NCBI GenBank assembly: GCA_016872285.1
Contig: VGZZ01000014.1
Span: forward strand, 1 to 51,227
Source: SAR202 cluster bacterium
GTDB taxonomy: Bacteria; Chloroflexota; Dehalococcoidia; Lucifugimonadales; GCA-2712585
Direction: 5' to 3'
Length of the DNA stretch: 51,227 bases
The notes beneath the pieces are model-generated. The model ran no database searches and had not been told where the DNA came from. It saw only the letters and a list, made by a program, of their open reading frames with translations. How positions within the stretch are numbered: the stretch's first letter is position 1; each line of letters begins with the position of its first letter. A program made the position numbers and the translations under genes. Positions 1 through 51,227 of this stretch are shown in pieces.

Positions 1-1183
1 AGGCGGGGCGGGAGGGCTGGCGGGGCGGGTTGGAAGGGCGGGCATAGGGTTGGGACGGTGAGGTAGGTCGCGGAGCCATGGGGCGGGAGGGGGTGGAGGC
101 GGTCTCAGGAGTATCGGTGGAGGCTTCGACGACGGCGAGTTCCAGGGGGAGGCTGGAGGAGGCGTCCAGCTTCATGTTGGCCTGGCCGAGGGCTTTGAGG
201 CATTTCATGGTGCGGTTGATATGGGTCTTGCCGGCGAGGGTCTGGACGTCACGAAGGGTCTCGGCTTCCAGATCCAGGGTATCGGCGGCACCGGACTGGA
301 CCATGAGGACGGCGCGGAGGAGTTCCAGGGACTGGCGGTGGAGGGCGCGGACATCCGCGCCGTTCTGGGCGGCGCGGGCGATGGCGCCGAGGGCGGCGGC
401 GGAATTGCCGGAGAGGAGGTAGCCTACCAGGTCTTTGGCGGCCTGGGAGTGGCCGAGGCCTAAGACCTCCTGAACGGCTTCCAGGGTGACTTTGTGACCA
501 TAGGAGACTGCTATTTGCTCGAGGAGGTTTTCGGCGTCGCGGAGGCCGCCGTTGGCGGCGCGGGCCAGGGCGAGGAGAGCTTTAGGGTCGGCGTCGATGG
601 ACTCCTGGTCGCAGATAAAGCGGAGCTTGGCGCCGATGACTTCCGAGGAGAGCCTTCGGAAGTCGAAACGCTGACACCGGGAGGTGATGGTGGCGAGGAT
701 TTTATGGGGCTCGGTGGTGCAGAGGACGAAGATGACGTGGGGAGGAGGCTCCTCCAGGGTCTTGAGGAAGGCGTTGGAGGCGGCCTCAGTGAGCATGTGG
801 GCCTCATCCACGATATAGACCTTGTACTTGCCTTCGGTGGGAGAGAAGTGGACCTTGTCACGGATGCCCCGGATCTCGTCGATGCCGCGGTTGGAGGCGG
901 CGTCCATTTCGATGAGGTCCATGAAGCGGCCGGCGTCGGTGGAGAGGCAGATGGGACAGGCGGTGTCAGGCTCGCCACCGGAGGGATGCCGGCAGTTGAG
1001 GGCCTTGGCGAGGACTCGCGCGGTGGTGGTCTTGCCGGTGCCTCGGGGGCCGCAGAAGAGGTAGGCGTGCCCGACGTGGCCTCCGGCGACGGCCTGCCGG
1101 AGGACGGTGGTGACGTGCTCCTGGCCGGTGACCTGGGCAAAGGTCTTGGGGCGCCACTTTCGATAGAAGACCTGGGAGGTCAT
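1..1183 (-). CDS. dnaX: DNA polymerase III subunit gamma/tau, C-terminus cut by window edge
   Basis: Clamp-loader ATPase that loads the sliding clamp at the replication fork. The frame reads from an ATG at 1183 and stays open to base 1, giving 394 codons. It begins MTSQVFYRKWRPKTF, the usual DnaX opening. Walker A GPRGTGKT lies at residues 45-52, followed by a Cys-containing zinc module, Walker B VDEAH, and the SRC sensor region in TSRCQRF. The zinc module shows only three Cys (C64, C76, C79) where the family usually has four. After about residue 350 the sequence turns Pro/Ser/Thr-rich, as in the tau linker. The start is preceded by a short gene-free stretch, so this gene is probably first in its transcript. 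Frames on the opposite strand are shadows. Confidence 0.96.
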   Translation of the reverse strand, partial: MTSQVFYRKWRPKTFAQVTGQEHVTTVLRQAVAGGHVGHAYLFCGPRGTGKTTTARVLAKALNCRHPSGGEPDTACPICLSTDAGRFMDLIEMDAASNRGIDEIRGIRDKVHFSPTEGKYKVYIVDEAHMLTEAASNAFLKTLEEPPPHVIFVLCTTEPHKILATITSRCQRFDFRRLSSEVIGAKLRFICDQESIDADPKALLALARAANGGLRDAENLLEQIAVSYGHKVTLEAVQEVLGLGHSQAAKDLVGYLLSGNSAAALGAIARAAQNGADVRALHRQSLELLRAVLMVQSGAADTLDLEAETLRDVQTLAGKTHINRTMKCLKALGQANMKLDASSSLPLELAVVEASTDTPETASTPSRPMAPRPTSPSQPYARPSNPPRQPSRPA

Positions 1184-1367
1184 AGGCGGTGGGGGACTCC
1201 TGGAGAGGGGGCTATGGGGACACTATAGCAGATTGGGGGAGGGGGAAGGGAAGGGTGGAGAGGGACGGGTTTCCAGGCGGGACGGGGGTAGGAGAGGTGA
1301 GAAGAGGGGAGAGGATTAATAGGAAGGGAGGGTATCTCAATGGGGAACGGTCGTGGGAGACGGTATA

Positions 1368-1462
1368 GCCTGTCGGACGGAGCGTAGTGCTAGTGTTTCA
1401 CCCTCACTCTCCACGGCGAGTCTTCGACCTTAATCCTCTCCCATCAAGGGAGAGGAAATATA
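1368..1462. repeat. Interspersed repeat, family D copy
   Basis: A block holding GGACGGAGCGTAG, GCTAGTGTTTCACCCTC and then a CTCTCCCATCAAGGGAGAG hairpin. The same order recurs at 2042-2145 and, shortened, at 46583-46640. It fills the space between dnaX and the HicB-like remnant. No gene is seen in 1184-1477. Confidence 0.75.
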
Positions 1463-1477
1463 AGAAAAAGCTTGGGG

Positions 1478-1709
1478 CTAGGCATGGAGGCGCTCCTTAA
1501 TCTCCTCGATACTGGCCGCTTCACAGAAGAGGGCAAGGGCCTCTTGTAGGTTACAGGTGGCTTCTTCGGCGGTATGGCCCTGGCTGGCAATGTCCAATTC
1601 TGGGTAGAGGGCAACGTACCAGTCTCCTTCACGTTCAACTACTGCGGTTCTTGACGCACCGTAGCCATAGTTACACCTGGGATGAACTTTAACGACATTT
1701 TACCATCAT
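1478..1709 (-). pseudogene. HicB-like antitoxin remnant, frameshifted near its start
   Basis: The frame ending at the TAG at 1478-1480 reads TAVVEREGDWYVALYPELD, then IASQGHTAEEATCNLQEAL and ends IEEIKERLHA. This is the pattern of the HicB family of type II antitoxins (a short partial RNase-H-like fold). No ATG, GTG or TTG start lies in this frame downstream of a stop at 1700-1702. Two tandem ATG codons at 1704-1709 are in another frame and would join it if one base in the TAAAAT run were removed. I therefore read it as a frameshifted gene. No HicA toxin is recognisable upstream; a minus-strand frame there (1706-1954) resembles nothing I know. Read error at the A run is an alternative. Confidence 0.6.
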
Positions 1710-2041
1710 ATGAAGACGTGGCCTTCAGGGGCTAGGAAGTTTGTAGAGGTTCTGCTCTGCAATGACCATGTTCTCTTCTTGCGGGTGGCGTTCCGGCGGT
1801 TGTAGCCAATGAGGTGGGCGAGGGCGTTTAGGACTAGTCTGAAGATGTGTCCTGACGTTTTGGGAAATGGGACGTTTTTATAGGTGTATAGACTAAGAGA
1901 TAGCATAGAGTCTCTCCTCCTCCTTAGGGTCGCGAAAGCGGCCAACCTCCCCAAGCCGCCAGGGCGGGCGCCTACCCCCTCGTCCTGGCGGTATTTCTTT
2001 TTGGGGGAGGGGGTACGGGAAGGGGACAGAGAGGTGTGATT

Positions 2042-2352
2042 GTGCCTGACGGACGGAGCGTAGAGCTAGTGTTTCACCCTCTCTTCCTTCGACCAGGCTC
2101 AGGACGGCGTCTGTTCTCCCCTATCAAGGGGGAGAAGGGGTAAAGGGGGCTATTGAGGGATTGGCAGGAGGCGAGGATAGAGTGTAATGGTGGCAGGCGT
2201 ATCGTTGAGGTTTCTCCCGCCTGAGGCGGGTCGAAATGACGTAACACCCTAATCCAACCACGCCCACGGATAGAGAGGGAGCCGGGGCCTAGCTACGAGG
2301 TAGGTAGTGCTGGGCATAGATCCTTCGACTTCGCTCAGGATGACAGGACTTG
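2042..2352. repeat. Tandem arrangement of interspersed repeats (families D, B and C)
   Basis: The 1710-2403 interval has no supportable gene. It holds a family D copy (2042-2145, ending in an AGGGGGAGAAGGGG hairpin arm). A family B copy follows (about 2183-2260: TAATGGTGGC, then GTTGAGGTTTCTC, then TCGAAATGACG). It closes with a family C copy (about 2317-2352: GATCCTTCGACT and GCTCAGGATGACAGG). All three recur elsewhere in the window. Confidence 0.75.
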
Positions 2353-2403
2353 TTTTATTGAGTCACCCTGGGCATGTTCAACGGACACTTTCGGCAGGGA
2401 GGG

Positions 2404-3882
2404 TTAGGAGGTGGGGGGACGGAGGTGGGACCAGGGTTGGGCGGACTCAAAGGCGGCGGAGGCGGCGAGGACGGCGGGTTCGTCGCGAAGGGAACCGACG
2501 ATCTGGAGGCCGATGGGCAGGCCATCAACGAAGCCGCAGGGGACGCTGGCGGCGGGGTTGCCGGTGAAGTTGAATGGGAAGAGGGTGGCGTAGAAGCCCC
2601 ACATTTTGCCGACAGGTTTGCCGTCGATGACATGGGGCCGATGGCCGCAGGGGAAGGGAGGGACGGCCAGGGTGGGAGTTAGCAGCAGGTCGTATTTTTT
2701 GAAGAAGTCGCGGGTGTAGAGCTGTAGGCGCTGGAGAGCGGCGAGGGCGGCGGCGTACTGGAGGCCGGTGATTTTGGCGCCGTTTTCGATGCCTTCTCTG
2801 AGGTAGGGCATCATGAGGTGGCCTTTGTCCAGGTACTGGCCGTAGTTGGCATAGTCGTAGACACCGACAAGGGTAGTCATGAGGTCGCGGACTTCCTGGA
2901 TGTCGATTTTGTAGACGTTGTCGTCGACGGAAGCGCCGAGGGACTCGAAAACGCGGGCGGCCTTATAGCAGACGTCGCGGACTGATTTTTCGACGGGGAT
3001 GGAACCGAGGTCGGAGCTGTAGGCGATTCGTAAGCCTTTCACACCCCTGCTGAGGGCGGCGGAGAAGTTTGGGGGTCGAGACATGATGGTGCCGACGGGG
3101 GAGGCCTGGGGGTGAGGGCCGGCCATGACCTGGAGGAAGAGGGCGGCGTCGGCGACGGTGCGGGTGAGGGGGCCGTCCTGGGAGTAGAACACGGGGTTGA
3201 AGCTCATGGGGCCGGTGTTTCTGCGGGGGACGCGGCCCAGGGAGCCCATGATGCCGTAGATGCCGCAGAAGGACGCGGGGACTCGTATGGAGCCGCCGCC
3301 ATCGGTGCCGTGGGCGATGGGGTTGAGGCCGGCGGCGACGGAGGCGCCCGCGCCGCCGCTGGAGGCGCCAGCGACCATCTTGGTGTTCCAGGGGTTGCGG
3401 CAGAAGTCGCCGAGCTTGTTTTCGGTGACGCCGCCGCCGTGGCCGAATTCCGGGGTGTTGGTCTTGCCAAGGATGATCGCACCGGCGTTTTTTATTCGGG
3501 TGACGACGAAGTCGTCCTGGTCGGGGACCCAGTCCTTGAGGATAAGGGAGCCTTTGGTGGTGCGGAGGCCTTTGGTGGGGAGGAGGTCTTTGATGGAGGT
3601 GGGGATGCCATGGAGGGGGCCAAGGCGCTTGCCTTTCATGACGTCGGATTCTGCCTGACGGGCCTGGGCGAGGGCCGATACATCGGCCTGCTCCGAATTA
3701 TGTGAGTTTGTGGAGCAAGCGCCCTCGTCCGCCACAGTGAGGAAGGCGTTTAGCTTTGAATTGAGGGCGTGGATGCGGTCCAGATAAAGCTGGGTCAGCT
3801 CGACGGGGGAGAGTTTTTTGCCGGCGATGAGGCGTCGAAGGTCGGTGGCGGGGGTGAAGGCGAGGTCCTGGGAAGAGGGCAT
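2404..3882 (-). CDS. Amidase signature family hydrolase
   Basis: Hydrolyses an amide bond by the Ser-cisSer-Lys mechanism; the substrate cannot be told. The catalytic Lys sits in TSIKDLL, the cis-Ser and nucleophile region in GASSGGAGAS, and GTDGGGSIRVPASFCG completes the amidase signature. I chose the ATG at 3882 (MPSSQDLAFTPATDL) because TAGGAG lies about 7 bases upstream and the further-upstream codons are low-complexity; this gives 492 residues, normal for the family. It could act on aryl or alkyl amides or as an indoleacetamide-type hydrolase; it lacks gatA context. Residues after FLTVADEG include about 15 extra residues (CSTNSHNSEQADVS) in a region that is usually short in relatives; the DNA there contains a GGCCGAT-AC-ATCGGCC palindrome. 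It stands alone between repeat-rich spacers. Confidence 0.93.
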   Translation of the reverse strand: MPSSQDLAFTPATDLRRLIAGKKLSPVELTQLYLDRIHALNSKLNAFLTVADEGACSTNSHNSEQADVSALAQARQAESDVMKGKRLGPLHGIPTSIKDLLPTKGLRTTKGSLILKDWVPDQDDFVVTRIKNAGAIILGKTNTPEFGHGGGVTENKLGDFCRNPWNTKMVAGASSGGAGASVAAGLNPIAHGTDGGGSIRVPASFCGIYGIMGSLGRVPRRNTGPMSFNPVFYSQDGPLTRTVADAALFLQVMAGPHPQASPVGTIMSRPPNFSAALSRGVKGLRIAYSSDLGSIPVEKSVRDVCYKAARVFESLGASVDDNVYKIDIQEVRDLMTTLVGVYDYANYGQYLDKGHLMMPYLREGIENGAKITGLQYAAALAALQRLQLYTRDFFKKYDLLLTPTLAVPPFPCGHRPHVIDGKPVGKMWGFYATLFPFNFTGNPAASVPCGFVDGLPIGLQIVGSLRDEPAVLAASAAFESAQPWSHLRPPTS

Positions 3883-4011
3883 GGGGAGACTCCTAGGGGA
3901 GGGTTGGGGAGAGGATAGCATAGGGGATGGGAGAGGCAAAGGAAGGAAAAAGGGAGGCCACGTAAGTAATTGGATATGGCGGCAGTCGGTGTGTGAGTTA
4001 ACTATATGGGA

Positions 4012-4270
4012 GGTAATGGTAGCGGACGACACGTTGAGGTTTCTCGACTGCTCCATTCGGCTACGTCCGAGTACAAGCCGATCCGCCACGGCGGACGAGC
4101 CCCCCTCCCGATTACATCGGGATTTCGCGATTGAATGGGGTTAAGGTGCTCAAAGATTGAATAGAAACTAAGGTTGGGGAGACTTCGCTCAGGGCTAAAG
4201 GCTCACCGAAATGACCCTTCGATCCGCCAGAGGCGGGCTCAGGGCAGGCTCCGCAACCTACCCCGCCACC
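4012..4270. repeat. Cluster of interspersed repeats (families B, E, C)
   Basis: Contains GTTGAGGTTTCTCGACT, then CTACGTCCGAGTAC, the CCGATCCGCCACGGCGGAC hairpin and the ATCGGGATTTCGCGATT motif. A segment at 4183-4207 is identical over 25 bases to a stretch inside hutH (47315-47339). Together with neighbouring copies it fills most of the gene-free 3883-5497 interval. Confidence 0.75.
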
Positions 4271-4383
4271 CACCCGAAAAGAGATGGGACTAGGAAGAAG
4301 GGACTAGCCTTGAGGTATCTATTTGAGGTAGTCACAGGAGGGGGAGCGGGGTAGGGTACCTACGGCGGTATGTTTCCAAAGGT

Positions 4384-4700
4384 CTAGGGAGTTATTTGTA
4401 GAGGTAAAAGATGGGCAAAGCATCTCTGGCAAGGGGCGTTATTGTGAGGGTTTTCTCCAAGTGGCTGGTGGTAAGGATTGGGGAGGAGGAGAAGGATATT
4501 TACTATTCGATGTCCGGGTTGAGGAAGAAGGACTTGATGATGTTGAAGTGGCGAGGGAAGCCTGTGGAGCTGGTGCTGAGGGGCCCGATGTTGCTGAATG
4601 TGTTGTGTCCGATGGAGTTGAGCGCGATGCCGACTCCTGGGTAACTCCTCCCGCTCTGGAGTTTCGGCAGCTTTCGGCATAAAACCAGCCCTGTTCTCAT
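4384..4700. other. Unassigned stretch with open frames on both strands
   Basis: Open frames exist on both strands: plus from an ATG at 4411, and minus ending at 4503 with the C-terminus SFFLNPDIE. Neither has a convincing ribosome site or a recognisable family. The minus frame has the more protein-like composition. This may be a decayed gene fragment bounded by repeats; I cannot choose between the frames. Confidence 0.25.
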
Positions 4701-4701
4701 T

Positions 4702-5014
4702 CGGGATACCATCCCCTGGCCCCTTTCCCGACTGCATCGGGACTGAGTACAGCCTGCTGGAAGGGGAAGAGATAATTAGAACCACAACCCCCTCCTTCGA
4801 CATACTCAGGACAGCGTCTAACGCCCCCTTCGCCTTCCAGGGGCTTTGCCCTAAAAAGTCCAGGTTTTGAGACACTTTTGAGGCAAGACATGGATTTGCC
4901 TCAAAAGTCCAAGAATGGGGTTCCAAACCCAAGATGAAAAGCATAAGTCTGCACTGGTACTTTTAGGGCAGACGGGGGTTTTGAGGCAAAGCCCCTTCCA
5001 GGCCGAAGGGGGGA
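4702..5014. repeat. Interspersed repeat family A, copy split by a nested element
   Basis: Starts with ATACCATCCCCTGGCCCC, continues through a CCCGACTGCATCGGG hairpin, AACCCCCTCCTTCG and CCCCCTTCGCCTTCCAG, and ends with CTTCCAGGCCGAAGGGGG. Intact copies are at 29827-29953 and 44488-44680. Here the CCTTCCAG arm is duplicated on either side of 4841-4994, which shows an insertion into the repeat. Confidence 0.8.
4841..4994. mobile_element. 154-bp MITE-like element with 10-bp inverted ends and 7-bp target duplication
   Basis: The left end is GGGCTTTGCC (4841-4850) and the right end is its exact reverse complement GGCAAAGCCC (4985-4994). Both are flanked by the direct repeat CTTCCAG (4834-4840 and 4995-5001). 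Inside, TTTTGAGGCAA and TTGCCTCAAAA form a further palindrome at about 4877-4906, and CCTAAAA/TTTTAGG recurs near both ends. No coding capacity is seen. The host sequence is family A, whose uninterrupted copies lack this segment. The features fit a non-autonomous DNA transposon; the mobilising transposase is unknown. Confidence 0.7.
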
Positions 5015-5154
5015 CCAGACCAGCCCCCTAAGTCCCCGTCTGTGCAAAAGACTCGTGTTTTCCCATGATCCAGCCCATGATAAAAAGGCTCGGAACTTTC
5101 TTTAATGTGCATCACGCGTCTGTTGGAAGGGAAGAGAAAGTAAGATCACATCAT

Positions 5155-5300
5155 CATCCCCCTTCAACAAGCTCAGGGCAGTCCCTAGCCCCTTTCCCGA
5201 TTGACATAGGGGCCGATCCGCCACGGCGGACGAGCCCCCCTCCCGATTACATCGGGATTTCGCGATTTATATAGGTAAATAGAGGTGTTCCCCGTTTGAA
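5155..5300. repeat. Partial interspersed repeats (families A and E)
   Basis: CATCATCCCCCTTCAACAAG and a CTAGCCCC block match family A. They are followed by the CCGCCACGGCGGAC hairpin and ATCGGGATTTCGCGATT, as at 4081-4135. Nothing coding is seen between here and 5497. Confidence 0.65.
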
Positions 5301-5497
5301 TATAAGTCAAGGATGGGGAGATTTCGTCCTGCGGATTCAACTTCTACAAGGTAGGCGAAGAAGGTGAACCAGAGGGGAATGCCTTTTCGCTCATTCTTAA
5401 CCGCCTATTGCCTTCCAAGCAGTCGAGCACTACGAAGGGGTAAGTATCAGAGGGGGGTGACAAGAGAGAGGGCACGTAGTTGCGGAGGGAGCGGGGG

Positions 5498-5896
5498 TTA
5501 GTTTAGGCCGATGTGGAGGTCCGGGTCGTCAAGAGTGTTCTGGATGGTGATGCGGAGGGATTCCTCGTCGAAGGGTTTGGTGATGAACCTGACGGACTTG
5601 TAGCGGAGGACGCGCATGGCGCGGGAGGCGGTGGCAGCGTCTCCATAGGCGGTGAGGAAGATTACAGGGATGCCGAGATGGCTTTGGATGTGGGCGGCGG
5701 CGTCGATGCCGTCCATTTCGCCCTGGAGGACAATGTCCATGAGGACAAGGCTGGGCTTGGTCTGTTCAGCCTTTTTTATGGCTTCCTCGCCGGAGGCGAC
5801 GATGGTGGTGTCGCGGAAGCCGAAGCGGTGGAGTTTGCTCCTGATGTCCAGGGCGGTGATGCGCTCATCTTCGACGATCAGGATGCGGGGCGTCAT
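5498..5896 (-). CDS. Single-domain response regulator (receiver only)
   Basis: Phosphoacceptor partner of the histidine kinase encoded just upstream. The 132-residue product is one receiver domain: acidic pair ED at residues 9-10 (ILIVEDE), phosphoacceptor D54 in LVLMDIVLQ, Thr82 in FLTAYGD and Lys107 in ITKPFDE. No DNA-binding or enzymatic output domain follows. The start ATG (5894-5896) overlaps the kinase stop TGA as ATGA, which suggests translational coupling and is why I prefer it to the upstream in-frame ATG inside the kinase gene. The stretch between Thr82 and Lys107 is a little unusual (MRVLRYKSVRF). Such receivers often serve HWE/HisKA_2 kinases in general stress or light signalling; the pathway here is not known. 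Confidence 0.93.
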   Translation of the reverse strand: MTPRILIVEDERITALDIRSKLHRFGFRDTTIVASGEEAIKKAEQTKPSLVLMDIVLQGEMDGIDAAAHIQSHLGIPVIFLTAYGDAATASRAMRVLRYKSVRFITKPFDEESLRITIQNTLDDPDLHIGLN

Positions 5897-7242
5897 GACT
5901 TTCTTGCCTTCAACATTTCGAAGCATATGTTATATATAGTACCTCCTTTCTGTTCCATTTCGATAGTACCCTGCAGCTGTTGTGCGAGGCCGTTTACGAG
6001 CCGCAGGCCCAGGCTGGATGTGTCCCTGAAGTCCAGCCCCGTGGGGAAACCTATGCCGTCGTCACTGACGGTGAGGAGCAAAGCACCGTTCTCCTGTTGG
6101 GAGAGGCCGATGATAATGGTCCCTTTTCTATCATGAGGAAATGCGTGTTTAAGGGAGTTGGTGAAAAGCTCGTTAACTATGAGGGCGCAGGGGACGGCGG
6201 TCTCCGAGTTGAGGAAGACGCGGTTAGAATTGATCTGAAGGGATATCCTGGCGGAGTCTCCCAGGGCGCGGACCACAGGCGGAAGGGTCTCTTGCAAGTG
6301 GTTATCGAAGTCAATGAGGGCCTGGCCGTTTTGGGGGCGGAGGCGGGAGTGGACGGCGGCCAGGGCGCGGAGGCGTCCTTCACTCTCCTGGAGAATGGAC
6401 TGGCCGCTGGGGTCGGCGATGTTGTCGGCCTGGAGGGAGTTTTTGACTCGATGGTTGATTTCTGAGACAAGGATTTCGGCGCGCATACGGCGGGCTTCTT
6501 CCTGGGCTTGCTGGGAGATAAGCATTGCGGTGTCCAGGGCTGTGGCGTACTGGTCTGCCAGGAGACTTAAAAGGGAAAGATCATCGTTGGGGAAAAGGGG
6601 ATTTCGGCGGGAGAGGACAAGGAGAAACCCAAAGGAGCGACTGGACGTGGCGATGGGAACGACGAGGAGGGCCTTAGCACCGGTGAGGGAGAGGATGCGA
6701 ATCTCATCGGGCGTCAAATCGGCGGGGTCGGTGGCGACGAGGGACAGGCGCTGGTTGTTGGCGCGAGCCAGGGCGCCGGAGGCTGGGGTAAGGGTCTCGG
6801 AGACGAGGGCTTTGAGGTCCGAGGACTGGACTGTGAGTTTGTTCTGAGTGTCGTTCCAGAGGGCGCCAGCGCTGGCGACGCCGCCGCCGACGGCGGTGGC
6901 GGTCTTGCAGAGTTCGGAGGCTGAGGCCGCGGCCCGCTCAGCGGGGGGTATTCCCTGGATGGACGCAAGGAATTTGTGGACCTCCGGAAGCTGCCAGGTG
7001 CGTCTGAGCCAGCCTGGGGGGACGAAGGCCAGGTAGTAGGCGATGCCAGCGATGACCGGCAGAAAGGCAATGGCGGTTCGAGTTTCGTCAGCGATGGACG
7101 GTCTTTCAACGATGACGCCGATCATGGCGAAGGTGGCGGCAAGGCTGGTGTGTATAATGGCAGAAGAATGGAAGGGCAATTGAGAAGAGGGTAAGGGGTA
7201 TGGTTTACACGGATGAGCGGGTAAAGGAAGCGTGGGCGGCAA
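5893..7242 (-). CDS. Sensor histidine kinase, GAF plus HWE/HisKA_2 type
   Basis: Membrane-associated sensor kinase. Order along the protein (numbering from the ATG at 7242): two hydrophobic segments at about 27-46 and 57-77, a GAF-like domain at about 105-245, a coiled-coil linker, the phosphoacceptor box EINHRVKNSLQ with H264, an N-box NELFTNSLKHAF near 357-368, and the ATP lid DDGIGFP at 394-400. It lacks the repeated LLxLQA heptad that normally follows NxLQ, so the dimerisation helix looks about seven residues short. The start is uncertain: the ATG at 7242 overlaps the divergent gene at 7200, while an ATG at 7125 would remove most of the first membrane segment. It is coupled to the receiver gene by an ATGA overlap. 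Confidence 0.88.
   Translation of the reverse strand: MPPTLPLPAHPCKPYPLPSSQLPFHSSAIIHTSLAATFAMIGVIVERPSIADETRTAIAFLPVIAGIAYYLAFVPPGWLRRTWQLPEVHKFLASIQGIPPAERAAASASELCKTATAVGGGVASAGALWNDTQNKLTVQSSDLKALVSETLTPASGALARANNQRLSLVATDPADLTPDEIRILSLTGAKALLVVPIATSSRSFGFLLVLSRRNPLFPNDDLSLLSLLADQYATALDTAMLISQQAQEEARRMRAEILVSEINHRVKNSLQADNIADPSGQSILQESEGRLRALAAVHSRLRPQNGQALIDFDNHLQETLPPVVRALGDSARISLQINSNRVFLNSETAVPCALIVNELFTNSLKHAFPHDRKGTIIIGLSQQENGALLLTVSDDGIGFPTGLDFRDTSSLGLRLVNGLAQQLQGTIEMEQKGGTIYNICFEMLKARKS
7153..7158 (+). promoter_or_regulatory. Probable -10 element for the small gene at 7200
   Basis: A perfect TATAAT lies 42 bases upstream of the ATG. No good -35 hexamer is visible at the usual distance, so this is a weak call. 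Confidence 0.3.
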
Positions 7243-7505
7243 TAAAGGGACTGAGAGACGAAGGAGAACTGGATAGGTGGAGAGAGGCGCATCAGAAAAA
7301 CATCGAGTTCATTGACAGTCATTGGGACGAGCTGCTAAAGAAGTATCCCGAACAATGGGTGGCGGTAAAGGACCAGAAAGTCATTGCGCATAATAAAGAC
7401 CTTATGAAGCTGGCATCTAAATTGCACAAAATGGGCGAAACTAGCAATTACGTAAAAATTGAAGGAATCAGTAAGTGGCGCTGGCAACGGGCCTTGAGGG
7501 ACTAG
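7200..7505 (+). CDS. DUF5678-like small protein
   Basis: A 101-residue soluble protein of unknown function. Its core WDELLKKYPEQWVAVKDQKV, followed by IAHNKDLMKLASKLH, matches the pattern of DUF5678 proteins (W..L...YP.QWVA..D..V.AH..DL..L). Such genes often sit directly upstream of a retropepsin-like aspartic protease gene, as here. The ATG at 7200 is preceded by AAGAGGGTAAGGGG, a good ribosome site. Its base composition is lower in GC than its neighbours. The product may work with, or be a relic of a unit with, the broken protease downstream (3-base gap). Confidence 0.75.
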   Translation: MVYTDERVKEAWAAIKGLRDEGELDRWREAHQKNIEFIDSHWDELLKKYPEQWVAVKDQKVIAHNKDLMKLASKLHKMGETSNYVKIEGISKWRWQRALRD

Positions 7506-7508
7506 CGT

Positions 7509-7965
7509 TTGATCCCAGGCTTCATGCGCCGCTCAAGGGACGGCACGCTGACCCCATATGTGCTTGGAGAAGTTTTCCTAAGCCGACTAGGTATAACTTT
7601 CTACGTTGAGCTTTTAATTGACACCGGGTCAAGCACGACTGTGATTCACCCGATGGACTGGGCTAAACGGCTCCCTAGATATGCCCAGGAATCTCAGAGA
7701 GAGTCCATTAGCCTGACAGGAATAAGCGGGTAAAGGCCTTATGCAAGGGAGCCGGTCAGCCTATTTTTTGCAGACCAGACTGGCAAAATTGTTCTGTCCA
7801 GGGCGTCGACCATACTTCTTGGAATGCCGCTTCCGAACGAAGACTTGAGAGAAGGCCCTGACTCCTGATGTAGGTAGAGATTTAATGTTGGACGGAGCGC
7901 TTAGGATTGATTTCAGGACGGAGGAGGTGGAGCTTGGCATTCCATATATCGAAGAAGAGGGGTAG
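7509..7965 (+). pseudogene. Retropepsin-like aspartic protease, interrupted by a stop and a frameshift
   Basis: Clan AA aspartic-protease fold. The first part has the active-site motif LLIDTGSSTTVIHP and ends at a TAA (7731-7733) just after LTGISG. Continuing in the same frame past that stop gives RPYAREPVSLFFADQTGKI and LLGMPLPNE, as expected for the family. A second break near 7855 moves the reading frame; the last part then reads DVGRDLMLDGALRIDF and ends VELGIPYIEEEG at the TAG at 7963. The total, about 150 codons, is the normal length for these single-domain proteins. The start is TTG 7509 or ATG 7524. Two independent disruptions argue for a decayed gene rather than a single read error. 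Confidence 0.75.
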
Positions 7966-8034
7966 CAAGGCTTAGCAAACCAGCCATAGACAGCTATACT
8001 CTGGCTAAGGGCATATACCCACAGGAGGCAGATA

Positions 8035-9135
8035 GTGACAAGCACAAAATACAGAGTGGTATCCGCGGACTCGCACATGGACCTGGCGTATTTGCCGAGG
8101 GACTTGTGGACGTCCAGATTTCCCAGGGAGATGCGGGACAGGGCGCCCCGGATAATGGAGACGGAAAAGGGGACGCAGTGGGTGGCGGGGAGCATGATTT
8201 TGGGGCCGGCGGGTCGACGGCGGTTTAGGGACAAGAGCGATCAGCTTAGTATCGGCCACAGGTTGGAGGAGACGGAGAAGGCGAACCCGGGGGACTCCAG
8301 GCTGCGGCTGCAGGACCTGGAGAAGGACGGGGTGGACGCGGAGGTGATGTATGGGATTCTGGGCATGGGGCTGAAGGTGAAGGAGCCGACGCTTCGGGGG
8401 CAGATATATCGAGCGTACAACGACTACATATCGGAGTTTTGCGGGGCGGCGCCCGGTAGGTTCTTCGCGCTGGGGTGCATACCGAGCGACAACCCGGAGG
8501 AGGCGGCCAGCGAGGTGCGTCGGGTGGCGAAGCTGGGGCTGAGGGGGGCGGACTTTTCGCCCTTCGCGGCGTCGAAGCCGGTGTGGCACCCGATGTGGGA
8601 GCCGCTGTGGCAGGCTTGCGAGGAGACGGGGCTGTCGGCGCAGTTCCACATAGCGGGGGGGACGACGAGCGTGGGGATGCAGTTTGGGGAGGCGTCGGCG
8701 ACGTGCGCGTACGTATGCGTTGCGCCGATGCAGGTGGACGAGGCGCTGGCGTCTATGATATGGAGCAAGGCGCTGGAGCGGCACCCGGGGCTCAAGGTGG
8801 TGCTGGTGGAGAGCGGATTCGGGTGGATACCGTACTTGCTGGAGCGGATGGACTACGAGCTGGAGGACAGGATGCACGAGATGGGGCTGAGGATGAAGCC
8901 CAGCGAGTACTGGCGCCGACAGTGTTACGCGACGTTCCAGAAGGATTTCGTGGGGATGCGGCTGCTGGATGTAATAGGGGAGGGGAATGTGATGTGGGGG
9001 AGCGATTACCCGCACCCGGACGGGGTGTGGCCGCATTCGCAGAAGGTGCTGGGGGAGTTGTTCGAGGGGGTGCCGGAGGGAACGAGACGGAAGATTACGC
9101 GTGAGAACGCGGTGAAGTTGTATAACCTGGCGTAG
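8035..9135 (+). CDS. Amidohydrolase family 2 (ACMSD-like metal-dependent hydrolase/decarboxylase)
   Basis: A 366-residue TIM-barrel amidohydrolase of the amidohydrolase-2 group, which includes aminocarboxymuconate-semialdehyde decarboxylase and related aromatic-acid decarboxylases. The amino end is VVSADSHMDLAYLPRDLW, where relatives have DxHxxE or DSHV. Conserved later features are GADFSP, PLWQACEETGL, QFHIAGG (a metal-ligand His), LVESGFGWIPYLLERMD, and the C-terminal WGSDYPHPDGVWPHS (Asp and His of the metal site). The start is a GTG with AGGAGG eight bases upstream. No neighbouring ring-cleavage gene identifies the substrate. It stands alone, with a repeat directly downstream. Confidence 0.92.
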   Translation: MTSTKYRVVSADSHMDLAYLPRDLWTSRFPREMRDRAPRIMETEKGTQWVAGSMILGPAGRRRFRDKSDQLSIGHRLEETEKANPGDSRLRLQDLEKDGVDAEVMYGILGMGLKVKEPTLRGQIYRAYNDYISEFCGAAPGRFFALGCIPSDNPEEAASEVRRVAKLGLRGADFSPFAASKPVWHPMWEPLWQACEETGLSAQFHIAGGTTSVGMQFGEASATCAYVCVAPMQVDEALASMIWSKALERHPGLKVVLVESGFGWIPYLLERMDYELEDRMHEMGLRMKPSEYWRRQCYATFQKDFVGMRLLDVIGEGNVMWGSDYPHPDGVWPHSQKVLGELFEGVPEGTRRKITRENAVKLYNLA

Positions 9136-9184
9136 GGGCCAGGGACATGTTGGTATTATCCAACGCTCCTTGTCCCTAATGGAG

Positions 9185-9302
9185 CCACCATCATCCCCTT
9201 ATCCCCTTCTTCCATCAGGAAGAAGGGGATGAAAAAATAAGAGCACCTCATCACCCCCTATCCCTCTCTTCTCCTTTGCAATAGGAGAAGAGGGGGGACC
9301 TG
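9185..9302. repeat. Interspersed repeat family A copy
   Basis: Carries both hairpins of the family: CCCCTTCTTCCATCAGGAAG with the arm AAGGGG, and TTCTCCTTTGCAATAGGAGA. It occupies the gene-free 9136-9440 interval, placed just after the amidohydrolase stop, where such hairpins could also act as a transcript end. Confidence 0.8.
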
Positions 9303-9440
9303 AGGAGACTAAATTACGCGCGCTCAAAGCTGCCCCATATTCCTACCGCATTCACGGCCCGTGCCTAAAAGGCTGATAATCGGCAGTGGGCTGCGTTAGA
9401 CTGAGTAGGGGTATTTAGAGAGGCGTGCAATCATGCATTC

Positions 9441-10250
9441 TTGCATAAATTGGGCGGAGCTTTGCTGAATGATGTGATACTGGGGGCGCTGCAGGGGATT
9501 ACCGAGTGGATACCTGTAAGCTCGGATGGAACGGTGTCGGCGGTGTATTCGTGGCTGAAGGGCGGGGACCTGGATGAGGCGCTGGCGTACGCTCAGTGGC
9601 TGCACCTGGGGACGGCGCCGGCGGCGATTATTGTACTAAGGAAGGATGTGGCAGCTTTGATTCGGGAGGTGGCGCCGAAGCCGAAGGCGCTGTCGCCGCT
9701 GTTTAAGTTTCTGGTAGTGTCGACGCTGGTCAGCGCCGCGGTGGGTCTGCCTTTGCTGATTCTTCTGGACGAGACTTTGAATGTGGCGGGGCCGGCCTTG
9801 ATGGGAGTCATCGGCGGGTTTTTGTTGGTGACGGGGTATGTTTTGTTGAAGCAGAAGGTGACGGGGAACCGGACGCGGGCGGAGCTTTCGCCGACGGACG
9901 GGGTGCTGGCGGGGGTGATGCAGGGGCTGGCGGCGCTGCCGGGGATAAGCCGGTCGGGGATGACGATGTCGATTTTGCTGGCGAGGCGGATGGACCGGCA
10001 GGAGGCGCTGGTGGCGAGCTTTTTGATGAGCATACCGGCGAGCCTGGGCGGGGCGTTTTACGGGGCGCTGGACAGCGGTTTTGATATAAGGACGGGGCAT
10101 TGGGCGGGAGCGGCGGCGGCGTTTGTGGTGGGGCTGGTGTGTATTAAGGCGCTGCTAGCGGTGGCGGGTCGGGTGAATTTTGGGGCGTTTGTGGTGGCGG
10201 TGGGGGCGCTGATGGTGGTGGGAGCGGTGGTGGAGGGGGTAGTGCAGTAG
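9441..10250 (+). CDS. uppP: UppP/BacA-type undecaprenyl-diphosphatase, divergent
   Basis: Integral membrane phosphatase that recycles undecaprenyl pyrophosphate for cell-wall and glycan synthesis. It shows the two family signatures: GALQGITEWIPVSSDGT (residues 15-31, the E/QxxxE-type motif) and LPGISRSGMT (about 166-175). Seven to eight hydrophobic helices are visible over 269 residues, a normal length. In bacterial UppP the first motif usually continues SSSGH with a functional His; here it is SSDGT, so this is a divergent, archaeal-like subtype. The start is unclear: TTG at 9441 or a later TTG at about 9474, the latter after GGCGGAG. Confidence 0.87.
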   Translation: MHKLGGALLNDVILGALQGITEWIPVSSDGTVSAVYSWLKGGDLDEALAYAQWLHLGTAPAAIIVLRKDVAALIREVAPKPKALSPLFKFLVVSTLVSAAVGLPLLILLDETLNVAGPALMGVIGGFLLVTGYVLLKQKVTGNRTRAELSPTDGVLAGVMQGLAALPGISRSGMTMSILLARRMDRQEALVASFLMSIPASLGGAFYGALDSGFDIRTGHWAGAAAAFVVGLVCIKALLAVAGRVNFGAFVVAVGALMVVGAVVEGVVQ

Positions 10251-10362
10251 GGGGGCATCAGGACTGGGCCGGTTATGCCGACGCTGGCGGCGTTTGGAGA
10301 CGAGGGGAGACGCAGGGCGCGTCAGTGACAAACCGAGGCAGGATGCAGTCATAACAGATTCC

Positions 10363-10440
10363 CTTCGACCAGGCTCAGGACAGGCCTCGACTGCATCCTT
10401 CCGAATACAGAAGGATGCCGCTCGGAATGACAATTCAGCT
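10363..10440. repeat. Interspersed repeat family C copy
   Basis: CCCTTCGACCAGGCTCAGGA is followed by a CATCCTTCCGAATACAGAAGGATG hairpin region and GGAATGACAATTC. It lies in the spacer between the convergent uppP and GMC genes; no terminator with a T-run was found there. Confidence 0.65.
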
Positions 10441-10533
10441 TCTTATTTCTTAGCCCCAACCCTTCATTAGCAGGGGATGTCTCCAGGGGAAAGAGGAGCT
10501 GAGAACAAGCACAACTAGCACTTTATTCTCATA

Positions 10534-12054
10534 TTACTTGCCGAGAGTCTGTTTTATTAGTTCCGACATGCGCTCGCCGATCATGATGGTAGAGGCGTTG
10601 GGGTTGGCGCTGACGACGTTGGGCATGATGGAGGCGTCGCAGACGCGGAGGTTCTGGAGGCCGTGGACTCGGCCGTACTGGTCGACGACGGCCGTGGGGT
10701 CTGAGGCGGGGCCCATCTTGCAGGTGCCGGACTGGTGCTGGGAGCCGGCGATGTTACGAAGGATCCACTCGTCGAGGGATTTGTCGGAGGCGAGGTGGGA
10801 GTCGTCGGGAGCGATGCGAGGGCCGGCGATGCCTTTGAAGGCGGGGTGAGCGCCGATTTTGATGCACATTCGGACGCCTTCGCGCAGCCGCTCCAGGTCG
10901 TGGGGGTGGACGGCGTTGAAATCGATTTCGGGAGGGGCGTCGAAGTCGGCGGAGGTGAGGCGGAGGCGGCCGGCGCTGGCGGGGAGTTCGATGGTGGGAT
11001 TGAGCCATAGCTGGGGCGGGGTCTCCTCAGAGCCGCGGAAGTCGGGGTTGATGGTGACGTCCTTGGGGCGTTTGGAGGCGGAGGAGGTGTAGCGGAGGAT
11101 AATCTGGCGCTTGTCGAAGTGGGCTTCGTGAGGCCGGAGGTGCTGGTACCGGACCATGGAGTAGAGGTGGTTGCGGAGGTTCTCGCCGACGCCGGGGAGG
11201 TTGTGGATAACTTTCATGCCGAGCTTTTTGAGCTGGGCGGCGGGGCCGATGCCGGAATGGAGGAGGAGGAAGGGTGAGCCGACAGCGCCGGAGGAGAGGA
11301 CGACTTCCGAGGCATCGACTTTGAAGGACTGGCCGCCGCTGATAACTTCGACGCCGACGGCGCGCTTGCCTTTGAAGAGGATGCGACGGGCTTTGGCCTG
11401 GCCTTTGAGGGTGAGGTTGAGGCGGTGGTGGTTGGGATTGAGGTACGCCATGGCGGTGTTTATGCGGAGGCCGGCGACATCGTTGACGGGATTGAGGCAG
11501 AGGCCCTGGGCCTGGGGGTCGTTGATGTCGGGCATGTAGGGGTAGCCCATGTCTTTGCAGGCCTGGTAGAAGAACTTGGCGGTGGGGAGCATCTTATCGA
11601 AGGGGACGCGGCGGATGGGCATGGGGCCGTCCTTGCCGTGGAAATCGCCGCCGAAGTCGGTATCGGTCTCGATGCGTCGAAAGGATGGGAGGACTTTGAG
11701 GTAGGACCATTCGGGATTGCCGTCGGCGGCCCAGCCGTCGAAGTCCTCGGGGACGCCTCGGATGAAGAAAGCGCCGTTGATGGCGCTGGAGCCGCCCATG
11801 ACGCGGCCTCGCCAGAGGGTCTTGTTCCAGGGCTGGTGGGAGTTCATGCGGGAGTCAAAGGCGGAGATGTGGTCGCCGGTGAGGCGGGAGATGTTGCCGT
11901 AGCCGGTGCGGACGGCCTCCGGGAACTGTTCGATGGAGGAGAAGTAGGGGCCTTCATCCAGGAGGAGGACGGAGAGGTTAGGGTCCTGGGAGAGGCGGGC
12001 GGCGAGGGTGGCGCCGGCTGAGCCAGCGCCGATGATGGCGATGTCGTATTTCAC
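10534..12054 (-). CDS. GMC-family FAD-dependent oxidoreductase (choline/alcohol dehydrogenase-like)
   Basis: Flavoprotein that oxidises an alcohol group; the substrate is not determined. From the chosen GTG at 12054 the product has 506 residues. The Rossmann motif is IIGAGSAGATLAARL (G9, G11, G14), the first GMC signature region is GGSSAINGAFFIRG, the active-site His region is AGSQHQSGTCKMG, and the C-terminus has NPNASTIMIGERM. All are characteristic of GMC enzymes. The GTG is supported by AGGAG six bases upstream; the upstream ATG would add a proline-rich stretch unlike the family. The gene is monocistronic as far as can be seen. Confidence 0.94.
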   Translation of the reverse strand: MKYDIAIIGAGSAGATLAARLSQDPNLSVLLLDEGPYFSSIEQFPEAVRTGYGNISRLTGDHISAFDSRMNSHQPWNKTLWRGRVMGGSSAINGAFFIRGVPEDFDGWAADGNPEWSYLKVLPSFRRIETDTDFGGDFHGKDGPMPIRRVPFDKMLPTAKFFYQACKDMGYPYMPDINDPQAQGLCLNPVNDVAGLRINTAMAYLNPNHHRLNLTLKGQAKARRILFKGKRAVGVEVISGGQSFKVDASEVVLSSGAVGSPFLLLHSGIGPAAQLKKLGMKVIHNLPGVGENLRNHLYSMVRYQHLRPHEAHFDKRQIILRYTSSASKRPKDVTINPDFRGSEETPPQLWLNPTIELPASAGRLRLTSADFDAPPEIDFNAVHPHDLERLREGVRMCIKIGAHPAFKGIAGPRIAPDDSHLASDKSLDEWILRNIAGSQHQSGTCKMGPASDPTAVVDQYGRVHGLQNLRVCDASIMPNVVSANPNASTIMIGERMSELIKQTLGK

Positions 12055-12230
12055 ACGGGTCTCCTGGGAGGGTGATGGACAACGGGGGATATGATAGCTC
12101 AGTGGAGGGGGTGGGGACAAAGGGGGGGACGGGGAGCGGGCACGGAAACCGCGCCCCTATAGCTAGAATTTCTAAAACTAAAGTTGGTAAGATGGAAAGA
12201 TAGAAAATCCAACTCAATTGGTGGTGTGAA

Positions 12231-12509
12231 ATGGCAGAAGTTGGGACTAAGAGCAAGGTAGTGAAAACCCTGGGCAAAGGTCAGATAACCATTCCGACGA
12301 AGTTCAGGGAGGCCTTAGGGATTGGGCCGGAGACTCTGCTGAGGGTGTCGCTGTTGGATGACCGGTTGGAGATAAGGCCGCTGGAATCTGAAGAAGGAGG
12401 CTTGAGGCGATACACAGGGGAGGAGGTAGAACGCTTTCTTCAAGAGGACAAGTTAGACGCAAAGACTGTCAAGCGTGTCAGGGCGCTGTTGAAGCAGGGC
12501 AAGCTCTAG
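12231..12509 (+). CDS. AbrB/MazE-type antitoxin (SpoVT-AbrB domain)
   Basis: A 92-residue swapped-hairpin DNA-binding protein. Residues 9-55 read VVKTLGKGQITIPTKFREAL and GIGPETLLRVS, the standard AbrB/SpoVT motif. The C-terminal half (EEVERFLQEDKLD onward) is helical and would bind the toxin. It is followed without a gap by the PIN gene (TAG then GTG), so the two form a VapBC-like operon, and the antitoxin presumably represses it. Confidence 0.9.
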   Translation: MAEVGTKSKVVKTLGKGQITIPTKFREALGIGPETLLRVSLLDDRLEIRPLESEEGGLRRYTGEEVERFLQEDKLDAKTVKRVRALLKQGKL

Positions 12510-12956
12510 GTGGCCTCGGCGCGGGAGCTGGTGTTCTTAGACGCCAGCCTGCTAATCGCGGCGTCCGGTTCCAGTACGGGAGGTTCGGCGGTGGCGATGG
12601 AGGTGTGCCAGGGGCGGAAGTTCAGGGCGGTGTTGTCTGAGAGGGTGCTGCTGGAGGCGCGGGAGAACATTTCAGGGAAGATGGGGGAGAACCCTTTGGT
12701 GAGGTTTTACAAGCTGCTGGCGGACTTGAATCCGGTGATGGCGCCAGCGGCTACTAAGGCGGGTTTAGGGGAGTGCGCGGAGGTGGTGGGGGCGAAGGAT
12801 GCGCATGTACTGGCGTCGGCCATAGAGTCGGGGGCGGGATATTTGCTGACGCTGGACAGACGGCATTTTCTGAATGCGCGTGTGAGAGGGGCGCGTTTGA
12901 AGGTGCGGATAATGACGCCGGGGGAGTTTTTGAAGGGGCTTGTTGGAAGCAGCTAA
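12510..12956 (+). CDS. PIN-domain ribonuclease toxin (VapC-like)
   Basis: A 148-residue PIN nuclease. Four acidic positions of the PIN active site are present: D11 (VFLDAS), E49 (LLEARENI), D97 (GAKDAHVLASA) and D116 (LTLDRRHF). The GTG start abuts the antitoxin stop, implying coupled translation. Its last four bases overlap the 3' end of the convergent metallopeptidase-like gene. Pairing with an AbrB-type partner supports a toxin-antitoxin role; the RNA target is unknown. Confidence 0.88.
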   Translation: MASARELVFLDASLLIAASGSSTGGSAVAMEVCQGRKFRAVLSERVLLEARENISGKMGENPLVRFYKLLADLNPVMAPAATKAGLGECAEVVGAKDAHVLASAIESGAGYLLTLDRRHFLNARVRGARLKVRIMTPGEFLKGLVGSS

Positions 12957-13660
12957 AAGGTCTGTTTGGAGCGGGGGTTTAGGACGAGGCAGACTTGGTT
13001 TTCTTTCAGGCCCAGGGCATTGCGGACGTTGATCATGGTTTGGAGGGCGGTGTCCGGGGTGGAGGAGCCGAGGGAGTCCATGATATCGGTTAGCTGGCGG
13101 CCTTTGGAGGCGACGCCAGGGCAGCGGCGCTGGCAGATTTCATCGAGGGGCTGCCATTTGTCGGGTGGGAGGTGGAACTGGAGCTCGCAGTGGCGCAAGG
13201 CCCAGGTGGCCCACCAGAGGGAGCCGGGTTCAGGGACGGGGGCGGTCTCCAGGCCCTGTCGAGCGGTGTTGTAGAGGTGGTTCTGGATGTGCCACCGCTC
13301 GAAGGGGAAGGGCTGGAGGATGTTTTCAAGGGCGTGGTGATGGACCATCTCTTCGAGGTCACCGCCGACGCGGGCTTCGTGGGAGTCGGGGGGATAGTGG
13401 AGGCCGCGGAGGCTGCGGGGGTAGCCGCGGCGGAGGAGGAGGGTGTGGGTGAGCTCATGGGCGACGTGGCAGGCGAGGGGGCCGGGAGGGAGGTTGAGCC
13501 AGGAGGGGAGGTCGTCGGGAAAGTCCGGGTCCCAGGCCTGGTCGCGGAAGATTGAGGGGTGGGCGAGGGCGATGAGTTTTTCTGGGACGGCGATTTCAGG
13601 GCCGAGGTCTGCCCAGAAGTCGTCAAAGGGTTGAGGGAGGCGGCGGCCGAGGACTTGCAT
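12953..13660 (-). CDS. Putative zinc metallopeptidase-like protein, HELTH motif
   Basis: A 235-residue protein of no family I can name. It carries CHVAHELTHTLLLRRGYP with an HExxH motif at residues 68-72 and a downstream GGDLEEMVHHH that could supply the third zinc ligand (E103 or E104), an arrangement seen in gluzincin-type peptidases. No signal peptide or membrane segment is seen, so it is probably cytoplasmic. The C-terminal half (NVRNALGLKENQVCLVLN) has no recognised motif. It converges on the PIN gene with a four-base overlap and lies next to a second toxin-antitoxin pair, so it may belong to the accessory cluster. Confidence 0.6.
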   Translation of the reverse strand: MQVLGRRLPQPFDDFWADLGPEIAVPEKLIALAHPSIFRDQAWDPDFPDDLPSWLNLPPGPLACHVAHELTHTLLLRRGYPRSLRGLHYPPDSHEARVGGDLEEMVHHHALENILQPFPFERWHIQNHLYNTARQGLETAPVPEPGSLWWATWALRHCELQFHLPPDKWQPLDEICQRRCPGVASKGRQLTDIMDSLGSSTPDTALQTMINVRNALGLKENQVCLVLNPRSKQTF

Positions 13661-13668
13661 AACTCGAC

Positions 13669-13971
13669 TTAGTCACTGAATTTTCTGATATCTCTGTATG
13701 TACTCTCACTTCTTCGTCTGACGGCGGCTATATCCACTATGCGATCCCTATCATGGATAATATAGATAACTCGCCAGACTCCAACCCTAATTCTAAATGT
13801 ATTGTCGTCCAGTTTGGAGCATCCCCTGGGCCTTGGGTCAAGGGACAGTTCATTTATGGCCAGGCGAACGCGCTCGCCTTCTCGCTCAGTAAGAGAGTCT
13901 ATTTCCCGCTGGACTCGTGCGGTACGGAACCTAACGATGTATCTTGGCTTTTCGCCGTTGCTCATATTCAT
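13669..13971 (-). CDS. RelE/ParE-superfamily toxin
   Basis: A 100-residue basic protein. The segment YIVRFRTARVQREIDSL, the central RLAINELSLDPRPRGCSKL, and FRIRVGVWRVIYIIHDRDR with a closing VAAVRRRSE-like stretch are the standard RelE core. Its start codon (ATG 13971, or 13965) lies inside the 3' end of the antitoxin gene, an overlap of 35-41 bases that couples the two. RelE proteins cleave mRNA in the ribosomal A site; residue-level activity cannot be judged here. Confidence 0.9.
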   Translation of the reverse strand: MNMSNGEKPRYIVRFRTARVQREIDSLTEREGERVRLAINELSLDPRPRGCSKLDDNTFRIRVGVWRVIYIIHDRDRIVDIAAVRRRSESTYRDIRKFSD

Positions 13972-14203
13972 CCAGGGTTATGGCCTCAGACTCAGGAGCC
14001 AAGAGAGCTTCTTTGGCGGCCAAGAGGTCCTCCAAGTCCTCCAACTTTTGAAGTATTGCCTCATACTCCTGGTATTTGACCAGAACGGCTTTTGGCTTCC
14101 CGTGATGGATTACATACAGGGGAATGCCTTCCTCTTCTAACTGGCCCATGAGGCTTGCCAGGTTTATTTTTAGCTCACTCACATTAACAATCTTGGTAGT
14201 CAT
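13931..14203 (-). CDS. Phd/YefM-like (RelB-type) antitoxin
   Basis: A 90-residue antitoxin. MTTKIVNVSELKINLASLM followed by IPLYVIHHGKPKAVLVKYQ and EYEAIL is the Phd/YefM DNA-binding amino domain; the Glu-rich C-terminal helix (EDLEDLLAAKEALL, EAITLDEYEQRR) would bind the toxin. It is first in the operon and overlaps the toxin gene. The promoter lies in 14204-14330, which also marks the truncated end of nhaA. Confidence 0.9.
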   Translation of the reverse strand: MTTKIVNVSELKINLASLMGQLEEEGIPLYVIHHGKPKAVLVKYQEYEAILQKLEDLEDLLAAKEALLAPESEAITLDEYEQRRKAKIHR

Positions 14204-14329
14204 GCCACACCTCTGAGTACTAACAATCGTACTATATTTGATGCTAGAATTAAAGGCGATTTTTGGTCAATTAGCCAACGACTCCGTAGATGCCAAGCTG
14301 ACTGAAGAGCTTGAGGGCGTCGCATCCCT

Positions 14330-15220
14330 ATGAGCCTGCGGGTGTTCCTGGTGACTTCGACAGTGATTGACGACATAGCGGCGATTACTGTTCTGGCGAT
14401 GTTCTACACGGACGAGATCGAATGGGGCAACTTAGCTATCGCAGGCGTATTCCTGATGATGCTGATTGCACTGACGCGCCTTCGCGTGCCGGTCCTGCCT
14501 TTCTACATAATCCTTGGCGGACTGATGTGGCTGGCGGTACTCAACTCCGGCATCCACGCGGTTATCGTGGGCGTGGTCCTTGGGGTAATGGTCCCCGCCA
14601 GTCCGAGGAGGACAAAGGGGTCCTTCAGCGAGACCGACAGGCGGCTTATAGAGCGGCATGAGAAGGCGGTGGCCGCCGGGAATCATGGCCGCGCTAATGC
14701 GATCTTGCGCGAGCTGGAGGACGCGGTGAGCGAGATAGAGGCGCCGGTGGAACGAATGGAACGTTTTGTTCATCCCTGGGTGAGCTATTTGGCGCTGCCG
14801 ATATTCGCGCTGGCCAACGCGGGCGTGGAGCTGTCGGCGGAGGACTTGCGCGACGGGTTGAGCAGTCCGGTGACGCTGGGGGTGTTCCTAGGCCTGGCGG
14901 TGGGGAAAACGGTGGGGGTGTGGGGCTTCTCAAGGGCTGCGGTGGCGCTGAAAGTGGCGCGACTGCCTGAAGGAGCGGGATGGGGTCAGATGCTGGGGAT
15001 CAGCATGTTGTGCGGCGTGGGTTTCACCTTTGCTATCTATATAGCAGAACTGGCTTTTACCGATCCTAACCCGGCGAAAATGGGGGTGATAGCAGCGTCG
15101 GTGACGGCGGGCATAGCTGGATACGCGACGCTGTATTTTTCGGCTAGGGGCCGAGGGTCGAGCCGGCTGAAGGCGGCGTCGATGGCGGAGGCGCAGAGGG
15201 AGGAGGCCCGCAGCGCGTGA
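14330..15220 (+). pseudogene. nhaA: Na+/H+ antiporter NhaA, amino-terminal third missing
   Basis: The frame opens with MSLRVFLVTSTVIDDIAAIT, which aligns with the middle of NhaA; the Asp pair of the ion-binding site (IDDIAA) is present. The later helices, such as FVHPWVSYLALPIFALANAG and MLGISMLCGVGFTFAIYIAEL, follow in normal order, to a total of 296 residues. Intact NhaA is usually about 390-460 residues, so roughly 130 residues containing the first helices are absent, and no matching sequence is found upstream in any frame. The break falls just after the toxin-antitoxin module, in 14204-14329. The protein is unlikely to transport. An alternative is a chimeric join in the assembly. Confidence 0.8.
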
Positions 15221-15901
15221 TTATCGACGCACCGCGGAGAGGGAATATCCGAGCTTTGCCAGCAGCTTTTCCGGATTCACCTGCAACACGTTATGACCTT
15301 CCTTCTCGGAGAACCCCGCCCCTTTCACAATCCGACCTACCATATCCGGCTTCAGCAGATCTCCCGGCTCGTGGGCGTCCGAGTCCAGCACCATAAGGGC
15401 CTTGGCCTCCAGCCCTGTCCTGGCCACATGGCCGTTGGTCAGGCTGTGCCCCTTTCTGGCGGTAATCTCCAAAAAGATTCCGTTTTGAGCCGCCAGCTTT
15501 GCCTCATCTAACGTAATAAGCCCCGGGTGCCCCACCAGATCCACGTTGAGTGAGTTGAGCGCTGCCCAGTTTGTCCCCGGCTCCACCGGCTCCACGATGG
15601 TCTCACCATGTACATTAATCAGCTTGGCACCCATGGCGCGGGCTTCCCGCGCGGCCATGTCGATGTCTTCCTTGGGCACGTGGGTAACTTCCACGCCCGG
15701 AATGGCGAGGATATCCCACCGTTTCGTCGCGATGGCGCAATCTTTCACCAAGGTTTTTACGACGTACTCGATGTTGCCAAAATTCACGTGGTCGGTAATG
15801 CCGATGACGCGGTAGCCCTGGACGTGCGCCCGACGGATCAGCTCAATGGGCGACAGCACCCCATCGCTCAAAAACGTGTGCGTGTGAAAATCGTAGACCA
15901 A
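15221..15901 (-). CDS. PHP-domain phosphoesterase (histidinol-phosphatase-like)
   Basis: A 226-residue metal-dependent hydrolase of the PHP family. The ligands are visible in order: H6-T-H8 (DFHTHTFLSDG), ITDHVNFGN (D37, H38), GVEVTHVP (Glu and His), NVHGET, LVGHPGL and VLDSDAHEPGD. This arrangement resembles tri-metal PHP phosphatases; the substrate could be histidinol phosphate or another phosphoester. The stop codon touches the stop of the convergent nhaA remnant with no gap. From here rightward the + strand becomes C-rich, opposite to the flanking DNA. The start ATG has no alternative upstream, and the 96-base spacer to the dehydrogenase gene probably holds divergent promoters. Confidence 0.88.
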   Translation of the reverse strand: MVYDFHTHTFLSDGVLSPIELIRRAHVQGYRVIGITDHVNFGNIEYVVKTLVKDCAIATKRWDILAIPGVEVTHVPKEDIDMAAREARAMGAKLINVHGETIVEPVEPGTNWAALNSLNVDLVGHPGLITLDEAKLAAQNGIFLEITARKGHSLTNGHVARTGLEAKALMVLDSDAHEPGDLLKPDMVGRIVKGAGFSEKEGHNVLQVNPEKLLAKLGYSLSAVRR

Positions 15902-15996
15902 AACTCATCTCCGCCGAGGAAGTATACCACCTCTACGCTCCCCGTTAAAAGCCTGGCCGCGCCGCCGCTCCCCAATCTAAGGCCACGATCCCGTAG

Positions 15997-17088
15997 TTGT
16001 CTGGTAGGATGGAAATAGAACCCGTAATTCAAAGGCGTTTGAATGCGGCACTCACCGCCGAGCCTGGAAATCCTCAATCCGTGCGGATAGACAACATCCC
16101 CGAACCGCCGGCCGAGGATGGCGCCATCCTTGTAGAGACCCTGGCCGTGGGTGTGTGCGGAACGGACATCGAGATACTGGAAGGAAGCTACGGATCGCCA
16201 CTGCCGGATAGTAGTCGCCTGGTAATTGGCCATGAATCCCTGGGTAGAATAATCGAAGCCCCTCCAGGGACAGCTTTGGGGAAAGGAGACCTAGTGGTTG
16301 GCATAGTGCGCCGCCCGGACCCCGCCCCCCTGCCCCAACTGCGCCGTCGACGAATGGGACATGTGCCGGAATGGACTCTACACAGAGCGGGGCATCAAGC
16401 AGCGGCAGGGCTACTGTTCTGAGCGTTTTCGAATCGAGACGGAATACGCCGTGCGCCTCCCTCCCCACCTGGAACGCGTGGGCAGTTGGTAGAGCCGGCC
16501 AGTATCGTCGCCAAGGCGTGGGAACATATCGAGCGCATCGGACAGCGCGCCTCTTGGAAGCCATCCCGGGTTCTGATAACCGGCGCTGGCCCTATCGGGC
16601 TGCTGGCCGTCCTCATGGCCGTCCAGCGGGGCCTGGATGTACACGTCCTGGACCGCGTAACCCGAGGCCCCAAGCCCCAGCTCGTCCTTGACTTCGGCGC
16701 CGCCTATCACACCGGCTCCGTAGCCAACGCCTGCGAAGGCTCAGACATTGTCATCGAATGCACCGGCGTTGGACAACTCGTTCTCGATGCCATGCGGTAC
16801 ACCGCCCCTGGAGGCATTGTCTGCTTAACCGGCATCTCCTCCGGCAGCCGTGAGCTTTCCGTGGATGCTGGCGCCCTGAGCCGGGGCATGGTTTTGGAGA
16901 ACGACGTGCTCTTCGGCTCGGTAAACGCCAATCGCCGTCACTACCAGGCCTCCGTAGACTCCCTAAGCCGGGCGGACCACGCCTGGCTGGCCCGGCTCAT
17001 CACCCTCCGCGTCCCGCTGGATGACTGGTCCACCGCCTTTCATAAAGGCCCCGATGACGTGAAATCCGTCATCGAGTTCTGCCATTGA
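15997..17088 (+). pseudogene. Zinc-dependent alcohol/glucose dehydrogenase, two frameshifts
   Basis: Medium-chain dehydrogenase resembling glucose 1-dehydrogenase. Part one (ATG 16009, or an upstream TTG) has LAVGVCGTDIEILEG with the catalytic Cys, and IGHESLGRI. Near 16325, within CCCGCCCCCCTGCCCC, the frame shifts; part two then reads PCPNCAVDEWDMC (the structural-zinc cysteines) and GLYTERGIKQRQGYCSERFR. Near 16475, at GTGGGCAG, it shifts again to part three: QLVEPASIVAKAWEHIE, the NAD-binding ITGAGPIGLLAVLMA, and a normal C-terminus. Added together the parts give a full-length enzyme of about 360 residues. Both shifts lie at C or G runs, so sequencing error is a real alternative. It is followed after 7 bases by the GH15 gene, an operon for glucose release and oxidation. 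Confidence 0.85.
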
Positions 17089-17095
17089 GGTCATA

Positions 17096-18899
17096 ATGGA
17101 ATCCAGAAAGTCTCTCAGAATCGAGGACTATGCCATGATAGGGGACTGCCAGACCGCAGCCCTCGTTGGCGCCAACGGGTCCATAGACTGGCTCTGCGTC
17201 CCCCGTTTCGACTCCCCCCATCCTGCTTCGCCGCCCTGCTGGGCAACACTGACCACGGTCGATGGCTCATAGCGCCAACCGCCGGCGCCCAAAAAGTAAC
17301 TCGCCAGTATCGCGATGGCACCCTCATCCTGGAAACCTTGTTCGAGACCGACCATGGGTCTGTTAGGCTCATAGATTTCATGCCCCTCCGCTCGGAAGCC
17401 GTTGATGTCATTCGTATCGTCGAAGGCCTCGACGGCCAGGTCGAAATGTCCATGGATCTAGTAATTAGGTTCGATTACGGGTCCGTCATCCCCTGGGTTC
17501 GCAGAATCCCCGGCGGTATCCATGCTGTGGCTGGCCCGGACGCCCTTCTCCTGCGGTCTCCCGTGGAGGTCAGGGGAGAAAACTTCCACACCGTCTCGAA
17601 ATTTACCGTCTCCGCCAGCCAGCGCGTCCCTTTCGACCTCACCTGGTTTCCCTCTCATCACTCCATCCCTGTCGAGCGAGACCCTATGCCTTCCCTGAAG
17701 GAAACTGTGCAGTGGTGGTGCGCCTGGTCAGGCAGGGGCTCTTATGAAGGCCCCTGGAAAGACGTGGTCATCCGTTCCGCTATCACCCTCAAAGCCCTCA
17801 TCTACATGCCCACCGGCGGGCTGACGGCGGCGGCCACCACGTCGCTGCCCGAAACCCCCGGCGGGGTGCGGAACTGGGACTATCGCTACTGCTGGCTTCG
17901 AGACGCCACCTTTACCCTCTACTCGCTCATGACCTGCGGGTACATAGAGGAAGCCGCCGCCTGGCGTGACTGGTTCCTCAGGGCCGTAGCCGGCGATCCC
18001 TCCGAGGCGCAGATCATGTACGGCCTGGCCGGCGAACGCCGCCTGCGGGAGTTTGAGGTTGACGCCCTTCCAGGCTACCAGAATTCAAGGCCCGTCAGAG
18101 TGGGCAACGCCGCCTACCGGCAGTTCCAGCTGGATGTCTTCGGCGAGGTCATGGACTCTCTCCACGTCGCGCGGCGCTATGGGCTCCAGCCTGATGAATA
18201 CGCCTGGTCTATCCAAAAGAAGTTTATGGCAACCTTGGAACTGTCATGGAGCCAGCCGGACGAAGGGATCTGGGAGGTGCGCGGTCTCCGACGCCACTTT
18301 ACCCATTCAAAGGTCATGGCTTGGGTAGCCTTCGATCGCGCCGTCAAAGCTGTCGAGCGCTTTAACGCGGACGGGCCGGTGGAGCGGTGGCGGGAGCTTC
18401 GCGATACTATCCACCAGCAGGTGTGTGACCGGGGATACGACCCAAGCATAAACTCCTTCGTCCAGTATTACGGTTCCCAGAAGCTAGACGCGAGCCTCCT
18501 CATGGTCCCCCTCGTCGGCTTTTTGCCCGCCTCGGACCCCAGGGTAAAAGGCACGGTGCAAGCCATTCAGCAGGGCTTGATGACCAACGGATTCGTTTCC
18601 AGGTATAGGGCGCAGCCTGAGGTGGACGGCCTCCCGGGCCGGGAGGGCACCTTCCTCCTTTGCACCCTATGGCTGGCCGACAACCTGGCCCTCCAGGGCC
18701 GTATGCGCGAAGCCACGGAGCTGTTCGATAGGGTCTTGGCTGTGCGCAACGACGTAGGCCTTCTTTCAGAACAATACACCCCTCGACGCACCGTCTCCTT
18801 GGCAACTTCCCCCAGGCCTTCTCGCACGTAGGCTTAATTAACACCGCCCGCAACCTCGCCAGCGCCGGCGGCCCCGCCGAAGACCGAAACGAAGGCTAA
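17096..18899 (+). pseudogene. Glycoside hydrolase family 15 (glucoamylase/trehalase-like), two frameshifts
   Basis: Hydrolyses alpha-linked glucose from oligosaccharides or trehalose. The true start is the ATG at 17096 with GAGG five bases upstream: [19 protein letters not shown] then [14 protein letters not shown]. At the CCCCCC run near 17216 the frame shifts; the main part continues [18 protein letters not shown] and contains WDYRYCWLRDATFTLY and EGIWEVRG (a catalytic-acid region). After LLSEQYTP (second catalytic Glu region) a second shift near 18780 (ACCCCTC) leads to THRLLGNFPQAFSHVGLINT and the stop at 18897. With both shifts undone the protein is about 600 residues, as in the family. 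Both breaks are at C runs. It partners the dehydrogenase just upstream. Confidence 0.88.
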
Positions 18900-18971
18900 A
18901 TTCCATTGATTTTTATCCCAAACCTTCGCGGCGTCTACCTGTCCCTATGGCGGCAAGAAGCTCCTCCGCCA

Positions 18972-19001
18972 TTGAACCCCCGGCGTCCCACGCCGTACAA
19001 T
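18972..19001 (+). promoter_or_regulatory. Probable promoter of tRNA-Lys
   Basis: TTGAAC (18972-18977) and TACAAT (18996-19001) are separated by 18 bases. They end 16 bases before the mature tRNA, a normal spacing for a sigma-70-type tRNA promoter. Confidence 0.45.
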
Positions 19002-19017
19002 GGTATTTTGCCCCCGT

Positions 19018-19094
19018 GGGCCGCTAGCTCAGCCTGGTAGAGCACCGGACTTTTAATCCGATGGCCCAGGGTTCGAATCCCTGGCGGCCCACCA
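19018..19094 (+). tRNA. tRNA-Lys (anticodon TTT)
   Basis: The acceptor arms GGGCCGC and GCGGCCC pair fully, with discriminator A and an encoded CCA. The D-arm GCTCAGCCTGGTAGAGC and the T-arm GGTTCGAATCC are standard. The anticodon stem CCGGA/TCCGA encloses CTTTTAA, giving anticodon TTT. It lies inside the C-rich block. No duplicated 3' segment that would mark an attachment site was found in the window. Confidence 0.97.
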
Positions 19095-19148
19095 ATTCCA
19101 GGCTTCCTTTCCCTATCCCGAGGCCCCGGCCCACAAGCCCCAGCCGGT

Positions 19149-21029
19149 CTACACCTCCTGGGAGGATATCACTACCACGTTCCCGTCCACTGTCAGCAGC
19201 ACCCGCACTCTGATGACGCTTCCGTCCGGCGCGGTCACCTCAATGTCGTAGAGGGACCCCGCGAGGCCTCCCTGGGTCACCGCCGCCACAATCTCATCGA
19301 TGAGGTCCAGAAACGCATTAAAGTCTGTGGCGTAGAAGACGTGGTCTTCGTCCGGCTCGCTGGCTATGGCGTTAAGCGAGTTAATAGATATGTCGTCTAT
19401 GCCCACGGCAAAAATCCTGGCCCCACTGGCCGTTGAAGCGTTCTCAATGTCCGTAAGACTGTTGCCGCTGTTGTCGTCCCCGTCGGTTAGAAAGACCATC
19501 AGGTTGGGAATTCCCGGCCGGTCGCCCAGCCCGGTGTTGTACTGCGCCGTTCCACCCGTGAGCCCCGCCACCAGGTTGGTCTCGCAGGCGATGAAGTAGC
19601 CGGTATGGACCAGCGCGCCGCCGTCGCTGATTGCCGAGGGCGCGGCGACGCGGGCAGCCCAAGTGTTGGCCGCGATGTCGTAACGCCAGTGGGTGGTCTG
19701 GGCGGTCCCGCGGACTGCGTAGATATAGGTCCCGTCAAAGGCCAGCCCACCGCCTCCGGCGCCGCCCGTGCCCACCGCCGATGGGGCGGCCGCCAGGGTA
19801 GTCCACGTGTCCGCGCCGATGTTATATCGATAGAAGGTGGTGGAGTTGTTGCCTCGAAGGGCGTAGATATTGGCGCCGTTATAGACCAGGGCGCCGCCAT
19901 CCCCTATGGCTGCGGGAGACGCTGCCATAGACGTCCAGGAGTTACCGGCAATGTCGTAACGCCAGAAGGTGGTGGTGTTTGCGCCCCGCAAGGCATAGAT
20001 GTGCGTACCGTTGTAGACCAGGGCGCCTCCTCCCACTCCGCCCGCGCCCACCGCGGCCGGCGCCGCCGACATGGAAGACCAGGTGTTGTTCGTAATATCG
20101 TAGCGGTAGAAGCCCGTACCGTTATTCCCCAGAAGCGCGTAGATGTACGACCCCGCGTACAGCAACGCGCCGCCCGTGCTTACGGACGCCGGCGTATTAG
20201 CCATGGCCGTCCAGGTATTGGCCGTGAGATTGTAGCGCCAGAAGGTGCTGGTGGCTGCGCCGCGCAGCGCGTAGACGTAGGTCCCATCGAAGGCCAAGCC
20301 ACCGCCGTCCCCCACCGTGGCCGGCGTGGAGGCCTTGGTATTCCACTGGTCGTTGGGTATGTCATACTGCCAAAAGGTGGTAGCGCTGTTGCCGCGCAGG
20401 GCGTAGTTGTAGTAGTAGTAGTTGGCGAGGCAGGTAAAGAGGGAGGTGCTGGTGAGGCCATTGATGCCCGCATGAAGATGGTCATCACTGTTGGCCACAT
20501 CCACTACAGGCCGGCTGAACCGCCCGAACTTAGTCAGACCAATTCGGTAACGCTCCGAGTTCACGTCCAGGTTGAAGCCGTCCACAATGGCGTTGGCCCC
20601 GTCCTTGAACACGGTCATCTCGCTGCTGCTTATGCTGGAGCTCACGTCGATAACCAGCGATATGTCCGCAAAGGCGTACTCGGTCAGGTAGCCGGGCAGG
20701 TTCGACGGCTGGGACGCCAGAGTCACTGTCACAGGCACCATATAGCTATCGCATGGAACGTCATAGCTAACGGTTGGGTTTTCCGGCGTCAGGCTGTCGA
20801 CGAACCCCGCTTCGTACTGAAGCTTCCACAGGGTGTACTCCACGCCGGCGGCCCCGCACGCGCCGCCCCTGAGCCCGTCCCCCGCCTTCCGCACCGCCAG
20901 CAGCGATGTCTGAACGTGGATGAGGTAGGGAACCAACAGCAAGGTAGTGAACATCAAGCCTATGAGGCCCAGGGTTAACGCGGCGTAGCCCCTCTGGCCC
21001 GCGAGAAAGCCTTTAAGCACGCGTATCAT
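19149..21029 (-). CDS. VWA-domain surface protein with a Kelch propeller inserted into the VWA domain
   Basis: A 626-residue protein with an amino-terminal membrane segment (YAALTLGLIGLMFTTLLLVP, residues 15-34) of the kind seen in PilX/Tad-like minor pilins, then an extended region with Cys pairs. The VWA domain starts near 122 with the MIDAS motif DVSSS (D128). After LTSTSLFTCLANY (about 203) it is interrupted by six near-identical repeats of 44-48 residues (209-480), each YALRG..(T)TFWRYDI...W..M...P...(G)DGGALVYNG. VWA then resumes at ACETNLVAGLTGG with PNLMVFLTDGDDNSG and continues to about 590. It is last in a three-gene operon, 17 bases after a prepilin gene, so it is probably exported or assembled with a pilus. 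The role may be adhesion. Confidence 0.88.
   Translation of the reverse strand: MIRVLKGFLAGQRGYAALTLGLIGLMFTTLLLVPYLIHVQTSLLAVRKAGDGLRGGACGAAGVEYTLWKLQYEAGFVDSLTPENPTVSYDVPCDSYMVPVTVTLASQPSNLPGYLTEYAFADISLVIDVSSSISSSEMTVFKDGANAIVDGFNLDVNSERYRIGLTKFGRFSRPVVDVANSDDHLHAGINGLTSTSLFTCLANYYYYNYALRGNSATTFWQYDIPNDQWNTKASTPATVGDGGGLAFDGTYVYALRGAATSTFWRYNLTANTWTAMANTPASVSTGGALLYAGSYIYALLGNNGTGFYRYDITNNTWSSMSAAPAAVGAGGVGGGALVYNGTHIYALRGANTTTFWRYDIAGNSWTSMAASPAAIGDGGALVYNGANIYALRGNNSTTFYRYNIGADTWTTLAAAPSAVGTGGAGGGGLAFDGTYIYAVRGTAQTTHWRYDIAANTWAARVAAPSAISDGGALVHTGYFIACETNLVAGLTGGTAQYNTGLGDRPGIPNLMVFLTDGDDNSGNSLTDIENASTASGARIFAVGIDDISINSLNAIASEPDEDHVFYATDFNAFLDLIDEIVAAVTQGGLAGSLYDIEVTAPDGSVIRVRVLLTVDGNVVVISSQEV
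19590..20405 (-). repeat. Six tandem Kelch-like coding repeats
   Basis: Units start at residues 209, 253, 297, 345, 389 and 437 of the VWA protein. Units 3 and 5 carry an extra four-residue Gly-rich insert (GGVG or GGAG). The paired aromatic and Gly-Gly positions (YALRG, WRYD, NTW, GGALVY) fit Kelch blades, and six copies would close a propeller. The units are more alike than is usual for Kelch proteins, which suggests recent duplication. Confidence 0.85.
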
Positions 21030-21046
21030 TGCTCGATCTCAGGCTA

Positions 21047-21586
21047 TTAAGCGAACCGAAGGTAAAAATAGTGGGTGAACTGCCGGCTGATGTCCCCCCA
21101 AACAGCGCTGTCTGACGTCACCGTTACCGTGACGAGCCTCCCCTGAAGCGACACCGTCATCTCGCCGACGTTCCTGGCCACAACGTGGGTGGCGCCGTCG
21201 TACGTACGCCGGACTTCCGTTCCCGTCAGGGCATAGGAAGCACTATGGCTAACGGCGGCTTCCTGATATTCGTCCGTCCAACTCAGGACCACGCAGGAGG
21301 CCGGCGAGGCAGAGGCGCAGGAGACGGCGGGCCCTCCATCTACCAGGTTGGTAGTCCTGGTCATCCTGAAGTCCCTGGCCAGCCGCTGCATGGATGTCCT
21401 CAAGTCGGCCTCGGCCGTCAACTGCGCGAACCCTCTGGACGTGTTGGTCTGCATCTGGTGGACGCTGCGCGTTAGACCGGACCCGATGATGGTGATTATG
21501 CCAACTGCTACCAGCACCTCCGCCATGGTGAATCCCCGGCGGCCTCTCAAAAGCCTTTTAACCAATCCCATCCTGAATGGAATCAT
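21047..21586 (-). CDS. Prepilin-type protein, PilW-like
   Basis: A 179-residue type IV pilin-like protein. The prepilin cleavage motif is RGFTMAEVLVAVGIITIIGS: Gly before the cut, Phe at +1 and Glu at +5, followed by the hydrophobic helix. The rest (LTAEADLRTSMQRLARDFRM, then a Cys-containing beta region) resembles PilW/GspJ-type minor pilins. The start ATG (21586) overlaps the upstream gene's TGA as ATGA; a longer upstream frame is a shadow of that gene. Confidence 0.85.
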   Translation of the reverse strand: MIPFRMGLVKRLLRGRRGFTMAEVLVAVGIITIIGSGLTRSVHQMQTNTSRGFAQLTAEADLRTSMQRLARDFRMTRTTNLVDGGPAVSCASASPASCVVLSWTDEYQEAAVSHSASYALTGTEVRRTYDGATHVVARNVGEMTVSLQGRLVTVTVTSDSAVWGDISRQFTHYFYLRFA

Positions 21587-21975
21587 CGATTTACCTTGAT
21601 TCCCCTCATCCGGGCGAGAGACTCGCCATCTCTGGATACGGTCACTATCACATACTCCATGTTTGTGTCCGCCCCTGGGAACGTCTCCGCCGACGCGGTG
21701 ACGATGTACCCCGTAGGCACGCTGATGACGCTGTAGCTGCATGGCGGAGGGCAGTAGGCGGCGTTTAGGGCGTACTCCATCTGGGAGCGGGCAATGTTTT
21801 GGGCGGTATTGACGTCATGCACCGTTCCGGTAGCCTTGCTCCCCACGGACACTCCGTAAACGGCAGCCGATAGTACGGTGACCAGGAGGGCGACTGCGAT
21901 GAGCGACTCCAGCAGGATGCTCCCTTGCTGGCCGTTAACGAGCTTTTGTATATGGCGCCGCGCCCTGGCTGTCAT
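21583..21975 (-). CDS. Prepilin-type protein, PilV-like
   Basis: A 130-residue minor-pilin-like protein and the first gene of the operon. QQGSILLESLIAVALLVTVL is the prepilin motif (Gly, then Ser at +1, Glu at +5) with its hydrophobic helix. Later it has AQNIARSQMEYALNAAY, the recurring PilV/GspI-type pattern, and two Cys (CPPPC). Genes for the pilus motor or prepilin peptidase are not in the window. Confidence 0.8.
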   Translation of the reverse strand: MTARARRHIQKLVNGQQGSILLESLIAVALLVTVLSAAVYGVSVGSKATGTVHDVNTAQNIARSQMEYALNAAYCPPPCSYSVISVPTGYIVTASAETFPGADTNMEYVIVTVSRDGESLARMRGIKVNR

Positions 21976-22192
21976 TGCCCCTTACCAAAAGAAAAAATTC
22001 TCCAGGCTTACTAGGCGAAGAAAGCCCTGGGCAATTATGAGCTAAGCCCTTGCCCACAGCATCGTCCGTTAGTCCAGTGCTTATACGACGGAGCCTTCAC
22101 AGACTCAGATCAACCAGACATGGCGGAGCGCAAAGAGAGGAGGGAGAGCCTGATGAGGCGGTTTTACCGGACGGGAGGAGACGGGGGTTGGG

Positions 22193-23149
22193 TTAGACGG
22201 GGTGGGATTGAGGAGCGAAAGGGGACGATTCTTCCAGGCTGAAGACTTTGAAGGGTTCCCATTTGCCGGTGGGGCGGTCGAAGCGGACGAGGGCGAGGAA
22301 CTTGCCATCGGCGGTGTAGAGGCGGCGGCTTTCCAGGTGGGAGGCGTAGAGGGCGTCGGCGCCGAGGGCGATGCCCTGGCCGTTGCGGAGGTGGCGCTCG
22401 GCGGGCTTGTCGACAACTGCGGCGGGCATGTTTAAGAGCATGGAGTCGATGGGGCGAAGGATTTCGTTCCAGGGACGTTGGGAGGAGGCCTGGGTGAGGT
22501 CATCGAGGGTCATGGCGTGACGGACGTGGAAGGGGCCAGTGCGGAGGCGGAGGAGGACGGAGACGTGGCCGCCGCAGCCGAGGGCCTGGCCGAGGTCGTG
22601 GGCGAGGGAGCGCATGTAGAGGCCGCGTCCGCATTCGGCCTCGATGACCAGATCAGGCGGGTTAAATTCGACGATGGTGAGTCGAGTGACCTCAACCTCG
22701 CGGGGCTGCCGCTCCACCTCGATGCCCTCGCGGGCGAACTCGTATAGGCGGCGGCCTTCCTTCTTGAGGGCGCTATGCATGGGAGGCATTTGCATGAAGA
22801 CGCCGCGGAAGGCGTCCAGGGCTTTTTCCACCTGATCCCGGGTAATGGCGGAGGCGTCTTTGACTTCGGTGGGGATGCCGTCGGCATCGTAGGTGTCGGT
22901 GGCGATGCCGAGGCGGACGGTCATTCGATACTCTTTGGTGTCGTTGATGAGGATTTCCATGAGGCGGGTGGCCTGGCCGAGGCAGACTGGGAGTATTCCT
23001 TCGGCGAGGGGGTCCAGGGTGCCGCCGTGGCCGACGCGCTTGCGCATGTTGACGAGGCGTTTGACGCGGCGGACGACATCCATAGAGGTCATACCACGGG
23101 CTTTGTTGATGAGGAGGAAGCCGTTGAGGGTTGGGGCGGGGTTATTCAT
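22193..23149 (-). CDS. truB: tRNA pseudouridine-55 synthase
   Basis: Makes pseudouridine 55 in the T-loop of tRNAs. The catalytic Asp is D46 in HGGTLDPLAEGILPV; the amino motif GFLLINKARGMTSMDVV and the C-terminal RNA-binding part (GRGLYMRSLAHDLG) are typical. The protein has 318 residues. It is the last gene of nusA-ylxR-infB-rbfA-truB, but a 280-base gap with a family A repeat separates it from rbfA, so it may be read from its own promoter or only partly co-transcribed. Confidence 0.96.
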   Translation of the reverse strand: MNNPAPTLNGFLLINKARGMTSMDVVRRVKRLVNMRKRVGHGGTLDPLAEGILPVCLGQATRLMEILINDTKEYRMTVRLGIATDTYDADGIPTEVKDASAITRDQVEKALDAFRGVFMQMPPMHSALKKEGRRLYEFAREGIEVERQPREVEVTRLTIVEFNPPDLVIEAECGRGLYMRSLAHDLGQALGCGGHVSVLLRLRTGPFHVRHAMTLDDLTQASSQRPWNEILRPIDSMLLNMPAAVVDKPAERHLRNGQGIALGADALYASHLESRRLYTADGKFLALVRFDRPTGKWEPFKVFSLEESSPFAPQSHPV

Positions 23150-23189
23150 GGGTTTTACTTGGGAGGCCAGCCTTGTTTTTAATCTGGGC

Positions 23190-23322
23190 CACCATCCCCT
23201 GGCCCCTTCCTTTCAGGAAGGGGAAGAATAAATTGAATCACCTCATCACCCCCCTTCGACAAGCTCAGGGCAGGCTCTAGCCCCCTCTTCTCCTTTGCAA
23301 TAGGAGAAGAGGGGGTACCTGA
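23190..23322. repeat. Interspersed repeat family A copy between rbfA and truB
   Basis: Shows CCCCTTCCTTTCAGGAAGG plus the arm GGAAG, and TTCTCCTTTGCAATAGGAGA, the two hairpins that define the family. It interrupts an operon that is normally tightly spaced. Confidence 0.85.
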
Positions 23323-23429
23323 GGAAACACCCCAACGTCCCACAGGAGACAAGTTTTCCGTGGACTCTCCTAGCCAGGCACCACTAAGTTTTTGCATAAA
23401 GCCAATCAGTCCTGCTATAGGGGCTCGCT

Positions 23430-23822
23430 TTAGTGATTCCCAGATATGCGGGAGGCATCTGAGGCTGGGTTGTCCTTGCGGTCTGTGGAGAGTTTGTTCA
23501 TGACCTGGAGGACTTTTTCGGCTTTTTCCATGGAGTCGTCCAGTTGGAAGGTAAGGCTGGGTATGTGCCGGAGGGTGATGACTTCAGCGAGTTCGCGTCG
23601 CATGAAGCCGGCGGCGGAGGTGAGGCCGTGCATGGCGTCGCGTTTTTGCTCGCGGGTGCCCATGACACTGACGTAGACGCGGGACTCGCGGAGGTCGTCG
23701 GTGGTGTCGACGCGGGTGATGCTGATGAGGGGGCTGAGGCGGGGGTCGCGAAGCTGGCGCTGGATGAGGAGGCTTAGCTCCTGTCGGAGGAGCTGGTTGA
23801 GGCGTTGGATTCGGCGGTTCAT
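23430..23822 (-). CDS. rbfA: Ribosome-binding factor A
   Basis: Assists late maturation of the 30S subunit and 16S rRNA 5'-end processing. The 130-residue product has the KH-like pattern RIQRLNQLLRQELSLLIQRQ, LRDPRL, VYVSVMGTREQKRDAM and LRHIPSLTFQLDDSMEKAEK. It lies between infB and truB as expected. Confidence 0.95.
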   Translation of the reverse strand: MNRRIQRLNQLLRQELSLLIQRQLRDPRLSPLISITRVDTTDDLRESRVYVSVMGTREQKRDAMHGLTSAAGFMRRELAEVITLRHIPSLTFQLDDSMEKAEKVLQVMNKLSTDRKDNPASDASRISGNH

Positions 23823-23908
23823 GGTTTCACCTCCTGGTGGAAGGGGAGGGCGGCCTCTTAATCAGGGGACCACTCTTCGTTTGAAGGACAGGCCTTGTTT
23901 TGGTTCGA

Positions 23909-24020
23909 GGCCACCATCCCCTTTATCCCCTTCCTTTCAGGAAGGGGAAGAGAAAATATTCACCACAACCCCCTCTAACTCCCCCTTCGCCTTCCAGGCC
24001 GAAGGGGGAGAACCTGAAGG
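23909..24020. repeat. Interspersed repeat family A copy between infB and rbfA
   Basis: A second A copy in the same operon. It has the CTTTCAGGAAGGGG hairpin and then CCCCTTCGCCTTCCAGGCC with the arm GAAGGGG. The 280-base gap between the two genes holds nothing else recognisable. Confidence 0.85.
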
Positions 24021-24102
24021 AGATAGCTCAGGCCTTCGCGCCACTGATTCTATTAGGAAAGATGGCGTCGTGTGATAGGGGGCATGATAGGAGAGAGAAT
24101 GG

Positions 24103-25941
24103 TTAGGCCTGGGTGCGCTCCTTGCGGTGGACTTCCAGGATATCGCCCTCACGGTAGTCGCCGAAGCCGGAGATGCCGACGCCGCACTCGAAGCCAGTGG
24201 CGACTTCGTTGACGTTATCTTTGAAGCGTCGGAGGGTATCTATGTTACCTTCATGGATGATTTTGCCGCCCCGGATGACGCGGGCCGCGGCGCCGCGGAT
24301 GAGCTTGCCATCAGTGACCATGCAGCCGGCGGCCTTGCCGACCTTGCCGGCGCTGAAGACGGCGCGAACGGTAGCATGGCCGAGAACGACATCGCGCTCG
24401 GTGGGCTCCAGGATGCCCTTCAGGGCTTTTCCCACGTCTTCGATCAGCTGGTAGATGATGTTGTAGGAGCGGATCTGGACGGCCTCGCGCTCAGCGGCGC
24501 GTTCGGCACCAGTCTCGACGGTGGTGCTGAAGCCGAGGATGACGGCCTTGGAGGCGCTGGCGAGGAGGACATCGCTCTCGGTAACACCGCCAGCGGCGGC
24601 GTGGAGGATGTTGATGCGGACGGTGGGGCTGTCCAGGCGCTCCAAGGCGCCGCGGACGGCTTCCAGGCTGCCCTGGGCGTCGGCCTTAAGGATAAGGTTA
24701 AGCTCCTTGATTTCGCCGGCGGTGAATCTGGTGACGACGCCTTCCAGGGTCATGGCGCGGGCGAGGGTCTGCTCCTCATCCTTGCGCTGGGTATTCTCAT
24801 CGACCACGTCCCGTGCCATCTTCTCTTCCGACACAACATAGAACTTGTCGCCGGCCTGGGGGAGGGCGCTGTAGCCGAGGATTTCCACAGGGGCGCCGGG
24901 GACGGCGTCTTTGACGCGGCGTCCCAGGTCGTTGGAGAGGGCTTTGACCTTGCCTGTGACGGTGCCGGCGACGACGATGTCTCCGATTTTGAGGGTGCCG
25001 TTCTGGACGAGGACGGTGGCGACGGGGCCTTTGTTGCGGTCCAGCTTGGCCTCGATGACGACGCCTGTGGCGGGGCGGTCGAAGTTGGCCTTGAGCTCGG
25101 CGATTTCAGAGACGACGAGGATATTTTCCAGGAGGTCATCAATGCCGGTGCCCTTCTTGGCGGAGAGGGGGACGGCGATGACTTCGCCGCCTAGCTCTTC
25201 GATAACCAGGCCGTGCTCCAGGAGCTGCCGCTTGACCTTTTCCGGGTTGGCTTCAGGCTTGTCCATCTTATTGATGGCGACGATGATGGGGAGGTTGGCG
25301 GCCTTGGCGTGGTTCATGGCCTCAATGGTCTGGGGCATGACGCCGTCGTCAGCGGCGACGACGAGGACAGCGATATCGGTAACGCTGGCGCCGCGGGCGC
25401 GGATGGCGGTGAAGGCCTCATGGCCCGGGGTGTCCAGGAAGGTGATCTTCTGCTCTTTGTAGTCGACCTGATAGGCGCCGATGTGCTGGGTGATGCCGCC
25501 CACCTCGCCGGCGGCGACGCGGCTGTTGCGGATGGTGTCCAGGAGGGTGGTCTTGCCGTGGTCGACGTGGCCGAGGATGGTGACGACGGGGCTGCGGAGC
25601 TGGAGGGCGGCCTCGTCCTTTCGCTCCAGGTCGGCGAGGACACTGGCGATGGCGCTGACGGCCTTTTCCTCTTTGCGGGCCTTGAAGCCGAAGCCGCCGG
25701 TGACGGTGGCGGCGAGGTCGAAGTCGACGACCTGGTTAATGCCGGCCATGACGCCGTTGCGCATAAGCTGCTTGATGACTTCCACAGGGCTGACCTTCAT
25801 GAGGTCGCCTAGCTGCTTGACGGTGAGCGTAGAGGGGAGGACCAGCTCTTTGGGAGCTGGTTTTTTGGCGACGAGCTTTTTGGGGGCGGCGGGAGCGGCG
25901 GCCCCGTTATCCAAGGTTGGAGCGCGTTTTTTTGTAGTCAT
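24103..25941 (-). CDS. infB: Translation initiation factor IF-2
   Basis: GTPase that positions initiator tRNA on the ribosome. From the ATG at 25941 ([10 protein letters not shown]) it has 612 residues. A short Ala/Lys-rich amino region precedes one IF2N-type domain (about 37-88, [20 protein letters not shown]). Then come the G1 motif GHVDHGKT (124-131), G3 DTPGHE, G4 NKMD, and domains II-IV. The long amino-terminal extension of many IF-2 proteins is absent, as in other compact forms. The start ATG overlaps the ylxR stop (ATGA). Confidence 0.97.
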
Positions 25942-26237
25942 GTGGCCTCTTTTCCAGCAGCGGCAAGCTGCTCCGTGTATTGAGTCATCAGAGATTCTTT
26001 GTTCTCTGACGATATTTGGGTCCGAAGGGCGCGTTCCAGGCCTCCCTTCTTGAGGCCTTTGTGCCAGCATTCCCGCTGGAGGCAGAGATAAGCGCCCCGA
26101 CCGGACTTTTTTCCTTTCAGATCAATTTCAGCAGCGCCTGGGAGGGCGCGGACAAGCCGCACCATCTGACGCTGAGGCTGTTTTTGACCGCAGGCCAGGC
26201 AGGAGCGGAGGGGTATATGCCTGGCTTTTGGGGGCAA
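25938..26237 (-). CDS. ylxR: YlxR/RnpM family RNA-binding protein
   Basis: A small protein of 99 residues, with the hallmark [20 protein letters not shown] and later [20 protein letters not shown]. YlxR proteins bind RNA; one has been shown to modulate RNase P. The last third (after about residue 75) is a tail of no known motif. It starts 13 bases after nusA and overlaps infB by four bases. Confidence 0.93.
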
Positions 26238-26249
26238 TAGGGAGGTCTC

Positions 26250-27827
26250 CTATCGGCCACCGCCGACGCGGGGTCGAGCTTTGTTGCCCTGGCCGCCCTT
26301 CTTTTTGTTGGGAGCGCGGCCTCCCCGCTTGTCGCGGCGACCGGCACCGCCCCGGTCGTAATCCAGGATATCTTCGGCGAAGCGGATTTTTCCGGCATCC
26401 GGGGTGAGCTGAGGCGTCTTCCAGATATCTTCGCCCATCTCCTGGACTTCCGTGACCTCTTCTTCCGCCTCCTCCGCGTCCTCGGTCTCCTGTTCTTCCA
26501 GGCCCAGGGCAGCGAGCTCCTCCTCTACGCTGGCAGAGGCGGCGACTTTTTCTTCAGGGGCGGGAGCAGTCTTGTCCTGGGCGAGGATTTCAGCAAGGGC
26601 TTCCTCCAGAACGGGGACGGCGACTTTAGGCTTCTCAGGCTCAGCTTTCTCTTCGACAGGCGCCGGAGTTTTCTTGGCGCGGGCGGCTTCAGCCACGGCG
26701 TCGGCCTTGGTTTTGGCCTCCTCGCGGGCGCGCTCCTCGACGACGGCGGCGGCGGTCTCAGAGTCCAGCTTGATCTGGGCTTTGAGGGTCTCCCATTCCG
26801 CCATGCTCTTGATATCCAGATGCCAGCCGGTGAGTTTGGCGGCGAGGCGGGCGTTCTGGCCCTCTTTGCCGATGGCGAGGGAAAGCTGGCGCTCAGGGAC
26901 TACCACGACGGCGGACTTGTCCTTTTCCGTGGCTTCCACATGGACGACTTCCGCAGGGCTGAGGGCGTTGGAGATAAAGCGCTTGAGGTCGCGGTCCCAG
27001 CGGACGACGTCGATTTTCTCGCCCTGGAGCTCGTTGACGATGTTCTGGATACGATTGCCGCGCATGCCGATGCAGGAGCCTACGGGGTCTACGCCTTCTT
27101 GCATAGCGACGACGGCGACTTTGCTGCGGGAGCCGGCCTCGCGGGCGATGGAGCGGATTTCGACGATGCCGTTATAGACCTCCGGGACTTCCAACTCGAA
27201 GAGGCGCTTGAGGAGGTTTTTGTGGCTACGGGAGACAATAATCTCCGGACCCTTGGCGTTGCGGCGGACTTCCAGGACATAGACCTTGAGGCGCTGGCCG
27301 CGGCGGTAGCGCTCAGTGATGACTTGCTCTTCAGGGGTGAGGAGGGCTTCGGCGCGGTCCAGCTCCAGAGTAATGCCCTTGGCGGGGTCCATCTGGCCGA
27401 CGACGGCGGAGATAATATCATCGACGCGCTTAACGAACTCGCCGTAGACGAGTTCGCGCTCGGCCTCGCGGAGGCGCTGGAGGACCACCTGCTTGGCGGT
27501 CTGGGCGGCGATGCGGGAGGCCTGGTGGGAGAGGCTTTCGACTTCGACAGTGTCGCCGGCTTTGACGTCGCGTTTGAAGGTCTTGGCCTCTTTGAGGGCG
27601 ATTTCTTTTTTGGAGTCCTGGACATCCTCGACAGCGGTCTTGACGACGTAGGCGCGGATGTCGCCGGTGTTGGGGTTGAGCTTAACGGACACGTTTAAGC
27701 CATCTCCCCAGTTGTCCTTTTTGAAGGCGGAGGCCAGAGCGGCCTCAATAGCCTTAAGGACCTCCTCTTTTGGGAGGTGGCGTTCCGCAGCTAGCTGCGT
27801 AAGTGCTATTAAGAAGTCACTTTTCAA
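26250..27827 (-). CDS. nusA: Transcription termination/antitermination factor NusA
   Basis: Binds RNA polymerase and nascent RNA. The 525-residue product has an amino domain ([20 protein letters not shown]), an S1 domain with the region [20 protein letters not shown], and two KH domains ([20 protein letters not shown] and [16 protein letters not shown]). A long acidic, Ala/Glu-rich region and a Gly/Arg/Lys-rich tail ([20 protein letters not shown]) replace the usual C-terminal repeats. It opens the visible operon; rimP, often directly upstream, is not found. A 9-bp hairpin lies in its leader. Confidence 0.96.
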
Positions 27828-27861
27828 GGCGGACCCCCTATTGCAATTCCCCTTTAAGCAA

Positions 27862-27887
27862 GAAAGCGGGACTCACAGCCCGCTTTC
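27862..27887 (-). promoter_or_regulatory. Leader hairpin upstream of nusA
   Basis: GAAAGCGGG and CCCGCTTTC pair perfectly around an 8-base loop, 35 bases before the nusA start. On the minus strand it is not followed by a T-run, so it reads more like a leader structure than a finished terminator. Confidence 0.5.
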
Positions 27888-27966
27888 AAGCGCAATACGA
27901 GAAAGGAATTACAGGGGCAAGTATAGCACTAGATTGGAGGGGCGGCAAGGGAAGTAAAGGACTGCT

Positions 27967-28467
27967 TCAGATAAAGTCCTCAGTTAGTAGACCAGCAAGG
28001 GGAACACCAAGGCTATTAGCTATACTAGAAAGGGTGGTATAACGAGGAGAGTGCTCGCCTTTTTCAATCCTTAGTAGGGTTATGCGGCCAATTCCAGCTT
28101 TTTCAGCCAAGGAGCCTTGAGAAAAGTTCTTCTCTTCTCTCAGCCTACGTATGCGAGTCCCGAGGATTTCCCGGCCTCTTTTGGCTGACTGAACACTTTG
28201 CCGCTTATAGCCTTTGTCGCAGAAGGGTCTGACGTAGTCCCATGGCAATTCTATAGAATCACCGCTTTTTGTATGCAACACTAGCTGGTAAGGATTAGGA
28301 AGGTAAACGGAATCCAGGTTAGCAAGAGAGCCAATTTCTGAGATTTTTGAGAATGGCAAAATACCCTCTTGACCATCAGCAAAAACAAATCTAATTCCCT
28401 CTCGGTCAGCTTTAGCGAAGGTAAGCATGCGTTCTGCGTTTTTTACGTGAGTGGCCAAGGCGCTCAT
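27967..28467 (-). CDS. DUF2442-like plus HTH (XRE/Cro-CI) regulator, antitoxin-like
   Basis: A 166-residue two-part protein. The first 85 residues (GIRFVFADGQEGILPFSKIS and DSIELPWDYVRPFCD) resemble DUF2442. Residues about 104-160 form a Cro/CI helix-turn-helix: LGTRIRRLREEKNFSQGSLA, EKAGIGRITLLRIEKGEH. It follows the DUF4160 gene by 24 bases with AAAGGAG as ribosome site. DUF4160 and DUF2442 genes commonly pair and have been proposed as a toxin-antitoxin system. By that reading this is the antitoxin and autorepressor, probably acting at the palindromes at 28741-28775. Confidence 0.8.
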   Translation of the reverse strand: MSALATHVKNAERMLTFAKADREGIRFVFADGQEGILPFSKISEIGSLANLDSVYLPNPYQLVLHTKSGDSIELPWDYVRPFCDKGYKRQSVQSAKRGREILGTRIRRLREEKNFSQGSLAEKAGIGRITLLRIEKGEHSPRYTTLSSIANSLGVPLAGLLTEDFI

Positions 28468-28491
28468 AGTCGTGAGAGGCTCCTTTCCTGA

Positions 28492-28728
28492 TCATCTCTT
28501 ACGAATAATGTCCCAGGCGTTCCTGATGGCTTCTGAATGCTTTTTATAGGCGAACCGGATGTCCCTAGACATACCAGGCGGCGGATCTTCCATGTAGGAA
28601 CCACCGTTTAGTTCGATGCGGCAAAGGTCCTCATTTCCGATCCATACGTGGACATGGGGTGGTTCGAAAGCATTCTCTCTAGTGTTGATAATGAACTTTA
28701 ATTGTCCCTCAATGACTACTGTAGGCAT
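28492..28728 (-). CDS. DUF4160 protein, candidate toxin
   Basis: A 78-residue protein with the DUF4160 pattern: FIINTRENAFEPPHVHVWIG, then CRIELNGGSYMEDPPPGMS and EAIRNAWDIIRKR. It precedes the HTH/DUF2442 gene in one operon. The biochemical activity of DUF4160 is not established. Two perfect palindromes lie within 47 bases upstream of the ATG. Lower GC than the flanks suggests a mobile origin. Confidence 0.82.
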   Translation of the reverse strand: MPTVVIEGQLKFIINTRENAFEPPHVHVWIGNEDLCRIELNGGSYMEDPPPGMSRDIRFAYKKHSEAIRNAWDIIRKR

Positions 28729-28740
28729 AGTCTTAACAAC

Positions 28741-28775
28741 TACACCTAAAAGGTGTATGTATCATAAATGATACA
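28741..28775. promoter_or_regulatory. Twin palindromic operator upstream of the DUF4160/HTH pair
   Basis: TACACCT-AAA-AGGTGTA (28741-28757) and TGTATCAT-AA-ATGATACA (28758-28775) abut exactly. Each is a perfect inverted repeat with different half-sites. The position, just before the first gene of an autoregulated-looking pair, fits operator sites for the HTH protein. Confidence 0.6.
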
Positions 28776-28842
28776 TTATGCAATGACAAGAGGGTGTGGA
28801 TTATAGGCGGACGGAGCAGAACAGATGCAGTTGAGGGACTAG

Positions 28843-29784
28843 CTACCACCAGACTTTGCCGCGGGCCTCTTTTTCCATTTCTTCAGCGTCTTTGGTCCAG
28901 AGGCCGGTGGAGAGGTATTTCCAGCCGCCGTCGGCGAGGAGGCAGACGATGTTGCCTTTATGCATACGCTCGGCGGTCTTCATAGCGGCCCAGACGACGG
29001 CGCCGGAGGAGATGCCGGCGAAGATGCCTTCCTGGCGCATAAGCTCGCGGACGCCGCGAAAGGCGTCGCGGGACTTGCCCATGATACGGGCATCGAGCAA
29101 TGAGAGATCCAAGATGGGGGGAATGAAGCCTTCCTCCAGGTCTCGAAGGCCCTGGATAGCCTCGTCAGGCTCGGGGGCGACGGCGATGACCTTGATATCC
29201 TTGCGATACTCTTTAAGTCGCCGGCCGACGCCCATGAGGGTGCCGCCGGTGCCGAGGCCGGCGACGAAGACGTCCACGTCCGGCAGGTCGCGAATGATTT
29301 CGTCGGCGGTGGTGTCATAGTGGGCACCCGGGTTGGCCTGGTTGCCGTACTGGTAGAGCATGACGTAGTCGCCGTTGGTACTACGGGCCATCATCTCCTG
29401 GGCCATAGCGATGGCGCCGTTGGAGCCGTACTTGCCGGGGGAGTAGACGATGTCGGCGCCGTAGGCGCGGAGAAGCTGGGTGCGCTCGGGGCTGACGTTG
29501 TCGGGCATGACGACTTTGACCCTGTAGCCCTTGAGTTTGGCGACGAAGGCCAGGGAGATGCCGGTGTTGCCGCTGGTGGGCTCCAGAATGGTGACGTGGG
29601 GGTTGAGCTTGCCCTCCCGCTCAGCGTTTTCAATCATGTTTTTGGCGATGCGGTCTTTGAGGCTGCCGGTGGGGTTCTGGCCCTCCAGCTTGGCAAAGAT
29701 GCGCACCCCGTTACCCGGGTTCATGTTTCGGAGCTCCACCAGGGGGGTATTGCCGATGGTGTCTATCAGGGTCTTATAGGGCAT
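28843..29784 (-). CDS. cysM: Cysteine synthase, CysM type
   Basis: PLP-dependent beta-replacement enzyme. From ATG 29784 (MPYKTLIDTIGNTPLVEL) it has 313 residues. Lys43 (TGSLKDR) forms the PLP aldimine, PTSGNTG (69-75) binds the cofactor and GLGTGGTLMGVGRRLKE holds the phosphate. The C-terminal ADGGWKYLSTGLW is like that of actinobacterial CysM, which takes sulfur from a thiocarboxylated carrier (CysO) and uses O-phosphoserine. The MoeB/ThiF-like gene upstream fits that route. No CysO/ThiS-type gene is seen in the window. A family A repeat lies between cysM and moeB. Confidence 0.92.
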   Translation of the reverse strand: MPYKTLIDTIGNTPLVELRNMNPGNGVRIFAKLEGQNPTGSLKDRIAKNMIENAEREGKLNPHVTILEPTSGNTGISLAFVAKLKGYRVKVVMPDNVSPERTQLLRAYGADIVYSPGKYGSNGAIAMAQEMMARSTNGDYVMLYQYGNQANPGAHYDTTADEIIRDLPDVDVFVAGLGTGGTLMGVGRRLKEYRKDIKVIAVAPEPDEAIQGLRDLEEGFIPPILDLSLLDARIMGKSRDAFRGVRELMRQEGIFAGISSGAVVWAAMKTAERMHKGNIVCLLADGGWKYLSTGLWTKDAEEMEKEARGKVWW

Positions 29785-29826
29785 GGGGGGCCTTCCGGGA
29801 AAATTCAACGTTGGCCTTAAGCGGTA

Positions 29827-29953
29827 CCACCATCCCCTGACCCCTTCCTTTCAGGAAGGGGAAGAGAAATAAAGGAACCACAACCCCCTCCTTCGGCATA
29901 CTCAGGACAGCGTCTAACTCCCCCTTCGCCTTCCAGGCCGAAGGGGGAGAACC
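29827..29953. repeat. Interspersed repeat family A copy
   Basis: CCATCCCCTGACCCCTTCCT with the AGGAAGGGG arm, then CTCCCCCTTCGCCTTCCAGG and its GAAGGGGG arm. It sits between cysM and moeB. Confidence 0.85.
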
Positions 29954-30056
29954 AGATATGACCCTGCCCAGCCCAAGAGGTTGTACGCTCCCTGGACCCT
30001 TCCTGGGGTAGGTAAGTAATTCTTTGTGCAAAGCTGTCATGGGCGGTGCTAACTCT

Positions 30057-30902
30057 CTAGGAGGCTGTAACACCACTGGGCTGGCTGGCTGGGGAGGGCA
30101 TGCCGCAGAAGGCCTCGTAGTCGATAAGCTCTTTGACGGTGGGCTTGTCTCCGCAGAGGGGGCACTTGGGGTTGCGCTTGAGTTTGACCTCGCGGAAGTC
30201 CATGTTGAGGGCATCGATGAGGAGGAGCCGGGAGGTGAGGGTCTCGCCGACGCCGAGGATGAGCTTGAGGGTCTCGGTGGCCTGGATGCTGCCGACGAGT
30301 CCGGTGAGGGCGCCCAGGACGCCGGCCTCGGCGCAGTTGGGGACGAGGCCTGGAGGGGGCGGGCTGGGGAAGAGGCATCGATAGCAGCCCTTGCCGGGCA
30401 TGAAGACAGTGGCCTGGCCATCGAAGATGAGGATGCTGCCGTCTATGAGGGGCTTGTTTAGGAGATAGCAGGCGTCGTTGACGAGGTAGCGGGAGGGGAA
30501 GTTGTCGGCGCCGTTAACGACCATGTCGTACCGGGAGATGATGTCCATAGCGTTGTCGGAGTTGAGCCAGACCTCGTGGGGGACGATTTTGACCTCGGGG
30601 TTGTAGGCGTTGAGGGTGTTCTGGGCGGAGAGGACCTTGCGCTTGCCGACGGAGTCGTTGCGGTGGAGGACCTGGCGCTGGAGGTTGGAGAGGTCGACGA
30701 CGTCGAAGTCGATAATGCCGATGGTGCCGACGCCGGCGAGGGCTAGGTAGAGGGCGGCGGGGCCGCCGAGGCCGCCGGCGCCGACGACGAGGACTTTAGA
30801 GTCGATGAGCTTGCGCTGCCCGCGGCTGCCGACCTGGGGCATGATGATATGGCGGCTGTAACGCTTGACCTGCTGGGGCGTTAGGGGCTGGGCCTGAGTC
30901 AT
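30057..30902 (-). CDS. moeB: MoeB/ThiF/HesA-type adenylyltransferase
   Basis: E1-like enzyme that adenylates the C-terminus of a small sulfur-carrier protein (MoaD, ThiS or CysO). From ATG 30902 (MTQAQPLTPQQVKRYSRHII) it has 281 residues. The ATP motif GAGGLGGPAALYLALAG starts at residue 41, RQVLHRNDSVGKRK follows, and there are two Cys pairs (CYRC and CPLC) for zinc. No rhodanese domain is fused. Neighbours cysM and an Rrf2 regulator argue for cysteine biosynthesis rather than molybdopterin. The symbol marks the family, not the pathway. A terminator-like hairpin lies in the leader. Confidence 0.88.
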   Translation of the reverse strand: MTQAQPLTPQQVKRYSRHIIMPQVGSRGQRKLIDSKVLVVGAGGLGGPAALYLALAGVGTIGIIDFDVVDLSNLQRQVLHRNDSVGKRKVLSAQNTLNAYNPEVKIVPHEVWLNSDNAMDIISRYDMVVNGADNFPSRYLVNDACYLLNKPLIDGSILIFDGQATVFMPGKGCYRCLFPSPPPPGLVPNCAEAGVLGALTGLVGSIQATETLKLILGVGETLTSRLLLIDALNMDFREVKLKRNPKCPLCGDKPTVKELIDYEAFCGMPSPASQPSGVTAS

Positions 30903-30935
30903 TTCGGTTCCTCCTGACTTGTCTGTCGACGGGCA

Positions 30936-30979
30936 AAAAACGGGCCTCACTTAGAGCTATCTTGCCCAAGAAGTGAGGC
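30936..30979 (-). terminator. Terminator or attenuator between the Rrf2 gene and moeB
   Basis: Read on the minus strand: GCCTCACTT and AAGTGAGGC pair (9 bp) around an 18-base loop and are followed by CCGTTTTTTG. It lies in the 100-base gap before moeB, so it could end the rrf2 transcript or attenuate moeB-cysM. Confidence 0.65.
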
Positions 30980-31002
30980 TATTAATATATCCTGAAGACC
31001 TG

Positions 31003-31443
31003 CTATACGTTAAGGGCAGCCTTTCCGGCTACTAGTTCCAGCTGCCTTGCGGCCATGTCAGCGATGGTGGTGGAGCTGAGGAGCTGCTGCACGGCTTCTT
31101 CAAAGGACCTCCAGACCTCTCTCTGGGCACAAGCGGTGGAGAGTTTACATTCGTCCGGCTCCAAAAAACAGTCCAGCAGAGGGGCGCGGCCTTCCAGGCC
31201 GTTCATGACCATGGCAAGGGTGATCTGGGAGGGGTTGGAGGCGAGGGTGTGGCCGCCCTGGGGGCCGCGGCGGCTGAGGATGAAGCCGGCCTTGTGTAGG
31301 GTGGTGAGGACCTGGTCCAGGTAGGCTTCCGGGATGCCCTGTCGCTGGGCGATTTCAGAGGTCTGCATGGAGTGGCCCTGACCCCGCTGGGCGAGTTCCA
31401 CCAAAGCACGGACGCCGTAGTCAACTTTCATGGGGATTCGCAT
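31003..31443 (-). CDS. Rrf2-family transcriptional regulator (CymR/IscR-like)
   Basis: A 146-residue winged-helix regulator. MRIPMKVDYGVRALVELAQR, then GIPEAYLDQVLTTLHKAGF and RRGPQGGHTLA are the Rrf2 signature. Three Cys (C92, C99, C105) with the spacing of iron-sulfur Rrf2 proteins (IscR/NsrR-like) are present, so it may sense iron-sulfur status. The gene order rrf2-moeB-cysM suggests control of cysteine or sulfur metabolism. The ATG at 31443 follows AGGTG; a GTG six bases earlier is the alternative. Confidence 0.9.
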   Translation of the reverse strand: MRIPMKVDYGVRALVELAQRGQGHSMQTSEIAQRQGIPEAYLDQVLTTLHKAGFILSRRGPQGGHTLASNPSQITLAMVMNGLEGRAPLLDCFLEPDECKLSTACAQREVWRSFEEAVQQLLSSTTIADMAARQLELVAGKAALNV

Positions 31444-31568
31444 AAGCACACCTGGAAGCGCTGGAGTGATTATACAACCGAGGGAGGGGATTGTCTATGA
31501 AGGGACTCGACAATAGGGTGCTTACAGCAAGGGTAGGTCCGCCCTAGATGGGGAGCGTTGTTCTGAAT

Positions 31569-31735
31569 CGGGATACCATCCCCTGTCCCCTTCCCCGACT
31601 GCATCGGGACTGAGTACAGCCTGCTGGAAGGGGAAGAATAAATAAGATCACCTCATCATCCCCCTTCGACAAGCTCAGGGCAGGCTCTAGCCCCTTCTTC
31701 TCCTTTGCAATAGGAGAAGAAGGGGGACCAGATGG
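31569..31735. repeat. Interspersed repeat family A copy
   Basis: Has the CCCGACTGCATCGGG arm variant also found at 4728 and 44517, followed by CCCCTTCTTCTCCTTTGCAA and its AGGAGAAGAAGGGG arm. It fills most of the gene-free 31444-31819 interval. Confidence 0.85.
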
Positions 31736-31819
31736 GACGGGACTACTGAACCCAGTCCAAAAGTCTCGCACACTGACCAGACCGTGTTTCACTTGATAGA
31801 ACCGAGGACTGTGCTAAAG

Positions 31820-31851
31820 AAGCAGCGCCCCGACGGCTCGGGGCGCTGCTT
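31820..31851 (-). terminator. Strong hairpin, probable terminator of the solute-binding gene
   Basis: A perfect 14-bp stem, AAGCAGCGCCCCGA and its complement, with loop CGGC. It starts 34 bases after the stop at 31886 on the minus strand and is followed by a short T-tract (CTTT). Confidence 0.75.
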
Positions 31852-31885
31852 CATCCCAGAAAGGGCCCGACGGAGGTGTCAGCTA

Positions 31886-33811
31886 TTACTTAGTCACGGC
31901 TTTAGTGTACTCGTGGTAGCGAACCGGGCCCATATGCAGTTGGTTGACGGTGTAGTCAGCCACCACGCTGGGGTTGTAGGCGACTTCAGCGGTGACCCAC
32001 ATGAGGGGTACACTGAAGCCCTTGGCTAACCACTGCTCGGCGAAATCCTGAGAGATCTTATCTCGCTCAGCGAAAGTGGTGGTGACCAGGCACTTAGCGT
32101 AGAAGGCGGAGGCCTCCTCGAATTCGCGGTAGCCGATGCCCAGCTCCCATATCATGGAGAATTCCACGGCATGGCAGACCGGGTCCAGGGAGGGCGAGGC
32201 GGACCACATCCAGTTGGGTCGGCTCCTGGAGCGTGCGATGTTGCGGAAATCGCCGAAGGCGTTGACCATCTCAAGACTGACGTCGACGCCCACCTTGGCA
32301 AAGTCCTGCTTAATGGTCTCGCACATGTCAGCCCACTCGGGTATGACGTTGCTAGTGCGGAGGCAGTTGAGGATGCTCTTGAATCCGTTGGGAAAGCCGG
32401 CCTGGGTCAGGAGCTGTTTGGCCTTGGCTACGTCATAGGCGTAGGGCCAGCCGCCGGCCTTGCCGGTCTTGCCCTCAGGGCCGGGGAAGGGAGCCTAGGA
32501 GTCCTTGAAGTCGGAGCGCCAGGGCGGGAAGTAGTCAACCAAGGGGAAGCCCTGGCTGTTGTAGTAAGCCTTGTTGAAGGCATCGCGGTTAATAGCGTGG
32601 TTGAGGGCCAGGCGGACGTCAGGCTTTCTCAAGGGGTCGTTGGGGTCGTAACCGCCGGGGCTCTTGCCGCAGGTGGGGACGCCGGAGCCTGGGAGGACCT
32701 TGCCGTCCTTGCAGTATACGTCCTCCCGGTAGTAGATGAGGCCTAAGCCCTGGTGGACCGAGGGGAAGGTGGACTTAGCGGTCTTGAAGCCGGCGCTGGT
32801 GATAGTGGCCCGCTGGGCGCGGACCAGGGGGATGATGTCAGCCTCTTTGGCCAGAAGCATGGCCTGCCGGGTGGCGGCTTCCTGGACCAGGAGGACCTGG
32901 CGCTCATGGAACTCAGGGGTCCTGCGGTAGTGGTTTTCCACTCTTGCATGGAGGAACTCCTGGTTAATGGCGTGCTTGACGTAGGTCCAGGGGCCGTTGC
33001 CGACGGGATCGGCCTTGAATCCGGCCTCGCCGCCGACGGCGGTCCAGTGTTGGACGCTCATGACGCCGGACTCCCACTCATCGGACATGAAGAAACCCAG
33101 GTCCAGGATGACGTTGGGAGCATGGATGACGGCGGTGAAGTCGTTAGGGAACTCCCAGTTGGCCATACCGCCAAATCGAGCGGTCCATTCGCCGGGGCTT
33201 CTGGTGTCTTTGGAGCCGTAGGGGCCGCCTTCACCGTTTAGGAGTTCCCATGTTAGCTGGAGGTCCTTGACGGAGAGGGTGTAGCCTGGGATAGCTTTGC
33301 CAGCCTTGTAGAAGGGGACGCCCTGTCTCAGGTTGAAGGTCCAGTCCTTGCCGTTGGGGGCAACGGACCAGGAGGTGGCCAACTCGGGCTGTTCCTCGTT
33401 GGTGAGAATGCCCCGGCCGATGAGGTGGTCGTACTGGGCGTTAAGCTTTTCCGACACCTGGGACTGGGTGTAAGGGGCGGTCTGCTGCTCAGCGGGAGCA
33501 GGGAGGGCGATGACCAGCCGAGGTTTGACGGGGACTTTGGGCGCCGAGGTGGCTGCAGCCGTAGGTGTAGCCGCTCGGGTGGGGGTGGCGGTGGGCGCAG
33601 CAGCCGTGACAGTCTGGCCCGGAGCCGGGGTGGTGGCAGCAGGTCGCGTAGGAGTAGCGGTGGCAGCCGGCGGGGTGGTGGCAGCGGGGCGAGCAGTAGC
33701 AGTGGCGGTGGGGTCATCGTCGCCGCAGGCAGCGATGAAAATGGATAGCCCGGCCAGGGCTAAGAGGGGGACGAAGAGACGAAGCAGAGGTCTGAGAGTC
33801 CGTAAATCCAC
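31886..33811 (-). pseudogene. Peptide/oligosaccharide ABC transporter solute-binding lipoprotein, internal amber stop
   Basis: Extracytoplasmic family 5 binding protein. A signal peptide with lipobox SIFIAACGD (C29) is followed by a Thr/Pro/Ala-rich linker (about 32-90) and the SBP_bac_5 fold (QPELATSWSVAPNGKDWTFN, LRQGVPFYK). A TAG codon at 32495-32497 stops the frame after SDFKDS. The same frame then continues without a break: APFPGPEGKTGKAGGWPYAY, then DVAKAKQLLTQAGFPNGFK, down to the stop at 31886. Joined, the protein has about 640 residues, as expected. One base change would explain it; read error, recent mutation or stop readthrough are all possible. No permease or ATPase genes are alongside. 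Confidence 0.85.
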
Positions 33812-34017
33812 GATACACCTCCTAAGAAGTTGGGGCTACAGGGACGGAGATTCCTGGGACGATAATCGGCTGTAACAACAGGCCGAAGAGATGAGAGGCG
33901 TTAGGTTCTATAGGTTCTGCTGTATTTATGATAATTACTGATTAACGCCATTTTTCACCCTATATTTAAGGGATTTCGGATAATAATAAAAAATCGCCCT
34001 AAGATAATCTTGAATTT

Positions 34018-34410
34018 GTGACGAGGATATTGATAGGATTTGGCGAGCAAGACAAGATGGATTTGGGTGCGCTCAACAAAGTGCGCTCTTTAAATTACAT
34101 ATCCGCATCTGAAGGATGGCGGTTTCTGACGAATCATGCCAGAGTACTGCTATTTTTCGACCGACACAAGCGAGTGACAATAAGGGAAGTATCGGACGCG
34201 CTGGACCTGGCAGAACCTTCAGTGCGACGGATCATCTCGCAGCTGAGCGAGGCGGGATACGTGAAGAAGCGGCTGGAGCGGGGCGTTAACCTGTACGTAA
34301 TTTCGGCGAAGATGCCGATGAGGTCGAGGGAGCTTAGCCAAGTACCTGTCAGCGTTATAATCAACGCATTGCACAAAGCCCTCGATAGCACGCAGCGCTC
34401 GGATAATTAG
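34018..34410 (+). CDS. Winged-helix (MarR/ArsR-like) DNA-binding protein
   Basis: A 130-residue regulator. The middle part, RVLLFFDRHKRVTIREVSDA, LDLAEPSVRRIISQLSEAGY and VKKRLERGVNLYVIS, is a MarR-type winged helix. It is divergent from the solute-binding gene across a 200-base AT-rich spacer and may regulate it. The start is a GTG at 34018 or an ATG at 34057; neither has a clear ribosome site. Confidence 0.72.
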   Translation: MTRILIGFGEQDKMDLGALNKVRSLNYISASEGWRFLTNHARVLLFFDRHKRVTIREVSDALDLAEPSVRRIISQLSEAGYVKKRLERGVNLYVISAKMPMRSRELSQVPVSVIINALHKALDSTQRSDN

Positions 34411-34531
34411 GACGGCTTACCTGGGAGGGTGCGGGGAGGGAGGCCGAGTCCAGCTTTCCCTTTAGAGCGTCATCGTGGTAACATTACCTTTTGTTCACCG
34501 ACTATTAACTTTGTGATTCATGAGGAGCGTC

Positions 34532-35305
34532 ATGGCAGACACTGTTACTCTGACACTGGAACCCCGGTTGGTCCTGGGCAAGAAGGTGCGGGCGCTGCGC
34601 CGCGAGGGCGTGGTGCCGGTACATATATATGGAAGGGACTACCAGTCCCAGAGCCTACAGTGCAACGTGAAGCTGCTCCTCGGCGTGCTGGTGAAGGCTG
34701 GAACGAACACGCCCATTGCGCTGGATATCGGAGACGGAAAGGAGCCTCAGCTGGCCCTGGTGAGGGAGATACAGTGGGGGCCCATTAGAGGCGAGATTTT
34801 GCATGTGGACTTCCTGCACGTGGATGTGACGCAGGAAGTGACGACCCGCGTGCCTCTTGTGCTGAGGGGCGAGTCGGCGGGGGCGCGGTTGGTGAGCGGC
34901 ACGGTGGTGCAGCAGCTTCGCGAGCTGGAGATTCGCACGCTGCCGCTCAACATACCGGCGGAGATTATCGTGGACGCAACGCTGCTGAAGGAGGCGGATG
35001 ACGTTGTGCGGGTGAAGAACCTGACGTTGCCGCAGGGAGTGACGCCGCTGGCGGACCCGGAAGAAACGATAGCGCGGATTGAGGTTATTAAGGAAGAGGT
35101 GGCGGCACCCACACCCGAGGCGGTGGCTGCGGAAGGAGCAGCGGAGGGAGCCGCGCCGGCGGCGGCTGTGGAGGGCGCGGCCGGGGCGCAGGCGAAGCCT
35201 GGCGCCAAGCCCGGGGCTGCGGCCCAGGCGAAACCCGGGGCTGCCGCAAAGCCGGGGGCTGGGGCGCAAGCGAAGCCCGGGGCCAAGCCTGGCGCCAAGC
35301 CGTAG
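34532..35305 (+). CDS. rplY: Ribosomal protein bL25, long CTC form
   Basis: Binds 5S rRNA in the 50S subunit. From ATG 34532 (MADTVTLTLEPRLVLGKKVR; GAGGAG upstream) it has 257 residues. The amino domain binds 5S rRNA (RALRREGVVPVHIYG) and the beta domain follows (GPIRGEILHVDFLHVDVTQE). After about residue 190 it ends in an Ala/Glu and then an Ala-Lys-Pro-Gly repeat tail (AKPGA/AKPGAK units). A CTC-type C-terminal domain is normal; the long low-complexity tail is not. It stands alone, with a repeat downstream. Confidence 0.94.
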   Translation: MADTVTLTLEPRLVLGKKVRALRREGVVPVHIYGRDYQSQSLQCNVKLLLGVLVKAGTNTPIALDIGDGKEPQLALVREIQWGPIRGEILHVDFLHVDVTQEVTTRVPLVLRGESAGARLVSGTVVQQLRELEIRTLPLNIPAEIIVDATLLKEADDVVRVKNLTLPQGVTPLADPEETIARIEVIKEEVAAPTPEAVAAEGAAEGAAPAAAVEGAAGAQAKPGAKPGAAAQAKPGAAAKPGAGAQAKPGAKPGAKP

Positions 35306-35416
35306 AGCGGGCCCTGTCTCCTTCCGCAGGAGAGAGGGCACAGGAAACCTTGCCCCTAGATTAGTGATGGCACCTTCCAGCGAGAAGGCGAGGCCTGGGC
35401 AGTATCGTCGCCAGAT

Positions 35417-35457
35417 TCTTCGACTACGCCCTAGTACGAGCTTCGCTCGGAGTGCAA
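35417..35457. repeat. Interspersed repeat family C copy
   Basis: TTCTTCGACTACGCCCTAGT and CGAGCTTCGCTCGGAG resemble the hutH insert and the copy at 51085. It lies between rplY and fmt. Confidence 0.55.
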
Positions 35458-35499
35458 AGCTAACCCTTTGGGAATTGTCTGAGTGGTAAATATGGAGGG

Positions 35500-36441
35500 C
35501 TAGCTGGGGAGGCGGGCGCCCAGTATGGAGGGGTAGCCCCGGAGGAAGTCTTGGGCGGAGGCGGAGCGTTTTCCTTCTATTTGCAGGGCGGTAACCTTGA
35601 GAAGCCCTTTTCCTGTGACGACGGCTAAGCCTTTGCCCGTCGACGGGTGGTTTACCACGGAGCCGGGGACGCTGCTACTGGACTCGCCTGGAAGGGGCTG
35701 GGCCTCTAGAATTTTGAGGGCTTTGCCTTGCCAGCGGGTGTAGAGGCCGGGCCAGGGGGTGAAGGCACGAAGGCGGCGGTGCAGATCCTGAGCGGTCAAT
35801 TCCCAGGAGGCATCCCCGTCTTCTTTTTCGATTTTTCGGGTGTGGGTGGCGAGGGAAGGGTCCTGGAGGGCTAGTTTGAGGCGGCGGCTGGTCCATGCGG
35901 GGAGGGTATGGAGGAGGAGGGAGGCGCCTTCATCGAAAAGGCGATGCGTTAGGGTCTCGGCGGTGTCGTCGGGGGCGATGGAGGCCTCTTTTTGGGCGAG
36001 GATGGGGCCGGTATCGAGGCCTTGGTCCAGGAGCATGAGGGTAACGCCGGTGACATCAAGGCCCTGGAGGATGGCGGTGACGACGGGCGAGGGGCCGCGG
36101 AGTTTGGGGAGGAGGGAGGGGTGGATGTTGATGAAGCCGTGGGGGGGGAGGGCCAGAAAGGCAGGGGGGACCAGCAGGCCATAGGCGGCGACAATGACGA
36201 CGTCTGGCGCGAGGGTGGCGAACTGTTGCAGGGCGTCGGATTTGCGGAGGGAGGGGGGCTGGAGGACGTGGAGGCCGCGCTGGAGGGCGAACTGCTTGAC
36301 GGGGGACTCGGTCCGGGAAAGGCCCCGGCCGGAGGGCCGGTCAGGCGCGGAATAGACGGCGACGACCTGGTAGGGAGGCTCTACAAGGACGTTCAAGGCA
36401 GACAGAGCGAAGGAAGGGGTACCCATGAAGATAACTCGCAT
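35500..36441 (-). CDS. fmt: Methionyl-tRNA formyltransferase
   Basis: Formylates initiator Met-tRNA. The 313-residue product has MRVIFMGTPSFALSALNVLV, the formyl-THF region with the Asn-His pair in INIHPSLLPKLRGPSPV, and LMLLDQGLDTGPIL containing the catalytic Asp. The C-terminal RNA-binding domain follows (LHRRLRAFTPWPGLYTRWQG). It is divergent from dnaA across a 300-base spacer. Its usual partner def (peptide deformylase) is not adjacent. Confidence 0.95.
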   Translation of the reverse strand: MRVIFMGTPSFALSALNVLVEPPYQVVAVYSAPDRPSGRGLSRTESPVKQFALQRGLHVLQPPSLRKSDALQQFATLAPDVVIVAAYGLLVPPAFLALPPHGFINIHPSLLPKLRGPSPVVTAILQGLDVTGVTLMLLDQGLDTGPILAQKEASIAPDDTAETLTHRLFDEGASLLLHTLPAWTSRRLKLALQDPSLATHTRKIEKEDGDASWELTAQDLHRRLRAFTPWPGLYTRWQGKALKILEAQPLPGESSSSVPGSVVNHPSTGKGLAVVTGKGLLKVTALQIEGKRSASAQDFLRGYPSILGARLPS

Positions 36442-36601
36442 GGAATGATTATATAGAAATCGTCACCAGGTATCGCAACCGGGAAAGGAAAGCGCCAGGT
36501 GCAAATAAGAGGCCAGGAAGGTAGCCCTAAGCAGTACGCAGGGGGGATATATAACTCCTGAAGGTAAAGAAGGGGTCAATAAATTACGCAAAGCAATAAA
36601 G

Positions 36602-36631
36602 TTGGCAAAAATGTGCTATACAAAATATAAA
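36602..36631 (+). promoter_or_regulatory. Probable dnaA promoter
   Basis: TTGGCA and TATAAA are separated by 18 bases in the AT-rich part of the fmt-dnaA spacer, about 110 bases upstream of the dnaA start. No DnaA-box cluster (TTATCCACA) was found in this spacer. Confidence 0.4.
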
Positions 36632-36739
36632 AACTAAGTGGAACATAAATCCTTAGCGTAACGAATTTTATTTTGCCACCCATTTCGTGACTTTCCCCCT
36701 TGAAATACTAGTTGGCAGTTGCTATTGTCGGCCTGTCAG

Positions 36740-38113
36740 ATGCAAGAAAAGATTATGGAAACCAGGGAACATCAAGCACGGGCCATTTGGTCTGCCGTGC
36801 TGGGGGAGCTGCAGTTACAGCTCCCACCGTCGTCTTTCGAGACGTGGCTGAAGGGGACTGAGGGGGTGGCGGTGGACGGACAGCGGCTGCTGGTGCGTGC
36901 GCCGAACGCCTTTGCGGCAGAGTGGCTGGAGAAGCGGCTGCATGCGCTGGTATCCAGGACGATTGAAAAGGTGAGCCGACAGGCGCTAGAGCCTTTCTTT
37001 CAGGTCCGCCCCACAGCGGCTAGTGAGATGGAGACGGAGAGGCCCCAGGGGAGCCAAGAGGGGGGTTCGCCGTCGCAGTGGGCAGAGCCGCCGCAGTTCA
37101 AACCGAACCGCCGCTATACATTTGATTCCTTTGTGGTGGGGCCTTCGAACAGGCTGGCGTTTGCGGCGTCGAAGGCGGTGGCGGGGACGCCTGGGGAGAG
37201 CCACAATCCGCTGTTCATATATTCGGGAGCCGGTCTGGGGAAGACACATCTGCTCCATGCCATAGCCCATTCCTGCTTGCAGCAGCGGATAAGGTTCCTT
37301 TACGTGACCTCAGAGCATTTCACCAACGATTTTGTAACGTCGGTGCGGGAGAAGGCTATGGACCAGTTCCGGTCTAGGTACCGGGGCGTGGACGTTCTGC
37401 TGATGGACGACGTGCAGTTTCTGAGCGGGAAGGAGCAGACGCTGGAGGGTTTTTTCCACACCTTCAACGACCTGCACAACAGCAACCGACAGGTGGTGAT
37501 CACGTCAGACCAGACGCCGCAGTCGATACCGGCTATAGAGGAGCGGCTGCGGTCCCGGTTCGCGTGGGGACTTATCGCGGACATACAGCCGCCTTCGTCG
37601 GACACTCGCGTGGCCATACTGGAGGCCCGCGCCAGGGAGATGGGGATTGGGGTAATGAGAGATGTGCTGGGGTATATTGCGCAGCATATAAATGGAAGCG
37701 TTCGAGAGCTGGAGGGGGCGCTGAACCGGACGGTGGCGATGGCGCGGGCGGAGGGACGCGAGCCGCACCTGGAGATGGCGAAGCAGGCGCTGCAAGGGCT
37801 GGAGTGCCAGGCCCGTATGACACCTAGGACGCCGGAAATGGTGCTGAGGGCGGTGGGAGAGGTGTTTTCCGTGCCGCGGGAGGAGCTGCTAGGGAAGAAG
37901 CGGCACAAGGAGCTGGCGCTGGCGCGGCACGTGACGATGTACCTGCTACGGCACGAGTTAGACTTAGAGGTGGCGCGGATAGGCCGGGTTCTGGGCGGAA
38001 AGAACCACGCGACGATTCTTCATGGCATTGAGAGGGTAACGGCGGAGCTGCCTGGCAACGCGCTGCTTAGGGAGAGGGTGGAGGCTACGAAGGCGGCGCT
38101 GGGGAGGTCGTAG
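36740..38113 (+). CDS. dnaA: Chromosomal replication initiator protein
   Basis: AAA+ ATPase that opens the origin. From ATG 36740 (MQEKIMETREHQARAIWSAV; an ATG at 36755 is possible) it has 457 residues. Domain I is at about 10-85 (LPPSSFETWLKG) and a linker follows. Domain III has Walker A GAGLGKTH and Walker B LLMDDVQFLSGKE, and domain IV has the helix-turn-helix and signature VLGGKNHATILHGIERV. In many relatives the signature reads GGRDHSTVLH; this one has KNHAT in its place. It is divergent from fmt and upstream of obgE. GC skew does not reverse here. Confidence 0.96.
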   Translation: MQEKIMETREHQARAIWSAVLGELQLQLPPSSFETWLKGTEGVAVDGQRLLVRAPNAFAAEWLEKRLHALVSRTIEKVSRQALEPFFQVRPTAASEMETERPQGSQEGGSPSQWAEPPQFKPNRRYTFDSFVVGPSNRLAFAASKAVAGTPGESHNPLFIYSGAGLGKTHLLHAIAHSCLQQRIRFLYVTSEHFTNDFVTSVREKAMDQFRSRYRGVDVLLMDDVQFLSGKEQTLEGFFHTFNDLHNSNRQVVITSDQTPQSIPAIEERLRSRFAWGLIADIQPPSSDTRVAILEARAREMGIGVMRDVLGYIAQHINGSVRELEGALNRTVAMARAEGREPHLEMAKQALQGLECQARMTPRTPEMVLRAVGEVFSVPREELLGKKRHKELALARHVTMYLLRHELDLEVARIGRVLGGKNHATILHGIERVTAELPGNALLRERVEATKAALGRS

Positions 38114-38235
38114 GCAGGACGCGTCCTGCACCTTCAGCTTTACGGGTCTTGGTTAGAGTAGGGAAGTAGGTCTGGAAATCGTTGGGTTGGCACAGGGGCA
38201 ATGAGAGAGCCACGGCTGGCTTAGGATTCTGGCAT

Positions 38236-38300
38236 AGCCTCTTCGACTTCGAGCAGCGTACGGCCGTTCGCTCAGGATGACAATTCTCTTTTTATTGACC
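38236..38300. repeat. Interspersed repeat family C copy
   Basis: CTCTTCGACTTCGAGCAGCG, then TCGCTCAGGATGACAATTCT and TTTTTATTGACC. It occupies the spacer between dnaA and obgE. Confidence 0.65.
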
Positions 38301-38334
38301 ACGCTTAGTATGCTTTCGGACGTTTAGGAGATCT

Positions 38335-38592
38335 GTGGGTAACTTCACTGAATCGCGTGGAGATGTTCTCTATTACAACGGGACAAAGGGTTGGTCTAGG
38401 TTGACAGATAACACACGAATTGGCGGCGGGGCGGAAGGGCGGCAGTTTTCAACATCGGCTACGATTCTAGAGAGAGTAGATGGTGCTAGAATTGAGGTGT
38501 TATCCACAATCCCGCCAGGAGAGCTCAGATTCAGAGAGGAAGTTATCAAGGTCATTATTATTACGACTGTTATTAGATATGAATACATATGA
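38335..38592 (+). CDS. Hypothetical small protein overlapping the obgE start
   Basis: An 85-codon frame from a GTG, ending in a TGA that overlaps the obgE ATG (ATGA). No family is recognised. The sequence (GWSRLTDNTRIGGGAEGRQF, ending VIKVIIITTVIRYEYI) has a hydrophobic tail. Its AT content is higher than that of neighbouring genes and no ribosome site is visible. The overlap with obgE is the only positive support. Confidence 0.3.
   Translation: MGNFTESRGDVLYYNGTKGWSRLTDNTRIGGGAEGRQFSTSATILERVDGARIEVLSTIPPGELRFREEVIKVIIITTVIRYEYI
38500..38508 (+). other. Single consensus DnaA box
   Basis: TTATCCACA matches the DnaA-box consensus exactly. It is the only perfect match noticed in the dnaA neighbourhood and lies within the small frame upstream of obgE. 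One box does not make an origin. Confidence 0.35.
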
Positions 38593-39851
38593 TAGATAAA
38601 GCAAGGATACGGGTATCATCAGGAAAGGGAGGGAACGGGAGCGTCAGCTTTCGGAGAGAGAAGTTTGTGCCGAAGGGGGGGCCGGATGGAGGGGAAGGAG
38701 GAGAGGGCGGCAGTGTGTATATTCGTGGAGATGCGTCGTTAAACACGCTTATCGATTTCAGATACAGGTCTATTTATAAAGCGGGGGATGGGGGGCATGG
38801 GCGCGGGCAGAATAAGACGGGGGCGCATGGAGCGGACCTGACGATTCGGGTGCCCATAGGGACAGTTGTATCGGTGTTGGAGGAGGGAATAGAGAGGCCA
38901 GCGCTGGATGTGCTGGATGAGGAGCGTGTTCTGCTGGTGAGGGGCGGGAAGGGCGGTCGAGGGAATATAAGGTTTGCGACGTCAGTGAACCAAACGCCGA
39001 TGCTGGCGGAAGCGGGGGAGGATGGGCAGGAGTTCGAGCTGACGCTGGAGCTGAAGCTGCTGGCGGACGTGGGAATAGTGGGGATGCCGAACGCGGGGAA
39101 GTCGACGCTGATTGGGGTGTGCTCTGCGGCCAAACCTAAGATAGCGGACTACCCGTTCACCACGCTGGAGCCGGTGCTGGGGGTGGCGGAATATAAAGGG
39201 ATGAGATTCCTGCTGATGGAAGTGCCCGGGCTTATTGAGGGCGCGCACACGGGGACGGGGCTTGGCCACGATTTCCTTCGACACGCGGAGCGGACGCGGC
39301 TGCTGTGGCATCTGGTGGACGGGTCGGCGCCGGATGTGGAGGGACGAGTCGACGTTATCAACCAGGAGCTGCAACACTTTGGGTCGGAGCTGGCTGAGAA
39401 GCCGCAGATTTTGGTCGTCAATAAGATGGACACTGCGGAAGCCCAAGAGTCTTTAGAAAGCGTAAAAAGAGTGGTAGAGTCTCTGGGCGTCAGGGCGTTC
39501 TATATATCGGCGGCGGGACGACAGGGGTTGGAGCCGCTGCTGGCCCACACGGCGGAGGCGCTGGCGTCGATGCCGAGGGCGCTGGCAGGGGAGACGGCGC
39601 TACGGGGGGAACTGCCGCTCCGGAGACCGCCAAAAGGGGCAGCCGAGGTGCATAAGGAGGCGGGCACTTTCGTAGTCGATTCGCCCAGGGCGATTCGGCT
39701 GGCGGCGATGGCGAATATGAGGGACAGGTGGGCGCGGCTGCAATTGTGGAAGGAGATGGAGAAGATGGGAGTAGTGGAGGCGCTAGAGAGGGCGGGGGTG
39801 AAGGAGGGCGACACGGTGAGGGTAGGCTTGATAGAGATGGAGTGGCAATAG
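38589..39851 (+). CDS. obgE: Obg-family GTPase
   Basis: Ribosome-associated GTPase for 50S assembly and stress response. The 420-residue product starts with the Gly-rich Obg fold (MIDKARIRVSSGKGGNGSVS, FVPKGGPDGGEGG). It then has the G domain (GMPNAGKSTLIG, G3 DYPFTTLEP then EVPGLIEGAH, NKMD) and ends in an OCT domain (DSPRAIRLAAMANMRDRWAR). G3 has EVPG where DxPG is usual. It is first in obgE-nadD-pyrE. Confidence 0.96.
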   Translation: MIDKARIRVSSGKGGNGSVSFRREKFVPKGGPDGGEGGEGGSVYIRGDASLNTLIDFRYRSIYKAGDGGHGRGQNKTGAHGADLTIRVPIGTVVSVLEEGIERPALDVLDEERVLLVRGGKGGRGNIRFATSVNQTPMLAEAGEDGQEFELTLELKLLADVGIVGMPNAGKSTLIGVCSAAKPKIADYPFTTLEPVLGVAEYKGMRFLLMEVPGLIEGAHTGTGLGHDFLRHAERTRLLWHLVDGSAPDVEGRVDVINQELQHFGSELAEKPQILVVNKMDTAEAQESLESVKRVVESLGVRAFYISAAGRQGLEPLLAHTAEALASMPRALAGETALRGELPLRRPPKGAAEVHKEAGTFVVDSPRAIRLAAMANMRDRWARLQLWKEMEKMGVVEALERAGVKEGDTVRVGLIEMEWQ

Positions 39852-39852
39852 A

Positions 39853-40470
39853 GTGAAGATAGGCATATTGGGCGGCACCTTCGACCCCATCCACCTGGGG
39901 CATTTGATTGTGGCGGAGGAGGCGAGGGTGAGGCTGGGGCTGGAGGAGGTGCTGTTTGTGCCGACGGGGAAGCCGTGGATGAAGGAAGGGACGCCGGTGT
40001 CGGAGGCGAAGCACAGGCTGAACATGGCGCGGCTGGCGATATCGACCAACCCGTTCTTTAGACTGTCGGCGATGGAGATAGAGAGGCCGGGGCCGTCGTA
40101 TACCGTCGACACGCTGACAGTGCTGAGGGAAGAGTATGGGCCGGAGGCGGAGATGTTCTTTATCCTGGGGGTGGACTCGCTGGCGGGGTTCCACGAGTGG
40201 AAGGAGCCGCGGCGCATACTGGAGATGGCGACGCTGGTGGCAGTGACCCGGCCCGGGTACGAGGTGCCGCAAACGAAGGTGTTTAACGGCGCGCTGGGAG
40301 GGATGGAGAACCGGCTAAAGACGCTGGATGGGGTGAGGGTGGAGATCAGCGGTCGGGACCTGAGGAGGCGGGTGAAGGAGGGGCTTTCGATCCGGTACAG
40401 AGTATGCAGCCCGGTGGGGAAGTATATTTATGACCACGGACTATATTTAGACCGAGTAAAAAATGAGTAA
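39853..40470 (+). CDS. nadD: Nicotinate-mononucleotide adenylyltransferase
   Basis: Makes NaAD from NaMN and ATP in NAD synthesis. The 205-residue product shows the nucleotidyltransferase motif GGTFDPIHLGHL and the C-terminal ISGRDLRRRVKEG, where most relatives have ISSTxIR. The GTG start lies one base after the obgE stop; the 3' end overlaps pyrE by eight bases. Confidence 0.93.
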   Translation: MKIGILGGTFDPIHLGHLIVAEEARVRLGLEEVLFVPTGKPWMKEGTPVSEAKHRLNMARLAISTNPFFRLSAMEIERPGPSYTVDTLTVLREEYGPEAEMFFILGVDSLAGFHEWKEPRRILEMATLVAVTRPGYEVPQTKVFNGALGGMENRLKTLDGVRVEISGRDLRRRVKEGLSIRYRVCSPVGKYIYDHGLYLDRVKNE

Positions 40471-41023
40471 AGTCGTCGAGCGGCTGCTGGAAAGGGCGCT
40501 GGAATTGGAGGCGCTGAAGTATGGAGACTTTACATTGTCGTCAGGGAAGAAGAGCAGTTATTACTTCGATGGGAGGCGGCTGACGCTGGACCCGGAGGGT
40601 AGCTGGCTGGTGGGGCAGGCGGTGTTCGGGCTGCTGAAGGGGACGGGGGTGGAGGCCATTGGTGGGCTGACGCTGGGGGCGGACCCGATGGTGGCGGCGG
40701 TGGCGATGACGAGCCACCAGTCGGGGCAGCCGATAAGCGGGTTCATTGTTAGGAAGGAGGCGAAGGCGCACGGGACGAGGCAGGGGATAGAGGGGCCGCT
40801 GCGGCAGGGAAGTCGAGTGGCGATTGTGGATGATGTATGCACGACAGGAGGGTCTATATTTCAGGCTATCGCGGCGGCGGAGGGGTACGGGTGCAAGGTG
40901 GCGATGACAGCGGCGATTCTGGACCGGCGGGAGGGGGGGAGCGAGGAGCTGGCGCGTCGGGGGTATAAGTTCACGTCGCTGCTGGCGGCGACGGCGGAGG
41001 GGAAGGTGGGGGTGGTGGGGTAG
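40463..41023 (+). CDS. pyrE: Orotate phosphoribosyltransferase
   Basis: Pyrimidine synthesis: orotate plus PRPP to OMP. The 186-residue product has FTLSSGKKSSYYFDGRRLTL and the PRPP loop VAIVDDVCTTGGS. Upstream DNA overlaps nadD; no pyrF is nearby. A strong bidirectional hairpin ends the operon 220 bases downstream. Confidence 0.94.
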   Translation: MSKVVERLLERALELEALKYGDFTLSSGKKSSYYFDGRRLTLDPEGSWLVGQAVFGLLKGTGVEAIGGLTLGADPMVAAVAMTSHQSGQPISGFIVRKEAKAHGTRQGIEGPLRQGSRVAIVDDVCTTGGSIFQAIAAAEGYGCKVAMTAAILDRREGGSEELARRGYKFTSLLAATAEGKVGVVG

Positions 41024-41054
41024 GGGGGAGGGGTCAGATGGGAGGCCGGCTCTG

Positions 41055-41225
41055 TGCATAGATCCTTCGCGGGGCTCAGGATGACAATTCTATTTTTGCT
41101 ACCTACCCCCGGAATGTTTAGCTGACGTCTCAGGGAAGGCATGGTAAGTGGGACGGGACGTGATGGTTGCAGATGTGTCGTTGAGGTTTCTCGACTACCC
41201 TCGAAATGACGTATCACCTTACCCC
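41055..41225. repeat. Interspersed repeats (families C and B)
   Basis: GCATAGATCCTTCGCGGGGC with CTCAGGATGACAATTCTA (family C), then GTTGAGGTTTCTCGACTACC and TCGAAATGACGTATCACC (family B). Between pyrE and the terminator. Confidence 0.7.
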
Positions 41226-41242
41226 ACCAAAACAGATGTGAT

Positions 41243-41277
41243 AAAAAGGGCGCCTCTGAACAAGAGGCGCCCTTTTT
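41243..41277. terminator. Bidirectional rho-independent terminator
   Basis: AAAAAGGGCGCCTCT and AGAGGCGCCCTTTTT form a perfect 15-bp stem with loop GAACA, with A- and T-tracts on both sides. It serves the convergent pyrE operon and DinB-like gene. Confidence 0.92.
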
Positions 41278-41293
41278 GGCGAGATGGGGGAGG

Positions 41294-41965
41294 TTAGGCG
41301 TTGGCGCGGGAGTGGTCCCAGTCGGGGAGGGCCATGTAGCCTTCCAGGGGGACTTTGACTTTTAGGGGGAGGCCCTGGGCTTCTTTGAGTCGCTGGAGGT
41401 TGTAGAGGTGGGTTATGACTTCAAAGTAGAGGTGCCGGAAGGTAGCTTCCAGGGACATGTAGGTAAAGCCGGCCTGTGTGGGATGCCATCGGACGCCGGT
41501 AGGGTGGGCTTTGGCGAACTGTTTCCAGTGGGGGGGAGTGTCGGGACGGGGGACTTCCTTGTCGCGGAGGGATTTTAGGGTCTCGCGCTCCAGGATGTGC
41601 TGGGCGAGGTCCAGGCCGTCGTGGAGCTTTTTGAGGAGGTGTTTCATGGTGGGGTATTTCTTTTCGTCCAGCCACCAGCCGTTGGGGGACTTTTCGTAGT
41701 CGGCCCAGTCGCCCAGGCTGGCGTAGCCTTCCGGGAAGAGGACGGGGCCCCATCGGCGGAGGAGCCAGCCGGGGAGGAAGGAGCCCATGTGGGAGACCTG
41801 GGTACGGATGCTCCAGTCGGCCCAGCCCCATTTGTCGGAGCGCCAGTCGAGCTGCTGGTCGGAGAGGCCTTGGACCTCTTTGGCGACCATATCGTAGAGT
41901 TTGGCGAACTGGGGGAAGACTTTGGTGCCGGGGGTATCGGGAGAAAGGGGTTTGGTGGTTGCCAT
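41294..41965 (-). CDS. DinB-like protein
   Basis: A 223-residue protein of the DinB/YfiT-like four-helix fold. The pattern includes FAKLYDMVAKEVQGLSDQQL, WSIRTQVSHMGSFLPGWLLR with a candidate metal His, and the final HLYFEVITHLYNLQRLKEAQ with a second His. Such proteins bind a metal and include thiol-dependent transferases and stress proteins; the reaction is not known. It follows the terminator at 41243 on the opposite strand. Confidence 0.78.
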   Translation of the reverse strand: MATTKPLSPDTPGTKVFPQFAKLYDMVAKEVQGLSDQQLDWRSDKWGWADWSIRTQVSHMGSFLPGWLLRRWGPVLFPEGYASLGDWADYEKSPNGWWLDEKKYPTMKHLLKKLHDGLDLAQHILERETLKSLRDKEVPRPDTPPHWKQFAKAHPTGVRWHPTQAGFTYMSLEATFRHLYFEVITHLYNLQRLKEAQGLPLKVKVPLEGYMALPDWDHSRANA

Positions 41966-42004
41966 AGGGGATACCTCTAGGGAAGGAGTTTTGGGAGGGG
42001 CCGA

Positions 42005-42310
42005 TAGGTGGGCCTCCCCCTCCCGACTTGCATCGGGATTTCGTGGATTATCATAGGTGATAGGTACTCAAGATTATATAAAAGGCCGTGGGGGAGATTA
42101 TAGGGGGTTTTGGGGAGGAGGGACAGGAAGGGGGAGGAACGGCTGCGTCGGAGTACCGACTTCTCTCAGGATGACAGGCCTCGCCTATTAACCACTCATT
42201 ATATGCTGGCTGACGCATTAGGGAGCGCCCGGACGCCAGATGAGGCGTAATGGTGGCGGGTGGGACGTTGAGGTTTCTCGACTACGCTCGAAATGACATT
42301 TTACCCCTAC
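42005..42310. repeat. Interspersed repeats (families E, C, B)
   Basis: ATCGGGATTTCGTGGATTAT (E), CGTCGGAGTACCGACTTCTC followed by CAGGATGACAGG (C), and GTTGAGGTTTCTCGACTACG followed by CTCGAAATGAC (B). It fills the gene-free 41966-42328 interval between the DinB-like gene and gyrB. Confidence 0.75.
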
Positions 42311-42328
42311 TAACCACCCATCGGGGGG

Positions 42329-44302
<1,974 letters not shown>

Positions 44303-44313
44303 TTAGGTGGGGC

Positions 44314-44336
44314 AAAAAACAAGGGCGCAAGCCCTT
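44314..44336 (-). terminator. Terminator-like hairpin in the gyrB leader
   Basis: On the minus strand AAGGGC-TTGC-GCCCTT is followed by G and TTTTTT. It lies 39-61 bases before the gyrB start. It could end an upstream transcript or attenuate gyrB. Confidence 0.6.
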
Positions 44337-44487
44337 TAGTTATGTCTATAAATTATACCATTTTGTACGTAGGTACGCACGTTTTTTGAGGGTTAAAAAG
44401 GGGAAATTCCTTTGTTTGAGGGCTGGTGGGCAGGGTGTCTCAGCCTAGCAGCAGGCCTTGTTCTTGATAGACGCCAACTTTGTAGCG

Positions 44488-44680
44488 GTATGGGATACCA
44501 TCCCCTTGCCCCTTTCCCGACTGCATCGGGACTGAGTACAGCCTGCTGGAAGGAGAAGGGAAAATAAGGGACCACAACCCCCTTCTTCGGCATACTCAGG
44601 ACAGCGTCGAACTCCCCCTTCGTCCCTCGGGGGGTACTCGGGACAGGCTCTTCCAGGCCGAAGGGGGAGAACCTGAGGAG
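44488..44680. repeat. Interspersed repeat family A copy
   Basis: ATACCATCCCCTTGCCCCTT, CCCGACTGCATCGGGACTGA and GAACTCCCCCTTCGTCCCTC, with the arm GAAGGGGGAG. It is in the gene-free 44337-44864 spacer between the divergent gyrB and hutU; the remainder shows no gene. Confidence 0.8.
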
Positions 44681-44864
44681 ACCACCTCGTGAAAGCGCCC
44701 GAGGCTGCGATCACAACGAGAGAGGAATAGCTTTTGAGGTTGGGGAGTGAGTGCTAAACTTTCGTTAAGCTGCAAGGAATAGGGATATACGACGAATAGA
44801 CGCTTCCAAAGAGGCAATTGAGGCTTAAAGTGCAGGTGGATGAGTAAAAGAAGGAGGAGTCTAG

Positions 44865-46529
44865 ATGAAGGCATCGGTGATAAAGGCTTCTCGGGGGACG
44901 GAGATTTCATGTAAGGGGTGGGAGCAGGAAGCCGCGTTGCGGATGCTGATGAACAACTTGGACCCGGAGGTGGCGGAGAGGCCGGAGGAGCTGGTGGTGT
45001 ACGGGGGAAGGGGGAAGGCGGCGCGGGACTGGGAGTCGTTTCATGCCATTGTGAGGTGTTTGAGGGAGCTGGAGGGGGACGAGACGCTGCTGGTGCAGTC
45101 GGGGAAGCCGGTGGGGGTGTTTCGCACACACAAGGATGCGCCGCGGGTGCTGCTGGCGAACTCCAATCTGGTGCCGAAGTGGGCGACGCAGGAGGTGTTC
45201 GATTCGCTGGAGCGGCGGGGGCTGATGATGTACGGGCAGATGACGGCGGGAAGCTGGGTATATATCGGCAGCCAGGGCATCGTGCAGGGGACGTATGAGA
45301 CCTTTGGCGTGGCGGCGAGGAAACATTTTGGGGGGAGCCTGAAGGGGCGGCTGGTGGTGACGGCGGGGCTGGGAGGCATGGGAGGGGCGCAGCCGCTGTC
45401 GGTGACGATGAACGACGGGGTGGCGCTGGTTGTCGAGGTAGACGAGGGGAGGATTAAGCGCAGGATTGAGACGGGGTACCTGGATGAATGGACGAAAGAT
45501 TTGAACGAGGCGTTATCCAGGGCGGAGGCGGCGAAGCGGGCAGGGCGGGCGGTGTCGATTGGGGTACTGGGGAACGCGGTGGATGTGCTGGGGGCGATGC
45601 TGGAGAAGGGGATCGTGCCGGATATTATCACCGACCAGACGCCGGCCCACGACCCGCAGTCGTACATACCGAAGGGGTTGTCGGTGGGAGAGGCAGAGGC
45701 GTTGAGGAAGAAGGACCCGTCACGGTATATGGAGATGGCGGGTCGGTCTATGGCGGAGCACGTGAAGGCGATACTGGAGTTCAAGCGTAGGGGGAGCGTC
45801 GCGTTTGATTATGGGAACAACCTGAGGCAGCGAGCATATGATTTTGGGGTGGAGGACGCGTTCTCGTACCCGGGGTTTGTGCCGGAGTATATACGCCCGC
45901 TGTTTTGCGAGGGGAAGGGGCCGTTCCGGTGGGTAGCGCTATCGGGGGAGGCTAAGGACATTTTTGCCATCGACGAGATGGTAGTGAGAGAGTTCGGGCC
46001 GACGAACCCGGGGCTGGAGCGGTGGATCCGGCTGGCGCAGGAGCGGATCAAGTTCCAAGGGCTGCCAGCGCGGATATGCTGGCTGGGGTATGGAGATAGG
46101 GCAAGGTTCGGGAAGCTGGTAAATCGGATGGTGGCTAGCGGGAGGCTTCAGGCGCCGATTGTTATCGGGAGAGACCACCTGGACGGGGGATCGGTGGCGT
46201 CGCCGAACCGGGAGACGGAGGGGATGAGGGATGGGACGGACGCGGTGGCGGACTGGCCTTTGCTGAACGCTTTGATTAACGCGGTGGGGGGCGCGACTTG
46301 GGTGAGTATTCATTCGGGAGGGGGAGTAGGAATAGGACATTCGATACATGCGGGGCAGGTGATTTTGGCGGATGGGTCGAGGGCGGCGGGTCGTCGGCTG
46401 GATAGGGTGCTGACGACGGACCCGGGGACGGCGATTATTCGGCATGTGGACGCGGGGTATGAGGAGGCGGAGGAGGCGGCGAGGAGGCATGGGGTGAGGG
46501 TGCCGATGAGGCAGTATGGGAAGCGATGA
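44865..46529 (+). CDS. hutU: Urocanate hydratase
   Basis: Second step of histidine degradation: urocanate to imidazolonepropionate, with tightly bound NAD. The 554 residues are a normal length. Conserved stretches are [39 protein letters not shown], the NAD-binding [13 protein letters not shown], and [27 protein letters not shown] sits upstream of the ATG. hutH follows, separated by a repeat; hutI and a formiminotransferase are not in the window. Confidence 0.96.
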
Positions 46530-46544
46530 GAAGTCCATACCCCC

Positions 46545-46640
46545 TTCCCACGCTGGTGGTAGGTGGCATTGATAAAGGGTCGTAGTGCTGGTGTTTCACC
46601 CTCTCTTCTATTCTCCCCCATCAAGGGGGAGAAGGTAAAA
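46545..46640. repeat. Interspersed repeat (family D, shortened) between hutU and hutH
   Basis: CCACGCTGGTGGTAGGTGGC and ATTGATAAAG are shared with 49737-49772. GTAGTGCTGGTGTTTCACCC and TTCTCCCCCATCAAGGGGGA follow the family D pattern. Confidence 0.65.
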
Positions 46641-46722
46641 CGGGTAGGTTTAGATGTTAGCGCGTCGACGGATAGTGGAGCCTTGGTAGAGACGACGGTC
46701 ATTTAAAGCCGAGGCGGTATAT

Positions 46723-48384
46723 ATGAACTCTATAGGCCGGAATGTGGGTAAGGCCGATATGTTGGCGAAGAAGAGATTGTCTGATGGTGGGGTTGTGGGG
46801 GTGAGCGGGGAGGGGCTGACGGTGGGGGATGTGGTGCGGGTGGGAAGGGAGGGAGGAAGGGTGGCGCTGGGGGATGGAGTGAGACGGCGGATGGGGGAGT
46901 CTCGGGAGGTGGTGAGGAGGATTGTGGAGGAGGGGAGGGTGGTATATGGGGTGACGACGGGGTTTGGGGACCTGTCGACTAAATTTATTTCGCCTGAAGA
47001 GACGAGGAAGCTGCAGAGGAATTTGGTGCGGTCACATGCGGTGGGAACGGGGCCGATGTTTCCCACGGAAGTGGTTAGAGGCGTGATGCTGCTATCGGCC
47101 AACAAGCTGGCGAAGGGGCTGTCCGGGGTAGCGCCGGCGATAGCCGAGATGCTGGTGGAGTGCCTAAACAAGGGCATACACCCGCTGGTGCCGAGCCAGG
47201 GCAGCGTGGGGGCGAGCGGGGACCTGGCGCCGCTGGCGCATGTGGCGCAGGTGCTTATTGGGGAGGGGGAGGTAGATCCTTCGACTACGTCCGAGTACGG
47301 ACTTCCCCATTCGGCTTCGCTCAGGGCTAAAGGCTCACCAGGACTCGCTTCGCTCGGGTCCCCTCCCGGCGCACAAGCGGTGTCCGGTGCGGAGGCGCTG
47401 TCAAAGAGAGGACTGAAGCCGCTGGAGCTGGGGCCGAAGGAGGGACTGGCGCTGTTGAATGGGACGGAGGTATCGACGGCGCTGGGGGCTTTTGCGGTGC
47501 ACGACGCGTGGTCGCTGCTGCACGGGGCTGTCGCGGCGGGGGCGATGAGCCTGGAGGCGCTGAAGGGGAGCGACAAGCCGTTTGATGCGAGGCTGCAGGA
47601 GGTGCGGCCGCATGAGGGGCAGGGGTACGTCGCCAGGCAGCTGCGGCACTTGCTGAGGGAAAGCGAGACAACGGTGTCGCACCCGTGGACGCACAAGATA
47701 CAGGACCCGTACAGCCTGCGGTGCATGCCGCAAGTGATGGGGGCGTCCTACGACGCGATACGGCACTGCTGGTCGGTGGTGGAGAGGGAGATGAACTCGG
47801 CCACGGACAACCCGCTGGTGTTCGGAGGGGAGGTGCTGTCGGGGGGCAACTTCCACGCCCAGCCCATCGCGCTGGCGATGGGCTATTTGAAGATAGCGGC
47901 GTGTGAGATAGCGAGCCTGTCGGAGCGGAGGACGTATTTGCTGCTGGACGCCAGCCGGAGCGGGCTGCCGCAGTTTTTGGCGAAGAACCCGGGGGTAGAG
48001 TCGGGGCTGATGATAGCGCAGAACCTGGCAGCGGCGCTGGTGTCGGAGAACAAGGGGCTGTCGCACCCGGCGAGCGTGGACTCGATACCGACGTCGGCGG
48101 GGATGGAGGACCACGTGAGCATGGCGCCGATAGCGGGGCGGCAGGCTTTGCAGATCATCGACAACGCGATGCGGGTGGTGGCGGTGGAGCTGCTGGCGGC
48201 GTCGCAGGGGTTATACCTGTCGGAGCACCCGAGGCCAGGGAGGGGCGTGGAGGAGGCGGTGGCGATGGTGCGTCGGGTGGCGACACCGCTGGAGGGGGAC
48301 CGAAGCGTGTCGGGGGATGTGGTGCGGCTGGCGGGGCTGGTGAGGGAGGGGAGGTTTATGGGGATGATGGCAAATGGCGGTTGA
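46723..48384 (+). CDS. hutH: Histidine ammonia-lyase with an in-frame repeat insertion
   Basis: First step of histidine degradation, yielding urocanate and ammonia. The MIO-forming triad Ala164-Ser165-Gly166 is in GSVGASGDLAPLAH, and VVYGVTTGFGDLSTKF and SATDNPLVF are intact. At 553 residues it is about 40 longer than the usual 505-515. The surplus is residues about 185-222, after LIGEGEV and before GAEALSKRGLKPLELGPKEG. It is encoded by DNA that matches the genome's interspersed repeats, including a 25-base identity with 4183-4207. The frame is kept, so the enzyme may be active if the loop tolerates it. The region is normally a short surface loop. Confidence 0.95.
   Translation: MNSIGRNVGKADMLAKKRLSDGGVVGVSGEGLTVGDVVRVGREGGRVALGDGVRRRMGESREVVRRIVEEGRVVYGVTTGFGDLSTKFISPEETRKLQRNLVRSHAVGTGPMFPTEVVRGVMLLSANKLAKGLSGVAPAIAEMLVECLNKGIHPLVPSQGSVGASGDLAPLAHVAQVLIGEGEVDPSTTSEYGLPHSASLRAKGSPGLASLGSPPGAQAVSGAEALSKRGLKPLELGPKEGLALLNGTEVSTALGAFAVHDAWSLLHGAVAAGAMSLEALKGSDKPFDARLQEVRPHEGQGYVARQLRHLLRESETTVSHPWTHKIQDPYSLRCMPQVMGASYDAIRHCWSVVEREMNSATDNPLVFGGEVLSGGNFHAQPIALAMGYLKIAACEIASLSERRTYLLLDASRSGLPQFLAKNPGVESGLMIAQNLAAALVSENKGLSHPASVDSIPTSAGMEDHVSMAPIAGRQALQIIDNAMRVVAVELLAASQGLYLSEHPRPGRGVEEAVAMVRRVATPLEGDRSVSGDVVRLAGLVREGRFMGMMANGG
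47275..47388 (+). repeat. Interspersed repeat inserted in frame within hutH
   Basis: Contains GATCCTTCGACTACGTCCGA, then CCCCATTCGGCTTCGCTC, then AGGGCTAAAGGCTCACC and a region of CTCGCTTCGCTCGGGTCC. CTACGTCCGAGTAC also occurs at 4061-4074, and a related GCGTCCGAGTACCGACTTCG occurs at about 51088. The exact edges are uncertain because I cannot align relatives. Confidence 0.75.
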
Positions 48385-48446
48385 AATACAGGACTAATAA
48401 TATTGATGCTACTTTAATAAGTCAGGTCGTTTATTGAGGATTGATT

Positions 48447-48728
48447 GTGGGTCTTTGGGATAAAATCTTGTCCATCCGTTTGAAACTGAGGGATCTTCTA
48501 ACATTGATTTTGTACATTGACGTTAGCAAGATTGATAAGGCAAGAAGGAAGAAGCTACGGCGAATAACTACAGGTGTTGTTCTCATTGCGATTAGTGGAG
48601 TGGTTCTAATAGTCATGGTGTTAAAAGAAAATGCCAGTGTAGGAGCCATGATTTTTGTTGGATTAATGATGTTAGCGTTTAGTGTTGTTGGGGTTCGATT
48701 AGGCTACAAGATCATTCCTGATGAATAG
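48447..48728 (+). CDS. Small two-helix membrane protein, unknown function
   Basis: From a GTG with TGAGGA six bases upstream; 93 residues. The amino part is basic and amphipathic (DVSKIDKARRKKLRRITTG), followed by two hydrophobic helices (VVLIAISGVVLIVMVL and AMIFVGLMMLAFSVVGVRLG). The AT content is well above that of its neighbours, suggesting a different origin. No family is recognised. The following 200 bases hold no gene. Confidence 0.55.
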   Translation: MGLWDKILSIRLKLRDLLTLILYIDVSKIDKARRKKLRRITTGVVLIAISGVVLIVMVLKENASVGAMIFVGLMMLAFSVVGVRLGYKIIPDE

Positions 48729-48930
48729 CTATATGCACGATGGAGCGGGCGGTGATTGAGGCTGGGTAGTTGGGGAAGGGCGAGGCGACCTCGTCCCTAC
48801 ATTCAGAAGAGTCGCAATGAAGCATATGGCAGAGCGTGGCAGCGGCCGCGGCGATTGGATTCTTCGCTTCTCTTAGAAAACATCAGTGAATTTGCCACCA
48901 GATTTTACCTAGCCTAGAATAGCCGCCATT

Positions 48931-49707
48931 ATGAATGAGGCTGTTTTGTACAGGCGGGAGGGGCCGGTGGCGGTGATAACGCTGAACCGGCCTGAGGCGC
49001 TGAACGCGATAAATCGTCAGCTTAAGGAGGGGCTGGCGTCGGCGCTGCGGAGGCTGGATGAGGATACGGAGGCGCTGGTGGGGATTGTGACGGGGTCGGG
49101 GAGGGCGTTTTGCGCGGGGCGGGACCTGAAGGAGCGGGCGGCGGATAACGCGGCGGGGGTCCAGCCTAAGTCAACGGACAGTCTGCTACCGGACAGCCCG
49201 CATATGTGGCGCCGGCCGGCGAAGCCGCTTATCGCGGCGATAAACGGGTTTGCGCTGGCGGGCGGGTGGGCGATAGCGCAGTTATGCGACCTGCGGGTGG
49301 CGTCGTCGGAGGCGAAGCTGGGTATAACGGAGGCGAGGGTGGGACTGCTGCCGCCCTTCGCGGCGTCGCTGCCGAAAACGATGCCGCTGGCGCAGGTGCT
49401 AGAGCTGGTGTGGACGGCGGAGGCGGTGCCGGCGCAGCGGGCGTACGAAATGGGGTTTGTGAACTGTGTGGTGGAGCCGTCGAGGGTGATGGAAGAGGCG
49501 ATGTCGCTGGCGCTGAAGGTGGCGGAGAATGCGCCGCTGTCGGTGCGGTATTTCAAGGAGATGGCGTACGCGGGGTTGGAGATGGATGATGTGGGGCTGG
49601 CGTCGCTTATACACGCGAGGTATGAGTCGCTTCTGGGGTCGGAGGACGCGGTGGAGGGGCCGAGGGCGTTTGTGGAGAAGCGAAAGCCGCGATGGAAGGG
49701 GAGGTGA
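48931..49707 (+). CDS. Enoyl-CoA hydratase/isomerase (crotonase) family protein
   Basis: A 258-residue crotonase-fold protein. The oxyanion-hole motifs are SGRAFCAGRDLKERA and INGFALAGGWAIAQLCDLRV. The Glu that usually follows GGxE here is replaced by Ala (residue 114), while the second acid (E134, ITEARVGLLPP) is kept. This differs from canonical hydratases and suggests isomerase, dehydratase or another chemistry. It is followed by a ketopantoate-reductase-like gene after a repeat; no CoA ligase is near. Confidence 0.88.
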   Translation: MNEAVLYRREGPVAVITLNRPEALNAINRQLKEGLASALRRLDEDTEALVGIVTGSGRAFCAGRDLKERAADNAAGVQPKSTDSLLPDSPHMWRRPAKPLIAAINGFALAGGWAIAQLCDLRVASSEAKLGITEARVGLLPPFAASLPKTMPLAQVLELVWTAEAVPAQRAYEMGFVNCVVEPSRVMEEAMSLALKVAENAPLSVRYFKEMAYAGLEMDDVGLASLIHARYESLLGSEDAVEGPRAFVEKRKPRWKGR

Positions 49708-49736
49708 GGGAGGCAGGCCAGGGGAGCACCCTGCCG

Positions 49737-49872
49737 CCCTGCCCACGCCAATGGCAGGTGGCAATGATAAAGTGACGTGTCCACAGGGTTTACCCCTCAC
49801 CTTCCCGATTAGCATCGGGATTTCAAGATTGTATGGAATTAAGGTGTTCAATAGTCCTCTTCCACAAGGGGA
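49737..49872. repeat. Interspersed repeat (family E)
   Basis: CCCACGCCAATGGCAGGTGG, then GATTAGCATCGGGATTTCAA and TTCCACAAGGGGAGAGGAAA. It resembles 46545-46580 at its left end and 4111-4165 in its middle. Confidence 0.65.
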
Positions 49873-49944
49873 GAGGAAAGAAAAGGTGGGAAGCTACCGA
49901 GAATTTGCTTCGAACGATGTCAGGACTAAATGGATGGTGATGAA

Positions 49945-50994
49945 ATGGAAAAGATAGGGATATTTGGGGCGGGGGCAGTGGGATGTTATCTGGGGGCGTT
50001 TATGACCCGGGAGGGGGAGGATGTGACGCTGATTGATATGTGGCCGGAGAATGTGGAGACGATTAAGGCCAAGGGCATCAAGGTGTCGGGGAGCCAGGGG
50101 CCGTTTTCAGTGCAGCCCAAGATTTTGCACATGCACCAAGCGCAGTCGATTAAGGAGCAGTTCGACATCGCGTTTATCGCGATGAAGTCTTACGATACGC
50201 TGTGGGCGGCGCAGTTCATGGAGCCGTATGTGAAGCCGGAGGGGTTCGCGGTGTCGTCGCAGAACAGCATCAACGACCTGACGGTGGCGTCGGTGTTTGG
50301 ACACGCCCGGACGGTAGGTTGCGTGATGTCGAAGATAGAGGTGGGACTGTTTGAGCCGGGGCACGTGACGCGGGGCGGGTCGCCGGGGCGGGACCACGGA
50401 CATGACGTGTTCAGGGTGGGGGAGTTGAACGGGGTGATAACGCCTCGTGTGCTGAGGGTGGTGGAGATGGTAAGCAGCGTCGATGGGGCCAGGACGACGA
50501 CGAACCTGTGGGGAGAGCGGTGGAGCAAGCTGGCGGCCAACTGCCAGAGCAATCCGACGGGGGCTATGTCGGGGCTGGGGTCGCAGGGGATGGCGGCGTC
50601 GGAGGAGGCGCGTCGGCTGCGGATGCTTATCACTCGAGAGGTAGTGCAGGTGGGGCAGGCGCTGGACTATTCGCTGGTGCCGATACTGGGTGTGCCGCCT
50701 GAGACGTGGCTTAAGATTGACGACGGATCGGTGTATGAGGAGCTGGACGCGAAGATGCAGGAGGCGGGGAAGGTGGACTGGCACGCGTCCATGGCGCAGG
50801 ACGTGATGAAGGGTCGGAGGACGGAGGCAGACTACATGAACGGGTTGGTGTCTAGAAGGGGAAGAGAGGCAGGGGTGGCGACGCCGGTGAACGACGCGGT
50901 GGTGGAGGTCATGCACGAGGTGGAGTCGAAAAAGCGGAAGGTGGGGCCGGAGAATATATCGAGGGTGCTGAAGAAGGCGGAAGTGAAGGGGTAG
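49945..50994 (+). CDS. Ketopantoate reductase (ApbA/PanE) family protein
   Basis: NADPH-dependent dehydrogenase family that includes 2-dehydropantoate 2-reductase. From ATG 49945 (MEKIGIFGAGAVGCYLGAFM) it has 349 residues. GxGxxG is in GIFGAGAVG, and IAFIAMKSYDT and GERWSKLAANC (catalytic Lys) follow. GRRTEADYMNGLVSRRGREA is the Ser/Asn-type C-terminal motif. It is longer than typical PanE (about 300) and has no panB/panC neighbours, so its true substrate is uncertain. No gene symbol is given for that reason. Confidence 0.85.
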   Translation: MEKIGIFGAGAVGCYLGAFMTREGEDVTLIDMWPENVETIKAKGIKVSGSQGPFSVQPKILHMHQAQSIKEQFDIAFIAMKSYDTLWAAQFMEPYVKPEGFAVSSQNSINDLTVASVFGHARTVGCVMSKIEVGLFEPGHVTRGGSPGRDHGHDVFRVGELNGVITPRVLRVVEMVSSVDGARTTTNLWGERWSKLAANCQSNPTGAMSGLGSQGMAASEEARRLRMLITREVVQVGQALDYSLVPILGVPPETWLKIDDGSVYEELDAKMQEAGKVDWHASMAQDVMKGRRTEADYMNGLVSRRGREAGVATPVNDAVVEVMHEVESKKRKVGPENISRVLKKAEVKG

Positions 50995-51047
50995 GGGTAG
51001 GGAATGGGCGCGACGACCGCGCCCCTACATAAGAGGGATGTAGGCGA

Positions 51048-51115
51048 GGATGGGACGTGGCTGCAGTCACGTTGATTAGATTCTTCGACTGCGTCCGAGT
51101 ACCGACTTCGCTCAG
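51048..51115. repeat. Interspersed repeat family C copy
   Basis: GATTCTTCGACTGCGTCCGA and GTACCGACTTCGCTCAGCAA, the closest intergenic relative of the left half of the hutH insert. Confidence 0.65.
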
Positions 51116-51130
51116 CAACCGTCTTTAGAG

Positions 51131-51227
51131 TTAGGCATAAATCACCTTAGGAGAAAGATGCCAAGGGGTCTTATGTTTGAGCATAGCGTTGAGGATGGTA
51201 AGGAGCTTGCGCATGCAGGCCACCAGG
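51131..51227 (-). mobile_element. IS110-family transposase, C-terminus only, runs off the right edge
   Basis: The minus frame from the edge reads LVACMRKLLTILNAMLKHKT, then PWHLSPKVIYA and a TAA at 51131-51133. The VACMRKLLTILNAM stretch is the typical end of IS110/IS116/IS902 transposases. Whether the element is complete cannot be seen. IS110 elements insert at specific sites without clear inverted repeats. Confidence 0.75.

Follow-up and report, generated by a model that had tools for sequence, protein, structure and literature searches.

Pilus proteins that carry a VWA domain have been described in several systems. CpaL is a Tad minor pilin of Caulobacter crescentus whose VWA domain is predicted to lie in two segments, residues 148-203 and 384-626 (PMC12607857). 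The insert between them, residues 204-383, appears in AlphaFold3 predictions as two six-stranded beta-barrels that project away from the MIDAS (PMC12607857). PilB of Streptococcus sanguinis is a minor type IV pilin and an adhesin, and its VWA domain has a functional MIDAS flanked by arms (PMC8179133). The VWA tip adhesins RrgA, GBS104, and Mfa5 have two such elements, ARM1 and ARM2, inserted around the MIDAS (PMC7893114, PMC7835359). A VWA domain and a beta-propeller occur together in PilY1/PilC, a pilus-tip protein encoded beside minor pilins (PMC13190605). In integrin alpha subunits with an I domain, a seven-blade propeller accommodates the VWA domain between its blades 2 and 3 (PMC12422189).

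The window, meaning the whole 51,227-nucleotide stretch of SAR202 cluster bacterium DNA analyzed here, encodes a pilin-like protein in which a Kelch propeller interrupts a VWA domain. The gene is one open frame of 626 codons on the minus strand and is single-copy in its own genome. It stands last in a three-gene minor-pilin operon, directly after a PilV-like and a PilW-like gene, so that the pilin-operon assignment made in a sequence-only reading of this DNA is upheld by the two prepilin-like genes that precede it. The features of the operon are as follows.

21583..21975, minus strand: PilV-like prepilin, 130 aa (ComGE at 0.00062 and N_methyl at 0.15, both below the cut-off)
21047..21586, minus strand: PilW-like prepilin, 179 aa (N_methyl PF07963, 1.6e-5)
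19149..21029, minus strand: whole Kelch-VWA gene, 626 aa, with a pilin-like N-terminus, a VWA domain interrupted by a Kelch propeller, and C-terminal beta strands (open frame and Pfam)
20682..21029, minus strand: pilin-like N-terminal module, residues 1-116, with helices 16-50 and 56-72 and strands 86-93 and 96-104 in the model (profile and model)
20433..20681, minus strand: N-terminal half of the VWA domain, residues 117-199 (VWA profile positions 3-85)
20634..20648, minus strand: MIDAS DxSxS motif, DVSSS, residues 128-132 (residues read)
20430..20432, minus strand: Cys200, upstream neck of the insert, absent from the ortholog G046
19584..20423, minus strand: inserted segment, residues 203-482, about 280 residues (G046 ortholog and VWA profile)
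19590..20405, minus strand: six Kelch blades, residues 209-480, starting at 209, 253, 297, 345, 389, and 437 (repeat analysis; closed propeller in the model)
19584..19586, minus strand: Cys482, downstream neck of the insert, absent from G046
19278..19592, minus strand: C-terminal half of the VWA domain, residues 480-584 (VWA profile positions 81-184)
19578..19580, minus strand: MIDAS Thr484, two residues past the end of the insert (residues read)
19482..19484, minus strand: MIDAS Asp516, in TDG (residues read)
19152..19256, minus strand: C-terminal strands, residues 592-626, which may rejoin the pilin sheet (weak evidence from the model and a profile score of 2.0 bits)

Farther upstream of the operon are truB, rbfA, infB, and nusA, the last three named by eye from their translations, and downstream is a tRNA-Lys gene on the opposite strand. 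A 457-aa frame on the plus strand (19605-20978) runs antisense to the Kelch-VWA gene and is probably an effect of GC-rich third positions. Elsewhere in the window, a Na+/H+ antiporter frame at 14330-15220 matches only profile positions 145-374 of 374, and the portion before that may be missing or frameshifted. The dnaA and gyrB genes (36719-38113 and 42329-44275) lie about 5 kb apart or less, so the origin region may also fall within the window.

Pfam recognizes the VWA domain (PF00092, 1.2e-20) in two stretches with Kelch between them. All five MIDAS residues (D128, S130, S132, T484, and D516) are present, and metal binding at the site is predicted from them. The earlier description of a single VWA domain, with its DVSSS half and its C-terminal half parted by repeats, therefore holds. 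A 185-position VWA profile made from eight relatives, with the window protein left out, matches the intact protein as two contiguous halves (48.9 and 108.7 bits). Once residues 203-482 are removed, the same profile gives a single continuous match over positions 3-184 at 167 bits, in keeping with the proposal that the flanks join into an ordinary VWA domain without the repeats. Among the 98 relatives searched, the nearest ortholog, G046, has a single 352-residue frame that matches the window protein twice, at residues 1-195 and 478-625. The protein encoded there, 344 residues long, shares 45% identity with the window protein over residues 1-201 and 57% over 478-625, and a short loop stands where the window protein has roughly 280 extra residues. 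The G046 gene likewise stands third after PilV-like and PilW-like genes, with other neighbors around the operon; this order is found in G046, G211, and G215, and G211 supplies a second VWA relative that has no propeller. The insert ends two residues before T484, which, by the element order of the model, places it in the loop between alpha2 and alpha3 of the VWA domain. Cys200 and Cys482, which flank the insert, are the only cysteines of the window protein not shared with G046.

The VWA pilin of G215 was considered as a case of a different insert in the same loop and was rejected, as its profile split falls at 67/68 compared with 81-85 in the window protein; the split and the alignment place its insert in an earlier loop, before alpha2. 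This 842-aa protein (L050, 3812-6340) has a non-Kelch insert of about 180 residues, a DUF11-type stretch, and Ala at the MIDAS Thr position, and its structural model reached a pLDDT of 49.8, too low for use.

An AlphaFold2 model of the window protein was built on a nine-row alignment (pLDDT 72.4, pTM 0.47), with residues 1-55 mostly below 50 and both necks below 50. Four of six candidate alignments placed VWA rows wrongly on Kelch columns and were not used; the model was built on one of the two that did not, and the way its VWA halves pair therefore owes something to this choice of input. The order of elements is a pilin-like helix, two strands, VWA beta1-alpha1-beta2-beta3-alpha2, the propeller, VWA alpha3-beta4 to alpha6, and three strands, so that the VWA elements on either side of the propeller follow the canonical order. 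Together with G046 and the contiguous VWA profile, this order supports insertion of the propeller into the VWA domain rather than a tandem fusion, and the question of whether the repeats were inserted or appended is answered in favor of insertion. The propeller is closed in the model (residues 206-476) and superimposes on designed six-blade Kelch proteins with Z 35 and an rmsd of 1.5 Å over 257 residues. It matches Keap1 with Z 34 and in Keap1's register. Keap1 and the designed SAKe6 share the six-blade Kelch fold and strand register of these residues at only 18-24% sequence identity, and their propellers are not known as extracellular pilus modules. All top rows of the fold search were propellers, and the search is hence uninformative on the VWA fold; a viral fold library returned generic Kelch matches only.

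As modeled, then, the six-blade Kelch propeller is shown to be complete and closed, and Pfam finds Kelch (PF01344) in the protein at 2.1e-13. The count of six repeats of 44-48 residues over 209-480 is reproduced exactly, with a 4-residue extension in blades 3 and 5. The further suggestion that the blades are nearly identical and recently expanded does not survive comparison. Pairwise identity between blades is 39-66% for amino acids, 55-70% for DNA, and 39-59% at third codon positions, and two of the six blades (b1 and b4) find their best match in another protein when compared with 113 other blades. Recent expansion was rejected on both counts.

How rare this arrangement is was assessed at several taxonomic levels. 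VWA-bearing members of the window's pilin family occur in 4 of 250 genomes of the order (the window's own genome G000, G046, G211, and G215), and 13 further genomes match the N-terminal module only; six genomes of the same family have no match to this pilin family. None of the other order genomes has a propeller inside a VWA domain. Across the class, 10 of 294 genomes match the window protein at E<=1e-10, and the nine besides its own have Kelch-only, VWA-only, or N-terminal stretches. A search of the class with the VWA-pilin alignment matched 11 of 393 genomes, and none but the window showed one VWA domain in two halves. Among 350 genomes of the phylum, only the window's own carries the Kelch-VWA fusion. 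A pattern scan of the GTDB collection with the window protein alone gave 17 candidate stretches, none confirmed, and the scan with the alignment gave two relatives (Chloroflexi bacterium casp150-mb.221 and SAR202 cluster bacterium Casp-Chloro-G3); neither yielded another copy of the fusion. The lack of a second copy in the phylum, order, and GTDB searches, and a genome fragmented into 83 contigs, are what one would expect if a Kelch fragment had been joined into the VWA gene during metagenome assembly. Such an artefact would not readily leave both junctions in frame, six blades that close, and all five MIDAS residues in place. Third-position GC is also alike across the N-flank, insert, and C-flank (0.79, 0.81, and 0.77), and the genome has no other Kelch gene of this family to be confused with (one match in G000). 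We consider an assembly artefact very improbable: the fusion is real, it is an insertion, and its parts are well conserved.

The propeller has relatives nearby. Related Kelch propellers were found in 12 of 250 order genomes (17 rows, E<=1e-15, with a weak G060 row at 7.5e-19). The window propeller is the only one inside a VWA domain, and several others are appended to prepilins. By N-terminal pattern, 5 of the 17 rows share a frame with a prepilin signal, in four proteins (G025, the PilV-like protein of G089, G186, and G214, the last with two propellers); three of the four were scanned by profile, and all three showed N_methyl. Two more rows (G089 and G231) have a PilX-like N-terminus by eye, the G041 protein is membrane-anchored, the G102 protein has another N-terminal anchor, and the starts of the remaining rows are truncated or not resolved. 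In G089, the PilV-like and PilX-like genes of one operon (L055, 3201-4448 and 5568-7211) both end in a Kelch propeller. The class genome G335 has two prepilins with propellers, one of them with several: a 1412-residue frame (L061, 2767-7002) has at least four propellers and Thr-Pro linkers, and the adjoining 536-residue frame (L061, 7166-8773) has one. In G102 the propeller belongs to a protein (L100, 5419-6747) whose N-terminus is of archaellum type (FlaF/archaellin-like) by eye; archaella have reportedly been described in SAR202.

In a 24-row tree, the window propeller groups with that of G290 (99/95) and then with G419/G439 (95/94), all of which are secreted, non-pilin proteins. The G419 propeller starts at the YALRG strand, as the window's does, and the pilin-appended propellers start one strand earlier. 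The G419/G439 propellers were themselves considered as domain insertions and rejected, since in proteins related to the C-terminal flank it is other domains that immediately precede this flank; a family-level search found no propeller-free version of the G419 protein. Judged by these sequence relationships, the Kelch propeller module is local to the lineage. Because the lineage repeatedly attaches this Kelch family to pilins, the insertion is probably a re-use of a local surface-binding module. These cases suggest that SAR202-type Chloroflexota repeatedly decorate pilins with Kelch propellers, and we found no report of this in the open-access literature.

The N-terminal module links the protein to pilins by a profile of 10 non-VWA relatives, which matches window residues 9-110 at 80.7 bits. 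There is no Pfam match to N_methyl or PilX_N (PF14341) at E<=1, the putative prepilin cleavage site has no Glu at +5, and helix 16-50 is predicted with pLDDT mostly below 50; the label PilX-like reflects operon position only. The 10 relatives that share the module (L019, L020, L021, L022, L024, L027, L031, L008, L009, and L040) are operon-end proteins with other middle domains, identified as DUF11 by profile in L008 and as DUF11-like or lectin-like by eye in others. This sharing suggests that the window gene is a modular tip-type gene. The pilin-sheet profile scores 13.1 bits on the C-terminal strands of G046 and only 2.0 bits in the window protein, and for that reason a triple nesting, in which these strands continue the pilin sheet, is left as a suggestion.

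The genome of the window is 95.56% complete, and its only T2SSE match (1.1e-63) is the CpaF-like ATPase of a Tad cluster (G000:C52, L101); a PilB ATPase was not found in this assembly. A PilD-type peptidase is present (PF06750, 2.1e-29, C3:94510). Long PilB-like matches to T2SSE turned up in all nine relatives searched (best E 1e-115 to 1e-124), and in five of them (G211, G215, G214, G231, and G186) a T2SSE-family ATPase is on the same contig as a VWA- or Kelch-bearing pilin. The pilB gene may lie in the few percent that the assembly lacks, or else the operon works with a different type 4 filament. If the latter, the minor pilins would be tips of a Tad pilus or pseudopilus rather than of a type IVa pilus, which would fit a genome whose only detected ATPase is of the CpaF/TadA type and would agree with CpaL, the closest published architecture, being a Tad minor pilin (PMC12607857). 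The N_methyl signal of the PilW-like partner, the PilD-type peptidase, the PilB-like matches in every relative searched, and the incompleteness of the assembly point the other way, and we regard this assignment as unlikely.

An adhesive function at the tip is likely, and we think it fairly probable that the protein is a modular minor pilin acting as a pilus-tip adhesin, to which the propeller adds a second ligand surface. That the adhesion domain sits at the end of a pilus-like fiber, as had been suggested from the sequence, is plausible given the gene's place in the operon and the parallels with PilB, CpaL, and PilY1. The N-terminal helix would anchor the protein in a tip complex formed with the PilV-like and PilW-like proteins, and the VWA MIDAS would make a metal-dependent contact with a surface. 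With the propeller in place of the short loop that immediately precedes the MIDAS threonine, the metal site would have an outsized arm next to it, with a role like that of the MIDAS arms of RrgA, Mfa5, and PilB, and this arm could set specificity as the second ligand surface. A disulfide between Cys200 and Cys482 probably clamps the neck of the insert, so that pulling force on the pilus would reach the VWA domain and the junction would not unravel. Several findings weigh against the adhesin proposal: no PilB match in a genome that is 95.56% complete, an N-terminus with no N_methyl or PilX_N match and no Glu at +5, modest confidence of the model, and nearest tree neighbors on secreted, non-pilin proteins.

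The same features can be read in terms of force rather than binding. The protein could be a mechanosensor or pilus-priming subunit whose VWA domain changes shape under tension to regulate assembly or retraction, with the propeller as a bulky handle. PilY1 and CpaL act in priming and surface sensing, and a disulfide matters in PilY1 (PMC13190605, PMC12607857); two cysteines flank the insert here. An intact MIDAS and a family of propellers on several pilins also fit binding, and we give this role only a small chance. The existence of orthologs without the propeller (G046 and G211) and the low confidence of the neck residues in the model would suit an insertion that is tolerated but does nothing, the VWA domain working alone. 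Six complete and diverged blades with conserved Kelch residues in an open frame, and paired neck cysteines, suggest selection instead, and an idle propeller seems improbable. A bolder reading, and a doubtful one, is an "inverse integrin" in which the Cys200-Cys482-clamped propeller is coupled to the VWA domain and its ligand, or pilus force, switches the MIDAS between affinity states. If so, the pilus tip would be gated by force or by ligand, through a nesting that is the reverse of that in integrin alpha subunits.

Searches of the open-access literature for Kelch with VWA returned only unrelated work, as did those for Kelch with type IV pili (PMC10580974); both are weak evidence of absence. 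A further literature search led to S. sanguinis PilB and to a paper on PilY1 of Myxococcus. PilY1/PilC is not a pilin and has its domains in tandem, with an N-terminal VWA domain in some members and a separate, C-terminal, seven-blade PF05567 propeller. The window protein has no PF05567 match at E<=1, and its propeller is Kelch and internal. Integrin alpha subunits, as described, also nest a VWA domain and a propeller, in the reverse sense. Were the propeller and MIDAS coupled, the protein would offer a simple bacterial model of propeller-VWA communication, so far studied in integrins. RrgA and GBS104 are reported to have a 9-residue loop atop alpha2, roughly at the site of the window propeller; they and Mfa5 differ in pilus type, in their small arms, and in having the main arms in other loops. 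S. sanguinis PilB has, by its report, a VWA domain on a minor pilin and arms flanking a functional MIDAS. The likeness to CpaL goes furthest, with a pilin-like module and one VWA domain with a MIDAS, interrupted by a beta-rich insert, and a proposed tip position in the published account. By residue numbers, the split in CpaL comes about 40 residues past its DxTxS motif, and that in the window protein about 70 residues past DxSxS, right in front of the MIDAS Thr; the insert is a Kelch propeller here and two beta-barrels in CpaL. The design was rightly called unusual from the sequence, but CpaL is an earlier published case of beta domains inserted into the VWA domain of a minor pilin (PMC12607857). 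A full propeller in the MIDAS-threonine loop widens the known ways of re-tooling a pilus-tip VWA domain, and the propeller-free ortholog G046 provides a natural before/after pair. The kind of protein is known from PilB and CpaL; the identity of the insert as a propeller and its site in the MIDAS loop appear to be new.

Follow-up and report, generated by a model that had tools for sequence, protein, structure and literature searches.

A dispersed REP-like repeat lies in frame within the histidine ammonia-lyase gene of a SAR202 cluster bacterium

A surplus loop in HutH

We analysed a window of 51,227 nucleotides of contig VGZZ01000014.1 from the SAR202 cluster bacterium assembly GCA_016872285.1. 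The window encodes a histidine ammonia-lyase (HutH) and, adjoining it upstream, a full-length urocanate hydratase (HutU; Table 1). The nearest named HutH is 63% identical and comes from a Chloroflexi MAG, in keeping with a likely source in the Chloroflexota. A sequence-only reading of this DNA had proposed that a dispersed repeat entered hutH in frame and made the protein about 40 residues too long. HutH is indeed overlong, although by a net 29 residues: 55 residues lie between alignment anchors that are separated by 26 in 30 of 35 aligned homologues. Alignment with relatives places this gain of 87 nt after G182-E183.

The surplus stretch is rare among HutH proteins. A HutH from the same family (genome G003) aligns with the window protein over residues 18-185 and 219-550, with about 12 nt between the two segments. 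It reads GEAEV-EGRVMPGKDALD where the window protein reads GEVD, the insert and then GAQAVSGAEALS. The insert is missing from the great majority of 80 further HutH sequences in an alignment, among which a single protein (L072) is longer in this region. The HutH of a Planctomycetota MAG (L030) carries its own, different and shorter insert at the same place. The solved HutH structure 1GKM has 5 residues where the window protein has 34. The closest relative found and the solved HutH proteins thus lack the loop altogether, rather than encoding it with unrelated DNA.

The insertion leaves the rest of the gene in good order. The reading frame is open across 553 codons, the catalytic A164-S165-G166 is intact, as the sequence-only reading had stated, and invariant positions are retained. 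AlphaFold (with 36 HutHs) gives a pTM of 0.89 and a pLDDT above 90 for most of the enzyme, and residues 190-216 fall below 50. The insert is therefore predicted to form a disordered loop on an otherwise well-predicted enzyme, about 20 residues past the catalytic ASG (164-166).

Table 1. Features of the window related to hutH and the repeat family
Feature	Position	Strand	Basis
hutU, urocanate hydratase, full length, adjoins hutH upstream	44865..46529	+	TIGR01228, profile 3-545 of 545
hutH, histidine ammonia-lyase, 553 aa, insert-bearing	46723..48384	+	NCBIfam NF006871 and TIGR01225 above cut-off
In-frame REP-like element, about 95 nt, encodes DPSTTSEYGLPHSASLRAKGSPGLASLGSPP	47273..47367	+	Genome-wide copies; missing from homologues; pLDDT <50 at 190-216
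24-nt core TTCGACTACGTCCGAGTACGGACT, 39 genome copies	47280..47303	+	Pattern count
Inner stem-loop GTCCG-AGTA-CGGAC, compensatory changes among copies	47289..47302	+	
Second module CTTCGCTCAGGGCTAAAGGCTCACC, 13 genome copies	47315..47339	+	
Coding tail module GGACTCGCTTCGCTCGGGTCC, stop-free 3' end marking the gene-associated subfamily	47341..47361	+	
Partial core copy	4056..4074	+	
Second-module copy, no long reading frame across it	4183..4207	+	
Core copy (2 mismatches), CAACCGTC tail, contig end	51084..51107	+	

The insert belongs to a genome-wide repeat family

We searched the genome (G000; 2.61 Mb in 83 contigs, 95.6% complete) for further copies by pattern matching and BLAST. BLAST with the insert returned 45 matches, the best of which are 89% identical over 91 nt and 95% identical over 74 nt. 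Pattern searches found 13 copies of the 25-nt second module and 39 of the 24-nt core, and reversed control patterns found none. These counts exclude chance as the source of the similarity. They also bear out the earlier proposal of a dispersed repeat, together with the lack of the loop in the closest relative found. Both matches on which that proposal rested are exact: the second module is identical at 25 of 25 positions to the copy starting at 4183, and the 14-mer CTACGTCCGAGTAC is common to the insert and to positions 4061-4074. The 25-mer belongs to the genome-wide family rather than standing outside it. Comparison with other copies shifts the edges of the element slightly, from 47275-47388 to about 47273-47367.

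The family is narrowly distributed. Core and tail do not occur in 59 relatives searched, six of which are from the same family. A simpler REP-like sequence that lacks the inner hairpin is present in several of these 59 genomes. An origin within hutH followed by outward spread was considered and rejected, as modules that are joined in the hutH copy occur separately elsewhere and other HutH proteins have no insert.

Beyond the four core copies with a CAACCGTC tail, a shared sequence continues to the contig ends (positions 51084-51227 of the window and near the ends of contigs C33, C56 and C78); one of its frames reads MPRGLMFEHSVEDGKELAHAG. The sequence 3' of these copies is probably a multi-copy mobile element in or beside the REP.

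Covariation among copies supports a stem-loop

An alignment of 33 copies supports a 13-pair structure. Within it, 28 cells are changed on both sides, compared with a mean of 9.0 in shuffled alignments, and none of 500 shuffles scored as high. Compensatory changes in the inner hairpin include an exchange of C-G for G-C. The stem is interrupted, consisting of 5+3+5 bp with a nested hairpin. When single sequences were folded, every version of the element proved no stronger than its shuffles, including the whole hutH copy as DNA or RNA. The support for a stem-loop thus comes from covariation, and the term 'palindrome' applies to the modules rather than to the hutH copy as a whole.

In-frame copies in other genes

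The genome search for coding genes with this repeat, which the sequence-only reading had recommended, identified in-frame copies of the element in at least eight further genes. These encode HisZ, Asd, RecG, a DUF3179 protein, a CopD-like protein, a solute-binding protein (SBP_bac_5) and two further lipoproteins, one of them thioredoxin-like. The CopD-like protein carries a tail variant, a DUF2298 protein carries a sister copy, and a probable DnaX fragment carries related sequence. Asd has gained 21 residues (63 nt) that are missing from all six same-family relatives, and HisZ has gained 18 residues (54 nt) that are missing from three of four. The fourth relative's HisZ (G005, L223) is extended near this site by a different short repetitive sequence (LAQPVLVQPVLAQ). 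The net gains of 87, 63 and 54 nt in hutH, asd and hisZ are smaller than the elements themselves (about 95, 64 and 64 nt), so either target bases were lost or the edges are misplaced.

Several of these genes have further repeat-like sequence. One loop of the DUF2298 membrane protein (G000:C52:3-2636, L170) contains a long composite that is apparently repeat-derived (HPNLPPHGGKG...LDSGFRRNDPSTSSEYGLRSG). In RecG (G000:C12:1029-3749, L195), the element is followed by a second in-frame repeat-like stretch, DWIPASAGMT, upstream of the wedge domain. The gene for FakA (YloV; G000:C28:33865, L191) is interrupted by an in-frame TGA that immediately precedes an element copy. The same frame continues in the C-terminal part of FakA, where a further stretch looks repeat-derived (SFDKLRTQ).

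All internal insertions on the sense strand are read in the DPSTTSEYGLRSGLASLGP frame. On the antisense strand, the only open frame is SPERSPYSDVVEG, which is the one used. Because up to three sense frames are open and one of them is used, a filter on the peptide content of insertions is plausible, although the numbers are small.

Two subtypes differ in their 3' tails

The 39 core copies fall into groups by the sequence of their 3' tail: AATGAC (27 copies), GGACTCG... (7), CAACCGTC (4) and another tail (1). Six of the seven GGACTCG-tail copies lie inside ORFs, compared with none of the 31 copies with AATGAC or CAACCGTC tails (Fisher p = 2.5e-6). The latter appear to sit outside genes, as the longest ORFs that span them either lack Pfam domains or encode one only far downstream. 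Among the ORFs across AATGAC-tail copies, five are domainless; in the sixth, the only domain lies a good way 3' of the repeat, after a probable signal-peptide start.

The longer tail GGACTCGCTTCGCTCGGCCCC occurs in 12 copies and is stop-free in the frame used. Ten of these lie inside reading frames, namely those of HutH, HisZ, Asd, RecG, the DUF3179 protein, the SBP_bac_5 protein, the thioredoxin-like lipoprotein, another lipoprotein (twice) and FakA. The remaining two lie at 3' ends, one in a methyltransferase ORF and one in a duplicated thiolase tail. At the latter locus (G000:C76, about 3700-4120, L194), the 3' end of the thiolase gene is apparently duplicated and the second copy runs into the element.

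The AATGAC consensus runs into a TGA in the frame that genes use. The loss from genes of copies that carry a stop accounts for one side of the tail split, but not for the absence of the GGACTCGCTTCGCTCGGCCCC tail between genes. A more speculative reading is a gene-adapted REP subfamily: the stop-containing tail would have been swapped for a stop-free one, and copies would spread from gene to gene or target coding DNA, acting as mobile donors of peptide loops. We raise this idea tentatively and consider it somewhat doubtful.

Origin of the HutH loop

The surplus loop of HutH very probably derives from a dispersed, non-autonomous REP-like palindromic element, one copy of which inserted into the part of hutH that encodes a hairpin turn. 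On this model, a selfish element would be tolerated at loop positions, provided that it is free of stops and that the change in length is divisible by three. Production and folding of the enzyme presumably continue, because the net gain is 87 nt, the frame used contains no stop and the encoded residues are predicted to be a disordered loop. We infer that HutH remains active and that selection acts mainly as a filter on the length, frame and site of insertions, the element itself being neutral or slightly harmful selfish DNA. The copies would have moved by copying of the element. In nine insertions, words common to both flanks are no longer than expected by chance, giving no sign of a target-site duplication, and the genome (95.6% complete) has no PF01797 match that would indicate a Y1 transposase. 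Mobility is accordingly read from the distribution of the copies alone.

An insert that has been put to use, either through a role of the loop in HutH or as an mRNA stem-loop that tunes stability or translation, and that is kept by selection, strikes us as very unlikely. The clean frame and the intact inner stem-loop of the hutH copy fit such a role. However, the same element occurs in unrelated genes, the loop is predicted to be disordered and shuffled sequences fold as well as the hutH copy.

Still less likely is that the insertion has damaged hutH, which would be becoming a pseudogene whose open frame reflects only a recent event. The stop codon before the element in FakA suggests that insertions in this genome need not all be harmless. 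Against decay of hutH stand its 553 open codons, its conserved invariant positions, a score above the equivalog cut-off and the intact neighbouring hutU, as well as the presence of the element in the housekeeping genes asd and recG. An assembly artefact in which sequences were joined at a repeat has a negligible chance of being correct: the assembly comprises 83 contigs, with several family copies near contig ends, but the two parts of hutH on either side of the insert are halves of a single gene in the correct frame, and HisZ, Asd, RecG and others also carry in-frame inserts.

Relationship to known repeat families

Accepting a REP-like insertion as the source of the loop, we compared the element with described repeats. 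Rickettsia palindromic elements (RPEs) are dispersed short repeats of intergenic DNA that also occur in frame within conserved genes, where the encoded peptide is tolerated (PMC10969869, PMC2229807). An RPE-bearing guanylate kinase of Rickettsia is reported to be translated and enzymatically active (PMC2229807). The likeness to RPEs that the sequence-only reading had noted stands as an analogy: our element is dispersed, lies in frame in several conserved genes and is missing from the orthologues of relatives. It does not extend to membership. The elements here are shorter (45-95 nt, compared with about 105-150 in RPEs) and are composites of small stem-loops, whereas an RPE is one long stem-loop with terminal inverted repeats. 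In addition, the family was found in only one of 60 genomes searched, and its gene-resident copies form a subfamily defined by their tail.

GTAG- and CGTC-tagged REPs are short palindromes that are mostly intergenic, with some in frame in ORFs (PMC3733652). The same paper places RPE-4 and RPE-6 of R. conorii in its CGTC families (PMC3733652). As in CGTC REPs, the outer stem of our element starts with AT, and some copies are in frame in ORFs. The tag itself differs, as most intergenic copies end in AATGACA (TGTC ahead of the stem on the other strand), a few end in AATGACG (CGTC) and coding-tail copies have neither. CGTC-tagged REPs have a conserved 8-9 bp stem with a loop of 4-5 nt (PMC3733652); the element described here has a stem-loop supported by covariation, with an interrupted stem. 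A different tail in the gene-resident copies further distinguishes the family from both REP types. RAYT-associated REPs are a poor fit, given the lack of a PF01797 match. The bacterial MITEs ERIC/RU-1 and RU-2/YPAL are short non-autonomous elements fused in frame to genes (PMC2229807); our element shares these properties but is shorter and has no detected target-site duplication.

The element acts in the manner of an RPE or an intragenic REP, and formally it is nearer to REP sequences. Among the papers searched for Chloroflexota repeats of this kind, we found none that describes in-frame insertion there. Intragenic REPs and RPEs are already known; the novelty here lies in a family restricted to one lineage, in the enzymes that it affects and in a gene-resident subfamily defined by its tail.

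A second HutH insert and wider significance

The DNA of the HutH insert in the Planctomycetota MAG (G060:C309:25716-25796) is a near-perfect palindrome (z -4.27). Its arms resemble other palindromes in the same genome with moderate similarity, and one of these lies in frame in a sigma-54 activator (L239). This HutH loop may be a recurrent landing site, a suggestion that draws on one further genome and on palindromes of moderate similarity.

In-frame palindromic elements were first described in Rickettsia and were later extended by a REP survey. The family reported here adds an independent in-frame case from a GC-rich genome outside the Rickettsiales, in HutH, Asd, HisZ and RecG. The tail split makes coding compatibility testable, as the absence of stops, the frame and the peptide composition can be set against target choice. 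Loops derived from repeats can also pass for functional insertions.
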